Assembly: GCA_039819165.1 (NCBI GenBank)
Contig: JBCBSM010000001.1
Location: 744,001 to 808,000 of the forward strand
DNA length: 64,000 bases
Direction: 5' to 3'
DNA from: Planctomycetota bacterium
GTDB lineage: Bacteria > Planctomycetota > Phycisphaerae > Phycisphaerales > UBA1924
Part shown: positions 1 through 64,000 of the stretch, piece by piece
How positions within the stretch are numbered: the stretch's first letter is position 1
Layout of the letters: every line of letters starts with the position of its first letter
Translations under genes and position numbers: made by a program
The notes under the pieces: model-generated
Databases searched by the model: none
Told to the model about the DNA's origin: nothing
What the model saw: the letters and a program-made list of their open reading frames with translations, nothing else

Positions 1-324
1 CCAGAAGTCTGGGTCACGGACAGCGATCTCCATCCGAATATCTCGGTACCACAAATCGCCGTAGTCCTGGGCCTTTCGTCCGGTTCGCCTGGACAGTTGG
101 TCAGCGACATACACCGCCGCTGCGATCTCGATAAGATCGGCTGCTCGCTTCGGCACATTGGCCGTCAGCGACTTGGAGATCTCTGAAATCTTGATAACGA
201 CATTGCTTGCAGGACCATCTGTGATGAGTTCTGTAGCCTTTAGCTCACGCCACAGCTTCCGGCGGCTAGAGAGGCCTGCGCCGTTGCACAAGAACAGATG
301 CGGCTTGGGCGGATCAGGAGGCAT
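1..324 (-). CDS. QueC-like (7-cyano-7-deazaguanine synthase-like) protein, N-terminal fragment
   Basis: Open from ATG at 324 through the left window edge, 108 codons without a stop; the rest of the protein lies outside. It starts inside the 3' end of the upstream gene (11-base overlap), with GGAGGAG about 3-5 bases before the ATG. The visible part has a basic region, then AADLIEIAAAVYVADQ and, at the edge, a segment ending AVRDPDFW. From memory this arrangement (a DL-EIA-VY-AD helix, then a strand ending VRDPDxW) is typical of the N-terminal extension of QueC-like ATP-pyrophosphatase proteins found in defence loci (QatC-like or type IV CBASS Cap9-like), rather than housekeeping QueC. The catalytic SGGxDS loop would come later and cannot be seen, so the family call is an inference. 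Low local GC and the neighbouring recombinase suggest acquired DNA. Confidence 0.45.
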   Translation of the reverse strand, partial: MPPDPPKPHLFLCNGAGLSSRRKLWRELKATELITDGPASNVVIKISEISKSLTANVPKRAADLIEIAAAVYVADQLSRRTGRKAQDYGDLWYRDIRMEIAVRDPDFW

Positions 325-1171
325 CCGCTCCTCCGAGATGCGTCAGCGCATCGCCCACCTTCTCCAAAGCATGACGGACAAAGCCAGCACTCTTCCGAGG
401 TGTGATGCCGTCTTGAAAGTTGTGCTTGGAGTACCAAGTTCCCGAGAACTCTTTGAGCACAGACGACGCGGTTCGACAATGCGCTTCCATCGCCGATAGG
501 AATGCATTGTGCTCGGACACGTCGGCGAACCTGCGGCCCGGCCCGACGTGGTTCGAGAGCTCCTTGCTCAAGTGATAGATGAGAAATCCGCTTGCCACAC
601 GACCGAAAAAGTCTTGGGTCAGGCGAGCGAATCCTGACTGCGTGGACAGCCGACGCAATGCATCTTGAACAGCGTCCGGCCCTGTACCGAAGAGGGTATT
701 CGCATACTCCTGACCCAGCACCGTTAGGCTTTGAGCGGCGGCCCGCTGAGCGATCTCGCTAAGGTCCGAGCGAGTTCGTGTCATGGCCAGATGGTCATCG
801 ATGGCGTACGTGAAGTTCCCGACCAAGTCGTAGATGGTGTTGGCAATAGCGGTACCATCGCCTTGGGATGGACTGAACTCCCATGCGCTGCCCGTGACCC
901 CAAGCTCAGCCAGGCGCTCGTTGAAGCGGTCTTCATCCCGAGCTGCCTGCGTGACCTGTGTCAGCAAGTAGAACGTATGAATCAGGCCTTCATCGTTCGC
1001 AGCACGCTCGAATCCCGCAATCGCAGCGGTGAGCATCGCGTCAGCCACCTGCGCGAGCGCAGCTTGGCCCACGCCGGGCAAACCCGTCATGCCAGCACCA
1101 TCGCCCAGCATGGCGACAACGCGTCTATGCGATGGCGTAACCGGTAGGCTTTCGACCTGATGGTGGCCCAT
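314..1171 (-). CDS. Uncharacterised 285-residue partner of the QueC-like gene
   Basis: I cannot name this family. The ATG at 1171 is preceded by GGAGA at about nine bases. The protein is soluble, mostly helical by composition, with no signal peptide or membrane segment. Distinctive stretches are GFERAANDEGLIHTFYLLTQ near residue 55, an FFGRVASGFLIYHLSKEL helix near 190, and a C-terminal WYSKHNF...GITPRKSAGFVRHAL block. Its last codons overlap the start of the QueC-like gene, so the two are translationally coupled and probably work together. It does not look like QatB as I remember that protein (long Gly/Pro-rich N-terminus). The base composition is lower in GC than the core genome to the right. 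A role in phage defence is inference from context only. Confidence 0.6.
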   Translation of the reverse strand: MGHHQVESLPVTPSHRRVVAMLGDGAGMTGLPGVGQAALAQVADAMLTAAIAGFERAANDEGLIHTFYLLTQVTQAARDEDRFNERLAELGVTGSAWEFSPSQGDGTAIANTIYDLVGNFTYAIDDHLAMTRTRSDLSEIAQRAAAQSLTVLGQEYANTLFGTGPDAVQDALRRLSTQSGFARLTQDFFGRVASGFLIYHLSKELSNHVGPGRRFADVSEHNAFLSAMEAHCRTASSVLKEFSGTWYSKHNFQDGITPRKSAGFVRHALEKVGDALTHLGGADAS

Positions 1172-1653
1172 AGGGAGGGTTCTCCGCTAGAGGGCCGCCA
1201 AGCTATCTCGGACACGTCGAGGTGGAGAGGCCCTATGCCGATGTCCGAAACGGCCGCCCATGTTGCCGTCCGAATACCGGACTGCATCGGCACTTAAAGT
1301 GCAGCTCATGAGTCAGAGCTATAGCCAGGATCGGGATCACCACAGAGAATCAATGCCTATGCGAAACGCTCGCTTACACGAAGTGTCCTTATCGGAACTA
1401 CGGGCATCACGCACGGTCCCCGTTGGCGCAGAAGTCGGACACCGTCTTCGGACATCTTCCAGGGTCTGGCCTCTAGCATTCCGTCACTCGATCCAGCCAT
1501 TCGCACTGCTCCCGATGACCAGACTCGCAGCAGGACTGGGTGAGCTGAAGATGACATCCCGCTCAGAGCGGAAGCCGTTATTCGCCGTCGATGACTATTC
1601 CTCTTCGACCGCAATGACAACATTCTGTCCCTGGGTTGACCGGGAATCAGTGT
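1172..1653. other. Intergenic stretch between the QueC-like pair and the recombinase cassette
   Basis: No convincing gene in 482 bases; the short open frames have no recognisable protein. It holds the upstream region of the 285-residue gene, a 13-base palindrome at 1290-1302, and several copies of GTCCGA/TCGGAC (about 1208, 1245, 1269, 1437 and 1454). It could contain the joint between two acquired segments. Confidence 0.5.
1290..1302. repeat. Perfect 13-base palindrome GCACTTAAAGTGC
   Basis: Two 6-base arms around one central A, about 120 bases upstream of the 285-residue gene. It has the size of a dimeric regulator operator or a recombination core; nothing in the sequence decides between these. 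Confidence 0.35.
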
Positions 1654-2061
1654 TTAAGCCTTTGCGTGACAGATTCTTGGACTTTGGTGGCCACGCCATG
1701 CTTCCCGCTGTGACGTCCAAACGCATAGCGTCACGATCTCCCGCAGATCCCGTTCCGTCACCGGATCCCGCCCCTCCGTCACAGGTGGCAGGAACAGAAT
1801 CTCCTCTTGGATATCCGGGGCCAGATGAAGCAGGTTCATGATCTGCGTCATCCGCGGCTGGGTCACTCGGGCCAAGGCCGCCAAGTCGGTCTGGCTGCCC
1901 ACCACCCCGTCCTGAAGCATCCGATCGAACTTGATCGCCAGGGCCATCAGGCGGGCGACTCGGGGCACCCGCCCCGGCGGAGGGAGCGGAGCGGGCTCGG
2001 TGACGATCCGCCGCCGGGTTTGGCGGACGCGGAAGTGGATGGGCCGGGTGACGGTGGTCAT
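1654..2061 (-). CDS. Small ParB-like/HTH protein of serine-recombinase cassettes
   Basis: 135 residues, last gene of the recombinase cassette; its ATG at 2061 overlaps the recombinase stop in ATGA. After a basic N-terminus (TRPIHFRV, then an Arg-rich stretch) comes GRVPRVARLMALAIKFDRML, then a helix-turn-helix region, SQTDLAALARVTQPRMTQIMNLLHLAPDIQEEILFLP in outline (residues about 56-92), resembling the HTH of ParB-like proteins. Proteins of this type sit directly downstream of large serine recombinases with DUF2924 partners in many proteobacterial and planctomycete islands, where they may act as recombination directionality or regulatory factors; that role is not proven. The last 15 or so residues look less conserved than I would expect, so the extreme C-terminus may have been replaced at the element boundary. 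Confidence 0.75.
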   Translation of the reverse strand: MTTVTRPIHFRVRQTRRRIVTEPAPLPPPGRVPRVARLMALAIKFDRMLQDGVVGSQTDLAALARVTQPRMTQIMNLLHLAPDIQEEILFLPPVTEGRDPVTERDLREIVTLCVWTSQREAWRGHQSPRICHAKA

Positions 2062-3653
2062 GCCGCCTCCTTGTTGATGCGGTCGAGAAATGCCCGGATG
2101 CTTGTCGGCCGAAAGGTCACGCTCACGCTCGACTTGACGGCGTCGTATTCCACCGCCGAGACCAGCAGCCGGATCAGCCGGGCCTGCTCACGCGGGATCA
2201 GGTTCTCCCATACGGGGTCGAAGCCCCTGAATGCCGCCTCGGCCTGCGCTTGGGTGATCGTCTCTGCGTCCAGTTCGCCGATCCGCTTCTCGACCTCGGG
2301 CAGCCGCTTGTCCCCGGCGGTGATCTGCTCATGCAGTTCTGCGATCCGCTGGGAGACATCTGTATCCGCGAGCCCTCCGGCCGCGAGCGTCTGAAGTTCG
2401 CGGTGGCAACGGTCCAGCGTCCGCTTCAGATCGGCACGCTCCGTGACTAGACCCTCGCGCTCCTCGGCGATCGTGGCGTGGGCGTCGGCCAGCACCTGCT
2501 TGAGCAAGGCTCGATCGGAGCCCAACCCGCGGATCTCGTCGACCACCACCCGCTCGATCTCCGCTGCCGGCAGCGTCCGCGACGGGCACTCGTCTGCCCC
2601 GTTCTTGATGGCGTGCGTACAACGGTAGTAGCGGTAGAACCGCGGCCCGCCCTTCTTGTCCTTCGTGAATGTGTGCGTCATTGCATACCCGCACGCCTTG
2701 CAAGTAATCAGACCACGCAGCAGGGCACCGTACTTGTTGCGGACCTCGAAGCCCCCGGTCCGGCCGTTGTAGCGCAGCAGCTTCTGCACCCGCTCGAAGA
2801 CCTCCGGGTCGACGATGGCCTCGTGCACGCCGTCGTAGATCTCGCCCTTATGGGTGATTTTGCCGATGTACACGGGGTTCACGAGGTGATTGTGCAGCGT
2901 GGCCTTATTGAACGGCTTCCCGCCGATGACCTTGCCTGTCTTCTTCGTGACCCGCTTTTTGTTGGTCCACTCGCGGTGCCGCAGCTCGCGGACGACTGGC
3001 AGCAGCGACTGCTTATCCAGGTACAGATCGAACAGGGCGCGAACCCGCACCGCCTCGCGGGCGTTCACCACGAGCCGTGGGCTCGGGCCGGAGCGATCCA
3101 CGTCGTAGCCCAGCACCGGCACACCGCCCGCCCACTTGCCCTTGCGCTTCTGGGCCGCGATCTTGTCCCGGATCCGTTCGCCGATGATCTCCCGCTCGAA
3201 CTGGGCGAACGAGAGCAAGATGTTCAGCGTCAGACGGCCCATCGAGCTCGTCGTGTTGAACTGCTGGGTCACCGAGACGAACGACACGCCCTTGCGGTCG
3301 AACGCCTCCATGATCTTGGCGAAGTCCATCAGCGAGCGGCTGAGCCGGTCAACTTTGTAGACCACGACGCAGTCGATCTTTCCCGCCTCTATATCGCGGA
3401 GCAGATGCCCGAGCGCCGGCCGCTCGATGCTGCCACCGGAGAAGCCACCATCGTCGTACCGGTCTGGCAGGCAGACCCACCCCTCGGTCTTCTGGCTGGA
3501 GATGAAAGCCTCAGCGCTCTCGCGCTGGGCGTCGAGCGAGTTGAACTCCTGATCGAGCCCCTCGTCGCTGGACTTGCGGGTGTACACCGCACACCGCATG
3601 CGGCTGCCCGGGGCGGCGGCCTCCTTTGGCCGATCGCGTTTGCGTACCTTCAT
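2058..3653 (-). CDS. Large serine recombinase (site-specific integrase)
   Basis: About 531 residues from ATG 3653, chosen because it overlaps the stop of the DUF2924 gene (ATGA) and has AGGAG just upstream. N-terminal resolvase domain: the catalytic serine lies in VYTRKSSDEG, with conserved arginines in KVDRLSRSLMDF and the FEREIIGERIRDKI helix. The recombinase domain follows (GVPVLGYDV, HNHLVNPVYIGKI), then a zinc ribbon CKACGY...CTH...ECPSR and a long C-terminal coiled-coil segment rich in Glu and Arg. This is the full architecture of large serine integrases that insert and excise mobile elements without high-energy cofactors. No domain is missing and no frameshift is visible, so it may be active. 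Its element probably includes the neighbouring small genes and perhaps the QueC-like pair. Confidence 0.93.
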   Translation of the reverse strand: MKVRKRDRPKEAAAPGSRMRCAVYTRKSSDEGLDQEFNSLDAQRESAEAFISSQKTEGWVCLPDRYDDGGFSGGSIERPALGHLLRDIEAGKIDCVVVYKVDRLSRSLMDFAKIMEAFDRKGVSFVSVTQQFNTTSSMGRLTLNILLSFAQFEREIIGERIRDKIAAQKRKGKWAGGVPVLGYDVDRSGPSPRLVVNAREAVRVRALFDLYLDKQSLLPVVRELRHREWTNKKRVTKKTGKVIGGKPFNKATLHNHLVNPVYIGKITHKGEIYDGVHEAIVDPEVFERVQKLLRYNGRTGGFEVRNKYGALLRGLITCKACGYAMTHTFTKDKKGGPRFYRYYRCTHAIKNGADECPSRTLPAAEIERVVVDEIRGLGSDRALLKQVLADAHATIAEEREGLVTERADLKRTLDRCHRELQTLAAGGLADTDVSQRIAELHEQITAGDKRLPEVEKRIGELDAETITQAQAEAAFRGFDPVWENLIPREQARLIRLLVSAVEYDAVKSSVSVTFRPTSIRAFLDRINKEAA

Positions 3654-4207
3654 CGCGTGCTCCTGTCCTGGCCGAGCCGGAAGAACCGGAAGCCGTTGAT
3701 GTGGCTCCCGGTGATGTGTTTGGCCACCCCGCTGAGCGTCTTGAACCGTTCGCCGTCGCACTCGAAGCCCTCGCCGTAGGGGAGCACCAGCACCCGGATG
3801 GTCCGGCCCTGGTATTCGCGGACGATCGCTGAGCCGGGCGGCGGGACACGCGGGTCACGCTCCGCCTCCGGGTCGAGTCCCCGCGTCACCGTGGCGGACC
3901 GCCCTGTCTGTGGCGGCGTGACAAGCGTCTTTGGGGCCATTACCCGAACCTCAGCGTCGTCCGCGAGCTCCGCGGCCCGCTTCCTCGCCCGCTCGCTGAG
4001 GTGACCCTCCTCGTTGGCCTGAAGCCGCCAGGCGATCTTGCGGATCAGGTACGTCCGGTGGCGCGTCCGCGTCTGGTAGCCGTGCAGCTCGACAAACCGC
4101 TCCACGAGCTCGTTGGTGGACATGTCTTTGAGCGAGTCGATCTCGTCCTCGATCCGTCTTGCCGTCGCATGCTTCATGCGGCCTCCTGTGGCTGGTGTCT
4201 CCATCAC
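3650..4207 (-). CDS. DUF2924 domain protein of the recombinase cassette
   Basis: 185 residues. The start at 4207 overlaps the upstream stop (ATGA) and has AGGAG at a good distance; a second possible start, 4177, also has AGGAGG but only four bases away. The conserved DUF2924 pattern is visible: SLKDMSTNELVERFVELHG, RTYLIRKIAWRLQANEEG, LSERARKRAAELADDA, then after a linker REYQGRTIRVLVL, GFECDGERFKTLSGVAKHITG and NGFRFFRLG. The last part resembles a small DNA-binding module (RAMA-like fold). DUF2924 genes typically lie immediately upstream of large serine recombinases, as here; they may assist attachment-site recognition, which is an inference. Confidence 0.88.
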   Translation of the reverse strand: MMETPATGGRMKHATARRIEDEIDSLKDMSTNELVERFVELHGYQTRTRHRTYLIRKIAWRLQANEEGHLSERARKRAAELADDAEVRVMAPKTLVTPPQTGRSATVTRGLDPEAERDPRVPPPGSAIVREYQGRTIRVLVLPYGEGFECDGERFKTLSGVAKHITGSHINGFRFFRLGQDRSTR

Positions 4208-4452
4208 GCATCTCCTTCACCCGCCGGTCGGGATTTGGATAGCGTCGCCACAGTGGGGCTCGGATCGCTCGGAAGTTCAAGGCATGTCGCGGCACCTTCT
4301 TCAACTTCACGCAACGCCCGCGATGCGGCGTCCCGCTCGATGCGAACCGCACGCACGAGACCACGCGCGAGGATGCGCGAGATCTCGTCCTGCCGCTCTT
4401 CGGATGTCATCGCTTCGGGGTTGCGCCGGCTGTCGTCGCTCGCTCGTGGCAT
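4204..4452 (-). CDS. Small hypothetical protein opening the recombinase cassette
   Basis: About 82 residues if started at ATG 4452 (GGAG eight bases upstream); a shorter start at 4410 is possible. The core reads TSEERQDEISRILARGLVRAVR, a pattern seen in small proteins that precede DUF2924 genes; the remainder is polar and low in complexity. Its stop overlaps the DUF2924 start in ATGA, making it the first of four translationally coupled genes. Function unknown. Confidence 0.6.
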   Translation of the reverse strand: MPRASDDSRRNPEAMTSEERQDEISRILARGLVRAVRIERDAASRALREVEEGAATCLELPSDPSPTVATLSKSRPAGEGDA

Positions 4453-4831
4453 GAGTCGCTCCACGGCGACCCGCGTGCATCGCGACCTCGCCACGGGTGA
4501 CCTATGACGCCGCGTAACAGCGGTGCGCGCCCGCTTCACCGCAGCGCATCTATTGGATCAATGTCGCGAGCAGCCCTTGCAGTTGATCACCCCCGTCAAA
4601 CCCGCTCACCCGGTCGAACAGAGACTTCACCGCGGCGGGTGTCTCTCGGCGGGCGGCAGAGACTCCGGGGCGATTCGGGCGAAGTCGCGCCCGCCGAGCG
4701 GCCGAGCCGGTTATCCCGGCGTCCAGACCAGAGACCGCGTCACGGTTAGGGACCGTTGGCCCACCGGCCCCACGGACGCGGGAACGGGGCCCGAAGAGGC
4801 CGACACGCGCGGGTGTCTCTCACCGGCCCGG
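4453..4831. other. Non-coding junction between the recombinase cassette and tRNA-fMet
   Basis: About 380 bases with no credible protein gene. It should contain the cassette promoter and perhaps the attachment site. It includes two copies of a 13-base direct repeat and a GTCTCT...AGAGAC inverted repeat at 4641-4663. No -35/-10 pair stood out. Confidence 0.45.
4635..4821. repeat. 13-base direct repeat GCGGGTGTCTCTC, two copies
   Basis: Copies at 4635-4647 and 4809-4821, 174 bases apart. The first is followed by an inverted AGAGAC (4658-4663). These could be integrase or regulator binding sites, or remains of an attachment site; the sequence alone cannot tell. Confidence 0.5.
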
Positions 4832-4870
4832 CCCAAAAACCACAAAGCCGGCTGCTTTCGCAACCGGCTT
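4832..4870 (-). terminator. Intrinsic terminator of tRNA-fMet
   Basis: On the minus strand an 11-base-pair stem (one G-T pair) closed by a GAAA tetraloop occupies 4870-4845, followed by TGTGGTTTTTGG. It begins six bases after the tRNA. Confidence 0.75.
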
Positions 4871-4875
4871 GGGAA

Positions 4876-4949
<74 letters not shown>

Positions 4950-4960
4950 ATCAGGTCGCG

Positions 4961-4989
4961 ATTCTACCCGACATCCGCCGCTCGATCAA
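4961..4989 (-). promoter_or_regulatory. Sigma70-type promoter of tRNA-fMet
   Basis: Minus-strand TTGATC (4989-4984), 17-base spacer, TAGAAT (4966-4961), 11 bases before the tRNA. Best -35/-10 pair in the window. Confidence 0.7.
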
Positions 4990-5022
4990 CGCGAGAGCCC
5001 CCGTCGGCGTGGCGACGCCCGC

Positions 5023-5028
5023 TAGCAT
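5023..5028 (+). promoter_or_regulatory. -10 box TAGCAT, leaderless-type promoter of purD
   Basis: Ends five bases before the GTG start; no Shine-Dalgarno sequence lies between them, so transcription would begin at or next to the start codon. Confidence 0.5.
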
Positions 5029-5033
5029 CTCCC

Positions 5034-6353
5034 GTGAGCAACACCCCCTCCAACGTCAACGTGCTGCTCGTGGGCGGCGGCGGCCGGGAGCACGCGCTGG
5101 CGGCCGCCATCGCCCGTTCGCCCCGGCTGGGCACGCTCTACGCATCGCACCCGCAGAATCCGGGCATCGCCGCGGTTGCCACGCCCGCGGACACGCCGAT
5201 CGAGGCGTCGCAGGCCTACCGCGCGCAGTACTTCTGCCGCGACCACGACATCGGGCTGGTCGTCATCGGGCCAGAGGCCCCGCTCGCGGACGGTCTGGCC
5301 GACGCGCTGCGCTCCGATTCGGTCGCGGTGTTCGGCCCCGACAAGTCCGCCGCCCTGCTGGAGGCCGACAAGGCTTGGGCCAAGGACCTGATGCGCTCGG
5401 CCTCGGTGCCCACCGCGGAGTCCCGCAGCTTCACCGACAGCGAGGCGGCCGTGAAATATTCGCTCTCGCGGCAGCAGCCCCCGGTGATCAAGGCCTCGGG
5501 CCTGGCAGCGGGCAAGGGCGTCGTCGTGCCCGCTTCCCACCAGGAAGCCGCCAACACCATCCGCGGCATGCTCGACGGGAACGCTTTCGGCGACGCCGGC
5601 CGACGCGTCGTCATCGAGGAGCGGCTCGAGGGTCCGGAGGTCTCGATCTTCGCCCTCACCGACGGCCGGGGCGTCTACATCCTCGATGCGTGCCAGGACC
5701 ACAAGCGGCTCCGCGATGGCGACGAAGGGCCCAATACCGGCGGCATGGGCGCCTTCTGCCCCAGCCCGCTGGTCGACGAGGCGCTGCTCGATCGGGTGCA
5801 GGCCGAGGTCCTGCTGCCGGTCATCGATTCGCTGAAGCGGCGGGAGATCGAGTACCGCGGCGTGCTATACGCCGGGCTGATGCTCACCCCCGCCGGCCCC
5901 AAGGTGCTCGAGTTCAATGTCCGCTTTGGTGATCCGGAGTGCCAGGTGCTGCTGCCCAGGCTCGCGAGCGACCCGCTAGAGATGCTCCACGCGACGGCGA
6001 TGGGCGGGGTCGAGGACCTCGATCTCGGCTGGCATCCGGGCGCGGCGGTCTGCGTCGTGCTCGCCAGCCCGGGCTACCCGGAGAAGCCGGTCGTCGGACG
6101 GCCGATCACCGGCGTGGACGACGCCGCAGCGATGGACGGCGTGCACGTCTACCACGCGGGGACGAAGCTGGATCGCGACGGCCGGCTCATCACCGCCGGC
6201 GGCCGCGTGCTGGGCGTCACGGCCCTCGGCGGTTCGCTGGCCGAGGCCCGCGACCGCGCGTACGCGGCGATCGATCGCATCCACTTCGATGGCATGCAGG
6301 TTCGGCGTGACATCGGTGCGAGCGTCGCGGTCGAGTCGAGCGCGACCGGCTAG
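5034..6353 (+). CDS. purD: Phosphoribosylamine-glycine ligase (GARS)
   Basis: 439 residues, normal length for the family. It joins glycine to 5-phosphoribosylamine with ATP, the second step of purine synthesis, in the cytoplasm. The N-terminal nucleotide-binding motif VGGGGREHA is at residues 12-20, the ATP-grasp region includes NTGGMGAFCPSPL near 235, and EFNVRFGDPECQ near 293 is the conserved metal- and substrate-binding block. The GTG start lacks a ribosome binding site; a TAGCAT box five bases upstream suggests a leaderless mRNA. The gene converges on the acetyltransferase gene and the two stop codons share CTAG at 6350-6353. No other purine genes are nearby. Confidence 0.97.
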   Translation: MSNTPSNVNVLLVGGGGREHALAAAIARSPRLGTLYASHPQNPGIAAVATPADTPIEASQAYRAQYFCRDHDIGLVVIGPEAPLADGLADALRSDSVAVFGPDKSAALLEADKAWAKDLMRSASVPTAESRSFTDSEAAVKYSLSRQQPPVIKASGLAAGKGVVVPASHQEAANTIRGMLDGNAFGDAGRRVVIEERLEGPEVSIFALTDGRGVYILDACQDHKRLRDGDEGPNTGGMGAFCPSPLVDEALLDRVQAEVLLPVIDSLKRREIEYRGVLYAGLMLTPAGPKVLEFNVRFGDPECQVLLPRLASDPLEMLHATAMGGVEDLDLGWHPGAAVCVVLASPGYPEKPVVGRPITGVDDAAAMDGVHVYHAGTKLDRDGRLITAGGRVLGVTALGGSLAEARDRAYAAIDRIHFDGMQVRRDIGASVAVESSATG

Positions 6354-7561
6354 AAGAAGTCGAAGCCGACGGCCCGGCCTCCGCCGAAGGCCGCGTCAGC
6401 GAGCGCGATCTGCGATTCGGATCCCCGCAGATGGCCCGCGTGGGCGAGCTGGCTGGCGGTCAGCATGCCCGTGTACAGCGGTGCGAATTCCCGCACGCCG
6501 ATGTCGATGGCGTCGCTTGTACCGTCCTTGGTCACCTCGCCGACCCCGTCTCGGATGCGCAGTGCGATGCCGCCGTCGTTCTGGGGAAGCAGATCGTCCG
6601 ACACCCGAAAACGAATCGTGGCGTCGAGCCCCGCGGGGTAGCCCCGCTCGGCGAGGGCCCCCGGCACGTCGACCAGGCGGAGCATCCACATGTCCCGCAG
6701 CTCGATCCAATACCGGCGATCGAGGAGGGCCATGATGAACGGCGAGCCGGGGAAGTCGTGCAGCTCGATCTCCCCCACCACCGATGCGAAGCCCCGCAGA
6801 AAGCCCAGCAGCCGCTGCAGTCCCCGGGCAGACGCATACCCGACGTCGGTGCACACCATGAGCATGCCGGCGCTCGTGCCGGTCTGCGGCCCCAGATCGC
6901 CCCGCCGCTCGACGCGATAGGCCGCGTAGGCCTCGATGCCGCCGTCCCCGTCCTCGGCGACGAAGACCTCGCTGTCGCCCTGCCGCGGCGTGAACACGCG
7001 CCGCCAGCAATACGGACCGCGCTCCATCGCGCCGTTGACGAGCCGGCCGCGGGCCCGGGCGCACGCCGCGATGGCGGGCAGGTCGCCGTCGCGCATCGGT
7101 CGCCAGTCGCCGCCGCGGTCGGTCGCCTCGATCATGCCGGCCGGCACGCGGACGTCCCAGAGCTCACCGGCGTCCTGGTAGCCAACGCCGCGGTACAGCC
7201 GGTGCATGGCCGAGTACAGCGCGCTGATCGCGACGCCCTCCGCCTGCAGTTCCTTGAGCACGTGCGTCATGATCCGGCGGGCCAGCCCCCGGCCCCGCGC
7301 CTCGGGCGCAACAGCGACGCCCGCGATACCGACATGCGACACCGTGCGGCCGCCCATCCAGGCGTCCATCGGCACGCAGACCGCCGTCGCCAGCGGCGCC
7401 CCGTCCTCGCACAGCACCCGCACGTGCTCGAGCCCGGTCTCGTTGCGGATCCACCGCTCTGACGCGCTGGCATCGCCCCCGCCGAACGCCCGGGACAGGA
7501 TCGCCGCCGCGGCCCCGACCTCCGAGGGTCGCAGGGCGTGGTAATCCGCCGCGCCGCTCAT
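6350..7561 (-). CDS. Eis-family GNAT N-acetyltransferase
   Basis: 403 residues from ATG 7561 (ATGA overlap with the DUF1569 gene). The acetyl-CoA site of the first GNAT domain reads GVAVAPEARGRGLARRIM (about residues 80-97). A second, degenerate GNAT domain and a C-terminal sterol-carrier-like domain follow, the order found in the mycobacterial enhanced-intracellular-survival protein Eis, which is 402 residues. The family's catalytic features appear kept: the tyrosine of YRGVGYQDAG and a C-terminal Phe (ending FDFF), whose carboxylate acts as base in Eis. The substrate (amine, aminoglycoside or lysine) cannot be predicted. Confidence 0.82.
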   Translation of the reverse strand: MSGAADYHALRPSEVGAAAAILSRAFGGGDASASERWIRNETGLEHVRVLCEDGAPLATAVCVPMDAWMGGRTVSHVGIAGVAVAPEARGRGLARRIMTHVLKELQAEGVAISALYSAMHRLYRGVGYQDAGELWDVRVPAGMIEATDRGGDWRPMRDGDLPAIAACARARGRLVNGAMERGPYCWRRVFTPRQGDSEVFVAEDGDGGIEAYAAYRVERRGDLGPQTGTSAGMLMVCTDVGYASARGLQRLLGFLRGFASVVGEIELHDFPGSPFIMALLDRRYWIELRDMWMLRLVDVPGALAERGYPAGLDATIRFRVSDDLLPQNDGGIALRIRDGVGEVTKDGTSDAIDIGVREFAPLYTGMLTASQLAHAGHLRGSESQIALADAAFGGGRAVGFDFF

Positions 7562-8124
7562 GCCCCCGCCTGCGGCTCGGTGGCGAGGTCGTCGTTGGCT
7601 GCGGAGTCGTGATGGGCGGCCGGCCGCACGAAGCCCAGATGCAGCGCGCAGTGCTTGAGCTGCATGATGAGCCACTCCTCGTGCTCCAGCTTGCCGATGA
7701 GCGGGCTGGGATGTTCCATCCGCTCGCCACCCTCCACGCGGGCGATCTGTAGCCGCAGCTTCTCGAGGCCATCGGCGTCCGAGATGCCGGGCTGCGGGAA
7801 CAAAGCGCTGGCCGACTTGGGCAGCTTGAAGCCCGCCGGGAATGGCTCGTCGCTGGCCGTGGCCCGGTCCTTGAGCAGCATCCGCGCGATGAACCGCACG
7901 GGTGCGGGAGCGGAGCGGTCGAATCCGTCGAGCGCACCGATGAAGAACCGCGCGAGGTGGTCGAAGATCTGGCCCGGCGTCCAGTTGCCGGTGTGCTCCA
8001 GGCCGCCCGCATGCATTGCCGCCTCCAGCCCGTCGAGGTCGGCGGAGACCTCATCGAGCGAGGCGAACTGCAGCGATCGCTTCGGGGCGGACTTGGTGTC
8101 GACAGAGTGGGTCGTCGATGGCAC
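7558..8124 (-). CDS. DUF1569/DinB-like protein
   Basis: 188 residues from GTG 8124, selected because GGAGG lies five bases upstream; longer frames run into unlikely basic sequence. The protein matches the DUF1569 pattern: LDEVSADLDGLEAA, then WTPGQIFDHLARFF, an FPAGFKLPKSA segment, and near the end HPLIGKL-like and EEWLIMQLKHCALHLGFV. This is a DinB-like four-helix bundle with spaced histidines that could bind a metal. The family is often suggested to contain metal-dependent thiol transferases, but no activity is known for this branch. It is first in a two-gene operon with the Eis-like gene. Confidence 0.78.
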   Translation of the reverse strand: MPSTTHSVDTKSAPKRSLQFASLDEVSADLDGLEAAMHAGGLEHTGNWTPGQIFDHLARFFIGALDGFDRSAPAPVRFIARMLLKDRATASDEPFPAGFKLPKSASALFPQPGISDADGLEKLRLQIARVEGGERMEHPSPLIGKLEHEEWLIMQLKHCALHLGFVRPAAHHDSAANDDLATEPQAGA

Positions 8125-8346
8125 GGGTCCCTCCAGACCTCCCCATTGGTGGGACGATAGGCCGTCGGGTTTCCCGCGATCGCACGTCCCGCCATCCGCG
8201 CCGGATCCGTCCATTGCGGCGGAGGATCGATGCGGAACGGCACGAATTGTGCGGCGGCCGCGTACGCTGCTCACACCGCCGCCAGCGGTGCAGCGCCGGC
8301 GATCCGCCGGCCGATGAAGCACCGTAGCGCACCGGGAGGGTCCGCC

Positions 8347-9780
8347 ATGTCGACCGCACGCACGCTGCTGATGCTCTGCCTCGCATGGACCGCCGCGCTC
8401 GCGGGCTGCGGCGGCACATCATTCCAGACCGACCTCGCCGCGCTATACGAGCAGGCCGGCCAGAATATCGGTCCCGAACGCAATCCGGTGGTCGTCATCC
8501 CGGGCGTGCTGGGCTCGAAGCTCGAGGCCTTCGACGGCCGGTCGGTCTGGGGCGCCTTCGTGTACGGCGCGGCCGACGCGGACAAGCCCGACGGCGCCCG
8601 CCTGGTCGCCGTGCCCATGCGGCGCGGCGTGCCGCTCTCGCAGCTGACCGACGACGTCGAGGCCACCGACGTGCTCGACCAGCTCACGCTGGACGTCGGG
8701 CTGCTGCGGGGCCTCAAGCTGAGCGCCTACGTCGACATCCTCATGACGCTGGCGGCGGGGCAGTATCGCGACCAGTCGCTCGGCCGATCGGGCGCGATCA
8801 ACTACGGCGGCGCGCACTACACCTGCTTCCAATTTCCCTATGACTGGCGGCGGGACGTCTCCGAGCAGGTCGTCGAGTTCCACGAGCTGATCCAGGCATC
8901 CAAAGCCGCCCACCGGGCGGGCTACGGGCTGCCCGACGACGCTCCAGTCAAGGTCGACGTCGTGGCCCACTCCATGGGAGGCCTCGTGCTCCGCTACTAC
9001 CTGCGGTACGGCCCCAACCCGCTGCCCGAGGACGGCTCGCTGCCCGCGCTGACCTGGGAGGGCGCCGAACACGTCGAACGGGCGATCCTCGTCGGCACGC
9101 CGAACGCGGGATCGGTGCTGAGCCTCAAGCAGCTGGTTAACGGCTGGGACCTGCACCCCATCGCGCCCAACTACCGTCCGTCGGTGCTGGGCACCATGCC
9201 GGCGATCTACCAGCTGCTGCCCCGCGCACGCCACAACCGTGTCGTGCATGCCGCGACCGGCCGGCCGATCGATGTCCTCGACATCGAGACCTGGGACCGC
9301 TTCGGCTGGGGCTTGGCCAGCGACGAGCCGGATCGAGCGCTGGCCTGGCTGCTCGAGGACGTGCCCGAGGAGGAGCGCGCCGCCGTCGCCCGGGACCACC
9401 TGGAGAAGTGCCTCGCGCGCGCCGAGCAGTTGCACGCCGCTCTGGACATCCCCGCCGCCCCGCCGCCGGGGCTGGTCATCCACCTCTTTGCGGGCGACGC
9501 CGCCGACACGCCGACCCTCGTCACCGTGGACGAAGCGGGCCGGCTGGCCATCGCCGAGATGGGCCCGGGCGACGACACGGTGACGCGGGCCAGCGCGTTG
9601 ATGGACGAACGCGTCGGCGCCCCCTACATCCCCCGCCTCCGCAGCCCGATCTACTTCACCAGCGTGCGCTTCCTGGAGGCCAACCACCTGGGGCTGACCA
9701 AGTCGCCGAACTTCACCAACAACCTGCTATATCTGCTACTCGAGGACGACGTCCGCGGCTCGGCTCCGCTGGGCGGCTGA
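8347..9780 (+). CDS. LCAT-like alpha/beta hydrolase lipoprotein
   Basis: 477 residues from ATG 8347 with GGGAGG upstream. A signal peptide ends in a lipobox (AALAGC, Cys21), so the protein is probably lipidated and anchored in the membrane facing the periplasm. The domain resembles lecithin:cholesterol acyltransferase and phospholipid:diacylglycerol acyltransferase: an early PVVVIPGVLGSKLE oxyanion segment, FPYDWRRD, the nucleophile motif AHSMGG near residue 209, and a late ANHLGLTKS that supplies the likely histidine. It probably cleaves or transfers acyl chains on lipids. It stands alone between a divergent operon and rnpB. Confidence 0.85.
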   Translation: MSTARTLLMLCLAWTAALAGCGGTSFQTDLAALYEQAGQNIGPERNPVVVIPGVLGSKLEAFDGRSVWGAFVYGAADADKPDGARLVAVPMRRGVPLSQLTDDVEATDVLDQLTLDVGLLRGLKLSAYVDILMTLAAGQYRDQSLGRSGAINYGGAHYTCFQFPYDWRRDVSEQVVEFHELIQASKAAHRAGYGLPDDAPVKVDVVAHSMGGLVLRYYLRYGPNPLPEDGSLPALTWEGAEHVERAILVGTPNAGSVLSLKQLVNGWDLHPIAPNYRPSVLGTMPAIYQLLPRARHNRVVHAATGRPIDVLDIETWDRFGWGLASDEPDRALAWLLEDVPEEERAAVARDHLEKCLARAEQLHAALDIPAAPPPGLVIHLFAGDAADTPTLVTVDEAGRLAIAEMGPGDDTVTRASALMDERVGAPYIPRLRSPIYFTSVRFLEANHLGLTKSPNFTNNLLYLLLEDDVRGSAPLGG

Positions 9781-9800
9781 GCGCGCGGAGCCCCCCACCC

Positions 9801-9843
9801 CCAAAGAAAGGCGACGGGCCCGAAGGGCTATCCCTCCGGGCCC
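9801..9843 (-). terminator. Intrinsic terminator of rnpB
   Basis: Minus-strand hairpin at 9843-9816, a 12-base-pair stem with ATAG loop (one G-T pair), followed by CGCCTTTCTTTGG. It lies directly after the RNase P RNA and may also stop transcription of the convergent lipoprotein gene. Confidence 0.65.
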
Positions 9844-9848
9844 GCCAT

Positions 9849-10312
<464 letters not shown>

Positions 10313-10346
10313 CCCGCGGCCGCCCGGCCGCACTGCCTGCGTGATA

Positions 10347-10352
10347 ATGATA
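10347..10352 (-). promoter_or_regulatory. Candidate -10 box (TATCAT) of rnpB
   Basis: The only AT-rich spot between rnpB and the divergent gene. The same bases read GATAAT (10343-10348) on the plus strand, so the two promoters may overlap. Confidence 0.4.
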
Positions 10353-10376
10353 GGGACTGACCCCGTGGGAGCCGCC

Positions 10377-11378
10377 GTGGAGCAGACGCTCGGCATCTGG
10401 GCCGCCGCCTCGCAGGTGGAACTGATCGCCGCCCTGGCGCGCACGCTGGGCGTCCGGGTCGTCGCCGCAGGGGCACCGGTGCGGGCGCAGGGGCCCGGCG
10501 TGGCGGACGCCTTCGGCGCGTCGTACGCCGCCGACCTGCACGACCTGCTCGCCGACGACCGCGCCGGGTGCGTGCTGCTGGCCTGCCTGGACGGAGAGGC
10601 CTCGCGATCGTCGGGTCTGCCGCGGGCGATCGTCCGGGCCGCAGCGGAGGGTCGCGCGATCGCGACGCTCGCCCCCATTCCTCTGCCCACCGCCGACGGC
10701 GCGGAGGACTGGTACACCCCGGCCGACGGCCGCGTGCCCGCCGAGGCCATCCGCTTCGGCCCGCTGCTGCGGCGCGCCCCCGCCGCCCAAGAGGCGGCCG
10801 AGGTGCTCGAGGCCTTCGGCGATGTCCGCAGCGCGTTGATCGCCGGCCATCGCGGCGGCGAGGCGCCGGCCGCGGGCGCCCAGCTGGTCGACGCCCTCGA
10901 CGTGCTCGTGGCGTACATGGGCGAGCCCGAGCGGGTCGACGCGGCGCACCTCGCGGTCGGGCGGCCGACGAGGACCGGGCGGCAGGCTCCCGCGCTCGAC
11001 GCCCTGCATGGCGACGTGACGGCTCACTATCGCTTTGCGGATGGCAAGGCCGCCGTCGTGGCCATCAGCGACCAGGCCGGCGGCTGGTCCCGCCGCGCCA
11101 CGCTCCTGGGGCCGGCGGGGCGGCTGGACCTGGGCGACGGCGGCCACCGCTGGGTCGATGCCAGCGGCCGGCTCGTCGATGGCACCGAGCGACGCGACCG
11201 CGGCGACGCGGCCCTGGCCGAGGTCGACGCCCTCGCCGACTTCCTCTCGCCCATCCTGCAGGGCCGCGCCACGCCGCCACTCGACGCCGAGACCCTGGGC
11301 CCGCTGGTATCCGCCACGCTGCTGAGCACCCGGACGGGCCAGGCCGAGAGCCCCGCGACCATCCGCGCGATGGCCTGA
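10377..11378 (+). CDS. Degenerate Gfo/Idh/MocA-like protein
   Basis: About 333 residues from GTG 10377 (GGGAG five bases upstream); ATG 10347 and GTG 10365 are in frame but 10347 overlaps the likely promoter. The N-terminal half has the layout of a Gfo/Idh/MocA oxidoreductase nucleotide domain (IAALARTLGVRVVAAG, then DAFGASYAADLHDLLAD and CVLLACLDG), but the GxGxxG loop is absent. The C-terminal half has the typical strand pattern (HYRFADGKAAVVAIS, ATLLGPAGRLDLGDGG). The catalytic EKP motif is also missing (APIPLPTAD in its place), so it may bind but not oxidise. It lies beside a glycosyltransferase group, which fits a sugar-related role. Substrate unknown. Confidence 0.6.
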   Translation: MEQTLGIWAAASQVELIAALARTLGVRVVAAGAPVRAQGPGVADAFGASYAADLHDLLADDRAGCVLLACLDGEASRSSGLPRAIVRAAAEGRAIATLAPIPLPTADGAEDWYTPADGRVPAEAIRFGPLLRRAPAAQEAAEVLEAFGDVRSALIAGHRGGEAPAAGAQLVDALDVLVAYMGEPERVDAAHLAVGRPTRTGRQAPALDALHGDVTAHYRFADGKAAVVAISDQAGGWSRRATLLGPAGRLDLGDGGHRWVDASGRLVDGTERRDRGDAALAEVDALADFLSPILQGRATPPLDAETLGPLVSATLLSTRTGQAESPATIRAMA

Positions 11379-11394
11379 GGGCCAAGCCGCCCGC

Positions 11395-12105
11395 TCAGGC
11401 CATCGCGCCGGAGAGCTCCGGAAACTTCTCGCCCGCCCACAGCACCCCCGCCGCCCGCCGCTCGGCCCACAGCTGGTCGTCGTGGCCCTTCTTGAGGCGG
11501 GCCCGCACGAACGTCTCGTCGGGCGGCAGCCCGGTCGCGGCCGGGTGGTCGTGCTCGAGTGTCGCGCGCGGCTCGAACACCCAGCGGCCCCACGCCTTGA
11601 CGGTCTCGCCCAGCTCGGCGTCGTTGAACTGGTGGTAGTAGCCCGGGTAGAACAGGTCACCCGGGTGGAAACGCTCGAGGAATGCCCGCCCCATGAGCGG
11701 GAAGGCGAGGTCGTAGCCCTGCGGAAGATTCGATTGGGCGAGCCCGACGACGCCGTCGCCATCCGGGAAGCGCTCGTGCAGCGTCCGCATGGCAACGGAG
11801 ATGGCGTCGGGCGCAAAGCGGACGTCGTCGGTGCAGAAGATCGCGTTGCCCCGCACGAGTTCGCGGAACACCAGGTTGAGCGGCGCGGTGCAGCCCGGAC
11901 GCGCGTTGGCGCGTGAGGAGTAGACGCACTGGCACATGTCGGCGTTCGCCTCGCACGCCTCGATGGTGGCTGCGTCGCCCGCGGCCACCAGCACCCGGGC
12001 CGGCTGCGAGCAGCGTCGCACGCTCTCGATCATGGCCTTGAGTGCGCCGGGGCGTCCGATGGACGCGCAGAAGACATCGACAACGCGGTCGTCGGCGTGG
12101 GTCAT
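11395..12105 (-). CDS. Putative GT-A fold glycosyltransferase
   Basis: 236 residues. The start codon directly follows the stop of the upstream gene, so the two are co-transcribed. The N-terminus VDVFCASIGRPGALKAMIES matches the first strand and helix of family 2-type glycosyltransferases. GNAIFCTDDVRFAPDAI contains the acidic DDV that would bind the metal and nucleotide-sugar. A late segment with WGRWVFEPRATLEHDHP resembles the acceptor part of such enzymes. No membrane segment. It probably adds a sugar to a surface glycan, together with its neighbours; donor and acceptor cannot be told. Confidence 0.65.
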   Translation of the reverse strand: MTHADDRVVDVFCASIGRPGALKAMIESVRRCSQPARVLVAAGDAATIEACEANADMCQCVYSSRANARPGCTAPLNLVFRELVRGNAIFCTDDVRFAPDAISVAMRTLHERFPDGDGVVGLAQSNLPQGYDLAFPLMGRAFLERFHPGDLFYPGYYHQFNDAELGETVKAWGRWVFEPRATLEHDHPAATGLPPDETFVRARLKKGHDDQLWAERRAAGVLWAGEKFPELSGAMA

Positions 12106-13047
12106 CTAGTGCTCCATCGCCGTGCGGGGCCGCGCCGCCCGGCGAGCGCGGATGAGATCGGCAGAGTGCTCCGGCGGCGGGCCCCGCCGGCCGCCCGAGA
12201 CCGAGGCCTTGTGCCGCCGCGACGCCTGGTGGTGCACCAGCACGGGATCACCGGCCGTCTCGTCCTCTTTGGCGGCGTCGACGATCTTGGTGTAGGCGCC
12301 CGGCAGCCACAGCGTCCGCAGCGGTGCGCGCCGCACGTGCGATTCCCACGCGACGTCGAGGCTCAGCTGGTCCCAGCGATCGGGCCGCTCGGCGCATTGC
12401 GCGCACCACGCGTCCAGCAATTGGCCCGCCGCGGGCGTCGCGCCGAAGAGGGCGGTGCCGCTTGCGAACTGCCAGCCGCCGTAGCGGTGGATCGCAAAGT
12501 CGACTTCCGTGGCCCCGAACAGAAGAGGCCTGCACGCGAACCGGGCGTCGATGTCGACCCAGGCGACGCCGGCCTTGCTCTCCCGCCAGCGCGAGCGGAC
12601 GAATTCGGCCTTCATCGCGCAGTTGGCCTCCCACGTGCCCCGCGGCGGCAGCGATGCAACGTGATGCTCGAGCCCAAGGGCGTTGCAGGACTCCCGGAAG
12701 TCCGCCGCCTCGTCTTCGTAGGGGGTGCCGGCGGTGTAGAAGCTCACGATGGGCGGCAGCGCGTCGCCGGTGCGGACGGCTTCACCCGCCGGCGTGCGGG
12801 CCCCGAACCACCACGAGGCCGCACCCGCCCCGCCCGCACAGTGCAGCCAGGCGTGCAGCCCGTGCTTGGCGGCATCGGCCAGCGGCCGGTCGGCGTCCCG
12901 GATCGCCAGCAGTTCGCCCCGATCGATCGGGGCATCGGACGGCACCGATCCCCCGGCATCGATCTCGATCACGCGATCAATGCGCGAAACATCGATCGTG
13001 CCACCAAGGGCGTTGACAAAATCCTCGCGTATCGCCAGGGCGGGCAT
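12106..13047 (-). CDS. Putative nucleotide-diphospho-sugar transferase
   Basis: About 313 residues from ATG 13047; no Shine-Dalgarno sequence was found, so the start is uncertain. The middle part IVSFYTAGTPYEDEAADF, then ANCAMKAEFVRSRW, AWVDIDARF (DxD-type metal motif), and WQFASGTALFGATP with DQLSLDVAW is the layout of nucleotide-diphospho-sugar transferases of the GT77/DUF707-like kind. The first hundred residues carry no known domain. Its stop codon abuts the next gene. Likely role: glycan assembly. Confidence 0.55.
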   Translation of the reverse strand: MPALAIREDFVNALGGTIDVSRIDRVIEIDAGGSVPSDAPIDRGELLAIRDADRPLADAAKHGLHAWLHCAGGAGAASWWFGARTPAGEAVRTGDALPPIVSFYTAGTPYEDEAADFRESCNALGLEHHVASLPPRGTWEANCAMKAEFVRSRWRESKAGVAWVDIDARFACRPLLFGATEVDFAIHRYGGWQFASGTALFGATPAAGQLLDAWCAQCAERPDRWDQLSLDVAWESHVRRAPLRTLWLPGAYTKIVDAAKEDETAGDPVLVHHQASRRHKASVSGGRRGPPPEHSADLIRARRAARPRTAMEH

Positions 13048-13156
13048 GCCGAGGTCATCGGGCCGGCCGTTCCCGGTTCTTGAAGCGCGGCTGGTCCCGC
13101 GTCGGCGTCCGGGCCGATGACTCCGGATCGACCCCAATCGGGACAAATCGCCGCTC

Positions 13157-14683
13157 GTGATCTCGCTGCCGCAGGGGCTTGTGGCCAGCGGCGTCGCATC
13201 GTGGGCCGTGCGGCTGGCCAACGCCATGGCGGAACGCGGGCGGCCGGTGGCGCTGGTCACCCACGCTGAGGCCCCCACGCAGCGACGTCTCGACCTCGAC
13301 CTCGGGCCAGCCGTCCGCCATTTGGAACTCACTCGGCTCGGCCCCCTCGATGGGCCCGCCGCCCGCCTTGGCCCGTTGGTGGCGGCGTACCGGGACGTGC
13401 TGGAATCGCTGGGCGGGTCCGCCGATCGTCCCGCGATCCTGCTGCCCAACCTCGAAGCGGGTAGCTATGCCATCGCCGCGACGCTGGCGGCAAGCCACGG
13501 TGATCGGCTCCGGGTCCTGGGGTGGCAGCACAGCGACACCGCGTTCGATGCCGCCCTGCTCGCCTTCTACGAGCCCATGCTTGCGGGCCTCGTGGGCGTG
13601 AGCGCGCACATCGAGGGCACGCTGCGGAAGCGGCTGCCGGCGCGCGCGGGCGACGTACATCGCATCCCCTATGGAGTCGAGATCGCGCCCGCGATGCCCG
13701 CGGAGCCAACCGGCCCCCTCCGGCTCGTCTACGCCGGTCGCATCGAGCACGAGCAGAAGCGCGTGGGCGTTCTGTGCGAGCTGGCGGCGGAACTGGATCG
13801 ACGCGGCATCGAGCACGTGCTGACGCTCGTGGGTGATGGGCCGGCAGCCAAAGAAGTTGATCACCGCCTCTCCCACCGGCCCAATGCCTCGCGGATGCCC
13901 GCCAAGGGCCGAGCAGAACTCGCCGAGCTTCTCGAATCGCAGCACGCCTTCGTGCTCGCGTCCCGGTACGAAGGGCTGAGCGTCTCGATGCTCGAAGCGA
14001 TGGGCCACGGCCTGGCGCCGGTGGTGACCCGCGTTGCGTCCGGCGCCGCAGAAGCGATCGTCGACGGCGACAACGGCTTGCTGGTCGAAGCCGAACGCGA
14101 CGAGGACGAGGCGACGATCGCGAGCCGGCTCGCCGATGCCATCGAGCTCCTGGCCGGCGACCCCGGGGCGCTGCATCGGATGCGGCGGAGGGCCCATGAG
14201 ACGGTGCGAGATCGCTTCGGCATCGACGTGCACGCGGACACGTGCGATCGCCTGTTCGAGGCCGTTTGCACGCAGCCGCACCGCTGGTGGCCGCCCGAGC
14301 GCAGCGTCGTGTTCGGGGCATCCGCGGACCTGGTGGGCTCGGGCGGCGTGCCCCATGACGCCGTCGAGCGGGCCGCGGCCACGCTGCGGGAACTCCGCGG
14401 CCCGGTGGGCGTCTATGGAAGCGGGCGGCACACGCGGGCGATCGCCGCGGCCCTGGCCGACGCGCCGGCGGAGATCGCCTGCGTCATCGACGACGACCAG
14501 GCCCGCCACGGCCGCTCGTTGTGGGGCTGGCCGATCGTCTCGCTGCGAGACGCCGCCGCCATGGGAGTGCGTGACGTGCTGATCTCGTCGCACATGCACC
14601 GGGGCGTGATGGCCGAGCGCTGCGCGGCCGCGGGACTGCGGCCGATCGAGCTCTACGGCGAGGCGATAGTCGGCGATGGCTGA
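13157..14683 (+). CDS. Group 4 glycosyltransferase with C-terminal Rossmann-like domain
   Basis: 508 residues from GTG 13157, the first start after an in-frame stop at 13118-13120; the ribosome binding site is poor. Residues 1-380 form a GT4 (GT-B fold) enzyme: QGLVASGVASWAVRLANAMAERG at the start (acceptor loop), LVYAGRIEHEQKRV, TLVGDGPAAKEV, and SRYEGLSVSMLEAMGHG with the E-x7-E motif that binds the nucleotide sugar. The last 120 residues are a separate Rossmann-like unit (VGVYGSGRHTRAIAAAL, CVIDDDQARHGRSLWGWPIV, VRDVLISSHMH), similar to the small domain found on some methyltransferases and PglD-type proteins. It overlaps the next gene by eight bases. Confidence 0.85.
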   Translation: MISLPQGLVASGVASWAVRLANAMAERGRPVALVTHAEAPTQRRLDLDLGPAVRHLELTRLGPLDGPAARLGPLVAAYRDVLESLGGSADRPAILLPNLEAGSYAIAATLAASHGDRLRVLGWQHSDTAFDAALLAFYEPMLAGLVGVSAHIEGTLRKRLPARAGDVHRIPYGVEIAPAMPAEPTGPLRLVYAGRIEHEQKRVGVLCELAAELDRRGIEHVLTLVGDGPAAKEVDHRLSHRPNASRMPAKGRAELAELLESQHAFVLASRYEGLSVSMLEAMGHGLAPVVTRVASGAAEAIVDGDNGLLVEAERDEDEATIASRLADAIELLAGDPGALHRMRRRAHETVRDRFGIDVHADTCDRLFEAVCTQPHRWWPPERSVVFGASADLVGSGGVPHDAVERAAATLRELRGPVGVYGSGRHTRAIAAALADAPAEIACVIDDDQARHGRSLWGWPIVSLRDAAAMGVRDVLISSHMHRGVMAERCAAAGLRPIELYGEAIVGDG

Positions 14684-16007
14684 TCTCGTGTTCGCCGTTG
14701 GCGTGTGGGCGCTGCTGGCAACCGCCGCGGTTCTGCTGGCGTGGGCGACGTTGTGGGACCGCCCGCGTGGACGCCGCCGCTGCCCGAAGTGCTGGTACGA
14801 ACTCGTCGGCATCACCGCCTCCGAGGGCGGCACGGCCTGTCCCGAGTGCGGCCGCGTGACCAGGCGAGACCGTGCTCTCCGGAAGACGCGTCGCCACTGG
14901 TGGTCGGCCGCGCTCGCGTGCGTGCTGCTCGTGGGCTCGTACGCGAGCTGGGCCTACCCCATCGTCCGCGACCATGGCTGGTGGCGAATCGCACCGGACC
15001 TCGTGCTGGTCGCGATGCTGCCGTGGATGGACGAATTCACGGAAGGCTACAGCACCTCCGATGTTGTTGGCAACGACATGTGGCACGAAGTGCTGGAACG
15101 TCGCTACGGCCGATGGGATGACGACCGGGGTGGCCACTGGCCGGACGGACTCTGGCTGCACGAACGGTTGTTGCTCCGCGTCACCAGTCGATCGCTCTTG
15201 GAGCGTACCGATGAATGGCAATTCCGCAAGCAGGCGGCGTATCTGCTCGCTGGATCGGGTGCAACCTTCCCGAATGACATCGACCGTGGTCTTATGCCGT
15301 GGGTCATAACCGAGTACGCCCGGCACGCGTATGTGGCGTCCGATGCATGGATCGTGTACGGCGCGGAATACGTACCGCACGATGCCGAGTACCACAACCA
15401 GCCGACGTTCGACGTTGCGTTGTTCTTCGCCGCGTTCGAGGATGGCACATGCGTTCGCAGCGAGCAGGATGCCTATGGCGCCCGAATCGTGTGGATGCCT
15501 GGCAGGGCTGGCGGTGGCAGGCAGTGGACGATTCCGGTGAAACCAACCACGAACGGAGCCCCGGTTGGCATTCATGGAGCACCTTGGTGGAGATACGCCA
15601 TCGACCCTCATCCCGGAACCCTGATCCCGGACGAAGACGGCCTTTCGTCGTTCGGCCCGATCGGCGAGTGGCGGATGGACTTCGCCACGTACGTGGGGTT
15701 TGAGCAGGTCAATGGCCGGCCATGCCACGTCGTTCGTAGTGGCGATTTCGGCGACTTCGAGCTCTGGATCGACGCCGAGACCTATCGCATCCGCAAGTAC
15801 TGCCGCGGCGACGCAATCTACCTTTACGAGGGGAGTGACGATTCTGTGATCGACCCCGCATGGTCCCGATTCGATCCGAGCGATCCCACGCCAACACCCC
15901 TCGAGGAACGCCTAGACGAAGTCAACGCGTTGAAGCCCGAGGTTGATTTGCTGGAGTACTTCGAGCCGCGGCCCACCGTCTTTGACGATCCGGGAAAAGG
16001 CGGGTAG
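14676..16007 (+). CDS. Zinc-ribbon membrane protein, function unknown
   Basis: 443 residues, not recognised. A transmembrane helix (residues 5-25) precedes a four-cysteine zinc ribbon (Cys36, Cys39, Cys55, Cys58; CPKCWYEL...CPECG), then a second membrane helix near 75-97; the remaining 340 residues, rich in Trp, Tyr and Asp, would lie outside the membrane. Zinc ribbons of this RCPKCxYEL form between two membrane helices are common in planctomycete proteins of unknown role. The frame begins inside the last codons of the glycosyltransferase (eight-base overlap). Codon use is less GC-biased than in neighbours. Confidence 0.65.
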   Translation: MADLVFAVGVWALLATAAVLLAWATLWDRPRGRRRCPKCWYELVGITASEGGTACPECGRVTRRDRALRKTRRHWWSAALACVLLVGSYASWAYPIVRDHGWWRIAPDLVLVAMLPWMDEFTEGYSTSDVVGNDMWHEVLERRYGRWDDDRGGHWPDGLWLHERLLLRVTSRSLLERTDEWQFRKQAAYLLAGSGATFPNDIDRGLMPWVITEYARHAYVASDAWIVYGAEYVPHDAEYHNQPTFDVALFFAAFEDGTCVRSEQDAYGARIVWMPGRAGGGRQWTIPVKPTTNGAPVGIHGAPWWRYAIDPHPGTLIPDEDGLSSFGPIGEWRMDFATYVGFEQVNGRPCHVVRSGDFGDFELWIDAETYRIRKYCRGDAIYLYEGSDDSVIDPAWSRFDPSDPTPTPLEERLDEVNALKPEVDLLEYFEPRPTVFDDPGKGG

Positions 16008-16010
16008 ACG

Positions 16011-17315
16011 CTACGGCCGCTTCAGGTGCTCCGCAAAGAACGCCAGCAACGCCGGGAACGCCTCCTTCCGCACCCGCGCGTCTGCCTCGCTCAGCGGCGT
16101 GTAGGCGTGCCCCGAGAGCGCATGGCCGGCCTCGGCATCGACGATGAGCACGGTGTTAAGGCCCGCGGACTCGCGGCGTTCGGCGATGTTGCGGGCCATG
16201 CCGCCCGAGTCCCAGGTGTTGTCCTCGTCGCCGCCAACGACGAATACCGGCTCGTCGATGTCCTCGACGCGGATGCGGGCGGCCTCGACGCGTTCGGGGT
16301 TAGCCAGCCGGCCGGCATCGTGCGGCAGGCGGATCCGCACCGCCTGGCCCCGCCGGCCCTTGGCGAACTCCGCACCCATGCCGAGGTAGGGCACGTAGTC
16401 CATGGGCGTGCCCTCCCACGAGAAGCTGCTGGGCCCGGGCATGTTGGATCCCCATCCTTCCCAGATCACGTCACTGGGCACGATGGCGGCGACCGCGGCG
16501 AAGCCGTCGATCCGGCTGGCGGCAGCGAGCGCGAACTCCGCGCCCTTCGACACGCCCCAGACGCCGATGGCGTCCTCGATGACATCTTCGCGGGCCCGCA
16601 CCGCGTCCAGCACGTCCGCGAGGCGGTCCACCGGGATGCCGGCGAAGCCCCGAGGCAGATCGGGGAACTGCTGCTCCTGCGTGCCCCACGCGGGGGAGTA
16701 GTACGGCACCCCCACCGCGAGGTAGCCCCTGGACGCCAGCAGCGGCGCCATGCCGCGGGAGGCCCGATCGCCCCCCTCGGATCCGCCCAGCAGGATGATC
16801 GCCGGCAGCGGCTCGTCGCCCGGCGGGCGCAGCACGAAGGCGCCCTGGAAGGCCTCGCCCAGCGACGTCTCGACCAGGACGTCGGCGCCGTCGTCCAGCC
16901 GCAGCCGGGTCGAGGCGTCCACCGTGCCATCGCCGTCGGCATCAACATGCAGCTGGATGGTCCGCCACGGTGTGGTCTCCTCGGAGTACGCCGCGCCGTC
17001 GATGGTCTGCATGGTCCAGAAGAAGCCCGCGACGTCGACCCCCGACCAGGGGGCCGCCACGGGCTCGTCGTTGATGGGATCGATCTGGCCTGCGTCGTCG
17101 GCCCGGAACACGGCTGTAGATCGGTACCACGACTGCGATCGGCCGCTGTACCGCTCGGCCGCGATGGTCGCCAGCGAGCCGGGATCGAGCCCGGTGACCC
17201 GGACGTCGGCGACGTCGCCGAGCAGCACGGACGGCTCGGTCGGTTCGAAGGCGGGCTGGGCGATGGCCGAAGCCGCGGCGAACGCCGCAACCACGGCGGG
17301 GATCCCGTAGCACAT
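16011..17315 (-). CDS. Secreted BAAT-type acyl-CoA thioesterase/hydrolase
   Basis: 434 residues from ATG 17315, with GAGGAGG eight bases upstream. A signal peptide (about residues 1-19, ending AIA) indicates export. The domain order is that of acyl-CoA thioester hydrolase/bile-acid-CoA amino acid N-acyltransferases: an Ig-like N-terminal domain (here with DADGDGTVD, a possible calcium loop, near 125-133), then an alpha/beta hydrolase with nucleophile GVWGVSKGAE (Ser256), Asp in FVVGGDEDNTWDSGG and His in EAGHALSGHAY. Substrate unknown; the exported location argues against acyl-CoA. Confidence 0.82.
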   Translation of the reverse strand: MCYGIPAVVAAFAAASAIAQPAFEPTEPSVLLGDVADVRVTGLDPGSLATIAAERYSGRSQSWYRSTAVFRADDAGQIDPINDEPVAAPWSGVDVAGFFWTMQTIDGAAYSEETTPWRTIQLHVDADGDGTVDASTRLRLDDGADVLVETSLGEAFQGAFVLRPPGDEPLPAIILLGGSEGGDRASRGMAPLLASRGYLAVGVPYYSPAWGTQEQQFPDLPRGFAGIPVDRLADVLDAVRAREDVIEDAIGVWGVSKGAEFALAAASRIDGFAAVAAIVPSDVIWEGWGSNMPGPSSFSWEGTPMDYVPYLGMGAEFAKGRRGQAVRIRLPHDAGRLANPERVEAARIRVEDIDEPVFVVGGDEDNTWDSGGMARNIAERRESAGLNTVLIVDAEAGHALSGHAYTPLSEADARVRKEAFPALLAFFAEHLKRP

Positions 17316-17511
17316 GTCCAAATCCTCCTCGAACGTCTGGGTGCACCGGATTACCGCGATGCGCCCGGCCCCGCCGTCCTGCCACGATCCGGCGAGTTGG
17401 TTGGCTCGCCTCGTCAGGGCGTCGGTGCGTGCACCCCTCCGGCGCGGCGACTCCCGTGGTCGTAGGACCGCCGCGCTACCCAGGGAGGCGACGACCCCGG
17501 ACAGAGTCCCT

Positions 17512-18408
17512 TCACGGTCCGTCGTCGTCCTGGAGCACCGCGGCCAGCGTTCGCCTGGCGAGCCGTTCGATCTTCTCGTGACGATCTCGGTAATACGGCA
17601 GCTGGATGGCGGCCACGCTGACCGCCCAGCCTCGAGCACGGGTCCAGCTGGCCTCGCTGGGATCGATGACCGACCGGAACGCCCGCCGCGCTCGCGGACC
17701 GAGTTCGTACCACGCGCACGCCAGGTCGCAGGCGGGGTCCCCAACCGCAAGGCCCCCGAAATCGATCACCCCGGCGAGCCGGCCGTCGCGCACGATTAGG
17801 TTGCCGCCGTGCAGATCGCCGTGGATCCACCTGGGTTCGGCCGACGGCTCGGCGTCGAGCGCCCGCTCCCATAGCGCCAGGAGCCGCCGAACGGGCGCGT
17901 CATCGACGATCTGCCGGAGCGCAGCCCGTGTCGCCTCGTCGCGTTCGTCGAGGGCGATGCCGCGACCGAAGTTGTGATTGCCCGGTGCGGGGCCACCCGC
18001 GGTTGGCGCCGCCGATAGTTCGGCGATGAATGTTGCCAGATCGCCGGCGAGCGCATCGGGGTGTACGTGCATCGCGGACCAGGCGGCCTCGCCCTCGATC
18101 CACGGCACGACCGACCACGGTGCCGCGAACAGCGCGCTCGGACGGCCCGCGAAGATCGGCGTCGGCACCGCGATGGACAGCTCTGGCGCGATCCGCGGCA
18201 GCCAGGCCTGCTCTTTGGCGCACTGCGGCACGGCGCGGGGCGATCCGGGAAATCGGATCGCCAGGTCCGAGCCCAGGCGGAACAGCACGTGCGTCGTGCC
18301 CCCGTCGGGCTGCGGCACGATCGGGTGGCCCGCGAGCGTGGGGCGCTGCTCGCGTAGCAGGGAGCGCGCCAGTTCGGCATCAATCGGGAATCGATCCGCA
18401 TTGGTCAT
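17512..18408 (-). CDS. Aminoglycoside-phosphotransferase-family kinase
   Basis: 298 residues from ATG 18408. It shows the APH family signature: PQPDGGTTHVLFRLGSDLAIRFP (nucleotide loop region and Lys/Arg strand), SVVPWIEGEAAW (hinge), the Brenner motif IHGDLHGGNLIV and the metal aspartate in GVIDFGGLAVGDPACDLA. The protein is close to family members encoded by non-resistant soil and marine bacteria, whose substrates are mostly unknown small molecules, so resistance should not be assumed. It is a single gene, downstream of tRNA-Leu on the same strand. Confidence 0.85.
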   Translation of the reverse strand: MTNADRFPIDAELARSLLREQRPTLAGHPIVPQPDGGTTHVLFRLGSDLAIRFPGSPRAVPQCAKEQAWLPRIAPELSIAVPTPIFAGRPSALFAAPWSVVPWIEGEAAWSAMHVHPDALAGDLATFIAELSAAPTAGGPAPGNHNFGRGIALDERDEATRAALRQIVDDAPVRRLLALWERALDAEPSAEPRWIHGDLHGGNLIVRDGRLAGVIDFGGLAVGDPACDLACAWYELGPRARRAFRSVIDPSEASWTRARGWAVSVAAIQLPYYRDRHEKIERLARRTLAAVLQDDDGP

Positions 18409-18462
18409 CGGCGTGTCCGAGGCGAACGAGGGCTCGAACGCAGCACTGGTGGCGGTGCCGAA

Positions 18463-18546
18463 TGCCGGAGGGGGGACTCGAACCCCCACTCTGTTTCCAG
18501 AAGCGGATTTTGAATCCGCCGCGTCTGCCAATTCCGCCACTCCGGC
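18463..18546 (-). tRNA. tRNA-Leu (CAA)
   Basis: 84-base class II tRNA. Acceptor GCCGGAG pairs with CTCCGGC; anticodon stem GCGGA/TCCGC encloses TTCAAAA; the long variable arm is CTTCTGGAAACAGAG-like. Reads TTG. CCA is not encoded. Confidence 0.93.
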
Positions 18547-18911
18547 CGGGCATCCATGGTAGCTTGGGGCTCGGACGACCCGAGTCGTTGGGAAACCACG
18601 AGACTCCCGCATCTTGCGGCCCACCGGGAATACTCCCTGGCTCGCGAGGTTGGAAGAGCATGCGGTTGTTCCCCTCCAACCCACCTTCGACCCGCTGCGA
18701 CCGCCGCGATCCGATGCAGGCGGCGCTGAACGGCACGGGACTGGCCCTCTTCTAGCCAGCCGGGCGTCTGGCCCATCCTGCCCCCGCGACCGCGCGCCGC
18801 AACCTCTTTCTCGCCCCCAGCCGAGTGCTGCGCAGCGACGTCGCCGCGCGAGCCCGGCCCCCGCTCACCAATTGCAGCGCGAGCGATCGCTTTCGCTGCC
18901 GGAGCTATGCC
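18547..18911. other. Intergenic stretch without a recognised gene
   Basis: 365 bases. Beyond the tRNA promoter and the ribosome binding site GGAG (18901-18904) of the following gene I see nothing certain. Confidence 0.5.
18556..18561 (-). promoter_or_regulatory. -10 box (TACCAT) of tRNA-Leu (CAA)
   Basis: Lies nine bases before the mature tRNA; no clear -35 element. Confidence 0.4.
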
Positions 18912-19292
18912 ATGGACCCCCGCTTTGTGACCAAGACCGTCCACGCGTTCCTCGACTACCCCGTCGCAATCCTGCTCGTCGGCGCACCCTTCGTGCTGCG
19001 ACTCGGAGAATCCAGCCCGCTCGCGCTCTGGCTTTCCGTCGCCACCGGAGCGGCGGCCTTCGTCTTGACGCTGCTCACGAACCACAAGCTGGGCGTCGTC
19101 CGGGTGCTGCCCTATCGAGTGCACCTGCTGGTCGATGCCCTGGTCGGCGTCGCGTTCGTCGTGGCCCCGTTTGCACTCTCATTCTCGGGACTCGATGCCT
19201 GGTATTACTGGGCGAACGGCGCGGCGGTGCTGACGGTCGTGGCGTTGCACAAGCCGGCGGCCAGCTCCGATCTGGCTGCCATCGCCGCATAG
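18912..19292 (+). CDS. Small four-helix membrane protein (SPW-repeat-like)
   Basis: 126 residues from ATG 18912 with GGAG seven bases upstream. Four hydrophobic helices are visible: PVAILLVGAPFVLRL, LALWLSVATGAAAFVLTLL, LLVDALVGVAFVVAPFALSF and YYWANGAAVLTVVALH. The repeated V-A-PF-L pattern resembles the SPW-repeat family of small integral membrane proteins, none of which has a known function. Alone in its transcription unit. Confidence 0.6.
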   Translation: MDPRFVTKTVHAFLDYPVAILLVGAPFVLRLGESSPLALWLSVATGAAAFVLTLLTNHKLGVVRVLPYRVHLLVDALVGVAFVVAPFALSFSGLDAWYYWANGAAVLTVVALHKPAASSDLAAIAA

Positions 19293-19377
19293 CGTTCGAT
19301 CGAGACGATTCCCAAGAACAAGGATCGGGGGCGCGGACGCAGCACGCGGCCCGCGCCTCACCCTCATGGAGTTCGTC

Positions 19378-19959
19378 ATGCGATTGCCCCAAGCCCTTCG
19401 CGAGGCCCGCGGTTGCACGCTCTGCGAGCCCGATCTGCCGCTAGGCGCTAGGCCGCTTCTGCAGGGTTCGGGGCGATCGAGGCTGCTGATCATTGGCCAG
19501 GCGCCCGGCGCCGCTGCCCACGAGAGCGGCACGCCCTGGGACGACCGCAGCGGGCAGCGGCTCCGCGAGTGGCTGGGCCTCACGAGCGAGCGGTTCTACG
19601 ACCCATCCTTCGTGGCACTCATGCCGATGGGCTTCTGCTATCCGGGCACGGGCGCATCGGGCGATCTGCCCCCGAGGCCCGAGTGCGCCCCGCTCTGGCA
19701 CGATCGCCTGCTCCGCGCATTCCGGGGCGTCTGCCTGACGCTCTACCTGGGCAAGCACGCCCATGCGCGGTACCTGGGGGACCGGTACGCCACGCTGACC
19801 CAGGCCGTCGCGGCCTACGACGACCTGCTGCCCGAGGCGATGGTCCTCCCCCATCCGTCGCCGCGCAACAACATCTGGCTCAAGAAGAACGCCTGGTTCC
19901 TCGAACTGGCCGTGCCCCGGCTCCGCCAGGCCGTAGGAGAACTGCTGCGCGCCTCATGA
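19378..19959 (+). CDS. Uracil-DNA-glycosylase-family protein
   Basis: About 193 residues from ATG 19378, with GGAG six bases upstream; ATG 19366 is in frame but has no ribosome binding site. Motif 1, LLIIGQAPGAAAHESGTPWDD, and motif 2, VLPHPSPRNNIWLKKN, are those of the uracil-DNA glycosylase superfamily. Two cysteines near the N-terminus (GCTLCEPD) recall the iron-sulfur members, but the second pair of ligands is not evident, so a cluster is doubtful. Probably removes uracil or another damaged base; some members are not active glycosylases. Confidence 0.8.
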   Translation: MRLPQALREARGCTLCEPDLPLGARPLLQGSGRSRLLIIGQAPGAAAHESGTPWDDRSGQRLREWLGLTSERFYDPSFVALMPMGFCYPGTGASGDLPPRPECAPLWHDRLLRAFRGVCLTLYLGKHAHARYLGDRYATLTQAVAAYDDLLPEAMVLPHPSPRNNIWLKKNAWFLELAVPRLRQAVGELLRAS

Positions 19960-19972
19960 ACGGACACGAGAA

Positions 19973-20000
19973 GGACCCGCCAGCACCGGCCGACGGGTCC
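19973..20000. terminator. Hairpin between convergent genes
   Basis: GGACCCG (19973-19979) pairs with CGGGTCC (19994-20000) across a 14-base loop. No T-run follows on either strand, so a terminator role is tentative. Confidence 0.35.
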
Positions 20001-20040
20001 ATAGAAGCTCGACGGTAGATGTCAGGAGGCGGGTTGCGGC

Positions 20041-20841
20041 TCAGCGGCGGCGCCGGGCCATGGCGCCGAGGCTCAGCAGGCCAAAGACGGCGGCGGTCGC
20101 CGGTGCGGGCACGATGGTGATCCGGCCGATCAGTTCGCCCTCGGTAAAGACGTCGGTGATGACGTCACCAGGCGCGGTGGTCACGCCGACGATGCTGTCG
20201 AGGTAGTCCGTGGCGCCCGGTCGGCTGAAGAAGAACTGCACGTTCTCGAACTCGTCGGTGCCACCCATTGCATCGATGCCGGCGACAAACGCGGGACCAT
20301 CGGTGATGTCGTTGACCTCGGTGCCGTTGTCGTAGACGCTGCTGCCGAAGATCTCGATCGTCACCGGGCCGAGGAACGAGCCGGACGAATCGAACAACTC
20401 GATGGCGCTGTCGTTGCCGACGAACAGGTCGTTGGTCGGCACGACCATCGATGCGTAGTTGAAGAAGCGATTCACGCTGGTGTCGCCCAGGTCGTAGGTC
20501 ATCGATGCCGACTCGCCCGGGCTGAACACCGGTGGGCCGCTCGGATCCAGGAACGTCGTATCGAAGCCGCCGGGCTGCTCGGAGGCGAAGCGGCCGCTGA
20601 GCACGCTGGTGTCGCCCAGCTCGGCGATCTCGGTGATGCCGGCCAGGTCGCGGGCCATGGTGCCCGACTCGAACACGTCGAACGAGCCATCATGGAATCC
20701 GAGCCAGAAAGGGGTAAACGCCATGCCGCCGCTGGGCTGGACGTTCTCGATCAGGACCTGAACATCCTGGGCCATGGCGGGGGCGGCCACAGCGGCCGCG
20801 ACGCCCATCAGGGCGACGCGCGAACACGTGGTGCGGGTCAT
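20041..20841 (-). CDS. Exported spondin-domain protein with PEP-CTERM-like sorting tail
   Basis: 266 residues, AGGAGG upstream of ATG 20841. Signal peptide MTRTTCSRVALMGVAAAVAA, cut after AMA. The body is a spondin N-terminal-like domain (VQVLIENVQPSGGMAFTPF, FESGTMARDLAGITEIAELG, GESASMTYDL, SMVVPTNDLFVGN). The C-terminus is a tripartite sorting signal: VPAPA, a hydrophobic helix (ATAAVFGLLSLGAM) and RRRR. This is the PEP-CTERM layout with Ala in place of Glu, as common in Phycisphaerae, and would be cut by an exosortase elsewhere in the genome. Probably a surface or extracellular matrix protein. Confidence 0.87.
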   Translation of the reverse strand: MTRTTCSRVALMGVAAAVAAPAMAQDVQVLIENVQPSGGMAFTPFWLGFHDGSFDVFESGTMARDLAGITEIAELGDTSVLSGRFASEQPGGFDTTFLDPSGPPVFSPGESASMTYDLGDTSVNRFFNYASMVVPTNDLFVGNDSAIELFDSSGSFLGPVTIEIFGSSVYDNGTEVNDITDGPAFVAGIDAMGGTDEFENVQFFFSRPGATDYLDSIVGVTTAPGDVITDVFTEGELIGRITIVPAPATAAVFGLLSLGAMARRRR

Positions 20842-20937
20842 TTCTGTGCCTCCTCAAACCGGTGGGACGCACCCCTCCGGTGCGTTCGACGCGTGAGTCG
20901 AGGATGGCACAACGGCCTTGCACGCCGCGTGCGAAAT

Positions 20938-21276
20938 TTACCGCAGGCCGCCGCTACTCTCGTCCGCATCCGCCGACCGGAGCCGCGCGGCGATCCGGGC
21001 CCGGGCGTCGGCCGGCATGGGTTCGCCCGTGGGCTCCGCGGAGCCGCCGGACGCGAGGTCCGACAGGGCATCCTGGATCTGCTCGGCCTGCCTCCGGGCG
21101 TTGCGGCACGACGAGCACAGCGTGCTGTGCACACGCTCGGCGAAGCGGTCGGCGCGGGTCACGGCGGGGTCGCCCAGGTTGGCGCGGATGCGGTCCGCCT
21201 GCTCGCACTGGAGCGTGACGACGAACCAGATCGTCCTGGCGAGGCTACCCAAGCGGCTCAACGGCGGCGTCCTCAT
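20938..21276 (-). CDS. Zinc-finger anti-sigma factor
   Basis: 112 residues from ATG 21276, overlapping the sigma gene stop in ATGA. A Cys (LQCEQAD) and an H-x3-C-x2-C motif (HSTLCSSC) form the zinc-binding anti-sigma pattern of the zf-HC2 group. There is no transmembrane helix, so it would act in the cytoplasm. It is expected to hold the adjacent ECF sigma factor until a signal, possibly oxidation of the cysteines, releases it. Confidence 0.72.
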   Translation of the reverse strand: MRTPPLSRLGSLARTIWFVVTLQCEQADRIRANLGDPAVTRADRFAERVHSTLCSSCRNARRQAEQIQDALSDLASGGSAEPTGEPMPADARARIAARLRSADADESSGGLR

Positions 21277-21848
21277 GGCTGGTGCGCATCCCCGGCATCG
21301 CGAAGATGTTCGCCGAGGCGGGTTCGGAGCCGCGCCTTGGCGCGATGCACCAGCGTCCACAGGTTAGTCGGAGTCACCGACAAAACCTCGCAGATTTCTT
21401 GCGTGCCGAGGCCATCGAGTTCTCGGAGCACCAGCGCCGTCCGCATGGCATCGGGCAGCCGGTCGATTTCTCGGGCCAGGATTGCGCGGAACTCGGCCCG
21501 CTCCGCGGGCATTTTGCCGGCTCCGGGCCACGGATCCTGGTGCTCACGCCAGAACCCATTCTCGAATTCATCGGTCTCCGCCGCCAGCATGTCGGCCAGG
21601 GCGCGGGCGTGCCGCGCGTCCCGATATCGGTGCCGCAGCCGATCGAGCACCTTGTGCTTGAGGATGCCGGTGAGCCACGTCCGCTCGCGGGAGCGGCCCT
21701 CGAATCCGGCCGCCGACAGCGCCGCCAGCAGGCATTCCTGAACCGCGTCCTCGGCGTCCTCGGGGGCTCCCAGGCGTCGGAGGGCAAAGGCGTACAGCGC
21801 ATCGCCGTGCTCGTCGAGCCACCGGGTTGGATCCGCCTCGCCCGCCAC
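21273..21848 (-). CDS. ECF-type RNA polymerase sigma factor
   Basis: About 191 residues from GTG 21848 (GGGAGG seven bases upstream). Region 2: DALYAFALRRLGAPEDAEDAVQECLLAAL and TWLTGILKHKVLDRLR. Region 4: LPDAMRTALVLRELDGLGTQEICEVL, then a helix-turn-helix ending NLWTLVHRAKARLR. The region between them carries an FWREHQDPW segment seen in ECF factors paired with small cysteine-rich anti-sigma proteins. Co-transcribed with the anti-sigma gene; targets unknown. Divergent from the GT87-like gene 59 bases away. Confidence 0.88.
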   Translation of the reverse strand: MAGEADPTRWLDEHGDALYAFALRRLGAPEDAEDAVQECLLAALSAAGFEGRSRERTWLTGILKHKVLDRLRHRYRDARHARALADMLAAETDEFENGFWREHQDPWPGAGKMPAERAEFRAILAREIDRLPDAMRTALVLRELDGLGTQEICEVLSVTPTNLWTLVHRAKARLRTRLGEHLRDAGDAHQP

Positions 21849-21895
21849 CTGGGCCTCCCTCGCGGCCGACCGCGGAGGGCAGGGTACAGCCCATC

Positions 21896-21901
21896 TACAC
21901 T
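21896..21901 (+). promoter_or_regulatory. -10 box TACACT, leaderless-type promoter
   Basis: Ends six bases before the GTG of the GT87-like gene, which has no ribosome binding site. Confidence 0.45.
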
Positions 21902-21907
21902 CGGCGG

Positions 21908-23278
21908 GTGAGGACCCCGCGGATTGCCCCACGCCTGCTTCGGCCACTGCCCTTCGTGGTGCTCGGCGCCATTGTGGTCGCGTGGATCGTCGGCACCGTG
22001 CCCACGGGCAGCATGGCCGCGGCGGTCGAGGCCGGCGAGAGCGTCAAGCGGGCGGGCGACTTCCCCCACTTCTACTTCGCGGCCGACGCGGCCCTCGAGG
22101 GGCGGAGCATCTTCGGCGGCTTCGCGAACTTCCGCGAGGGTGGCTACCTGTACCCGCCGTTCCTGGCCGCGGCATTGACGCCGCTGGTGCCGCTCGGGCT
22201 GGACACGGCGGCGTTCGTCTGGTGGGTGCTGATCGCGGGGCTGCTCGGCGTGCTGTGGTACGCGAGCGTCCGGGAGATGGCGCGGCGATGGGCGCTGCCG
22301 GGCGGTGCGCAGGCGCTTGCCGGCGCGTCCGCGATCGTGGCGGTGGTCTTCGCCGACCCGATCCGGGCCTTCCTGGCGCTCGGCCAGACCGATTCGCTCG
22401 TGCTGCTGGGCTTCGCGGCGCCACTCGTGTACCTCGCCCGAGGTGCGCGGCGGGACCGCCCGACACTGGCAGCCATCGGGCTGGCGATCTCAGCGAGCAT
22501 CAAGTTCCTGCCGCTGGCGCTGCTGCCGTACTTTGTTGCCACGCAACGCTGGGGCGTGCTGTGGCGGTCGATCGCCGGGCTCATCGTGATCGCGCTGCTG
22601 CCCGCCCTTGTGCTGGGCTGGTCGGCCAACCTGCGGTACCTGGGGGCGTCGCTGGCCGGGCTGGGGCAGGTGGTCGGCCTGAGCCCGCCGGACATCGATA
22701 TGCCCGAGCCGCCGACGCTGGCGTGGAGCCGCAGCAGGTCGATCCTCAGCGGCTTCGCGCGGCTGGCCGATTGGTTCGAGCAGCCGCACGCCTACGCCTA
22801 CGCGGGCGCCGCCCTGCTGCTCTGCGTGTGGGCCGCGCTCGCCGCGTGGCTCTACCGACGCCACGGTCTTGGATTTCTCGGGAGGCTCCTGCGACCGAGC
22901 GCCCTGCCCGAGCAAGTCTCCTCTCGGATCGTCGCGCTCGAGATCTGCAGCATCATCGCAGCCATCCTGGCGCTAGGGCCGCAGACCGCCAAGCGGCACG
23001 CGATCATCCTGCTGCCGGCGATGCTGCTGGCCGCCCTGTTCCTCGTCGCCGGGCGTTCGCGGCTCTCCCGAGTGCAGTGCGGCATTGGGCTCGGGCTGCT
23101 GCTGGTGACGTCGGTGCTGCCGGCGCGCTCCGGCTTCGAGATCGGCTCGATCGGCGCCCTGTGGGACGTCGCCGGCGCCATCGGCGGCTTCGGCTGGGCG
23201 ATCGCCGCATTCTCGCTGCTGTTGCTCGATGCCGGCCTGCGCGAAGCACGGCTCGCCGAGGATTCGTTGAGCCACTAG
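21908..23278 (+). CDS. GT87/DUF2029-like polytopic glycosyltransferase
   Basis: 456 residues from GTG 21908. About ten membrane helices. The first loop carries the GT-C pattern: GDFPHFYFAADAALEGRSIF (the Asp and the FYxAA segment), then GGYLYPPFLAAALTPL, as in DUF2029/GT87 polyprenol-phosphate-dependent mannosyltransferases. LALGQTDSLVLLGFAAP and SIKFLPLALLPYF are also conserved. It would transfer a sugar from a lipid-linked donor on the periplasmic side of the membrane. Monocistronic; a TACACT box directly upstream suggests a leaderless mRNA. Confidence 0.8.
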   Translation: MRTPRIAPRLLRPLPFVVLGAIVVAWIVGTVPTGSMAAAVEAGESVKRAGDFPHFYFAADAALEGRSIFGGFANFREGGYLYPPFLAAALTPLVPLGLDTAAFVWWVLIAGLLGVLWYASVREMARRWALPGGAQALAGASAIVAVVFADPIRAFLALGQTDSLVLLGFAAPLVYLARGARRDRPTLAAIGLAISASIKFLPLALLPYFVATQRWGVLWRSIAGLIVIALLPALVLGWSANLRYLGASLAGLGQVVGLSPPDIDMPEPPTLAWSRSRSILSGFARLADWFEQPHAYAYAGAALLLCVWAALAAWLYRRHGLGFLGRLLRPSALPEQVSSRIVALEICSIIAAILALGPQTAKRHAIILLPAMLLAALFLVAGRSRLSRVQCGIGLGLLLVTSVLPARSGFEIGSIGALWDVAGAIGGFGWAIAAFSLLLLDAGLREARLAEDSLSH

Positions 23279-23329
23279 GTCCCGAACTCCGGCAGCACGC
23301 CGAGCATCAGCCCGCAACGGACGCCACCG

Positions 23330-24511
23330 CTATCCGAGCGACGACCCCCGCCGCACGGCTCCCGAGCCGTACCGCGCGCGGATCTCGTCGGCGACGGCGT
23401 CCACCGCCCCGCTCTGCTGCCGCTCGCGCCCGTCGAAGAGGCCCGGCTGCGCGGCGGCATCCGACGCCAGGGCCTCGACGCCCACGCCCAGGAGCCGCAC
23501 GGGCGAGAACGGCCACTCGTCGAACAGTTCCCGGCTGATCGCGAGCAGGTCGGAGGTCGCCGTCGTGGTCTCGGTGAGCGTGCGGGACCGGGTGACCGTC
23601 GCGAAGTCGGGCGTGCGGATCTTGACCGTGACCACCCGGCTGGACCGGCCCGCGCGGCGGAGCCGCCAGGCGACCCGTTCGCTGAGATCAACGAGCACCG
23701 CGTGGCACGCCTCTCTCGTCGTGAGATCGTCGCCGAAGGTCTGCTCGTGGCTGATGGTCTTGACGCCGCGGTCGGTCGAGACCCGCCGGTCGTCGATGCC
23801 GCGGCAGCGCCGCCACAGCGAGCCGCCCATCGATCCGAACATAGTCTCGAGCGTCGCGAGATCCAGGCGCCGCAGGTCTGCGAAGGTCCGCACGCCGTGC
23901 CGCGCGAGCCGGGCTTCGCCGGCCGACCCAACGCCCCAGAGTCTCGAGATCGGCAGTGGGTCGAGGCGTGCCTGCACCTCGCCCGGTCGGATGACCGTGA
24001 GCCCATCGGGCTTGTCCAGGTCGCTTGCGATCTTGGCGACGAGCATGGTTGGCGCCACGCCGACGGATGCGGCCAGACCCAGCTCACCTCGGATGCGCGC
24101 ACGGATCGACCGCGCGATCCGCACGCCGTCGCCGAGGAGTCGCCGCGAGCCCGTCACGTCCAGGAAGGCCTCGTCGATGCTCAGCGGCTGCACGAGCGGC
24201 GTGTGGTCGTGCAGGATCGCGAAGACGCGGTCGCTGAGCTCCCGGTACCGCGCGTAGTTGCCGCGGACGACGATGGCCTGTGGGCACAGGCGCCGCGCGA
24301 TCGCCGTGGGCATCGCCGATCGACAGCCGAAGGCCCGGGCCTCGTAGCTCGCCGCGGCGACCACGCCACGCCGACCGCCGCCGCCTACCAGCACCGGCTT
24401 GCCCCGCAGCGACGGATCGTCCAGCTGCTCGACCGACGCGAAGAAGGCGTCCATGTCGACGTGCAGGATCGTGCGATCGGCAGGATCCGGGCTCGGCTCA
24501 CCCTCGGCCAT
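23330..24511 (-). CDS. dinB: DNA polymerase IV
   Basis: 393 residues, a Y-family translesion polymerase. ILHVDMDAFFASVEQ (first metal ligands), VAAASYEARAFGCRSAMP, the catalytic SIDEAFLDVTG, the thumb HhH motif LWGVGSAGEARLARHGV, and a little-finger domain. A C-terminal QPGLFDG resembles the beta-clamp binding peptide (QxxLF). It bypasses damaged bases with low fidelity. ATG 24511 has no close ribosome binding site; TAGCAT ends six bases upstream. No LexA-type box was noticed. Confidence 0.95.
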   Translation of the reverse strand: MAEGEPSPDPADRTILHVDMDAFFASVEQLDDPSLRGKPVLVGGGGRRGVVAAASYEARAFGCRSAMPTAIARRLCPQAIVVRGNYARYRELSDRVFAILHDHTPLVQPLSIDEAFLDVTGSRRLLGDGVRIARSIRARIRGELGLAASVGVAPTMLVAKIASDLDKPDGLTVIRPGEVQARLDPLPISRLWGVGSAGEARLARHGVRTFADLRRLDLATLETMFGSMGGSLWRRCRGIDDRRVSTDRGVKTISHEQTFGDDLTTREACHAVLVDLSERVAWRLRRAGRSSRVVTVKIRTPDFATVTRSRTLTETTTATSDLLAISRELFDEWPFSPVRLLGVGVEALASDAAAQPGLFDGRERQQSGAVDAVADEIRARYGSGAVRRGSSLG

Positions 24512-24517
24512 GCCTAG

Positions 24518-24523
24518 ATGCTA
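24518..24523 (-). promoter_or_regulatory. -10 box TAGCAT, leaderless-type promoter of dinB
   Basis: Six bases before the ATG. Confidence 0.5.
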
Positions 24524-24643
24524 GAGCGTCCTCATCGTAGTTGGGCCTTATGCGTCAGCTCAGGCCCGCCGGATTCACTCCGGCGCGGCGGTACGAGAGC
24601 GAGTGTGCGGCCGGACGGCCGCTACGGAGCGCTCAAAGGAGCT

Positions 24644-25573
24644 CTAGACGAAGGCCCGCGAATCCCGCACGCCCAGCGCGCGGTAGATCTCCCGGGTCGC
24701 CGTCGAGCGGTTGAGCGTATAGAAGTGCAGGCCGGCGACCTTGTGGTCCAGCAGGTCGCGGCACTGCTCGGTCGCCCAGTGCACGCCCACGCGACGGACG
24801 GCCTCGGCGTCGTCGCCCGCCCGCCGCAGCGCCCGCAGCAGCGACGCCGGGAAGCGGGCGCCCGCCGCGAGTTCGGCCATCCGACGCATGCCCTTGACGC
24901 TCGTGACGGGCATGATGCCCGCGACGATGGGGACGCGGACGCCCGCCAGCTCGCACCGCTCGCGGAAGTCGTAGAAGTCGCGATTCTCGAAGAAAAGCTG
25001 CGTGGCGATGAAGTCGGCGCCCGCATCGACCTTGGCCTTGAGGTGGTCCATCTCCTCGAGACGGTTGGGTGTTGCGGGGTGGCCCTCCGGGTAGCCGCCC
25101 ACGCCGATGCCGAGCTGCGTGCCCCGCTCGAGGTGCCGCTCCGAGAACCCCCGGATCGCCCGTACGACGTCGATGCCATGGCGGAAGTGCTCGAAGGGGT
25201 CGCCGCTCGACTGGTCGTAGTTGCCCGGCGGATCGCCGCCCAGCGCCATGATGTTCCGCACGCCCGCGGCCGCGTAGCCCTCGAGCATCTGCTCGACCTC
25301 CGCGGGCGTGTGGCAGACGCCGGTCAGGTGCGGGATGGGCGTCAGCGGGCTCTCGCGGCGGATGCGATGCACGAGGTCCCGCGTCAATTCCCGGGTCGAG
25401 CCACCCGCGCCGTAGGTCACCGAGACGAACGACGGCCGCAGCGGCACCAGCTCGTGCACGGCGTCGAACAGGCCCTCGGCGGCCTCGGCGGAACGCGGCG
25501 GGAAGAACTCGAAGCTCGCCGTCGTACCGTCGCGCTCGAAGATGTCTCGGATGTGGTCGGCCGTCGCGGTCAC
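24644..25573 (-). CDS. metF: Methylenetetrahydrofolate reductase
   Basis: 309 residues from GTG 25573, close to the usual 290-300. It makes 5-methyltetrahydrofolate for methionine synthesis, using FAD. Conserved blocks: SFEFFPPRSAEAAEGLF near the N-terminus (with the catalytic Glu), SVTYGAGGSTRE, HLTGVCHTPAEVEQML, IMALGGDPPGN, GVGGYPEGHPAT, AGADFIATQLFFEN, and GLHFYTLNRS at the end. The gene is downstream of the SecA-like operon by 92 bases but has its own TATCAT box five bases before the start and no ribosome binding site, so it can be transcribed separately. Confidence 0.96.
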   Translation of the reverse strand: MTATADHIRDIFERDGTTASFEFFPPRSAEAAEGLFDAVHELVPLRPSFVSVTYGAGGSTRELTRDLVHRIRRESPLTPIPHLTGVCHTPAEVEQMLEGYAAAGVRNIMALGGDPPGNYDQSSGDPFEHFRHGIDVVRAIRGFSERHLERGTQLGIGVGGYPEGHPATPNRLEEMDHLKAKVDAGADFIATQLFFENRDFYDFRERCELAGVRVPIVAGIMPVTSVKGMRRMAELAAGARFPASLLRALRRAGDDAEAVRRVGVHWATEQCRDLLDHKVAGLHFYTLNRSTATREIYRALGVRDSRAFV

Positions 25574-25578
25574 GCCGG

Positions 25579-25584
25579 ATGATA
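25579..25584 (-). promoter_or_regulatory. -10 box TATCAT, leaderless-type promoter of metF
   Basis: Five bases before the GTG start. Confidence 0.5.
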
Positions 25585-25665
25585 TATCGGCCGGGGCGAG
25601 CGCCCGCTTGCCGCGGGGATGATCCGCGGCGGGCACGCAAGGCGTCGGATCGGTGCTCCGGCGGC

Positions 25666-27729
25666 CTATCGGCTCTGCTGGTGGAAGGCGTAATCGACCC
25701 AGGCGTCGATCTTGGCCGACTCCTCGCGGATCAGCTGCCACCGCCGCGTGGCCGCCCGCTGGGCGAGCACCACGAGCAACCTCGCCAGCGGTGACCGCAG
25801 CGGCTCGGGGCAAGCCCTCGCCAGCCAGCGGAGGGGCGGCGGTCCGTAGCGGCGGACCATCTCGTCGTCCAGGGCCACGTAGGCCCTCGCCTCGCCCGGA
25901 TCGCCCTGGCGTCCGCTGCGGCCGAAGAGCTGGCGATCGACGCGGCGCTCGTGGTGGCGGTCGGTGGCCAGCACGAGCAGGCCGCCGGCGTCCCGCGCCG
26001 CGCCGTCGATCTTGATGTCGGTGCCGCGGCCGGCCATGTTGGTGGCAACGGTGATCGCACCCGCCTCGCCCGCCTGCTCGATGATGGACGCCTCCGCCGC
26101 CTCGTGCCGCGCATTCAGCACTCGGCACGACAGCCCGCGGTCGCGGAGCAGCGTGGCGACCCGCTCCGAATCGCGGATCGATCGCGTGCCCACCAGCACC
26201 GGCTGGCCGGCCGCGTGGGCGCGCTGGGCGTCGCTCGCAATGGTCTCGAACTTGTGCGCCCCGCCGGAGGATACGCGATCCGGCCGCTCCTTGCGGATCA
26301 CCGGCCGGTGCGTGGGCACGCGGACGACCCGGACGCCGTAGGTCCGCCATAGCTCGGGCGCGACCTCCCACGCCGTCCCGCTCATGCCGCTGAGCATCCG
26401 ATAGCGGCCGAAGTACCGCTGGTAGCTAACGCGGGCGGCGGTGTGTCGCTGCTCGGTGGGCTCGAGGCCCTCCTTCGCCTCGATCGCCTGGTGCAAGCCG
26501 AGCTGCCACTGGCGGCCCTCCAGCACGCGGCCGGTCGATCGATCGACGATCGCGATCTCTCGCTGTGCCTCGCCCGCGTCGTCGGCCTTCTCGCGGACCA
26601 TGTAGTCGTCGTCGCGGGCGTAGAGCTCAACGGCCGTGAGCGCCTGGTTGACGAGCTCCTCGCGGCGCCTGGGCCCGGACCAGAAGGGCGGCAATCGCTC
26701 GGCCAGCTCGGCCAGCCGCTCGCGGCCGGCGCGAGTGAAGTGCACCTTGTGCATCCGCTTGTCGACGCGGTAGTCCCGGCCGCGTTCGAGGGCCCGCGCG
26801 AGCTCGACGCCGACGCGGTAGTGGTCGTGGGCGGCCTCGCCGTGGCCGCCCGGTGCCGGCAGAGAGATGATCGCGGGCGTCGCGGCCTCGTCGATCAGCA
26901 CGCTGTCGGCCTCGTCGACGATCGCCACGTGCAGCCCCCGCTGCACCACGGCGCTCGGCCACCGGCTGCGCTGCGGGTCGTCCTCTTCGGGGAAGAGGTC
27001 GTCCAGCACCGAGGTGGTCACGCTCGGAGCCAGCGGCGAGGAGAGGCGATCCCGCAGGAAGTCGAAGATGAACTGCTTGTCGGCCCCGTAGGTGACGTCC
27101 GCGTCGTAGGCCGAGCGGCGTTCGGGCTTCTTCAGCGATTCGCCCAGCACGCCCACCCGCAGCCCTAGCCGTCGATAGACGGGGCCGCAGATCTCCGCGT
27201 CGCGCTTGGCCAGGTAGTCGTTGACCGTGGCAACGTGCACGCCGCGTCCGGTCCATCCCGCCAGCGCCGCCGGCAGGATGGCGGTCACCGTCTTGCCCTC
27301 GCCGGTGGCCATCTCGGCGATGGCGCCCTGCGAGAGCACGAGCGCCCCGGTCACCTGCTCGGGATACAGCGTGAGCCCTAGGCATCGCCGCACCGCCTCG
27401 ACCGCGATGGCGAATGCGGCGTGCACGCCGTCCGTGCCGGGTGCGAGCGCAGGCAGCCCGCGCACGGTTGCACGCATCTCCTCGATCTCGCGGTCGAACG
27501 CGGCCTCGGAGTGGTCCCGCAGCGCGCGGGCGGCCGCCAAGATGGCCGCGGCCCGCTGCGCCTCGCTCCGCGACGACCGCCTCCGGATCGCCCGGCCCTG
27601 CAAACCGGCCGCGACGCGATCGAGCCCCTTCAGCGGCTCCTCGGAGGCGTCACGAAGCGCGAGGGCCGACCACAGCCGCTCGCTGGCGGCGACTTGCGGG
27701 GCCCGAGCTGGCACGGTTGGTGTGCGCAC
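25666..27729 (-). CDS. Short SecA-like translocase ATPase
   Basis: 687 residues (GTG 27729), against about 850-950 for SecA. DEAD motor: GAIAEMATGEGKT (Walker A, residues 141-147), VATVNDYLAKRDAE, ADVTYGADKQFIFDFLRD, VDEADSVLIDEAATP (Walker B 272-275), the preprotein-crosslinking region IVDRSTGRVLEGRQW with GLHQAIEAKEGLEP, and in motor 2 NMAGRGTDIKI and FGRSGRQGDPGEARAY. After motor 2 only about 60 residues remain, so the helical scaffold/wing region is shortened and the C-terminal zinc motif that binds SecB is absent. It is therefore an accessory ATPase and not the housekeeping SecA. It lies 21 bases after the M50/HlyD gene in one operon, which implies joint function in moving a substrate across the membrane. 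Confidence 0.88.
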   Translation of the reverse strand: MRTPTVPARAPQVAASERLWSALALRDASEEPLKGLDRVAAGLQGRAIRRRSSRSEAQRAAAILAAARALRDHSEAAFDREIEEMRATVRGLPALAPGTDGVHAAFAIAVEAVRRCLGLTLYPEQVTGALVLSQGAIAEMATGEGKTVTAILPAALAGWTGRGVHVATVNDYLAKRDAEICGPVYRRLGLRVGVLGESLKKPERRSAYDADVTYGADKQFIFDFLRDRLSSPLAPSVTTSVLDDLFPEEDDPQRSRWPSAVVQRGLHVAIVDEADSVLIDEAATPAIISLPAPGGHGEAAHDHYRVGVELARALERGRDYRVDKRMHKVHFTRAGRERLAELAERLPPFWSGPRRREELVNQALTAVELYARDDDYMVREKADDAGEAQREIAIVDRSTGRVLEGRQWQLGLHQAIEAKEGLEPTEQRHTAARVSYQRYFGRYRMLSGMSGTAWEVAPELWRTYGVRVVRVPTHRPVIRKERPDRVSSGGAHKFETIASDAQRAHAAGQPVLVGTRSIRDSERVATLLRDRGLSCRVLNARHEAAEASIIEQAGEAGAITVATNMAGRGTDIKIDGAARDAGGLLVLATDRHHERRVDRQLFGRSGRQGDPGEARAYVALDDEMVRRYGPPPLRWLARACPEPLRSPLARLLVVLAQRAATRRWQLIREESAKIDAWVDYAFHQQSR

Positions 27730-27750
27730 GCTACGTCGCCTGTCGGATCG

Positions 27751-29949
27751 CTAGAGCCACGTCCTGCTCTCGAAGAACTGCCGCACACGCCGCCACCACT
27801 GGCGGCCCAGGGGCATCTCCGGGCCCTCCAGCCGCACCCGCGCCCGGACGCCCGCCGCGGCCGCGACCGAGGCGTCGCCCTCGAGCTTGAGATCGATCAG
27901 GAAGCTCGGTTCGAGGGCTACCAGCCCGTCGGTCACGCGGGGGTCGGTCACCACGCTGCCGCCGGCCTGCGCGGCGAGCGAATCGCTCGGTAGCGTGCGG
28001 GACGCCACCGCCGCGACGCGAACCACCGCGGCATCGAAGGTCTCCGAGGGCCGGCTGGCGAGCCGCACCTGCGCCGGGGGCGAGTCGCCCTCGCCACCGA
28101 AGACCAGCGCGTGGTCGCGATCGGGCACGAGCGCGCGGACGACGAGGTCGTCATCGCTGACGACCAGCGCCAGGGCCGTTCCGCGAGGGATGAACGCACC
28201 CACGCGGGACTCGAGGTCTGCCCGCGTCTCGGCGCTTAGCGGCGACAGCCGGCCCGACACCTCCGCAATGAGCTCCAGGTCGGCGATCCGCTGGTCGAGC
28301 GTGGCGAGCTGGTCGGCCAGCACCCGCTCGGCCCGCTCGAATTGGTCTCGCTCGGGGGACCGGGCGGTCATCGTGTTGCGCACCTGCACGCGGGCCTGCC
28401 GCAGCCGGGCGTCGAGCGCATCTCTCTGCGCGCGCAGCCGCGGGTTCTCGAGGCGGGCGATGAGCTGGCCCCGCTCGACCCGCTCGCCCGGGCGGACGAG
28501 GAACTCGCTGAGGAAGCCCTCCTCGAGCGCCCGGACGCCCGCGATGCGGACGGGCTCAACCGTCGCCGCCGCGTACGCGGGCGTGGGCACCGGGTACAGC
28601 GCCAGCGGCGCGATGAGCAGCGCGAGCCCGCCGAGCGTGACCGCCCAGGCCTTGCCGCGGCGGCCCTCGAGCTTGGGATCGCTCAGCAGGAAGCCCGCCG
28701 TCTTGAGCACGGGCCACACCATCCAGACGACGCCCGCGACCACCGCCAGCACCACGCCGAGCGTCAGGTACTGGCTGGCGATGACCAGGAGGATCGCGAA
28801 GGCGATCACGATCCGATACGGAACCGAAAGCGCGCCGTAGACGGCTAGGAGCACCGCCTCTCCCGTCGACGAATAGCTCGGCCCGCGCGACCCGCGGACG
28901 CCCAGCAGGTACCGCTGGGCGAGATGCTTGAGCATCTCCCTGGATCGCTGCGCCAGGTTGGGCGCACCGGCGACATCGCTGAGGATGTAGTACCCGTCGT
29001 AGCGGAGCAGCGGGTTGAGGTTGAACAGCAACGTGGTCACGCTCGAGACCAGCATGGTCTGGTACGCAATAGAGACCAGCAGCGGATCGCTGCCCAGCGC
29101 CCAGTAGATCGCGGCGACGGCGGCGATGACCGTCTCGGCCAGGATGCCGCCCAGCGAGACGATGACCCGCGGCGTGATGTTCGCGAACCGCCACGCGCTC
29201 GTCGCGTCGCAGTACGGCAGCGGCAACACGTAGGCGATCAGGATTAGCCCGATCTCGGTGCAGCGGCCGCCGAACGCCTTGCACGCGATCGCGTGGCCTG
29301 CCTCGTGGACCGCACGCAGCGCCATAAAGATCACGCCGAGCGTCGCGAGGGTCTGCGGGTTGAGGGCCGCGAGCTGGTTGAGCGAGTCGCCGAAGCGATC
29401 CATGCTTAGGAACACGAGCACGAGCGCCACGAGCACGAGCAGCGTCCACGCGACACCCATGGCCGGCGAGAACAACGCCCGGCACAGCCATGCGTGCCGA
29501 CGCAGCAGCGGCTCGGGGTTGATCAGCGGCACGTGCGGGAACATCCACTTGCCCGTGCGGCGCTGCAGCTTCTGGTGCTTGGCCTTGCTCAGGCGTCGGT
29601 GCAGCAGCTCGGGATCGAGCGCGCCATCGCCCGTGAGCAACCCAAAGAGCTGCAGCCGGCTGAGCAGCTCGATGACCTCCCGCTGCGTGGGGGCGGCGTC
29701 GCCCAGCTGCACGTTGCAGGCCTGCCAGGCTTCGTCGACCGTGGTGCGGCCATCGAGCATGCCCAGGAAGAAGTGGGCGCTCTCGCTGATGCGATAGAAC
29801 TGTCCGCTCGCGGGATCCTCGACGATGTACGAGACGGTCGGGCCGAAGTGCTGGCGGACAACGTCCGCGTGCACGCTCAGCCGCGGCCGCGTCTGTGCCA
29901 CGCGGTACCACAGGTCGCTGAAGGTGGTGCCGATGTCCCGCCCGCGCAC
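27751..29949 (-). CDS. PqqD-like/M50 peptidase/HlyD fusion membrane protein
   Basis: 732 residues (GTG 29949). Residues about 25-110 resemble PqqD, the winged-helix peptide-binding domain of RiPP pathways (YIVEDPASGQFYRISESAHF, GRTTVDEAW, LLSRLQLFGLL). Residues 160-440 are a polytopic site-2-protease core with HEAGH (215-219) and the second metal motif NLNPLLRYDG (Asp318), so the protease should be active. From about 465 a HlyD-type adaptor follows: a biotinyl-lipoyl segment (EGFLSEFLVRPGERVERGQLIARL), a coiled coil, and a beta-barrel part. M50-HlyD fusions occur in planctomycete and cyanobacterial export loci; substrate unknown. The gene is ten bases after the GAF-HlyD gene. Confidence 0.82.
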   Translation of the reverse strand: MRGRDIGTTFSDLWYRVAQTRPRLSVHADVVRQHFGPTVSYIVEDPASGQFYRISESAHFFLGMLDGRTTVDEAWQACNVQLGDAAPTQREVIELLSRLQLFGLLTGDGALDPELLHRRLSKAKHQKLQRRTGKWMFPHVPLINPEPLLRRHAWLCRALFSPAMGVAWTLLVLVALVLVFLSMDRFGDSLNQLAALNPQTLATLGVIFMALRAVHEAGHAIACKAFGGRCTEIGLILIAYVLPLPYCDATSAWRFANITPRVIVSLGGILAETVIAAVAAIYWALGSDPLLVSIAYQTMLVSSVTTLLFNLNPLLRYDGYYILSDVAGAPNLAQRSREMLKHLAQRYLLGVRGSRGPSYSSTGEAVLLAVYGALSVPYRIVIAFAILLVIASQYLTLGVVLAVVAGVVWMVWPVLKTAGFLLSDPKLEGRRGKAWAVTLGGLALLIAPLALYPVPTPAYAAATVEPVRIAGVRALEEGFLSEFLVRPGERVERGQLIARLENPRLRAQRDALDARLRQARVQVRNTMTARSPERDQFERAERVLADQLATLDQRIADLELIAEVSGRLSPLSAETRADLESRVGAFIPRGTALALVVSDDDLVVRALVPDRDHALVFGGEGDSPPAQVRLASRPSETFDAAVVRVAAVASRTLPSDSLAAQAGGSVVTDPRVTDGLVALEPSFLIDLKLEGDASVAAAAGVRARVRLEGPEMPLGRQWWRRVRQFFESRTWL

Positions 29950-29959
29950 GCCCGCCTCC

Positions 29960-31921
29960 CTACCACCACCAGGCCATGCGGGCCCGGTCGAGCAGGGGAT
30001 CGACGACCCGGTAGAGGATCGTGGTCCAGCCGTTGTCGATGCGGGCGCGGCCGGTCATGCCCGGGCGGAGCCACGCGGGGCGATCGCCGACGAGCTGGGC
30101 TTCCACCAAATAGACGTTGCCGCCCGCGATGGCGTCGGCCTGCGGGTTGATCCGCAGCACGCGGATCGGCAGGCGATCATCGGGCCGGGCCCGCGCCGCA
30201 AAGGTGCCGTCGGCCTCGCCCCGCTCGTCGGCGGGACGGGCCAGGATCTGCTGGACGGCGTCGACGTTGTTCTCGCCGACCTTGATGACGATCACGCTGT
30301 CGATCCCAACGATCTGGCCGAGCGGCATATCGGGCGAGATCGGGGCATTGATGAACGGCTCGAGGTCGCTGCCCGACAGCCGCCCGTCGATGGACGCGCG
30401 GATCTCCGCGCGCTCCAGCTCGCGGGCGAGGATGGCACGCTGGGGCTCCAGCTCGCGGATCCGCTGCTCGCTGACCGAGGCCGCATCGACCTCGCGGCGG
30501 GCGAGCTGGGACTCCCGCTCGGTGCGGGCGGCGGCGAGCTGGGCATCCAGGGCGGCGAGCTGCAGCTGCCGCTCGGTCGTCGCCATCCGCGCAACAACGT
30601 CGCCCTCCGACACCCGATCGCCCGGCTTGAAGCCCACCCACTCCAGGTAGCCCTGGAACGGAGCCGTGAGCGACCGCATCGCATCGGCCTTGGTCTCCGC
30701 TTCGGACGAGATCGTCGCGGGCACGGGCACGAAGGCCATGGCCGCGAACACCGCGAGCACCAGGATCCCGACCACCTTGGCGAGCGTGTGCCGCGGCCCG
30801 ACGATGGCCGACCCCAGGTCGCGGATGCGGTCCCGCACGACCCGCAGGATGCCGCGGTCCGCGAGGCGACGGGTCCACACGGCCGGCCCGATGAACTCGG
30901 CCACCAGCCTCATGAGCGGGATGGAGCCGGGCGGGAAGGGATCGTCGGCGGCTCGCTCGAGCACGGCGACGCCCACCAGGTCGCCGTCCACGCGGAGCGG
31001 CAGCGAGAGGATGGCGGAGGGCCCGAAGCCCTGGCTCAGGTCGCCGTGGGCTCGCACGACGCGGCGATCGGCGGCGGCGAGGCCCTCGGGCTGGGGGAAC
31101 ACGACCTCGATGTCCTGGTCGGCGCACTCCTCCATCGCCGCCTCGAGCGACTCGACCGCCGGGCTGCGTCGCTCGACGGTGTCCGCCCCGCTGACGGCGA
31201 CCACGCGGATGTCATGCCCCTGCACCAGGCCCACGCTGACCCGCGAGCAGGCGAACCGCCGCCGCAGCTCGTCGCAGAACAGCGCGGCCATGGCGGGCGC
31301 GGCCGGTCCCCGCTGGGCGGCATCGAGCAGCTCGAGCGTCTCGCGGAGCTTGGCGGCACGCTCGGCCTCGGCCAGGCACCGCTGGGACCACAGGAAGGCC
31401 TCGAAGCCGTCGGCGGCGAGCCGCAGCGACGTGCGCGCGAGCCCGCTCGAATCCCGCCGGGCCAGCGGCACGAGCAGCACGCAGGCGCCCTCGGTCCGGC
31501 CGTTGGCAACCAGCGGCACGCCGAGCGCCTCGTGCGTGGCCGCCGAGTCGTACATCAGCCCGTCGGCGGCAACGAGCCGTTCCGACACCACGCCGGACTC
31601 GTCGGACTCCATCGCCCGCTCGGCCACGCGGGCTAAGCGGGCGAGCATGCCGGGGTCGTTGCGCACGCGCTGTGCGAGCTGCTGCGCGCCGGGCCGCTCG
31701 TGCATGGCCGCCAGCCCGCCCTCGCGATCCGAGCCGCCGCCGATGTAGGCCGCGCCGAGGTCGGCGTTGGCCAGCTCGCTCATGCGATCGAGCAGGTTCG
31801 CGAGGAAGCGCGCAATGGCGTCGGCGCCCACCGCCCTCTCCGGCAGCCCGCCCGTCGCGGCTGGTGTGGCCGGCTGGGCGGCGTCGGAGCGAGACGTGGA
31901 GGCGGACGTGTGTGGACTCAT
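29960..31921 (-). CDS. GAF domain-HlyD fusion membrane adaptor
   Basis: 653 residues from ATG 31921; a TTG at 31930 is also in frame. Residues about 35-190 and 200-350 look like two GAF-type sensor domains (the second with LFCDELRRRFACSRVSVGLV and SLPLRVDGDLVGVAVLER). A single membrane helix (VVGILVLAVFAAMAFVPVP) near 390-410 is followed by a HlyD-like periplasmic part: FQGYLEWVGFKPGDRVSEGDVVARM, a coiled coil of about 80 residues, then GRLSGSDLEPFINAPI and VEAQLVGDRPAWLRPGMTG. Cytoplasmic ligand sensing could thus be linked to an envelope export channel. No outer membrane TolC-type gene is nearby. Confidence 0.78.
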   Translation of the reverse strand: MSPHTSASTSRSDAAQPATPAATGGLPERAVGADAIARFLANLLDRMSELANADLGAAYIGGGSDREGGLAAMHERPGAQQLAQRVRNDPGMLARLARVAERAMESDESGVVSERLVAADGLMYDSAATHEALGVPLVANGRTEGACVLLVPLARRDSSGLARTSLRLAADGFEAFLWSQRCLAEAERAAKLRETLELLDAAQRGPAAPAMAALFCDELRRRFACSRVSVGLVQGHDIRVVAVSGADTVERRSPAVESLEAAMEECADQDIEVVFPQPEGLAAADRRVVRAHGDLSQGFGPSAILSLPLRVDGDLVGVAVLERAADDPFPPGSIPLMRLVAEFIGPAVWTRRLADRGILRVVRDRIRDLGSAIVGPRHTLAKVVGILVLAVFAAMAFVPVPATISSEAETKADAMRSLTAPFQGYLEWVGFKPGDRVSEGDVVARMATTERQLQLAALDAQLAAARTERESQLARREVDAASVSEQRIRELEPQRAILARELERAEIRASIDGRLSGSDLEPFINAPISPDMPLGQIVGIDSVIVIKVGENNVDAVQQILARPADERGEADGTFAARARPDDRLPIRVLRINPQADAIAGGNVYLVEAQLVGDRPAWLRPGMTGRARIDNGWTTILYRVVDPLLDRARMAWWW

Positions 31922-31979
31922 GGCGATCAAGGGATGGGGCCGGGATGCCGGCCCGGGGCAACTTTGCTAGTAGGTGCTG

Positions 31980-32312
31980 CTACTCGGTGAGCTTGGGGCC
32001 GTCCTCGGCGGCGGGGCCGGCCTGGGGGCGCTGCAGCTGGATCTCGCCGTTGCGCTCCTCGTACTGGCGGACGAGCTGGCCCATGGAGATCGCCAGTCGC
32101 TTGGCGCCCGCCCAGTTCGTAATGACGCGGCTTCCGATGGAGAAGTTGAGCACCGGCTGGTTGTCGGGCCCCTGCATCGGGATGTTCAAGCCGAAGTCGA
32201 GCACGACCTCGTCGTTGGTCGTCGAGCTGCGGATGGTGTTCGCGTAGGTCGTGTGCATCTTCGACTCATCGATGCGGAGCTGGACCTGTTGCTGGGGCTG
32301 GTTCTCGGCCAT
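31980..32312 (-). CDS. DUF3467 protein
   Basis: 110 residues from ATG 32312. The pattern after a Gln-rich start (VQLRIDESKMHTTYANTI) with DEVVLDFGLNIP, VLNFSIGSRVITNWAGAKRLA and LVRQYEERNG is that of DUF3467, small soluble proteins of unknown role common in planctomycetes. It appears to open the export operon: the GAF-HlyD gene starts 58 bases downstream on the same strand. AAAGGA lies about 13 bases upstream of the start. Confidence 0.82.
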   Translation of the reverse strand: MAENQPQQQVQLRIDESKMHTTYANTIRSSTTNDEVVLDFGLNIPMQGPDNQPVLNFSIGSRVITNWAGAKRLAISMGQLVRQYEERNGEIQLQRPQAGPAAEDGPKLTE

Positions 32313-32691
32313 CGGTAGACCCGATCCTTTCTGCGTTACGAATCTGAACGCGGTGGTGCGAACTCGCGGCGGGGGTGCTTTATGCCGGAGGGCCCGCATC
32401 CGCGGGCGGTGGGCCTAGGCGAGCCGCGTCCTGGTCCCGCCCGACCACCGGGCTGGGGCGGCAGTGTATTGGCTCCGGCGTGCGGCGTCTGCCCGCGGGG
32501 TTCGGCCCTCGCGTGGGGGCGGGCCGCCCTCGGATCGGGCGCCGCCGCGGGGCCTCGGCGTGGCCTGCACGCGCAAGCTCGTTCGCAACGCGGTCGCACC
32601 CGGTTGCACTCGCCCCCGCGGGACCGATATCCTCCTTCGAATTTCCGCCGATTCGGCCGTCTGGCCCGCGCGGCGGCGAGAGGAGGCCCCC
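32313..32691. other. Divergent promoter region between DUF3467 and haaO
   Basis: 379 bases with no gene recognised. It holds the putative haaO promoter and presumably the start of the export operon, for which no clear box was found. Confidence 0.5.
32604..32633 (+). promoter_or_regulatory. Candidate sigma70 promoter of haaO
   Basis: TTGCAC (32604-32609), 18-base spacer, TATCCT (32628-32633); about 50 bases of leader before the start codon. Confidence 0.4.
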
Positions 32692-33267
32692 ATGAGCGCG
32701 TTTCCGACCATCAACCTGCGCCGCTGGGTCGACGAGCATCCCGAGGCGTTCACGCCGCCGGTGATGAACAAGCAGTTCGCCCACGAATCAGAGAACGCGA
32801 TCATCTTCGTTTCGGTGGGCCCCAACACCCGCAACGACTACCACGTCAACCCGACCGAGGAGCTGTTCTACCAGCTCAAGGGCGACATCGCCGTGCGGGT
32901 GCGGCCGCTCGATGGCAGCCCGGCGCAGGACGTCGTGATCCGTGAGGGCGAGATGTTCCTGCTGCCCAGCTGGGTGCCCCACCGCCCGCAGCGGCCGGCC
33001 GACACCATCGGGCTCATCGTCGAGTTTCCGCGCGGCGTCGACGAGCACGGCAACCCACAGAAAGACCGCCTGCAGTGGTATTGCCCGAAGAACGATGAGC
33101 TCGTGCACGAGGCCCAGTTCGAACTCGAGCACATCGACCGCGACCTGCACAAGATCATGGACGACTTCTGGAACGGACCCGAGGAGACACGGACCTGCAA
33201 GAGCTGCGGCACCGTCATCCAGCGAGCCGGCTCGTTCGATCTGGAGAAGGACGCGCTGCCGAGCTAG
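32692..33267 (+). CDS. haaO: 3-Hydroxyanthranilate 3,4-dioxygenase
   Basis: 191 residues with GAGAGGAGG before ATG 32692. It opens the ring of 3-hydroxyanthranilate, the step of the kynurenine pathway that leads to quinolinate and NAD. Iron ligands of the cupin are visible in NDYHVNPTEELFYQLKGD (His, Glu) and SWVPHRPQRP (His). The bacterial form's extra rubredoxin-like metal site is only half complete in what I can see: TCKSCGTVIQ near the C-terminus provides two Cys and WYCPKN one. No other kynurenine pathway genes are in the window. Confidence 0.92.
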   Translation: MSAFPTINLRRWVDEHPEAFTPPVMNKQFAHESENAIIFVSVGPNTRNDYHVNPTEELFYQLKGDIAVRVRPLDGSPAQDVVIREGEMFLLPSWVPHRPQRPADTIGLIVEFPRGVDEHGNPQKDRLQWYCPKNDELVHEAQFELEHIDRDLHKIMDDFWNGPEETRTCKSCGTVIQRAGSFDLEKDALPS

Positions 33268-33292
33268 CGGCTCGCTCGCGGCGCACCTCGAA

Positions 33293-33366
<74 letters not shown>

Positions 33367-33374
33367 AGGGCACA

Positions 33375-33380
33375 ACTGTA
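33375..33380 (-). promoter_or_regulatory. -10 box (TACAGT) of tRNA-Pro
   Basis: Eight bases before the tRNA on the minus strand; no clear -35. Confidence 0.4.
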
Positions 33381-33452
33381 GTCGGTGCATGCCGCGGCGG
33401 CGGACGGCCCCAGGCAGCGCCACAGTGCTTCAAACACACGGCAGAGCCAGGG

Positions 33453-36400
33453 CTAGAACGGGATCTCCTTGAAGACCACGACCTCCGGCCGATCGCCCGC
33501 TCGCGTCACGCCGGTGCGATCGAGCACGAGCAGATATCGCCTCGCGATCGAGGGCACGATCGGATCGGTGGCGCGGAGCCCCTCGACATCCTCGCGGGCG
33601 TAGCCGTGGAGCACGAACCAGACCGCGAAGTAGTCGCTGCGGACGGAGGTCGAGTTGGCGACGGCGTTGAAGAGCGCGAACTGCTCGTCGTAGTCGTTCA
33701 CGATCTCGTCATCGAGGGCGGCCGCCGCCTCCGAGACGCCGCCGTTGGGTCCGTAGCGCACGGCGTCTACGCCGCCGACGTCGAGCGATGCGCCATCCAA
33801 CGCCATCCGCCGGATGTTGTCAGGACTGGCATAACCACCGATGGTGCCGAGGCCCGGAGCCGACGGCTTGTGCGCCGCCAGCATCTCGCCCGTCGACAAC
33901 AGGCCTGCGTGCTCACGGATGGCCTCGATGTCGTTCTGCTCGAAGCGGCCTTCGAGATCGAATGCGTCGAGGTCGCCGCGTGCTGCAGCGCCCTGGAAGG
34001 CGATGTCTCCGCCGTTGCGAGTCGGCCAGTTGGCCTTGTCTCGGTAGGCCAGCACGCCCGCGGCGACGTCCGACCGCGAATCGTGCAGCACGTTGCCGAG
34101 CGCATCGACCATCCAGGCCCGCGCCGGATCGACCGTGTCCTCCCAGTTGGGACTCAGGCCAGGCAGCACGCGGGCGACGGTCTCGGTCATCGTGGCCACG
34201 TTGACCGTGCCCAGGACGGGCGTGCGGGCATCGCCCACGCCGTCGGGCGTGGTCTTGATCGACGACAGCAGCGCCATCGCGTGCGGTATGCCCAGGCCCC
34301 GCCGCTCGTCGTCGCCATCGAAGATGCCCGGCATGTTGAAGTCCACGAACGGAGCGGCCGCGTCGAGGGGCAGGTGCCCGCGATCCAGCAGGTCCGCCAT
34401 CGCCGGCGGGATGCCGGTCTGGCTGCTCGCGACGTCGTAGCCCAGCACCAGACCCATCATCTCGCCCGTGGTGTACCAGCCCTCTTCCGGATCGCCGCCG
34501 GGCACCGCGAAGTGCACCGGGCCGAAGGCCGGCACGCCCAGGAAGTCACCCGGCCGCAGCACGTCGATGTCGCTGCCCGACAGCGTGACCTCGCCGCTGT
34601 TGTCGTTGCGGAACGGCTCGATGTAGAGCGAGGGGCCGCCCGGCGTGACCGGATCGAATTGCAGACCCGGCACGCTGTTGATATCGGTAGCCAGCGGCCG
34701 CGCGATGTCGGCACCGGCGTACTGCATGTTGTCGGCAAAGGCGCTCGCCGGCAGATCGAACAAGAATTCGAGGCTCTGCGCTGCCGACGACTTGCGGGGC
34801 GACATCGGCAGCTGCGGCGGGGCCGCAAAGTCGCCCTGGCTCAGGCTGAACACGCCGAGATCGAACTCATCCGTAGCGATGCTGTTCAGTGGATTGATCG
34901 GATCATCGACCTCGACGACGTACGCCGGCAGGGCGCCACGCGGTGCGGCGACGCCCCCCTTGGGCCGCGTGATCGTTCCCCAGGTAACCATCGAGAAGCC
35001 GGTATTGTCGCCGGCCTCCGTCACCGTGCCATCCTCGCAGCCCGCCGTGCCCAGGGTCCCGCTGACGTCGAACTGCTGCGCCGGTGGCCGCCTGTCGAGG
35101 GTGGGCCGGACCGTGGAATCGGCGGGATCCGAGATGCGATCGAGCAGGATATCGGTCGTGAATCCGCCCGTCCGATTGACCCTGCGCCAGAGCGTCACGC
35201 GGCGATTCTCCGACTCGGCAACATCCCCCGGGTCGCCCGCCAGGAAATCCTCGCTGTTGGGCGTCGAGCCGAACGCCACACGCGGGACGCCCGAAAGCGT
35301 CGTGAACTGGTCGTCGAGCCAGTCGCTCACATCGCCGGCGCCAACCGCGAAGGTGCCACCAAAGCTCACGGCCGCGGCGCTCGCACGCGACACGAAGTCG
35401 GCCTCGCCACCCGTAATGGCGTAAAACGTCACGCTATCGCCGGGTCCGATGCTGCGCACCGGCAGATCGAATTGCTCGCCGCCGAAGCGGACAAAGAAGT
35501 CCGAGTTGACCTGCACCGGGGATGCGTACGGGTTGGTGACCTGCACCGCAAAGACCTGGCCGATGTAATCGGGGTTGCCGGCCTGCGTCGCGAGATCGAT
35601 CGTGACTTCCTGGTCCTCGGAGGGTGCGAAGATGGGCCCCCCTCCCCCACCCATCGGCATGCAGATGCCGTCGTCGTCGCCCGGTCCGCCGGCACGATCG
35701 GACTCCGCATCGGTGAACACGCTGTAGAGCGCCACCTGGGTGATGAACGGGTGCCGCTCGAGGCCGTAGATGTTCATGGCCTCGACCGGAGCGGACAACG
35801 CCGGCGGCGGCGTATCCGGCAGGCGGGCATCACCGAAATCCAGCCGGCCACTCTCGTTGGGCTCGCTCCACCAGGGGAACGCGTCGATGAAGCCCGGGTC
35901 CGAGTCGAGGTCCGCACGGCTCTGCGCGTTGGTGAGCACGGTGAAACCGCTCGGCTCGTCGTCCTCGTCGTACGCGTCGATCATGTTGGCCGTCAGGTGG
36001 GCGGCCGTCCGCAGCGGGAAGAGCCAGTCACCCGTGTTGTTGGCGAAGTCGAAGCCGAAGAAGGTCGTATCCCAGGCCGCGTCGATCCAGGCGTTCTCCT
36101 CGGCCGCCGACGGCATGAGCGCGTTGGCGTAGGTGCGGAAGAGTGGATGGGGCTGCCGCTCATCCTCGGGCCCGAAGCCCGCCAGCAGGATCAACAGGTT
36201 GCCGTCCTGCACCAGGGTCGGATCGGGATCCTCCGGCGTGAGCGCGATGTCGACGTCTACCTGCCGCTGCAGCGTCTGGGCGACCTCGGCCGCCGTGGGC
36301 GAGCCGCCGCCCAGGTCCACGGGCGTTGAGAGCCGGGGCATGCCGCCGCTCAGGGTGGTCAGGTGCTGCCGCACGTCGATGGCGCGCAGCGCGAGCGCCG

Positions 36401-38048
36401 GCGACCACGACGGCGGACCGCCGTCGGCAATCCGCCGCTCCCACTGCAGCGAGCGATTGCTGCGGAGCGGCCCGAACTGGGCCACCGTCCCGCGGCCGTC
36501 CACCGCGCGCTCGAGGTCCGACGTGATCGCGGGGTCGTTCAATCCGCGGTAGGTCAGCAGCTCGGCCAGGTCGTCGGCGCCGAACACGCGATAGCGGGCC
36601 AGCCCGGCCGTCCGGCGGATGACCCGCGAGCCCTCGGATCGCACCTGCTGGAACAGGTTGCGGCGATCCTGGGCGGTGACATCGGGCAGGGCAACCAGTG
36701 GGCCGGGCGACACGGCCGCGGCGTCGAGCGCGGCGCGGAGCCCGTCGAAGCCCGCATCGCCGATGTCCACGGCCAGGCCGAAGTTGTCGTAGGCGCCATA
36801 ATCCTGCGCGCCCGCGGGCGCCTGCTCCGCGGCGTCGTAGAACTCGCCGTAGAGCGCCTCGGCATTCTCCAGGATGAGCAGCCGCCGCAGATCGATGTCC
36901 GCCGGCGAGATGCCGAGCCGGTAGGGGTTGTTCGGCTGGGATTGCTCGTCGAGGGCGGCCACGGCCGTATTGGCCTCGATGGCGCCCGCCGTGTTCACGT
37001 TGACAAGGCCCGACAGGTCGACGCAGCGCACGGCGACGAACCAGCGGTACGGCCCCTCCCCGCGGACGACGCCGAAGGGGTTGTTCGGGTCGGTGGTGTC
37101 GACCAGTTCGATCCACCGGCTATCGAGGAAGCCGTCGCCATCGGTGTCGGCCCACTGCATGGGCGGGTAGTCCGGATCGTCGACCGCAGGGGGATTGTCC
37201 AGCAGCGTGGGATCCGCCGGCCGGTATGCGCGGATCTGCAAGCTGTCGAAGTGGGCCGGGATCCGCGGGTTGGCCACGCCGCCGTAGGCCAGCTGGTTGG
37301 TCGGCCGCCCGGCGTCGTCCAGCAGCGAGAGGTTCTCGCTCATGCGGTCGTCGCCGTCCGAATCGGTGCCCAGGCCGGGCTCGGCGTCGAAGTTGTTGCG
37401 GAGGTTCTGGATGTTGGAGAACAGCCCGCTCGGGCTGAAGTTGCTGATGCTGCCCCAGTCCCGCCGCTCGTCGTACAGCGGATCGGCGAGCGTGGCCTGG
37501 GAGATCGGCCGGATGTACCGCGGCTGGTGCTCGGCCAGGAAGGGATCGGAGGGGCCGAAGGGAAGCAGGTCCGCGTAGACGTCCCGGGCGGAATCGGTTG
37601 GATCGTCCGACGCCCGCAGCGGCGGCAGACCACCGGCGGGCGTGTGCTTCAGGCCGAAGTAGTCCGTCTGCGGCTCGGGCACGCCCGTGTTCACGGGCTG
37701 GCCGTCGATGGTGCGGTTCGGGTCGGTCCGCGGCAGGTCGACCGCCTCGCGGACGAAGATCGGCTCGCCCTGCGGATCGAAGCCCTGGAAGTAGACCGCG
37801 AGCACGTCGTCGCCGACGACGCGGCCGATGTAGTCGGCGGTCGCCTGCGCCTGGCGCTCCACCTCGGCGCTGCGGGTGTTGGCCCTCGCGATGCGGCGGT
37901 CGCCCCCGCCGATGCTGACGTAGGTCACCGTCAGCACCGCCAGCAGCGCAAGCGTGGCGACCACCAGGATCAGCGTGGATCCGCGGCGGTGGTGTCGCCT
38001 CGAACGGAAGGCGTGCAGGACCTCGGTGCGCAGCGTCGTGGATTGCAT
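33453..38048 (-). CDS. Giant GspK/PilX-like pseudopilin complex protein
   Basis: 1531 residues from ATG 38048, with GGGAGGAG nine bases upstream. The N-terminus is basic and then RRGSTLILVVATLALLAVL, a type IV prepilin-like helix similar to that of GspK/PilX proteins, which lack the invariant Glu5. The rest is an exported region rich in Asp, Pro and Gly with no clear repeats; it contains calcium-loop-like stretches (DTDGDGFLDSRW, GTDSDGDDRM). GspK proteins are normally about 320 residues, so this one is nearly five times larger. It is last in the pseudopilin operon, 35 bases after the preceding gene, and may form the tip or adhesive cap of the pilus. Confidence 0.8.
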   Translation of the reverse strand: MQSTTLRTEVLHAFRSRRHHRRGSTLILVVATLALLAVLTVTYVSIGGGDRRIARANTRSAEVERQAQATADYIGRVVGDDVLAVYFQGFDPQGEPIFVREAVDLPRTDPNRTIDGQPVNTGVPEPQTDYFGLKHTPAGGLPPLRASDDPTDSARDVYADLLPFGPSDPFLAEHQPRYIRPISQATLADPLYDERRDWGSISNFSPSGLFSNIQNLRNNFDAEPGLGTDSDGDDRMSENLSLLDDAGRPTNQLAYGGVANPRIPAHFDSLQIRAYRPADPTLLDNPPAVDDPDYPPMQWADTDGDGFLDSRWIELVDTTDPNNPFGVVRGEGPYRWFVAVRCVDLSGLVNVNTAGAIEANTAVAALDEQSQPNNPYRLGISPADIDLRRLLILENAEALYGEFYDAAEQAPAGAQDYGAYDNFGLAVDIGDAGFDGLRAALDAAAVSPGPLVALPDVTAQDRRNLFQQVRSEGSRVIRRTAGLARYRVFGADDLAELLTYRGLNDPAITSDLERAVDGRGTVAQFGPLRSNRSLQWERRIADGGPPSWSPALALRAIDVRQHLTTLSGGMPRLSTPVDLGGGSPTAAEVAQTLQRQVDVDIALTPEDPDPTLVQDGNLLILLAGFGPEDERQPHPLFRTYANALMPSAAEENAWIDAAWDTTFFGFDFANNTGDWLFPLRTAAHLTANMIDAYDEDDEPSGFTVLTNAQSRADLDSDPGFIDAFPWWSEPNESGRLDFGDARLPDTPPPALSAPVEAMNIYGLERHPFITQVALYSVFTDAESDRAGGPGDDDGICMPMGGGGGPIFAPSEDQEVTIDLATQAGNPDYIGQVFAVQVTNPYASPVQVNSDFFVRFGGEQFDLPVRSIGPGDSVTFYAITGGEADFVSRASAAAVSFGGTFAVGAGDVSDWLDDQFTTLSGVPRVAFGSTPNSEDFLAGDPGDVAESENRRVTLWRRVNRTGGFTTDILLDRISDPADSTVRPTLDRRPPAQQFDVSGTLGTAGCEDGTVTEAGDNTGFSMVTWGTITRPKGGVAAPRGALPAYVVEVDDPINPLNSIATDEFDLGVFSLSQGDFAAPPQLPMSPRKSSAAQSLEFLFDLPASAFADNMQYAGADIARPLATDINSVPGLQFDPVTPGGPSLYIEPFRNDNSGEVTLSGSDIDVLRPGDFLGVPAFGPVHFAVPGGDPEEGWYTTGEMMGLVLGYDVASSQTGIPPAMADLLDRGHLPLDAAAPFVDFNMPGIFDGDDERRGLGIPHAMALLSSIKTTPDGVGDARTPVLGTVNVATMTETVARVLPGLSPNWEDTVDPARAWMVDALGNVLHDSRSDVAAGVLAYRDKANWPTRNGGDIAFQGAAARGDLDAFDLEGRFEQNDIEAIREHAGLLSTGEMLAAHKPSAPGLGTIGGYASPDNIRRMALDGASLDVGGVDAVRYGPNGGVSEAAAALDDEIVNDYDEQFALFNAVANSTSVRSDYFAVWFVLHGYAREDVEGLRATDPIVPSIARRYLLVLDRTGVTRAGDRPEVVVFKEIPF

Positions 38049-38083
38049 AGTGGAACTCCTCCCCTCTAGGACCATCCTCGCAC

Positions 38084-40000
38084 TTACGGCGCCGGGCTCG
38101 CCGGCGTGGGGAAGACGAATTGGAACGTGCGCTCGGCCGCATCATCGGCGGGGTCGACGAGCGTCACGGTAACGCGAATCAGCTCGGGCCAGGGCCACTC
38201 CAGCGTGTCCTCGAGTGCGGCGTCGGTGTTGGCGCCGTCGCCGTCCGGATCGCCAGGATCAAAGTAGGGCGTCGTGTACCCGAAGTAGGAGACGAGTGAC
38301 TCGTCGCCCGCGGTGCCCAGGCCGCTTCCGACCTGCACGCCGTGGATGAGCTCGGGCAGCACCGGGTAGCTGGAGAACTCGTCGCCCACGTCGGCGAACT
38401 GGCCCGAGAGCACGGGAGCAATCGGGCTGCCGATACGCAGTTCGTCCACGATCCGCCGCGCCGTCGTTCCGACGCCCGTTGTCATGGCATCGGGGATGGT
38501 GCGCAACCGATACGGCTGGAAGTATCCGCCCGCGAACTCCTGCGCGGTGCCGCGGACCTCCTCGTCGTACTGCGGGTAGGGCAGCACCGTCCGGTCGGGC
38601 GTGCCGTCGCGATCGAAGTCGATCTCCCGCTCGGCCCCGTGCCAGATCAGCTCGCCGTCGTCGTCGGTCTTGCCGAACGACCACTCGACGATGAACTCCG
38701 AGCACCGCGGGATGAACACCGACGAGGTCATCTGGTACTGGTCGGCCATGCGGATGGCGCGGCGGGTGACCACGGGCTCGGCCAGCGCGGTGTGCAGGTC
38801 GGGCGGCGTGTCCTCGTACCGCATCCGTGTCCGCTCGGCGACGGGCACCTCTACCTTCGAGTAGCCCGGCTCGTCGAACGCGCCAACGACCAAGCCCGTG
38901 TCGTCGAGCCGCAGCACCCGCTCGTGGCTCGAAGCCGGCAGGGCGTCCAGCATCCAGGCCTGCTGCACACCCACGGGCCCCACCACCGGCGACAGGTTGG
39001 TCTCGTAGTCGCCGCAATTCACGAGATCGATCGGCGTGAAGTAGCCGTACGGCGGCGCGATGATCTCGGGATCGGCGTTGCTATCGCGGAAGGCGGGCGA
39101 GGACTGCACGATCGCGCGGATCTCCTTGAGGTCCGTCGTCGCGATGTCCACCAAGCCCGACGAGAACCGCGGCCCGCCGGCGTTCGAGCCGCCCAGCGAC
39201 GGGCCCAGGGCGGCCGCCCGTAGCTGCGGCACCGCCGGGAAGACCAAGGCGCAGCCGCCGGTATCCAGCCGATTGACCGACCGGAAGAGGCTGTCGGCGG
39301 CGGGCTGGAGCCCGATCTGCAGCCGGCTGTCCCCCGCGGAGGCCTGCAGCGAGGTCGGGATGGCCGGCACATCCGCGACGCCGCCGCCCGGCTGCACCAG
39401 CACGCGGGCGAATCGGAGCAGCGTCCAGTCGCCGGCGAAGCGGTTGGGGTTGGCGCCGTCGCCGGCACCCAGCCGCGTCTCGCCCATGGTCGTCGTGTTC
39501 TCGTCGGTGACATCGGGCAGCAGGTACGACCGCCGCGGGTTGGGGTCGGGCAGCGCCCGCTGGCCGATGCCGTAGTAGAGCGATGTCGCCGAGCCCTCCG
39601 CCTCCACGCCCGCCGCCAGCGGCTCGCGGGCCGATCGCGAGGGCCGCTCGGTGAAGAACACGATCTCGTCGGCCCGCCGCGGCCGCCAGGCGCCGATCGG
39701 CTGTTCGGCGGACAGCGGCACCGGCTCGCCCTCGTTGACGACCTCGTGGCGGATGAGCAGGAAGCCCTCGCGGGACATGGCCCCGAAGTCCTCCCGCATC
39801 TGCCGCTCCATGATCGCGGCGTAGGCCGTCAGGGCGCTCACGCTGCGGCCGCGCGAGACCGTCTCGCCAACGGCCGCGAACACCGAGGCGATGCCCACCG
39901 CCACGAACGCGACGGCGCCCACCGCCACGAGCAGTTCGATGAGCGTGAAGCCCGATGCCGACCGGATCGCCCGGGCCATCCAGGCGCGTGCACGCGTCAT
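38084..40000 (-). CDS. Prepilin-type N-terminal cleavage protein (PulJ/GspJ-like), 638 residues
   Basis: ATG 40000 overlaps the upstream stop in ATGA. The prepilin motif is SGFTLIELLVAVGAVAFVAVG after a basic leader of about 17 residues; cleavage would follow Gly, leaving Phe1 and Glu5. The size and the position in the operon fit a GspJ-like minor pseudopilin, but the C-terminal 550 residues are much longer than usual and match nothing I know. Exported, membrane-anchored by the N-terminal helix. Confidence 0.82.
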   Translation of the reverse strand: MTRARAWMARAIRSASGFTLIELLVAVGAVAFVAVGIASVFAAVGETVSRGRSVSALTAYAAIMERQMREDFGAMSREGFLLIRHEVVNEGEPVPLSAEQPIGAWRPRRADEIVFFTERPSRSAREPLAAGVEAEGSATSLYYGIGQRALPDPNPRRSYLLPDVTDENTTTMGETRLGAGDGANPNRFAGDWTLLRFARVLVQPGGGVADVPAIPTSLQASAGDSRLQIGLQPAADSLFRSVNRLDTGGCALVFPAVPQLRAAALGPSLGGSNAGGPRFSSGLVDIATTDLKEIRAIVQSSPAFRDSNADPEIIAPPYGYFTPIDLVNCGDYETNLSPVVGPVGVQQAWMLDALPASSHERVLRLDDTGLVVGAFDEPGYSKVEVPVAERTRMRYEDTPPDLHTALAEPVVTRRAIRMADQYQMTSSVFIPRCSEFIVEWSFGKTDDDGELIWHGAEREIDFDRDGTPDRTVLPYPQYDEEVRGTAQEFAGGYFQPYRLRTIPDAMTTGVGTTARRIVDELRIGSPIAPVLSGQFADVGDEFSSYPVLPELIHGVQVGSGLGTAGDESLVSYFGYTTPYFDPGDPDGDGANTDAALEDTLEWPWPELIRVTVTLVDPADDAAERTFQFVFPTPASPAP

Positions 40001-41220
40001 AGCGGCTGCCTCCCCGCTCCGGAACCCGAGGGCGACAGCACCGATCGCCCGGTCGGCCCGGTGCGGAACACCAGCACCGCCGCCGGCGGCTGGGGCACGA
40101 ACACGACCTGACGGATGTGCGACCACGTCCGCTCGTCGAGCGGATCGCTCGCGCCGGTGTCGACTCGCGACTGGGGCACCCACGAGGGCACCGCCGGCCG
40201 CACGCGAACCTCCGCGCTGTTGGCGTCCAGCGACAGCAGCTCATCGACGACGAACACGTTGCCCAGGTTGTCCACCAGCTGCTGGCCGATCTGCGCCGCC
40301 AAGACCAGCCGCTGTTGCTCGGAGACGTTGCCGCCGGGGTCGCCAGTTCGCACCGTGTTGTCCTCTTCCAGCTCGAGCACGCCCGGCCGCGTGGGATCGA
40401 ACTGCGCCTGCAGCGTCAGCGGCACCGCGTAGATCTCGTTCTCGGACGGATCTGCGCCCGTCCCGGTGGGACCGCCACCCTGGCTCAGCCCGACCGGCAG
40501 CACGGGGTTGGCATCCAGCAGCGTGCCGAAGAGCGTGGTCCCGGGCTGCACGCGGATGCCGGTATCCACCCGCCGCACGAAGACGGCGATCTCGACGCCC
40601 GCGCGGGCCTGCCCGGGGATCGTCGTGGGGAGCACCGGCAGCGTCGGATCGGCCAGCAGCGCGTAGCCGTCGGCCTCCACGGGCGGCAGCCGCCGCGCCA
40701 CGAAGTCCCACACGAACTGCGGGCCGGTCAGCCCCGAAGACGGCCCGGGGTAGAGCCGCTCGGCCAGGCCGATGCGGGCCGGATCCACGCCCTGCACGGG
40801 GTCGCCCAGCCGGATCACGCCCTCGTCCTCGTACAGGGCCTTGTCGATGCTCAGGGCGTCCCAGAGGTAGGTCCGCGACCAGTCCGGATCGCGGAGCCAG
40901 ACGCCCAGGCCGTAATCGAAGTCACCCGCCGGCATCGACGTGCCGAGCCCGGATCCGGAGGTGACCCGCGGCGGAATCGCCAGGCGGTTCAGATCAGCCC
41001 GCGTCCGCAGGTACGCCCGGGCGTCGTTGGCGACGATCACGCCGAGCGAGCGATCGGAGGCGATCCGCTGCTCGCGGATGATGCCGGGGATCAGCGCGCC
41101 GAGGCCCAGCAGCCCGAGCCCGAGCACGAAGATCGCCAGCAGCACCTCGACGAGCGAGAACGCCACCGCGACCCGAACGGCCCGGCGCCGGCGATGGAGG
41201 CAACCACGCCGCATGCTCAT
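39997..41220 (-). CDS. Minor pseudopilin (GspI/PilV-like), 407 residues
   Basis: ATG 41220 overlaps the previous stop (ATGA). A basic leader precedes VAFSLVEVLLAIFVLGLGLLGLGAL, the type IV prepilin helix of PilV/GspI type (Glu5 present; Ala instead of Gly before the cleavage site). The exported remainder is about 370 residues without a known domain. Functions as a minor pilin in the pilus or pseudopilus built by the neighbouring ATPases. Confidence 0.82.
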   Translation of the reverse strand: MSMRRGCLHRRRRAVRVAVAFSLVEVLLAIFVLGLGLLGLGALIPGIIREQRIASDRSLGVIVANDARAYLRTRADLNRLAIPPRVTSGSGLGTSMPAGDFDYGLGVWLRDPDWSRTYLWDALSIDKALYEDEGVIRLGDPVQGVDPARIGLAERLYPGPSSGLTGPQFVWDFVARRLPPVEADGYALLADPTLPVLPTTIPGQARAGVEIAVFVRRVDTGIRVQPGTTLFGTLLDANPVLPVGLSQGGGPTGTGADPSENEIYAVPLTLQAQFDPTRPGVLELEEDNTVRTGDPGGNVSEQQRLVLAAQIGQQLVDNLGNVFVVDELLSLDANSAEVRVRPAVPSWVPQSRVDTGASDPLDERTWSHIRQVVFVPQPPAAVLVFRTGPTGRSVLSPSGSGAGRQPL

Positions 41221-42350
41221 TGACCCTCCACCAGCCGCTCGACCTCGGTCGGCGAGCCCAGATACCGGGAAACCTGGAAGATGCGGGCGTCGGACGTCTC
41301 GGAGGCGGGCAGCGCCCCGGTCGTCAGCGAACTGCCCCGGATCCACTGCGAGATGCGCGCGTTGATGATGGCCGGGTCGGCCACGCCGCCGAACAGGCCG
41401 ACGTCGTACTCCGGGTCGGTGACGCTGCCGTCGATGGCCCGGTAGAACGTATCGGTGCCGCGGTTGAGCCCGTCCGCCCCGATCGAATTCGCCAGCCGCT
41501 CTTCCTTGTACACCGCCACCTGGCCGACGGGGCCGACGAGGACGGTGTCGGCGGAGATATCGCCCAGCAGGTCGCGGCGGTCGTTCTGCGAGAGCGATGG
41601 ATCGGCGAGCACCCGCCGCACGAAGCGGCCCAGATCCTCGGCGCGGTCCACGCGGAAGCGGTCGTAGATCGTGCCCGAGCGCCGGAACGCGATCGTCGGC
41701 GCGGGCTCTATGTACAACGCCTTGGCGGTCGCCGTGCTCTGGTAGCGTCCGGTGCCGCCCTCGAATCGAACCATGAACGTCTGCCGGGCGGCGCCGCTGT
41801 CGGGCTCGGCCCGCTCGTAGAACTCGGTCTCGGGGTAGACCCAGTGCCCGTCCTCGCGATCCGACGTGTAGGTCTGCTCGTACCACTCGGCGTTGTCGGC
41901 CAGCTCGGGCCTGGTGCCGGGCGTGCCCGACACGCTGCTGACCAGCGTCGCCGCGCGGGCGTAGCCGCGGGCCGACCAGCCGCGGGGCAACTGGATCGCC
42001 TCGGTCCCCGGCGCGGGCACGAAGATGTCACGCAGCACGTCGACGCCGCCCGCGTCATCGAGGATCTGCGCCTCGACCACGCCCGTGACCGCCCGCACCC
42101 GGCCGTCCTCGCCGCCCAGGAAGATCGCGGCGGCATCCCGACCCGGGCCCGCGCGTACGGCGGCGTCGCGGGCGCTCTCGAGGGCGTTCTGCACGGCGCT
42201 GGCCGATCCACTCCGGCCGCTGCTGTAGGTGAGCGAGCCGTACGCCGGGATGGCGATCGCCACCAGGATCAGGATGATGATGATCACCAGCGTCAGCTCG
42301 ACCAGGGTGAAGCCCCGGTCCGCCCGCTCGCGATGCACGGCCCGGCTCAC
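41217..42350 (-). CDS. Pseudopilin (GspH/FimT-like), 377 residues
   Basis: Start GTG 42350, overlapping the previous stop by GTGA. DRGFTLVELTLVIIIILILVAIAIPAYG is the cleavage motif and helix. The next segment (SSGRSGSASAVQNALESARDAAVRAG) is the long helix typical of GspH/FimT proteins, followed by an unusual 280-residue exported part. Confidence 0.82.
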   Translation of the reverse strand: MSRAVHRERADRGFTLVELTLVIIIILILVAIAIPAYGSLTYSSGRSGSASAVQNALESARDAAVRAGPGRDAAAIFLGGEDGRVRAVTGVVEAQILDDAGGVDVLRDIFVPAPGTEAIQLPRGWSARGYARAATLVSSVSGTPGTRPELADNAEWYEQTYTSDREDGHWVYPETEFYERAEPDSGAARQTFMVRFEGGTGRYQSTATAKALYIEPAPTIAFRRSGTIYDRFRVDRAEDLGRFVRRVLADPSLSQNDRRDLLGDISADTVLVGPVGQVAVYKEERLANSIGADGLNRGTDTFYRAIDGSVTDPEYDVGLFGGVADPAIINARISQWIRGSSLTTGALPASETSDARIFQVSRYLGSPTEVERLVEGQ

Positions 42351-43255
42351 TTGCCCACCTCGATGATGTTGTCGGCGCGGCCGGCGGCCTCCGAGGCCTC
42401 GTCGCTGCCATCGCCCACGCGGCCGACTTCGCGGATCACGCGGTCCACCGTCTCGGTGTCCATCTCGCCGAACACCCGGTTGGGGCCCGCCGCGACGATC
42501 GCATACCCCGCGTCCCGCAGCTCGACGTTCTCGGCCGGATCACCGACCATCGCGGGCACGTTGAGCAGGTCGCCCACGCTCTTGCTGGGGTCGGGGCCGC
42601 CGATCTGCTCGTCGGGCAGCCAGCGGTAGAAGCGATAGGGCACGCCGCTGCGATCCCGCAGCTCGGCCCGCCCCTCTTCGGGGTTCACGATCACCAGGCG
42701 TTCGGAGTCGCCCCGAACGTCGAAGAGCGGATCGGTCAGCGTGCCGCCCAGCGTCCGGAAGGTGCCCGAGCGCGTCGGGGTTCGGAAGCCCGGCCCGGCC
42801 TTGCCATCCACCGGCGGGCCGCTCGAGCCGTCCACGGGAAAGTCCTGCACGCCGATGAGATAGGTCGGCAGGCTGTACACGCTGAACCGCAGGTCGGGCC
42901 CCATCGTGCCGGTGTCCCGGCGGAGGAACTCGACGTCCTCGGGCACGCCGGGGTCGTAGACCGACAGCTGCGCGCCCATGAGCGGCGGCGTGCCCGTCGG
43001 GTCCGGCGGGTTGCTCCGCGAATAGAGGATGCCGTCCTCCATGAGCGGCGGCAGGAACCCGAAATCGGCCTTGAACTGGTCGACGGCGATCCGCAGCGCC
43101 ACGACGTTCTGCCGCTCGGCACCGGCCTGCGCCGTCCTGGAGATCTGCGCAACGCCGACGAGCAGCAGCCCGATCAGCGCGGCGACCACGAGGATCGCAA
43201 CGCCCAGCTCGACGATGGTGAACGCGGTCCGGCTTGTAGTGCTGCGCGGCTTCAT
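42347..43255 (-). CDS. Pseudopilin (GspG-like), 302 residues
   Basis: ATG 43255, GGAG four bases upstream. The prepilin region reads RTAFTIVELGVAILVVAALIG with Glu5 present and Ala at the cleavage position. The helix continues with NVVALRIAVDQFKADFGFLPP, which is the GspG-type pattern where an extended helix precedes the sheet. First of four overlapping pseudopilin genes, so probably translated in fixed ratio with the others. Confidence 0.82.
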   Translation of the reverse strand: MKPRSTTSRTAFTIVELGVAILVVAALIGLLLVGVAQISRTAQAGAERQNVVALRIAVDQFKADFGFLPPLMEDGILYSRSNPPDPTGTPPLMGAQLSVYDPGVPEDVEFLRRDTGTMGPDLRFSVYSLPTYLIGVQDFPVDGSSGPPVDGKAGPGFRTPTRSGTFRTLGGTLTDPLFDVRGDSERLVIVNPEEGRAELRDRSGVPYRFYRWLPDEQIGGPDPSKSVGDLLNVPAMVGDPAENVELRDAGYAIVAAGPNRVFGEMDTETVDRVIREVGRVGDGSDEASEAAGRADNIIEVGK

Positions 43256-43389
43256 GCGGCTCCGTGGGCCTCCGGCGTGCGGCGTGCGAACTCGATCTCG
43301 GATCTCGGCGAGCCCGAGCAACCCGGGCGGCGTCGGCGCGAAGGCGTCCTCCCCAGTGCGCCCCGCGCCGACGCGTTGCCCCGGGCCGC

Positions 43390-44676
43390 TCAGACGCCTC
43401 CTCCGTTCAGCGACTCGATCATCGCGACCATCGGCAGGAACATCGCGATCACGATCGTGCCCACCATGACGCCGATCAGTACCACCATGACCGGCTCGAG
43501 CAGCTTGAGCGCCGCCTGCACCGCGACGTCAACCTCTTCGTCGTAGTTGTCGGCCACCTTCATCAGCATGACGTCCAGCTCGCCGGTCTCCTCGCCCACG
43601 TCCACCATGTTCACGACGATGGGCTCGCAGGTCTTGCTCTCGCGGAGGGGCACGGCGATCGACTCGCCCTCCCGGACCGAATCGTGCACCCGCATCAGTG
43701 CCTTCTCGAACACCGAGTTGCCCGACGTATCCGCGGTGATGCGGATGGCCTCCAGGATCGGCACGCCCGCGGTGATCAGCGTGCCCAGCGTGCGGGTGAA
43801 CTTGGCCACCGTCGACTTGCGTGCGATGCCGCCGATCACCGGCGTCAGCAGCACCATGCGGTCGGTCAGCGCCCGGCCGGGCTTGGCCAGCCGCACCAGC
43901 TTCCACACGAACGGGATGGCGAACAGGCCGCCCACGAAGAGCACGGCGCCGGGGAAGGCCTGGCCCGGGTTGGTGCCCGCCATCCACTTGCTGGTGCCGA
44001 TCAGCCAGATCGTCAGCCCCGGCAACTCGACGCCGAAGTCCTCGAAGATCGCCTGGAACTGCGGCACGATCACCAGCATGATCACCACGAGGATGACCAC
44101 GGCCACGAAGAGCACCACGATCGGGTAGATCATCGCGCCCTTGATCTTCCGCTTGAGGGACTGCGCCTTCTCCATGAATTCGCTGAGCCGCTGCAGGATG
44201 ACGTCCAGCACGCCGCCGACCTCGCCGGCGGCAATCATCTTGACGTACAGCCGGTTGAACGCCCGCGGGTGCTTGGCCATCGCCTCGGAGAGGCTCGCCC
44301 CGCCCTGGACCTCGTCGGTCACGTCGATCAGCACGTTCTTCAGCGGGCCGGGCTTAGCCTGGCTCTCGAGGATCTGCAGGCTGCGGAGCAGCGGCAAGCC
44401 GGCGTCCTGCAGCGTGGAGAGCTGCCGCGTGAACTGCGTCAGCTGCTTCTTCTTCACGCCGCCGATGCTGAAGCCGCCACCCTTACGCTTCTTCTTGGCC
44501 GCGACCTCGGGCCCGCCGGCCACGGCCGACTTCTTGACCTTCTGCTCGCGGACCGCGGTCGGGTAGAGGCTCTGGGACTTCAGCCGACCGATGGCCTCCT
44601 CGTCCGAGGTCGCCTCCAGCGTGCCCTTCTTGACCTTGCCCTCGGCATCGCGGGCTTCGTACGCAAAGGTTGGCAT
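43390..44676 (-). CDS. pilC: Type IV pilus/T2SS inner membrane platform protein
   Basis: 428 residues from ATG 44676 (AGGAG nine bases upstream). The start MPTFAYEARDAEGKVKKGTLEA and the duplicated T2SSF domains (QFTRQLSTLQDAGLPLLRSL and KFTRTLGTLITAGVPILEAI) identify PilC/GspF, with three membrane helices. It links the cytoplasmic ATPases with the pilin helices. A Lys-rich insert (AAKKKRKGGG) lies between the N-terminal segment and the first domain. Downstream of the second PilB gene by 57 bases. Confidence 0.95.
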   Translation of the reverse strand: MPTFAYEARDAEGKVKKGTLEATSDEEAIGRLKSQSLYPTAVREQKVKKSAVAGGPEVAAKKKRKGGGFSIGGVKKKQLTQFTRQLSTLQDAGLPLLRSLQILESQAKPGPLKNVLIDVTDEVQGGASLSEAMAKHPRAFNRLYVKMIAAGEVGGVLDVILQRLSEFMEKAQSLKRKIKGAMIYPIVVLFVAVVILVVIMLVIVPQFQAIFEDFGVELPGLTIWLIGTSKWMAGTNPGQAFPGAVLFVGGLFAIPFVWKLVRLAKPGRALTDRMVLLTPVIGGIARKSTVAKFTRTLGTLITAGVPILEAIRITADTSGNSVFEKALMRVHDSVREGESIAVPLRESKTCEPIVVNMVDVGEETGELDVMLMKVADNYDEEVDVAVQAALKLLEPVMVVLIGVMVGTIVIAMFLPMVAMIESLNGGGV

Positions 44677-44733
44677 GCCACACAACTCCTGTTCGTCCGC
44701 CGCGGCCGAATCCGGCCCGGCGCGACCGCACCG

Positions 44734-46461
44734 CTATTCCTCGACGAGCGTCTCGCGGACCACCTCGTCGATGCTGGTCTGACCCTCGTAGATCGCCAGC
44801 AGCCCGCTCTCACGCAGCGTCCGCATCCCGCGGGTGCGGGCGTGCTCGCGCACGAGGCTCAGGCTCTCCTCGTTCATCACCATGTCCCGGATCGTGTCGT
44901 CCATGACCATGATCTCGAACAGCGCCATCCGGCCCCGGTACCCGCCGTGCTGCGCATCGCCCCGCGGCCGATGGAAGGTCTTGCCCGCCACGTCGGACAT
45001 CCGCAGCCCCAGCTCCATCAACTCTTCTTCGGCCGGCTCGTACGCCTCCATCGCGTCCTTGGCGATCCGGCGGACCAGCCGCTGCGCCACGATGCCCTCG
45101 ATCGTGGCCGTCAGCAGGAAGGGCTCGAGGCCGAGATCGACCAGGCGGACGATCGAGCTGGGCGCGTCGTTGGTGTGCAGCGTGCTCAGCACGAGGTGGC
45201 CCGTCAGCGACGCCTGCACCGCGATCTGCGCGGTCTCCAGGTCGCGGATCTCGCCGACGAGGATTACGTCGGGATCCTGACGCAGGAAGCTCCGCAGCGC
45301 CTTGGCGAACGTCAGGCCTACGTCCTCGTTGACCTGCACCTGGCACAGCCCGTCGATGTCGTACTCCACCGGATCCTCGGCGGTCAGCACCTTGGTCTCG
45401 ATGTCGTTGAGCTCGGCTAGGGCCGCGTAGAGCGTGGTCGTCTTGCCCGAGCCCGTCGGCCCGGTCACCACGACGATGCCGTTGGGCTTGTTGATCAGGG
45501 CCCGGAAGCGCTCCAGGTCGTCCTCGCGGAAGCCGATGCGGTCGAGATTCAGCTCGACGTTCGAGCGATCCAGCACGCGCATCACGACGCTCTCGCCGTG
45601 CATCGTGGGCAACACCGCGATGCGGAGATCGACCGGACGGCCGCCCACCTGAAGCTCGATGCGGCCGTCCTGCGGCAGCCGCCGCTCGGCGATATCCAGG
45701 TCCGCCATGACCTTGACGCGGCTTGTGATCGCCGGCCCGAGGTGCTTGGGCGGCGGCACCATCTCGTAGAGGACGCCGTCGATGCGATACCGCATCTTGA
45801 ACTCGTCCTCGAACGGCTCGAAGTGGATGTCGCTGGCCTTGTCCCGGATGGCCTGCAGCAGCACCAGGTTCAGCAGCTTGACGACCTGGTTGTCGCTGGC
45901 GGCCTCGGTGATGGCGTCGAGGTCGATCGACTCGCCCCGGCCCTCGAGCGCCATGAACTTCTCGTCGCTGGCCAGCCCGCTGACCACGTCGACCACCGAC
46001 TCCTGCTCCGCGTAGTGCTTGCCCAGCAGCTCGTCGATCTGCGCCGGATCGGCCACGACCGCCTCCACGGTCATGCCCAGAAGCAGCCGCAGGTCGTCCA
46101 CGGCGCGGAAGTTGTCGGCGCTCTTCATCGCGATCCGAAGCCGTTTGGCCGTCGCGTTGTATTCCAGCGGCACCACGCCGTAGGCCCGGGCGCTCTCGGC
46201 GGGGATCGCGGCGATGGCCTCGCCGGCGATTTCTCGCTCGGCCAGATCCACATAGGCCATGCCGGCCTGGCCCGCCAGCGCCGCCTGGACGTCCGTTTCG
46301 GTGCAGTACTCCAGCTCGACGAGCACCTCGCCGATGGGCCGCCGCCGCGTCTTCTGGATCGACAGCGCCTCGTGCACCTGCTCGCGCGTGACCTTGCCCA
46401 TCTTGGTCAGCACGCGGCCGAGCTTGCGGCCCTTCAGTTCGTCGGTGTTGGTCGTCGCCAT
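44734..46461 (-). CDS. pilB: PilB/GspE-family assembly ATPase (copy 2)
   Basis: 575 residues from ATG 46461 (GAGGA upstream). N-terminal MshEN-type domain (KLGRVLTKMGKVTREQVHEAL), then the secretion ATPase: ASDIHFEPFEDEFKMRYRIDG, Walker A GPTGSGKT (334-341), the Asp box LTAEDPVEYDIDG, Walker B VILVGEIRDLETAQIA and the His box TGHLVLSTLHTND. The tetracysteine zinc loop of most PilB/GspE proteins is not there (no CxxC in the GGYRGRMALFEIM region). It powers pilin polymerisation from the cytoplasm. Confidence 0.93.
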   Translation of the reverse strand: MATTNTDELKGRKLGRVLTKMGKVTREQVHEALSIQKTRRRPIGEVLVELEYCTETDVQAALAGQAGMAYVDLAEREIAGEAIAAIPAESARAYGVVPLEYNATAKRLRIAMKSADNFRAVDDLRLLLGMTVEAVVADPAQIDELLGKHYAEQESVVDVVSGLASDEKFMALEGRGESIDLDAITEAASDNQVVKLLNLVLLQAIRDKASDIHFEPFEDEFKMRYRIDGVLYEMVPPPKHLGPAITSRVKVMADLDIAERRLPQDGRIELQVGGRPVDLRIAVLPTMHGESVVMRVLDRSNVELNLDRIGFREDDLERFRALINKPNGIVVVTGPTGSGKTTTLYAALAELNDIETKVLTAEDPVEYDIDGLCQVQVNEDVGLTFAKALRSFLRQDPDVILVGEIRDLETAQIAVQASLTGHLVLSTLHTNDAPSSIVRLVDLGLEPFLLTATIEGIVAQRLVRRIAKDAMEAYEPAEEELMELGLRMSDVAGKTFHRPRGDAQHGGYRGRMALFEIMVMDDTIRDMVMNEESLSLVREHARTRGMRTLRESGLLAIYEGQTSIDEVVRETLVEE

Positions 46462-46633
46462 GGTGGAGTCCTCGAGGCCGAGGCGATCATGCCGCGATCG
46501 GATCCGGAGGAGTCTTCGGCCCCCGAACCCTCGATGATGCCGGCCTCCCGAAACAAAGTCGGCCTCGCGGAAACGAGGCACCTAGAAAAACGACTAATTC
46601 AGAGCAAAGAACGGCTGGAACGGCCTTTCGTGC

Positions 46634-47788
46634 TCATGCGACGTCGGTCTCATCCAATTCGGGCCGGCCAACCGTCCGCCCGGTCTGGTGCACCCGATCA
46701 CGCACGGCACCTGGATCCTTGGCCTTGTCAACCATCTCCTCGGCGCTGATGATGCCGCTGGTGTACAGCGACCACAGGTGGTCGTCCAGCAGCTGCATGC
46801 CGAACTTGGCCCCCGTCTGGATCGACGAATCGATGCGGAAGGTCTTGCCCTCGCGGATCAGGTTCGAGATGGCCGGCGTGACGACGAGGAACTCGTAGGC
46901 GGCGATGCGGCCGGGCTTATCGACCCGCTTGAGCAGCGCCTGGCTGAGCACCGCCAGCAGGGCCGTCGACAGCTGCACCCGGATCTGGTTCTGCTGGCTG
47001 ACCGGAAAGGCGTCCACCACGCGGTCGATGGTCTTGGCGGCCCCGGTGGTGTGCAGGGTGCCAAACACCAAGTGGCCCGTCTCGGCAGCTCGGATGGCCG
47101 CCTCGATGGTCTCGAGGTCGCGCATCTCGCCGACGAGGATCACGTCGGGGTCCGAACGCAGCACGCGGCGGAGGGCCTCGGCGAAGCTGGGCACGTCGTT
47201 GCCCACCTCGCGCTGGTTGACCACGCTCTTCTTGTGGTAGTGGAAGTACTCGATCGGGTCTTCCATGGTCACGATGTGGCGGTCGTAGTAGGTGTTGATG
47301 TAGTCCAGTACCGTCGCGAGGCTGGTGGTCTTGCCCGAGCCGGTCGGCCCGGTGACCAGGAAGAGCCCACGCGGGCGGCGCGACAGGTCCTGCACCACCT
47401 CGGGCAGGCCGATCTGTTCGAAGGTCAGCAGCTCGTTGGGGATCAGGCGGAGCACCATCGCCAGATCGCCGCGCTGCTTGAAGATCGACACGCGGAAGCG
47501 GGCGGCATCGCCGTAGCCAAAGCCGAAGTCGGTGCCACCGACCTCGCTGAGCTCCTGCTGGTTCCGCTCGGGGGTGATCGACTTCATCAGCGAGACCAGG
47601 TCGTCCGAATCGAGGACCTTGGTCTCCAGGTTCTTCAGGCCGCCGTGCAAGCGGACGGTGGGCTTGCGGCCCACGGTGAGGTGGAGGTCGCTGGCGCCCG
47701 TCCGCACGACGGTGTCGAGCAGGCGGTCGATCTGCACGGTGCCGCCGCCGGCGATGGTCCTGGACTGCTCGGATTCGGTTGAGGCCAT
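46634..47788 (-). CDS. pilT: Twitching-motility retraction ATPase PilT
   Basis: 384 residues. GASDLHLTVGRKPTVRLHG at the N-terminus, Walker A GPTGSGKT (147-154), TMEDPIEYFHYHKKSVVNQREVG, Walker B VILVGEMRDLETIEAAIRAAETGHLVFGTLHT: all PilT rather than PilB. It depolymerises pili, so the presence of this gene argues for a retractile type IV pilus rather than a pure type II secretion system. The C-terminal AIRAEETMQL-type retraction motif is replaced by ISAEEMVDKAKDP. GAGGGAG lies just upstream of ATG 47788. Confidence 0.95.
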   Translation of the reverse strand: MASTESEQSRTIAGGGTVQIDRLLDTVVRTGASDLHLTVGRKPTVRLHGGLKNLETKVLDSDDLVSLMKSITPERNQQELSEVGGTDFGFGYGDAARFRVSIFKQRGDLAMVLRLIPNELLTFEQIGLPEVVQDLSRRPRGLFLVTGPTGSGKTTSLATVLDYINTYYDRHIVTMEDPIEYFHYHKKSVVNQREVGNDVPSFAEALRRVLRSDPDVILVGEMRDLETIEAAIRAAETGHLVFGTLHTTGAAKTIDRVVDAFPVSQQNQIRVQLSTALLAVLSQALLKRVDKPGRIAAYEFLVVTPAISNLIREGKTFRIDSSIQTGAKFGMQLLDDHLWSLYTSGIISAEEMVDKAKDPGAVRDRVHQTGRTVGRPELDETDVA

Positions 47789-47821
47789 GGCTGCTCCCTC
47801 GGGTTGCTGGTGGGTCTCGTG

Positions 47822-49546
<1,725 letters not shown>

Positions 49547-49714
49547 AGACCAGTCGATCCCGCCGTCCGTCAGAGGTGTTGGTGGCCGGCCCCGAGGCAG
49601 GGCGAGCCGTCAGCGTACGCTTCCCGGAGTTCCTGTGGGCGTGCCGGCGAGATCCAAATCTGCCCTACAAGCACCGAATCCGCGGGCCTCCATCCGAGCC
49701 GCCGGACGCAACGC

Positions 49715-50527
49715 ATGGCAAGCCACGACCAGCCCGACGCCGAAGCCTCGCGCACGCCGCGGGTCTTGGTGGCCGCGGGCCCCACGCACGAGCCCATCGA
49801 CGACGTGCGGTACCTCGCGAATCGCTCGTCGGGTCGGCTCGGCGCAGCGCTCGCGGAGACCTCGTCCAAACGCGGCTGGCCGACCACGCTGCTGATGGGA
49901 CCATGCACCGCCCGCGATCGCCTGGAGGAGCGGATCGCGGGACGTCGATCGGCACCAGGGCGCCCCCTGGCGGATGCTGCCTCGCACAACAACGAGCCTC
50001 CATCGGGCCAGAACGGCCCTGCTGAGCAACGCGTCGCTTCGCACCTCGACCTCGTCCGGTTCCGAACGGCCGCGGACCTGCAGGCCCTCCTACTCGAGCG
50101 CGTACCGGCGATCGACGTGCTGGTGATGGCGGCCGCGGTCGCCGATTTCCGGCCCGCCGGCCACGTCCATGGCAAGCTGGAGCGGGGCGAGACGATCACG
50201 CTCGCACTCGAGCCCGTACCCGATCTACTCGCCGAGGCCCGCCGGGGCATGACCGGCGGAGCGATCGCTATCGGCTTCGCCCTCGAGGCCGACGCCGCGA
50301 GCGATGAACGCGGACGCCGCAAGCTCGAGCGGAAGGGCTGCGACGCGATCGTGGTGAACCCCCTGGACACCATGGACTCGGCGGACATCGACGCCAGAAT
50401 CCTGTTCGCCGATGCGGATCGGCCGCCCCGCCGCGTCGGCCCGATGGGCAAGGCCGCCTTCGCCTCGGTGCTGCTCGACGTCGCCGCCGAACTCTGGCGG
50501 GCGGCGGGCCGCCCTTCGCCTCGTTGA
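49715..50527 (+). CDS. coaB: Phosphopantothenate-cysteine ligase (CoaB domain only)
   Basis: 270 residues from ATG 49715; no good ribosome binding site. VAAGPTHEPIDDVRYLANRSSGRLGAALA is the nucleotide-binding block of CoaB, followed by LVMAAAVADFRPAGHVHGKLER (with the conserved Lys of KLER), IAIGFALEADAA, KLERKGCDAIVVNPL and GPMGKAAFASVLLD. It joins cysteine to 4'-phosphopantothenate in coenzyme A synthesis. In most bacteria CoaB is fused behind CoaC; here the flavin-dependent decarboxylase half is absent, so a separate coaC must exist elsewhere. A polar insert of about 40 residues around 80-120 is unusual. Confidence 0.87.
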   Translation: MASHDQPDAEASRTPRVLVAAGPTHEPIDDVRYLANRSSGRLGAALAETSSKRGWPTTLLMGPCTARDRLEERIAGRRSAPGRPLADAASHNNEPPSGQNGPAEQRVASHLDLVRFRTAADLQALLLERVPAIDVLVMAAAVADFRPAGHVHGKLERGETITLALEPVPDLLAEARRGMTGGAIAIGFALEADAASDERGRRKLERKGCDAIVVNPLDTMDSADIDARILFADADRPPRRVGPMGKAAFASVLLDVAAELWRAAGRPSPR

Positions 50528-50558
50528 CCTCCACGCCTCGACGACGGAGACCACAAGC

Positions 50559-52265
50559 ATGCCCGACGCGACGCCCCGATCCAAACGCGAGCGCCAGCGG
50601 CGCTCCGGCGGCGCCGCTCCCCGGCCCAAGATGACCCCGCGCATCCTGGGCGAGCACGATGGGGTCATCGTGGTCGACAAGCCGGCGGGCATGACCACCG
50701 CGTCAAAGGACGCCCGCGACGACACGGTGCTCGCGCACGTCCGACGGTGGCTGCAGGCGGCGCGGCCCGACGCCCGCGTCTGGGTCGTGCATCGCCTCGA
50801 CCGCGACGCCAGCGGGCTGGTGCTCTTCGCCTCGACGTCGGCGGCTTACGGCTGGCTCAAGGAGGATCTCCGCGCCAACCGGGTCCGGGCCGACTTCGCG
50901 GCCATCGTCCGCGGCACGCCCGCGTGGGAGGGCGAGCACACGCTCGTCGACGAGCTGCACGACGGCCCGCAGCGGCGAGTGGTCGCCGTCGCCAACGGCC
51001 GTGCGCCCGCCAGCGACGCGACGGCCACGGCGGTCACGCACGCCCGTGTCGAATGCACCGGCAAGGGGCGGGCGCTGCTCGCGCTCCGGATGGACACGAG
51101 CCGCCGCCACCAGCTGCGGGTGCAGCTCGCACACGCGGGACACGCCATCCTCGGCGATCGTCTCTACGGCCCCGAGCGCCAGAAACCCCGGCACGACGCC
51201 CGCATGCGGCTGTGCCTGCACGCGACGCGGCTGGAGCTTCGCCACCCCACCACGGGCCAGGCGATGACCTTCGAGTCGCCGCCACCCAAGCGATTCGCCA
51301 CGCTCGTTGACGCCGGTCGGGACGCGCCCAAGCCGGCAACCGATTCCGAAGCCACGCCCCCAGGCACGACCGCGGCAGAGACGCCGAGCGAACCCGCGCC
51401 AAAGCCCGCCCGGCCGCAGCAGCGGGACGCCCGCGGATGGGATCACGTAGCCGCCTGGTACGACAAGCTCGTCGGCGAGGGCCGCAGCGACCACCACTCG
51501 GCCGTCATCGTGCCCGGCACGCTGCGGCTGCTGGGGCTGGAGCGCGGCGAGCGGCTGCTAGACGTTGCCTGCGGAGAGGGCGTGCTGGCACGCGCCGCCG
51601 CCGAACTGGGCGCGGCGGTCGTCGGCGTCGACGCCTCGGCGGGGCTGATCGATGCGGCGCGGCAGCGGGCGCGGGGACGGGAGACCTATCTCGTCGGGGA
51701 CGCCCAGAACCTCGCACACGTCGAGGGGCTGCGCGACGCCGAGCCCTTCGACGCGGCCAGCTGCGTGATGGCGCTGATGAACATCGAGGCCATCGAGGCC
51801 GCCTTCCGGGGCATCCGAACGCGGCTCAGGCCCGGCGGCCGCTTCGTGGCGATCGTGCTGCACCCGGCGTTCCGCGCACCGGGGCGAACCGGCTGGGGCT
51901 GGGACGAAGAGGGCGCTTCCGACGGCATCCCGTCCGGCCCCGCCGCCCAGCGGCGCCGCCAGCCCGGAGCCATGCGGCAGTACCGCCGCGTGGACGCCTA
52001 CCTCACGCCCCACGCCCAGCCCATCGTGATGAACCCCGGCGCTGCCGCGCACGGCCGCCGAGCGATCACCACCACCACCCACCACCGCCCGTTGCAGGAC
52101 TACATCGCCGCGCTCGCCCGCTGCGGCTTCGCGATCGACGCCCTCGAGGAATGGCCGAGCCAGCGTACCAGCGAGCCCGGTCCCCGCGCCGATGCCGAGA
52201 ACCGCGCACGCCGGGAGATACCGATGTTCCTGGGCCTGCGGGCGATCGCGTTCGCGGCAACATAA
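50559..52265 (+). CDS. RluA-family pseudouridine synthase fused to a SAM methyltransferase
   Basis: 568 residues from ATG 50559 (GGAG nine bases upstream). Residues 25-245 are an RluA-type pseudouridine synthase: GVIVVDKPAGMTT, VHRLDRDASGLVLFA (catalytic Asp kept; the usual Thr is Ala), RRHQLRVQLAHAGHAILGDRLYG. An Ala/Pro/Thr-rich linker of about 45 residues follows. Residues 290-450 form a class I methyltransferase: GWDHVAAWYDKLVGEGRSDHH, LLDVACGEGVLARAAAELG (SAM loop), VGVDAS, FDAASCVMALMNIE, RLRPGGRFVAIVLHP. The pair suggests two modifications of the same RNA, possibly 23S rRNA, but the methyltransferase substrate could be unrelated. Confidence 0.85.
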   Translation: MPDATPRSKRERQRRSGGAAPRPKMTPRILGEHDGVIVVDKPAGMTTASKDARDDTVLAHVRRWLQAARPDARVWVVHRLDRDASGLVLFASTSAAYGWLKEDLRANRVRADFAAIVRGTPAWEGEHTLVDELHDGPQRRVVAVANGRAPASDATATAVTHARVECTGKGRALLALRMDTSRRHQLRVQLAHAGHAILGDRLYGPERQKPRHDARMRLCLHATRLELRHPTTGQAMTFESPPPKRFATLVDAGRDAPKPATDSEATPPGTTAAETPSEPAPKPARPQQRDARGWDHVAAWYDKLVGEGRSDHHSAVIVPGTLRLLGLERGERLLDVACGEGVLARAAAELGAAVVGVDASAGLIDAARQRARGRETYLVGDAQNLAHVEGLRDAEPFDAASCVMALMNIEAIEAAFRGIRTRLRPGGRFVAIVLHPAFRAPGRTGWGWDEEGASDGIPSGPAAQRRRQPGAMRQYRRVDAYLTPHAQPIVMNPGAAAHGRRAITTTTHHRPLQDYIAALARCGFAIDALEEWPSQRTSEPGPRADAENRARREIPMFLGLRAIAFAAT

Positions 52266-52405
52266 ATCGTGCCCAGGAGCCCAATGCTAAGAAGACGTTA
52301 GCACAGCGCGAAGACGCCGCCGATGCACGCAATCCCGCGGGCCGCGCGACGCGACTCGAACTGCGAACGCCCGTATCCTCCGGCTTACCCCGCGGAGGAT
52401 CCGAG

Positions 52406-54493
52406 ATGCCCCGAACGCCGATCGTGCTCGCGTTGTCGCTGTGCCCGCTGGTCGCTCCTGCCCTCGCCCAGAACGGCGAGGTCGAGCCCGGCTACCAAGC
52501 CAAGGAGGAGACTCCCTTCCTGCTGCACGAGCGGCACCTCCACAGGCACAACGCCGACCATCCCACCGTGGCGCCCGACGGCACCCGGTTCTTCACCAAC
52601 CGCCGAAGCGACGTCGATCTGCCGCTGCCCGAGGAGACCGACGCGTTCGTGTTCGCCGTCTTCGGCGATCGGACCGGCGGACCCGATAGCGGCGTCAACG
52701 TGCTGGCCGATGCGGTCCGCGACGTCAACCTGCTCGAGCCCGATCTGGTGATGACCGTGGGCGACATGATCGATGGGTACAACCAGACCGATGAGTGGAT
52801 GACCGAGATGCGGGAGTACAAGGCGATCATGGGCGAACTGATCTGCCCGTGGTTCCCCGTCGCCGGCAACCACGACATCTACTGGCGGGGCCCCGATGCC
52901 GACCGCAACCGGCCCGAGGGCGAGCACGAGAAGAGCTACGAGATGCACTTTGGCCCGCTGTGGTACAGCTTCACGCACAAGGGCAGCCACTTCATCGTGC
53001 TCTACTCCGATGAGGGCAACCCAGAGACCGGCGAGAAGAGCATCTCCCGCGCCGACACCCAGGTCATGAGCGACGAGCAGAAGCAATTCCTGGCCGAGGC
53101 GCTCGAGCGCGGCAGGGCGGCGCAGCACCAGTTCCTCTTCCTGCATCACCCCCGCTGGCTCGGCGGCCGCTACGGCGAGGACTGGAACGACAACGTCCAC
53201 CCGATGCTCGCCGACGCCGGCAATGTCCGCGCCGTCTTCGCGGGCCACATCCACCGCATGCGGCACGACTTCGGCCCCAACGGCGACGACGGCATCGAGT
53301 ACGTCACGCTCGCCACCGTCGGCGGCGGCCAGCGTGGCGCCATTCCCGAGGCCGGCAACCTGCACCACTACCACCTGGTCACCGTACGGCCCCAGCAAAT
53401 CGCCCTGACGGCCTATCCCGTCGGACAGGCCATGAACGTCCGCGAGATCAGCGGTCCCATGCTCGAGCAGATCAACGCCCTCCGCGAGAGCGGTACGACG
53501 GTCGAGAGCTTCGTGAAGTTCACCCCCGAGGGCGCCGCCCGCGGCGAGGTCAGCGTCACCGTCACCAACCCCAGCGATCGCCCGGTCGAGTTCGCGCTGT
53601 CGCCGGCCTCCGCCGACAACCGTTGGATGTTCCGCCCCGACCACACCCACGACGTGCTGCAGCCCGGCGAGTCCGCCGAGATCGGCTTCCTCGTGGGCCG
53701 GCCCGAGGACAGCGCGGACGCGTCGCTCGATCGCCTGTCGATCGACGTCGACTACGACTACATGGCCCCGAGCTTCCGCTACAGCATCCCCACGCAGAGC
53801 GTGAGCGTGCCGGTGGACCTCAGCAGCCTGCCGCTGGAGACCGCCGACGCCGAGAACAAGGCGATGCGCTTCGACGGCGACGACGCCATCCGCGTCGACA
53901 CGGAGGTCGCCAGCTTCGCGCCGCAGGGCTCGTTCACCATCGAGTGCTGGTTCAACGCCGAAACCTTCCAGGGTCGCACGGGCCTGCTGGCGAAGACCGA
54001 GAGCAGCGAGTACGGCATCTTCGTGAGCAACGGCGAGCTGTGGTTCGCCGCGCACCTCGGCGGCGCGTACCGCGAGCGGCGGATCGAGGGTGTCCTGGAG
54101 ACCGATCGGTGGCACCACATCGCCGGCGTCTACGACGAGCGGGCCGAGGAGCTGCGCACCTATCTCGACGGACGGCTGATCGCATCGGTCGCGGTCGACC
54201 CCAGCTGGAGCCGCACCATCAACGACCTGCCGTTCTACATCGGCGCCGACGTCAACCGCGGCGGCCAGCCGACGTCGTTCTTCCGCGGGCTGATCGACGA
54301 GGTCCGCCTCTCGCCGCGGGCTCGCTACCGGGGCGACTCGTTCGTGCCCGAGCGCCGCTTGACCGCCGATCGCCGGACGACCGCGTTGTACAGCTTCGAC
54401 ACCCTGCTGGGTGCGTACATCATCGATAGCTCGGGCAACGGCCACCATGCCGAGGCCTTCGGCGACCCCGAGCCGGTGGCGGTCAGCAACTAG
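52406..54493 (+). CDS. Secreted metallophosphoesterase with LamG-like domain
   Basis: 695 residues from ATG 52406, GGAGG upstream. Signal peptide ending ALA (about residue 21). Calcineurin-like phosphoesterase motifs in order: FGDRTGG, VGDMIDGYNQ, AGNHDIYW, FLHHPRW, FAGHIHRMRHD. After a beta-sandwich linker, the last 220 residues are a concanavalin/LamG-type domain (FDGDDAIRVDTE, SFTIECWFNAETFQGRTGLL, WHHIAGVYDERAEELRTYLDG, GLIDEVRLSPRARY). The enzyme would act outside the cytoplasm on phosphate esters, with LamG holding it to a glycan. Such fusions are frequent in planctomycetes. Confidence 0.87.
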   Translation: MPRTPIVLALSLCPLVAPALAQNGEVEPGYQAKEETPFLLHERHLHRHNADHPTVAPDGTRFFTNRRSDVDLPLPEETDAFVFAVFGDRTGGPDSGVNVLADAVRDVNLLEPDLVMTVGDMIDGYNQTDEWMTEMREYKAIMGELICPWFPVAGNHDIYWRGPDADRNRPEGEHEKSYEMHFGPLWYSFTHKGSHFIVLYSDEGNPETGEKSISRADTQVMSDEQKQFLAEALERGRAAQHQFLFLHHPRWLGGRYGEDWNDNVHPMLADAGNVRAVFAGHIHRMRHDFGPNGDDGIEYVTLATVGGGQRGAIPEAGNLHHYHLVTVRPQQIALTAYPVGQAMNVREISGPMLEQINALRESGTTVESFVKFTPEGAARGEVSVTVTNPSDRPVEFALSPASADNRWMFRPDHTHDVLQPGESAEIGFLVGRPEDSADASLDRLSIDVDYDYMAPSFRYSIPTQSVSVPVDLSSLPLETADAENKAMRFDGDDAIRVDTEVASFAPQGSFTIECWFNAETFQGRTGLLAKTESSEYGIFVSNGELWFAAHLGGAYRERRIEGVLETDRWHHIAGVYDERAEELRTYLDGRLIASVAVDPSWSRTINDLPFYIGADVNRGGQPTSFFRGLIDEVRLSPRARYRGDSFVPERRLTADRRTTALYSFDTLLGAYIIDSSGNGHHAEAFGDPEPVAVSN

Positions 54494-54517
54494 GGGAACT
54501 GCCCCCACGCGGCGAAA

Positions 54518-56473
54518 CTACCCGCCGAACGACTCGATCCCGAGTTGCAGGTCGCGGCGAGCCTTGGGCGTCCTGGCCCGCGTGAGCACCCTGCGCAGCA
54601 GCGCGATCCCTTCCTCCCGCTCGCCGCTGGCCGCCAGCGCGCCGGCGAGTTCTAGGGCGTCCGTTGCGAGCCGCTGCGGACGCACGTGGCCCGAGAGCAC
54701 CCGGGCGATCGTGGCGGCGGCGCGATCGTCCAGCAGCAGCGGCCGCAGCGCATGCCAGGCGAGGTCGCGAACCGCCGGATCCTCCGCGGCCTCGGGATCC
54801 AGCCGCGCGAAGGCGGCGGCGAAGCCGGTGCGCTCTCCCATTGCGAACAGGGCCCCGAGCCCGGCGGCGGCGACCCCCGAATCCACCGAATCGGGCGCGA
54901 CCCGCAGCGCATCGAGCACGACCTCGGCGGCCCGCGCATCGTCGCCCGACATCCGCAGGCCCCAGATGCCGTCCGCAACGCCCGGCCCCACCGCCTGCGG
55001 GAACGTGCGGAGATTCGCGAGTGGCGGGACGGCGTCGATGCGCTGCGGCGGCTGGGCGTCCAGCATCCACAGCGGGTCGCCGAAGAACGCCAGCTTGCGA
55101 TTCTCGAGCAAGCCGTCCTCGCGGACCGCCGCCGCGAAGGGATAGAGCGAGCCCAGCCGCGCGGCCAGCGTGACCTGCGGCACGAAGCTCTGCAGCCCCG
55201 GCTCATCAACCGAGCCGAAGTATGCGAATGCGCCGCGGTCGAGCCACGCGCCCGCCACGCTCGTCCGAATGCCGGGCCGCTGCGCCGAGAACGAGTGCAC
55301 GACGTACACCGCGGCCGGCGTGGCGAGGACGGGCACGTCGCGGGCCGACGCGGTTCCGGGCTCGAGGTGGAACTCGGTCACCCGCCCCTTGGTGTTGAAG
55401 GCGATCAGCTGGGCGTCGACAGGCGACGCGGCCCGCTCGAGCAGGTCGGCCACGCCCTGCCGCGGCGCGTCGTCGATGGCCAGCCCGAGGCCGATCTGGC
55501 GGTAGATCCCCGCCGCCGGCTGCACGTCGTAGTTGGTCCAGGGCGGCGTCTGCGGGTAGCCGTCGAAGAGCCACGCCCGCCGCGGCGTCAGGAAGAGCGA
55601 GGACATCGCCGCGTACGCCGAGCGGGCGCTCGACCCGAAGATCTGGCCCGTCCACGCCCAGCGTCCCGCCTCGCGGGAGGCCGACCCCATCCGCCCGAGG
55701 CGGGCCGTGAGCGCGATGGTGCCGTGCGGCGGCCCCTCGATCCGCGCGGGAGCGTTGGCGCAGAGCGTGATGGCGTCGACGTCGTCGCCCAGGCCCCGCC
55801 AGGCGACGCCCAGGCCATCGAGCCGCGCCTCGATGGCCGCGCACAGCAGTTCGGCGTCGGCCGCCTCGATCGCCTGGTTCGCGCCGCCGGCGACGGGCAT
55901 CCAGACGATGGGCTGCGCCCGCCCCGCCGCGAGTGCGAGCGCGGCGGGCCAGGCCGCGTCGCCCGGATCGGCCACGATTGCACCCGCCGGCGTGAGGCCC
56001 AGCGACCGCCACTGCTCGATCGCGCCCGCCATGCCGGCCGACGCGTCGCCGGAAACGCCCCACACGCGGCGTACCGCGCCCTCGATGGCCTCCCGCCGCT
56101 CGTCCGCGGACCAATCCTCCGCGCCGCCTTCCGCGGACCAGCCGAAGACGGCCTCGGGCTCGAAGGCACGGACGAACCGCGCGATACCCTCCCGAGCGAG
56201 CCATGTGCCGTCGTCGAGCAGCACCGGGTAGCGGGCGGCGGCGGTCCAGCTGGCCACCGCCTCGACGAAGCTCCGCTCGTCCCGTACCACGACCACGAAG
56301 GGCGAGACGCGGACCGCCCGATCGAGGGCCCGCACGCGCGCGCCCAGCCGCTGGGGTGGCCGAAGCTCGTCGAAGCTCCGCGTCTGCTGTTCGGGGGCAT
56401 CCTGGCCGGCCACCGGCACGCCCGCCGCCAGCACCGCCGCGAGCACGCCCAACCCAAGCACGATCCGTCGCAT
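54518..56473 (-). CDS. Exported 651-residue protein of unknown function
   Basis: From ATG 56473: signal peptide (MRRIVLGLGVLAAVLAAGVPVAGQ), then about 620 residues I cannot assign. Resemblances: an early stretch VVVVRDERSFVEAVASW...YPVLLDDG is like the cell-wall-binding (CWB2-type) repeat of putative sugar- or polymer-handling proteins, and the last 150 residues have the heptad-like alpha-alpha repeats of TPR/HEAT modules (ALRVAPDSVDSGVAAAGLGA, AFARLDPEAAEDPAVRDLAW). The gene has TAGAGT five bases before the ATG and no ribosome binding site. It converges on the phosphoesterase gene. Confidence 0.6.
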   Translation of the reverse strand: MRRIVLGLGVLAAVLAAGVPVAGQDAPEQQTRSFDELRPPQRLGARVRALDRAVRVSPFVVVVRDERSFVEAVASWTAAARYPVLLDDGTWLAREGIARFVRAFEPEAVFGWSAEGGAEDWSADERREAIEGAVRRVWGVSGDASAGMAGAIEQWRSLGLTPAGAIVADPGDAAWPAALALAAGRAQPIVWMPVAGGANQAIEAADAELLCAAIEARLDGLGVAWRGLGDDVDAITLCANAPARIEGPPHGTIALTARLGRMGSASREAGRWAWTGQIFGSSARSAYAAMSSLFLTPRRAWLFDGYPQTPPWTNYDVQPAAGIYRQIGLGLAIDDAPRQGVADLLERAASPVDAQLIAFNTKGRVTEFHLEPGTASARDVPVLATPAAVYVVHSFSAQRPGIRTSVAGAWLDRGAFAYFGSVDEPGLQSFVPQVTLAARLGSLYPFAAAVREDGLLENRKLAFFGDPLWMLDAQPPQRIDAVPPLANLRTFPQAVGPGVADGIWGLRMSGDDARAAEVVLDALRVAPDSVDSGVAAAGLGALFAMGERTGFAAAFARLDPEAAEDPAVRDLAWHALRPLLLDDRAAATIARVLSGHVRPQRLATDALELAGALAASGEREEGIALLRRVLTRARTPKARRDLQLGIESFGG

Positions 56474-56478
56474 GCGGC

Positions 56479-56484
56479 ACTCTA
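56479..56484 (-). promoter_or_regulatory. -10 box TAGAGT, leaderless-type promoter
   Basis: Five bases before the ATG of the 651-residue exported protein. A TACGAT box on the other strand (56498-56503) could serve the divergent tRNA-Leu. Confidence 0.45.
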
Positions 56485-56525
56485 CGCGACGCGTCGATAC
56501 GATCGATCGGCCGGACAAGGGCCAC

Positions 56526-56609
56526 GCGGGCGTGGCGGAATTGGCAGACGCGCGGGATTTAGGTTCCCGTGGCCGAAAGGCCGTGCAGGTTCGATCCCTG
56601 TCGCCCGCA
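56526..56609 (+). tRNA. tRNA-Leu (TAG)
   Basis: 84 bases; acceptor GCGGGCG/CGCCCGC, anticodon loop TTTAGGT, long variable arm with GGCCGAAAGGCC. Reads CTA/CTG-type codons. CCA not encoded. Confidence 0.94.
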
Positions 56610-56672
56610 TTACGTGCCGCCCGGCGGGCCCCGCCGCGGGCGTAACATGGCCGCAGCCAAGGACGGACCAGC

Positions 56673-57779
56673 GTGACCAGCACCCCGCACACCGGAACCC
56701 ACGTCGACGCCGTCAAGGAGGCCGCCGCCGCCCTGGATCGCGGCGGACTGGCCATCCTGCGGACCGAGACCGTGTACGGCGTCTTCGCCCGGGGCGACAA
56801 TCCCGAGGCGATCGACCGCATCCGCGCGCTGCCGCGGCTGGAGGCCGCCGGCCCGTGGGGCCTGCTGGCATGGCACGCGGGTGCCGCCGCCGCCGTGCTC
56901 GACGCGCTCGACCGCGCGGGCGTCGAGCCCTCGCCGACCTACCGCCGCGTGATCAATCGGGCGTGGCCCGGCCCCGTCACCCTGCGGCTGCGGACGCCCC
57001 GTGCGGCCGATATTGCGGCGGCTGGCGGCCTGCACCCCGGTGTCGCCAATGACGCCGACCGGCTCTCCGTCCGTGTGCCCGACGACACCTGGGCCCAGAT
57101 GACGCTGCAGCGCGTCGGCGGCCCGGTCGTTGCGTCCTCGGCCGAAGCGCTGGACCTCTCGCCACCCGCGCGCCCGGGCCAATGCCCGCCGGCCGTCGAT
57201 GGCGTGGACTTCATCCACGACGCCGGGGCCACGCGCCTCGCGAGGCACAGCACCGTGGTCGACCTCGCCGACGACGGCTCCTGGACCGTGGCGTCGGAGG
57301 GTGCGCTGACGGGCGACCAGGTCCGCGATCGGCTCGCCACCGTGGTGCTCTTCGTGTGCACGGGCAACACCTGCCGCAGCCCGATGGCCGAGGCCATCGC
57401 GCGGGGCATCCTCGAATCCCGGGGCCGCGGGCAGCACGCGATCGTGCTCTCCGCGGGCGTGTCGGCCGTCGATGGCGCCACCGCCACGCCGGAGGCCGTC
57501 CGCGCCGTCGAGGCCGTCGGCGGTGACCTCACGACGCACCGCAGCCAGCCGCTGACCGATCGGCTTGTCGAGCGGGCCGACGCCGTCTTCGCGATGACCG
57601 AGAGCCACCTGGAGACCGCACGCAGCCTGACGCCGCCCGCCCAGCAGCACAAGCTGGTGCGGCTGGACGCCGACGCCGACACGCCCGATCCAATCGGCGG
57701 GCCCCAGAAGCTCTATGATCAACTGGCGCGGCGGCTCAGCGACGTGATCCGCCGCCGGCTCGAGGAGCTGGACCTATGA
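56673..57779 (+). CDS. YrdC/Sua5-like domain fused to low-molecular-weight phosphatase
   Basis: 368 residues from GTG 56673 (AAGGA upstream). Residues 10-205 match the YrdC/Sua5 fold that makes threonylcarbamoyl-AMP for tRNA t6A: ALDRGGLAILRTETVYGVFA, then RRVINRAWPGPVTLRLR, DRLSVRVPDDTW, VVASSAEALDLSPPA. The KRxxKP lysine signature is weak (RIRALPRLEAAGPWGLLA), so activity may be altered. Residues 222-368 are a low-molecular-weight protein phosphatase: VVLFVCTGNTCRSPMAEAIA (Cys229, Arg235), LSAGVSA, THRSQPLTDRLVERADAVFAM and DTPDPIGG (acid Asp). Both domains also occur separately in bacteria; the stop overlaps the rpiB start (ATGA). Confidence 0.87.
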   Translation: MTSTPHTGTHVDAVKEAAAALDRGGLAILRTETVYGVFARGDNPEAIDRIRALPRLEAAGPWGLLAWHAGAAAAVLDALDRAGVEPSPTYRRVINRAWPGPVTLRLRTPRAADIAAAGGLHPGVANDADRLSVRVPDDTWAQMTLQRVGGPVVASSAEALDLSPPARPGQCPPAVDGVDFIHDAGATRLARHSTVVDLADDGSWTVASEGALTGDQVRDRLATVVLFVCTGNTCRSPMAEAIARGILESRGRGQHAIVLSAGVSAVDGATATPEAVRAVEAVGGDLTTHRSQPLTDRLVERADAVFAMTESHLETARSLTPPAQQHKLVRLDADADTPDPIGGPQKLYDQLARRLSDVIRRRLEELDL

Positions 57780-58261
57780 AGATCGCCATCGGCGCGGACC
57801 ATCGGGGACGAGACGCCGCGCGCTCCCTCATGCGGGCGCTGCAGGCCATCGGCCACGACGTCGACCTCTACAAGGACGCCGAGGAGGGCCAGGCCTGCGA
57901 CTACCCCGACCGGGCCTACGGCGTCGGGCGGCTCATCGCGGCGGGTGAGGCCGACCGCGGCGTGCTGCTCTGCGGCTCGGGCATCGGCATGTGCATCGCC
58001 GCCAACAAGGTCGACGGCGTACGGGCCGCCCTCGTGCACGACGAGTTCACCGCCCAGATGGCCATGAGCCACAACAACGCCAACGTGCTGTGCCTCTCGG
58101 CCGACATGATCGGCCAGCGGCTCATCGAGCGGATGGTCGAGTCCTGGCTCCGTACCGACTTCGAGGGCGGCCGCCACGCCCGGCGCGTCGCCAAGATCCA
58201 CGCGATCGAGCGGGGCGAGGACCCGGCCGACGTCACCAGCGAGACCCTCGCCGGCGACTAG
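57776..58261 (+). CDS. rpiB: Ribose-5-phosphate isomerase B
   Basis: 161 residues. It interconverts ribose- and ribulose-5-phosphate. MKIAIGADHRGRDAA, SGIGMCIAANKVDGVRAAL preceded by the catalytic Cys of LLCGSGIG, and SHNNANVLCLSADMIG are the family blocks. ATGA overlap with the YrdC-phosphatase gene ties its translation to that gene. Length normal. Confidence 0.95.
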   Translation: MKIAIGADHRGRDAARSLMRALQAIGHDVDLYKDAEEGQACDYPDRAYGVGRLIAAGEADRGVLLCGSGIGMCIAANKVDGVRAALVHDEFTAQMAMSHNNANVLCLSADMIGQRLIERMVESWLRTDFEGGRHARRVAKIHAIERGEDPADVTSETLAGD

Positions 58262-58276
58262 CCGCTCTCGAATCGA

Positions 58277-58888
58277 CTACCCCCGCCGCGCCCGCGCCGC
58301 CCGAACCAGCGCAATGGCCTCGGCGATCGCATCTCCGAGCGATTCGTTCACGATGAAGTGGTCGTAGCAGCCGCTCTCGCGGGCCGTTGCGATCTCCCGC
58401 TTGGCCTCGGCGAAGCGCCGCTGGATGGCCGCCTCGTCCTCCCGCTTGCGGGCCCGCAGCCGCGCGAGCAGATCGTCCTCGCTCGGGGGCAGCACGAAGA
58501 TCGCCATCGCGTCGGGCATCCGCGCCTTCACCTGCCGCGCCCCCTCGACGTCGATGTCCGCGATGACGACCCGTCCCCGCCGCAACTGCTCGTCGACCCA
58601 AGCCCGCGGCGTGCCGTAGTAGCGGCCGAACACCGTGGCCCACTCCAGCAGCGCATCGCGGTCGATCATGTCGCGGAAGGCGGCCTCGTCGACGAAGTGG
58701 TAGTCCACGCCGTCCACGTCGTCGGGCGTCTTGGCCCGCGTGGTCACCGACACGCTGAAGAGCGCCGCGGGGATGTCGCGCTCGACCGCCCGGGCGATCG
58801 TGGTCTTGCCCACCCCCGACGGCCCGCTGAACACGACGAGCACGCCGTCGTCGGTATCGGTCGCCAGGCGGTGCGTGGGCTCGCTCAT
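58277..58888 (-). CDS. gmk: Guanylate kinase
   Basis: 203 residues from ATG 58888. LVVFSGPSGVGKTTIARAV (P-loop), SVSVTTRAKTPDDVDGVDYHFV (GMP-binding), EWATVFGRYYGTPRAWVDEQL, IADIDVEGARQVKARMP. It phosphorylates GMP to GDP. Converges on rpiB with 15 bases between stops. A TAGACT box ends seven bases before the start. Confidence 0.96.
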   Translation of the reverse strand: MSEPTHRLATDTDDGVLVVFSGPSGVGKTTIARAVERDIPAALFSVSVTTRAKTPDDVDGVDYHFVDEAAFRDMIDRDALLEWATVFGRYYGTPRAWVDEQLRRGRVVIADIDVEGARQVKARMPDAMAIFVLPPSEDDLLARLRARKREDEAAIQRRFAEAKREIATARESGCYDHFIVNESLGDAIAEAIALVRAARARRG

Positions 58889-58895
58889 GGGGGCG

Positions 58896-58901
58896 AGTCT
58901 A
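58896..58901 (-). promoter_or_regulatory. -10 box TAGACT, leaderless-type promoter of gmk
   Basis: Seven bases before the ATG; no ribosome binding site between. Confidence 0.5.
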
Positions 58902-58925
58902 GAGACCGTGCCGGCACGCGTCGCG

Positions 58926-59222
58926 TCAGCCGCCGAGCACCCTGGGCACCCGGATGAACCGCCCGTCCATCGCCGGCGCGATGCGCACGAGCGCCGCATG
59001 ATCGAGCTCCCCACCGGCCTCGTCCTCGGCCAACGGAGCATCGAGGTCCGCGGCGTGGGCCAGCGGCTCGACGCCCTGGAGATCCAGCTCGCCCAGACGC
59101 TGCGCGTAGCCGCAGATGCCGCTCAGCTGGCCCGCGAGTTCCGCGGCCTTGCCGGGCTCGATCTCGAGCTTCGACAGCCGCGCGAGCTTCTCGACCTGCT
59201 CTCGGGTGACCTCATCCGCCAT
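58926..59222 (-). CDS. gatC: Asp/Glu-tRNA amidotransferase subunit C
   Basis: 98 residues. VTREQVEKLARLSKLEIEPGKAAEL is the GatC signature; VEPLAHAADL and a C-terminal FIRVPRVLGG are also typical. GatC wraps around GatA in the complex that turns Glu-tRNA(Gln) and Asp-tRNA(Asn) into the amidated forms. gatA and gatB are not next to it. TAGCAT ends five bases before the ATG. Confidence 0.93.
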   Translation of the reverse strand: MADEVTREQVEKLARLSKLEIEPGKAAELAGQLSGICGYAQRLGELDLQGVEPLAHAADLDAPLAEDEAGGELDHAALVRIAPAMDGRFIRVPRVLGG

Positions 59223-59227
59223 GCAGC

Positions 59228-59233
59228 ATGCTA
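59228..59233 (-). promoter_or_regulatory. -10 box TAGCAT, leaderless-type promoter of gatC
   Basis: Five bases before the ATG. Confidence 0.5.
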
Positions 59234-59240
59234 GTCGGAC

Positions 59241-60260
59241 CTAGGCCAGCTTGGTGACCCCGCGTTCGGCCAGCGTCGCCGCATCGCGGCCGCTCAGCTC
59301 CTCGGTGCGTGCGATGTCGTCCTCGGACATCCACGGCAGCAGCCGCATGTTCTCGCGCAGCCTGTCGGGGAACGGCCGACCCAGCCGCTCGTGCCGCGGC
59401 CGGCTCTTCCAGATTCGGTGCATCCACAGGTACTGCTCGGGAGCGTCGCGAACGGCCATCTCCAGGGCACGGCGATACCTCGCCGTCAGGTAGAACAGCG
59501 GATCGGGGTGCGTGTTCCAGTCCTCGGGGCCGTAGGTATCGAAGATGCGGAAGCGGTACCGCAGCGTGCCGTCCACGCACGGCAGCCGGTAGGCCGCCCC
59601 CACGACCAGCTGGGCCTGGAACTGCATCGCCAGCAGCCCGATCGACTTGTAGCTGCTCGCTAGCCGCCCGAAGTAGGGCACGAACAAGCCGCGGTCGCCC
59701 GCGTTCTGGTCGGCGACGAAGGCCGGGCACGCGCCATCCGCGACCAGGCTCGGCATCTGCGTGACGGCACCGAACTTGTCGACGAGCGTGAGCCCGGGCC
59801 TCGACCGCGTCTCGCGGACCCAGCGATCCAGCGGCTTGAGATCGAGCGGACGATACACCGCGTGCAGCGGCAGCCCCAGCAGGCCCGAGGTGCTCGCAAG
59901 CACCTCCCAGTTGCCGCAATGGCCGGTCATCACGATGCATGGCCGGCCGCCCACGATCGTCCGCAGGCCCTTTGCCACGTCGCACAGCTCGACGTGTCCC
60001 AGCAGGCTGTCGACGTTCAGCGTCCGGGGACAGCGGGCGATCTCCGCGGCAAGCACGAACAGGTGCTGATATGCGGCGATCGCCAGCTCGCGTCGTGCGT
60101 CGACATCCAGATCCGGGAAGGCGACGCCGAGGTGCTCCTGGGCGCGTGCGAGCCGCGATCGATTGCTGGGCAGCAACGCGAACCGCCGGCCGGCGGCGCG
60201 CGCGAAGGCAAACGTCGGTCCCGGCGGCGGCGAGGACAGCGCCGCCGAGGCGATCTTCAC
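59241..60260 (-). CDS. LpxL/HtrB-family lipid acyltransferase
   Basis: 339 residues from GTG 60260; an earlier start cannot be excluded. The lysophospholipid-acyltransferase motif CIVMTGHCGNWEVLAS carries the catalytic His and Glu (HxxxxE), and later blocks FVADQNAGDRGLFVPYFGR and EQYLWMHRIWKSRPR match LpxL-type lauroyl/myristoyl transferases. It would add a secondary acyl chain to lipid A or a related glycolipid at the inner membrane. The presence of this gene is the best local evidence for an outer membrane with lipid A-like lipids. Confidence 0.83.
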   Translation of the reverse strand: MKIASAALSSPPPGPTFAFARAAGRRFALLPSNRSRLARAQEHLGVAFPDLDVDARRELAIAAYQHLFVLAAEIARCPRTLNVDSLLGHVELCDVAKGLRTIVGGRPCIVMTGHCGNWEVLASTSGLLGLPLHAVYRPLDLKPLDRWVRETRSRPGLTLVDKFGAVTQMPSLVADGACPAFVADQNAGDRGLFVPYFGRLASSYKSIGLLAMQFQAQLVVGAAYRLPCVDGTLRYRFRIFDTYGPEDWNTHPDPLFYLTARYRRALEMAVRDAPEQYLWMHRIWKSRPRHERLGRPFPDRLRENMRLLPWMSEDDIARTEELSGRDAATLAERGVTKLA

Positions 60261-60355
60261 CCCGAGCGCCGCCGCGACGCCGAGCGGGGCCGCGAATTGC
60301 GTCTTGGACCGTGCGCGGGCCGTCGGTCGCCCCCGGGTTCCGCCGATGGCCGCCG

Positions 60356-61729
60356 CTAGCGGATGTCGCCGAAGGGCTTGCCGATCAGCGTGTACAGGCG
60401 GTTCTGGTTGAGCACCGGCAGGTTGGCGGCAATGGCGTCCTCGAACAGGCGGTCGTACCGCTCGGCGCGATCGAGCGCCGCCTGGTACCGCTGGATCTCC
60501 TCGATCGTCGCGTTGATGTCCGGCTCGGGCGGCAGGCCCGGCTTGGACCCGAGCACCAGGAAGTCAACGTCGCCGGCCAGATCGGGCACCACCCGACCGT
60601 TCCAGCCGCGGATGGTGGCCTCGATGCCGCGGGCCTCGAGGTCGCTTTCGATGCCGTCCCCGTTGGCGTCGAAGTTGCCGAAGACGACGAACTTGTAGAC
60701 CTTGTTGGGGTCGTACGCGGCGTTGGCGATGACGTCGCCACGAATCAGCGGCCGTCCCGCCTGCGCGCTGGTGATCCGCGCCGTCGACTGGTTGGCCTCG
60801 CGGCGGATGATCTCGATGGTGGCCTTGGAGCGCTGGTAGTTGCCGTTGGGCCCGACGCGGATATCGCCCTGCGAGCCAAAGACCGCGAAGGTCATCCCCA
60901 GCGTGACCTTGTCCTGCGAGCCCAGATTGATCGTGACCTCCCGGCTCAGGTCGTTGACCGCGATGATCGCGCCGTCGACCAGCGATTCCTCGGCCTGCGG
61001 ACGCACGCCGCTGTCGGGCCCCGAGCCGCGGAGCTGGCGGACCTGGTCCTCCAGCCGGCGGTTCTCGGCGAGCGCCTCGTCGAGCTGGTCGCGGAGGATG
61101 GACGCCTGGTCGTCGGTCCGCCGGCGGATGTCCTCGACGCGGCGGTCCATCGACTGCCGCGCGTCGATGTACTCGCCGCGGAGATCCTCGACCTCGCCGC
61201 GGTACTCCTCGACCTCGCCGGTCAGCCGCTCGGTGGTGGCGTTCATGCTGGTCTGGATGGACTCGACGCGGGCGACCTCGTTGGCCAGGTCCTCGCGGGC
61301 GGTCGCCAGCGCGTCCTCGGCCTGCCGCAGCCGGGTGCCGAGCGCCGCCACCTCGTTCTGCGCCTCGCGGGCGACCTGCAGCAGCGGCCGCGAGCCGGTG
61401 GAATCCAGAGCGTCGATCTTGGTGTTGAGTTGCTCGAGCGAGTCGCCGCCCACCCCGGTCACCCGCTGCATGACGTCGCGGCGGGTGTCGACGAGGTAGC
61501 CCGCCAGGCTCTTGCGGTCCCTGGAGGCCGCCTGCACCAGCAGCCGGATGTCGTCGCGCTGCCGCTCATCGGACCGCACGAACTCGGCCAGGTCCTCGTT
61601 GAGCTCCTGGTAGTCGCGGTCGGCCGCCTGCGCCTGGAAGAAGAACACCACGCTGACCACGAAGAGCACCACCACGAGGATGCTCGTGACCGCGGCGTAA
61701 AAGACCATTCCGCCACTACGTCCGGCCAT
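60356..61729 (-). CDS. Membrane-anchored coiled-coil protein
   Basis: 457 residues, unrecognised. One N-terminal membrane helix (VFYAAVTSILVVVLFVVSVVFFF, residues 9-31), then about 220 residues of coiled coil rich in Glu, Arg and Asp (for example RGEVEDLRGEYIDARQSMD), then a C-terminal globular region from about 245 (DGAIIAVNDLSREVTINLGSQDKV, GMTFAVFG, ATIEIIRREANQSTARI), which has the look of a small beta-barrel domain. A scaffold or envelope-spanning role is likely. SD-like AAGGGAAAGG upstream of ATG 61729. Confidence 0.65.
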   Translation of the reverse strand: MAGRSGGMVFYAAVTSILVVVLFVVSVVFFFQAQAADRDYQELNEDLAEFVRSDERQRDDIRLLVQAASRDRKSLAGYLVDTRRDVMQRVTGVGGDSLEQLNTKIDALDSTGSRPLLQVAREAQNEVAALGTRLRQAEDALATAREDLANEVARVESIQTSMNATTERLTGEVEEYRGEVEDLRGEYIDARQSMDRRVEDIRRRTDDQASILRDQLDEALAENRRLEDQVRQLRGSGPDSGVRPQAEESLVDGAIIAVNDLSREVTINLGSQDKVTLGMTFAVFGSQGDIRVGPNGNYQRSKATIEIIRREANQSTARITSAQAGRPLIRGDVIANAAYDPNKVYKFVVFGNFDANGDGIESDLEARGIEATIRGWNGRVVPDLAGDVDFLVLGSKPGLPPEPDINATIEEIQRYQAALDRAERYDRLFEDAIAANLPVLNQNRLYTLIGKPFGDIR

Positions 61730-62114
61730 GCCTGCGGCCCCTTTCCCTTCGAGCGCTCGATGCCGCGGGCCACGCTCGGCCCGGCTGTGCTGCCCGCGGC
61801 GGGTCCAGATCTGGAGCGATCCGGAGCGGAGCCGCCCGGCGATTCCAATACGTACGACCGGGCGCGGCTGTTGCCCGGCCTCGGGGTGCCAAGTGTGGGC
61901 GGTGCGGGCCGCCTGGTCAAGTCCAGCACGCGATGCGGGCGGTGATATCCGCCTTTTGGTAGGATCGATCCATCTCCGCCACGCACGCCCCTGCTCCGCA
62001 ACCGCGGGGCCGCCGGCAAGCCGCCGGACGCCTCCGCGTTAGCCCCTTCGAAACGCCGGGCCGTTCTCGCCGATCAAGGGGGCAGTCCGCGAGGCAATCA
62101 AGGAGGACGCCGCG
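61730..62114. other. Divergent intergenic region
   Basis: 385 bases without a recognised gene. It contains a GGCGG-TGATAT-CCGCC hairpin followed by TTTT (61938-61957), a GGATCGATCC palindrome (61962-61971), and a TAGGAT that could be a -10 box at 61960-61965 for the plus-strand gene. Confidence 0.45.
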
Positions 62115-62996
62115 ATGCCCAGCACGGGACACAGCCCCGACACCCGCACGCCGACGTGGCTGAGCATCGCCGCGATGCTGATGGCCGCCTGCCCCGCGCT
62201 CGCCCAGGAGGGGACGGAACCGAAGGAGGGAGCCGCCCCGATCCTGGGCGGGCCGAGCGTCGAGGCCGCCGCGACCCGGGCCACGCTCGTCTCGCGGACC
62301 TATGCCGGCGAACTCGAGCGGCTGTCCCGCCATCCCGCGGAGGCCGCTCTCGACTTCGTCGAGCCTCCCGAGGCCACGAGGCCCGCCATCGAGGCCATCC
62401 TCGCCGAGCGGCGGGCGGTGCTCGACGGGCTGGTGATCGATCGCCTGGACCTGCTGATCAAGCTGGGCAACGGCGGCGGCGCGAGCGACCGCCGCGAGGC
62501 CATCGCCGAGCTGGCCCGGGCGATGGCGCCGCTCGCCCGCAAGGGCGCCCTGGGCGACCGCATCCGCGCCGAGCTGCCGCCCGAGGCCGCCGCAGAACAC
62601 GAGCGGCTCGAGCAGGAGTACAACGAGGCCGCGCTGGCCGATCGCGTACGGCTGCTCAGCGAGGAGCGTCGCGGCGGCGAGCGGGGCCTGCGATTCCGGG
62701 CCCGCGCCATCGAGCGGCTGGTGGGACTGGGGGCCGAGGTCCGCAGCGCCTACGAACGCACGCTGCTGCAGCGGGCCCAGGAGCTCGACGAGCTGATCGC
62801 CAAGCTCGACCTCACGCCCGATCAGGAGAGCAACGTCCGCCGCATCATCCAGCGGTACGGCGAGAAGACGCTCCTGAACCCCGACAAGCGATCGCAGACC
62901 GAGCGGGACCGCCTCGGCGTGTTCCTCGAGGTGGCAAAGGAACTGACACCCGAACAGCGGCGGACGCTCATCCGCATCTCGCGGGGCGAGGCCTGA
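62115..62996 (+). CDS. Exported helical protein of unknown function
   Basis: 293 residues, AGGAGGA upstream. Signal peptide to about residue 30 (ACPALAQ). The remainder is almost entirely helical and charged, with a C-terminal pair of segments (LDLTPDQESNVRRIIQRYGEK, VAKELTPEQRRTLIRISRG) of the LTxxQ type seen in CpxP/Spy-like periplasmic proteins, though the rest is longer. It could act as a periplasmic chaperone or sensor; unproven. Confidence 0.55.
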   Translation: MPSTGHSPDTRTPTWLSIAAMLMAACPALAQEGTEPKEGAAPILGGPSVEAAATRATLVSRTYAGELERLSRHPAEAALDFVEPPEATRPAIEAILAERRAVLDGLVIDRLDLLIKLGNGGGASDRREAIAELARAMAPLARKGALGDRIRAELPPEAAAEHERLEQEYNEAALADRVRLLSEERRGGERGLRFRARAIERLVGLGAEVRSAYERTLLQRAQELDELIAKLDLTPDQESNVRRIIQRYGEKTLLNPDKRSQTERDRLGVFLEVAKELTPEQRRTLIRISRGEA

Positions 62997-63041
62997 ACGA
63001 CTGCAAATTGGCTGGATCCGAATAAGCCCGGACCCAAGCCA

Positions 63042-64000
<959 letters not shown>

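Follow-up and report, generated by a model that had tools for sequence, protein, structure and literature searches.

A prophage-borne gene pair of a Planctomycetota bacterium as a probable stand-alone QatBC-type anti-phage module

The described systems closest to the gene pair reported here are QatABCD and type IV CBASS. The Cap9 enzyme of type IV CBASS attaches a deazaguanine to the glycine at a protein N-terminus (PMC13279940; PMC11996544). The QatB protein of qatABCD starts with the residues MGTS of which Gly2 is essential for defence (PMC13279940). The G2D change in QatB and alterations in the active site of QatC each abolish defence, as does deletion of QatB residues 16-22 which include a conserved proline and a conserved tryptophan (PMC13279940). 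QatB is described as having ten helices and a low-confidence N-terminus, and QatBC alone protects E. coli against some phages (PMC13279940). The tyrosine and aspartate pair employed by QueC and Cap9 for the deazaguanine is a pair of threonines in QatC (PMC13279940), and queuosine is not restored by QatC in a queC mutant (PMC13329287). The qatA gene is reported to be located beside only 34.3% of QatC-cluster genes (PMC13329287), and thus many QatC-type genes are without qatA. The reaction performed by QatC and the means by which QatB modification restricts phage are stated as open questions in PMC13279940. A published description of a stand-alone pair was not found in titles or abstract openings, nor in the available parts of PMC13329287.

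The window that was analyzed is a 64,000-nucleotide stretch of DNA (G000:C1:744001-808000) which opens with the N-terminal part of a QatC-like gene (window 1..324, minus strand; first 108 of 591 codons). The remainder lies to the left of the window, and the full gene specifies 591 amino acids (G000:C1:742549-744324, minus strand). The original prediction, that this truncated gene is QueC-like of the kind found in defence loci, was borne out by a match to QatC in PADLOC with an E value of 9.7e-58. Immediately upstream, an intact ORF (314..1171, minus strand) encodes a QatB-like partner of 285 aa, which is putatively modified at its N-terminal glycine by the QatC-like enzyme. The first 15 codons of the partner (1127..1171, minus strand) correspond to the conserved motif M-G-H.....L-P....W in which the initiator Met is followed by Gly2. 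The stop codon of the partner gene and the start codon of the enzyme gene overlap by 11 nt (314..324, minus strand), which suggests translational coupling. The overlap was 4, 8, 11, 14 or 26 nt in 59 copies of the pair, 34 of which had the 11-nt version, when near-identical copies were included and the enzyme gene was assumed to begin at whichever start codon was closest to the start of the profile.

The window copy of the enzyme (591 aa) carries LLFSGGIDSLGG and a zinc-type cysteine cluster. Inspection of the sequence to the left of the window for an SGGxDS motif, as had been proposed, located an SGGIDS loop in the completed gene, along with the zinc cysteines and the T/T site of QatC. A missing ATP-pyrophosphatase loop or ordinary metabolic neighbors had been named in advance as observations that would speak against a defence module: the loop is present and the neighbors are phage genes. 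Solved QatC structures were matched by the window enzyme in phmmer searches (9vlk, E 8.5e-32; 9zee, E 1.4e-24), and the NCBIfam QatC equivalog gave 212.2 bits which is below its curated cut-off of 280. The enzyme might instead produce a small 7-deazaguanine-type metabolite for DNA or tRNA modification, with the partner as an accessory, as the over-threshold match to the Pfam QueC family (PF06508, E 1.9e-06) could imply. Canonical QueC was present in 11/11 carriers searched, a count also in keeping with that proposal which was set aside because it lacks a background rate. However, the canonical QueC equivalog TIGR00364 scored 21 bits against a cut-off of 150.3, far below the required value, T/T replaces the Y-x-D deazaguanine site of canonical QueC and Cap9 in the pair enzymes, and QatC itself fails to substitute for QueC in queuosine synthesis (PMC13329287), all of which render metabolite production very improbable. 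The window enzyme resembles QatC and not Cap9 or QueC, albeit below the NCBIfam QatC cut-off.

Conservation was assessed in an alignment of 26 pair enzymes, 11 qatABCD QatCs and two enzymes of a third kind that are discussed below, with residue roles taken from PMC13279940. The SGGxDS loop, residue D63 and each of the four zinc cysteines were found in 26/26 pair enzymes, and the ATP-pocket residues were kept in 25-26 of the 26 (H189, 26; R237, 26; F241, 25). The positions of the QatC threonine pair were occupied by T or S in every pair enzyme and by T in 25/26. The loop that contacts QatB in the crystal had a length of 18 residues in all 26 pair enzymes and in all 11 qatABCD QatCs. The proline of the P(x)4TK motif of QatC is glutamate in the window enzyme, and is proline in 21/26 pair rows and 9/11 qat rows. 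The first zinc cysteine precedes CGxC by 12 residues in the window enzyme and by a reported 19 residues in E. coli QatC (PMC13329287). The predicted model of the enzyme from a relative, L062, aligned with QatC with a Z score of 34 across residues 2-474, compared to 14 for QueC and 13.3 for Cap9. The pair enzymes (100/99) and the qatABCD enzymes (98/92) each formed a clade in a tree of 39 rows that was left unrooted, with long branches for three of the qatABCD rows.

The C-terminal regions of the pair enzymes are variable. Residues 512-626 of the L062 enzyme resembled OmpR-type winged-helix domains in model comparisons (CovR, Z 10.2; RstA, Z 9.3), and the enzyme encoded by a Leptospira noguchii plasmid (L065:4780-6645) terminates in a DpnII/MboI restriction-nuclease domain (PF18742, E 1.3e-10). 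Of ten C-terminal enzyme pieces that were searched, nine, including the 127 residues from the window enzyme, matched no Pfam family over the cut-off.

The prediction that the 285-residue partner belongs to no known family was upheld in PADLOC (2023), Pfam and NCBIfam, none of which provided an acceptable match, and sequence searches recovered no solved relative of the protein. An IclR_C match (E 0.21) was below the cut-off and was taken as chance. The further claim that the partner is unlike QatB is correct at the sequence level: profile comparisons with QatB using hhalign yielded values of 4.7% and 10%, and no sequence homology was shown. A QatB HMM (A5) matched no partner among the pair loci; the same HMM matched 3/4 qat loci, all three of which were used in its building, and missed L069. 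Elsewhere, this HMM detected QatB in 10/398 genomes from the phylum of genome G432, none of which were among the pair-bearing genomes.

The partner starts with M-G-H in 62/63 rows when near-identical ones were included; the exception, L048, is split over two frames. Loci from a scan that was seeded with MGH were left out of the evidence for this motif because the seeding rested partly on it. Among intact lineages that were recovered instead by whole-protein or profile searches, M-G-H was present in 13/13 and the enzyme gene came after the partner in each. In that count, G001, G005 and G032 were treated as one with the window copy, and the following were dropped beforehand: L083 (E 9e-4, regarded as spurious), L087 (truncated at its start, with the enzyme gene after it), L088 (a fragment with neither MGH nor an enzyme match), L089 (a match of ~55 residues with MGH and without an enzyme match), L090 (stop codons), and the centres G432 and G434 which were already in the seeded scan. 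Across 27 aligned partners, M1, G2 and H3 were invariant and L9, P10 and W15 were conserved in at least 90%. The consensus start is MGHxRLGxLPRTRKW, with H in the position of W15 in the window copy.

The AF2 model of the partner (pLDDT 82.8, pTM 0.83) consists of ten helices and a low-confidence N-terminus. When the model was compared with 997 chains using VIA-align, the best match was the QatB chain 9y01_A (Z 13.0, rmsd 3.7, 205 of 215 residues) followed by a second QatB chain (Z 12.0, 205 of 211 residues), values that are read with the caution that helical bundles with Z under about 13 may reflect a common arrangement only. Both chains derive from a QatB-QatC complex, and the next unrelated chain, which is dynamin-like, had a Z score of 6.4. 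Foldseek comparison with the PDB returned nothing at E ≤0.001 and no QatB among the best 50 matches listed. The partner could be considered an unrelated helical bundle, and the pair a QueC-type protein-modification system in its own right that arrived at an exposed glycine by convergence, a view with which the lack of a detectable sequence relation to QatB, the Foldseek outcome, the position of Z 13 at the edge of the cautioned range for helical proteins, and the MGH start in place of MGTS are all compatible. Nevertheless, this convergence is unlikely as the top two places among the 997 chains are both taken by QatB, by a wide margin and with almost complete coverage, and the QatB-binding loop of the enzyme is exactly the QatC length. 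The assignment of the predicted partner structure as nearest to a QatB-like fold is based on the drop in Z score after the QatB chains, on the full coverage, and on the status of QatB as the known partner of QatC. Thus, the dissimilarity to QatB that had been claimed does not extend to the protein overall: the nearest predicted fold is QatB and the N-terminal glycine is of the QatB style. It follows that a divergent two-gene QatBC-type module describes the pair better than an unrelated system would, a label that rests on the partner fold and its QatB-like N-terminal glycine. The tail preceding the first predicted helix of the partner is ~12 residues in length and, on the basis of the model, may not reach the active site in the manner of the QatB tail.

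The pair adjoins the recombinase cassette noted in the original prediction, which comprises a large serine recombinase gene (2058..3761, minus strand; resolvase, recombinase and Zn-ribbon domains PF00239, PF07508 and PF13408) and a gene for a DUF2924 integration-cassette protein (3650..4207, minus strand; PF11149, E 5.8e-35). The recombinase is the probable integrase of the element. Between the recombinase and the pair is a small ORF (1654..2061, minus strand) for a 135-aa protein that is HTH-like by eye; a similar protein recurs in L004-L009. A tRNA-Met gene (4875..4950, minus strand) is the probable attachment site, and an attR-like repeat of 44 bp at 4874..4917 (no strand assigned) is identical to G000:C1:669289-669332. 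Terminase, portal, head-protease and tape-measure genes (L002, L101) are situated between the 44-bp repeats, as are phage-like replication genes followed by the pair and the recombinase. The pair sits in a prophage beside tRNA-Met. The expectation of lower-GC DNA also held, with 58.8% at window positions 1-1171 compared to 70.1% for the whole window. The GC content of the pair is 58.9%, which is below that of the host and contrasts with 68-70% in 3-kb blocks of the prophage structural genes at 711 to 726 kb. The stretch between the tRNA-Met repeats spans 79.6 kb (G000:C1:669289-748917; L099, L100, L101, L002 and window 1-4917) and also has type I restriction, PrrC-like, Mrr-like, HipA-like and metal-efflux genes. 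With these genes lying somewhere within it, the stretch may comprise two or more elements, possibly in tandem.

Residence alongside an integrase and replication genes, together with the OmpR-type winged-helix domain of the L062 enzyme (CovR and RstA matches above), would suit a prophage regulator in which the enzyme modifies the partner and, through its C-terminal DNA-binding domain, regulates genes of the phage or the host in the service of lysogeny rather than defence. Against such a function, the C-terminal module varies and in the Leptospira copy is a restriction-nuclease domain, the serine recombinase is near the pair in 31/51 loci such that the pair also is found without it, and the difference in GC between the pair and the structural genes is as for cargo. 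Hence a role in lysogeny is decidedly unlikely.

Partner homologues were detected in 7/61 relatives and in 8/392 genomes drawn from the phylum, with four genomes common to both counts, and the QatC-like gene was directly downstream of the partner in every locus of the two sets, a recurrence beyond chance. Partner matches also were evident in 4/398 genomes from the phylum of G432, including one judged spurious and the centre itself, and in 6/240 from the phylum of G434, of which one is the centre and three have nothing more than truncated or fragmentary copies. Scans with an alignment of four relatives (A3) produced 40 genome contigs and 11 viral contigs. The record titles of the scan loci named Planctomycetota, Pseudomonadota, Desulfosarcina and relatives, Opitutaceae, Sulfopaludibacter and Zixibacteriota: the pair is present in several phyla. 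Tepidicella and Caldimonas are examples of cultured environmental carriers. The partner from the window itself had no relatives among named phage and plasmid records or viral contigs, and the sequence of a relative, L010, when used as the query, recovered one plasmid from the spirochaete Leptospira noguchii and no phage record.

The enzyme gene came after the partner in 48/51 scan loci, with L046, L048 and L051 as the exceptions, and was truncated in L042 and L055. Distance correlations over 29 non-independent loci were 0.97 for partner and enzyme and 0.82 for partner and recombinase; the corresponding values were 0.96 and 0.85 after thinning to 17 loci. The partner and enzyme genes are inherited as one unit. 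G001 and G032 have an identical or almost identical partner, and as the latter is from another genus, recent transfer is suggested barring contamination of G032. The recombinases of L039 and L049 are 96% identical and their partner and enzyme proteins only 67%, as if the pair were swapped or diversifying quickly within one integration cassette. In L042, L048, L051 and L068, the last of which is beside transposase genes, the pair or the enzyme is broken or incomplete, which suggests loss.

The original prediction also advised a check of the neighborhood for an ATPase, a TatD-like nuclease and a cyclase, and QatA, QatD and a cyclase were not found beside the pair. A QatA HMM matched 0/70 pair loci, many of which are short, and in the control detected 4/4 qat loci, none of which were used in its building. 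The QatD HMM similarly matched 0/70 of these loci, many short, and 4/4 qat loci including L074 from its building set. Of the scanned contig loci, 28/51 hold more than 16 kb, and absence is weaker in the shorter ones. The KAP family, to which the QatA NTPase belongs, was absent from 9/11 carrier genomes or records, with L026 outside the count; KAP is millions of bases from the pair in the genome of L023 and is on contig C22 in that of L034. No CD-NTase or cyclase was present among the eight neighbors scanned at the locus in the window. When PADLOC was applied to 108 neighbor proteins of 16 chosen loci, methyltransferases made up most of the 25 of 179 families listed, which also included a single type II restriction enzyme and a single DruE-like protein. 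This defence-island context was given little weight because phage genomes carry methyltransferases too, and a list of 25 of 179 families does not bear on the absence of QatA or QatD.

Overall, the pair is best explained as a prophage-borne, stand-alone QatBC-type anti-phage module that modifies a glycine (probability ~0.7). The initiator methionine of the helical, QatB-fold partner would be removed to expose Gly2-His3. The QatC-like enzyme would bind the partner in a complex via the QatC-specific loop, use ATP to activate a substrate within its QueC-type pocket, and join the activated substrate to the N-terminal glycine of the partner. The modified partner would thereby be primed to block incoming phage. 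By analogy, the N-terminal conjugation would be of the same kind as that of Cap9 and would provide defence or superinfection exclusion, and the T/T site in the pair enzymes suggests that the conjugated group may differ from that of Cap9. QatA and QatD would be dispensed with, and a DNA-binding or nuclease domain fused to the enzyme may substitute for them in some lineages. A broader proposal, which is tentative and more doubtful than probable, is that the pair constitutes a third branch of QueC-family immunity: a minimal set of two proteins in which the work of QatA and QatD has moved to swappable domains fused to the enzyme (OmpR-type DNA-binding; DpnII/MboI-type nuclease), and in which Gly-His modification is distinct both from CBASS deazaguanylation and from the QatB product.

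As a natural lineage that spans several phyla with only these two genes, the pair would test independently whether QatBC is the core of the system. Moreover, the conserved start of ~15 residues nearly fills the partner tail, and thus the part that would be read by the enzyme is testable with short peptides. The fused nuclease and DNA-binding modules point toward the effector step. The partner currently escapes annotation as it has no name in PADLOC 2023 or NCBIfam.

QueC-like enzymes with other arrangements were noted on plasmids. A third kind of locus on a Rhizobium plasmid (L070:3324-7063) and a Pannonibacter plasmid (L071:3270-6973) consists of genes for a ~190-aa protein that starts MSDGPH[K/R]SLP, a QueC-like enzyme, an XRE-type protein and a ~200-aa protein that is PIN-like by eye. 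The enzymes of these loci have Y and D residues near the QatC threonine site, reminiscent of canonical QueC. Separately, an annotated qatC gene on a plasmid of Bradyrhizobium ottawaense (L078:3824-5953) is a natural QatC-QatD fusion in which the QatD model matches residues 470-711.

Compared with the third kind of locus, the pair has in common a QueC-like enzyme whose gene closely follows that of a short protein, which has an L-P motif and a conserved N-terminus. The third kind differs in the MSDGPH start, an SDGxDS loop, a 17-residue counterpart of the binding loop and extra downstream genes, and hhalign comparison of its partner with the pair partner gave only 1.4%. With type IV CBASS, the pair shares a QueC-family enzyme that adjoins a protein with a predicted exposed N-terminal glycine, and the kind of reaction is likely to be shared. 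In contrast to type IV CBASS, the window locus is without a cyclase among the neighbors scanned, and Cap9 is an enzyme of ~185 aa that keeps the Y/D deazaguanine site absent from the pair enzymes (Cap9 values from PMC13329287 and PMC13279940). The similarities with QatABCD are more extensive: the QatC fold, modeled for the L062 relative (Z 34), the SGGxDS loop, T-x-T, the zinc site and the 18-residue QatB-binding loop are held in common, as is a helical partner with N-terminal Met-Gly that is encoded just upstream of the enzyme. The pair differs from QatABCD in that QatA and QatD were not found alongside, the partner is unrecognizable by sequence and begins with MGH instead of the MGTS of QatB, and the partner tail is ~12 residues compared to 65 in P. 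aeruginosa QatB. Furthermore, the pair enzymes occupy a separate clade (100/99) in which some members possess extra C-terminal modules, and a serine recombinase accompanies the pair in 31/51 loci.
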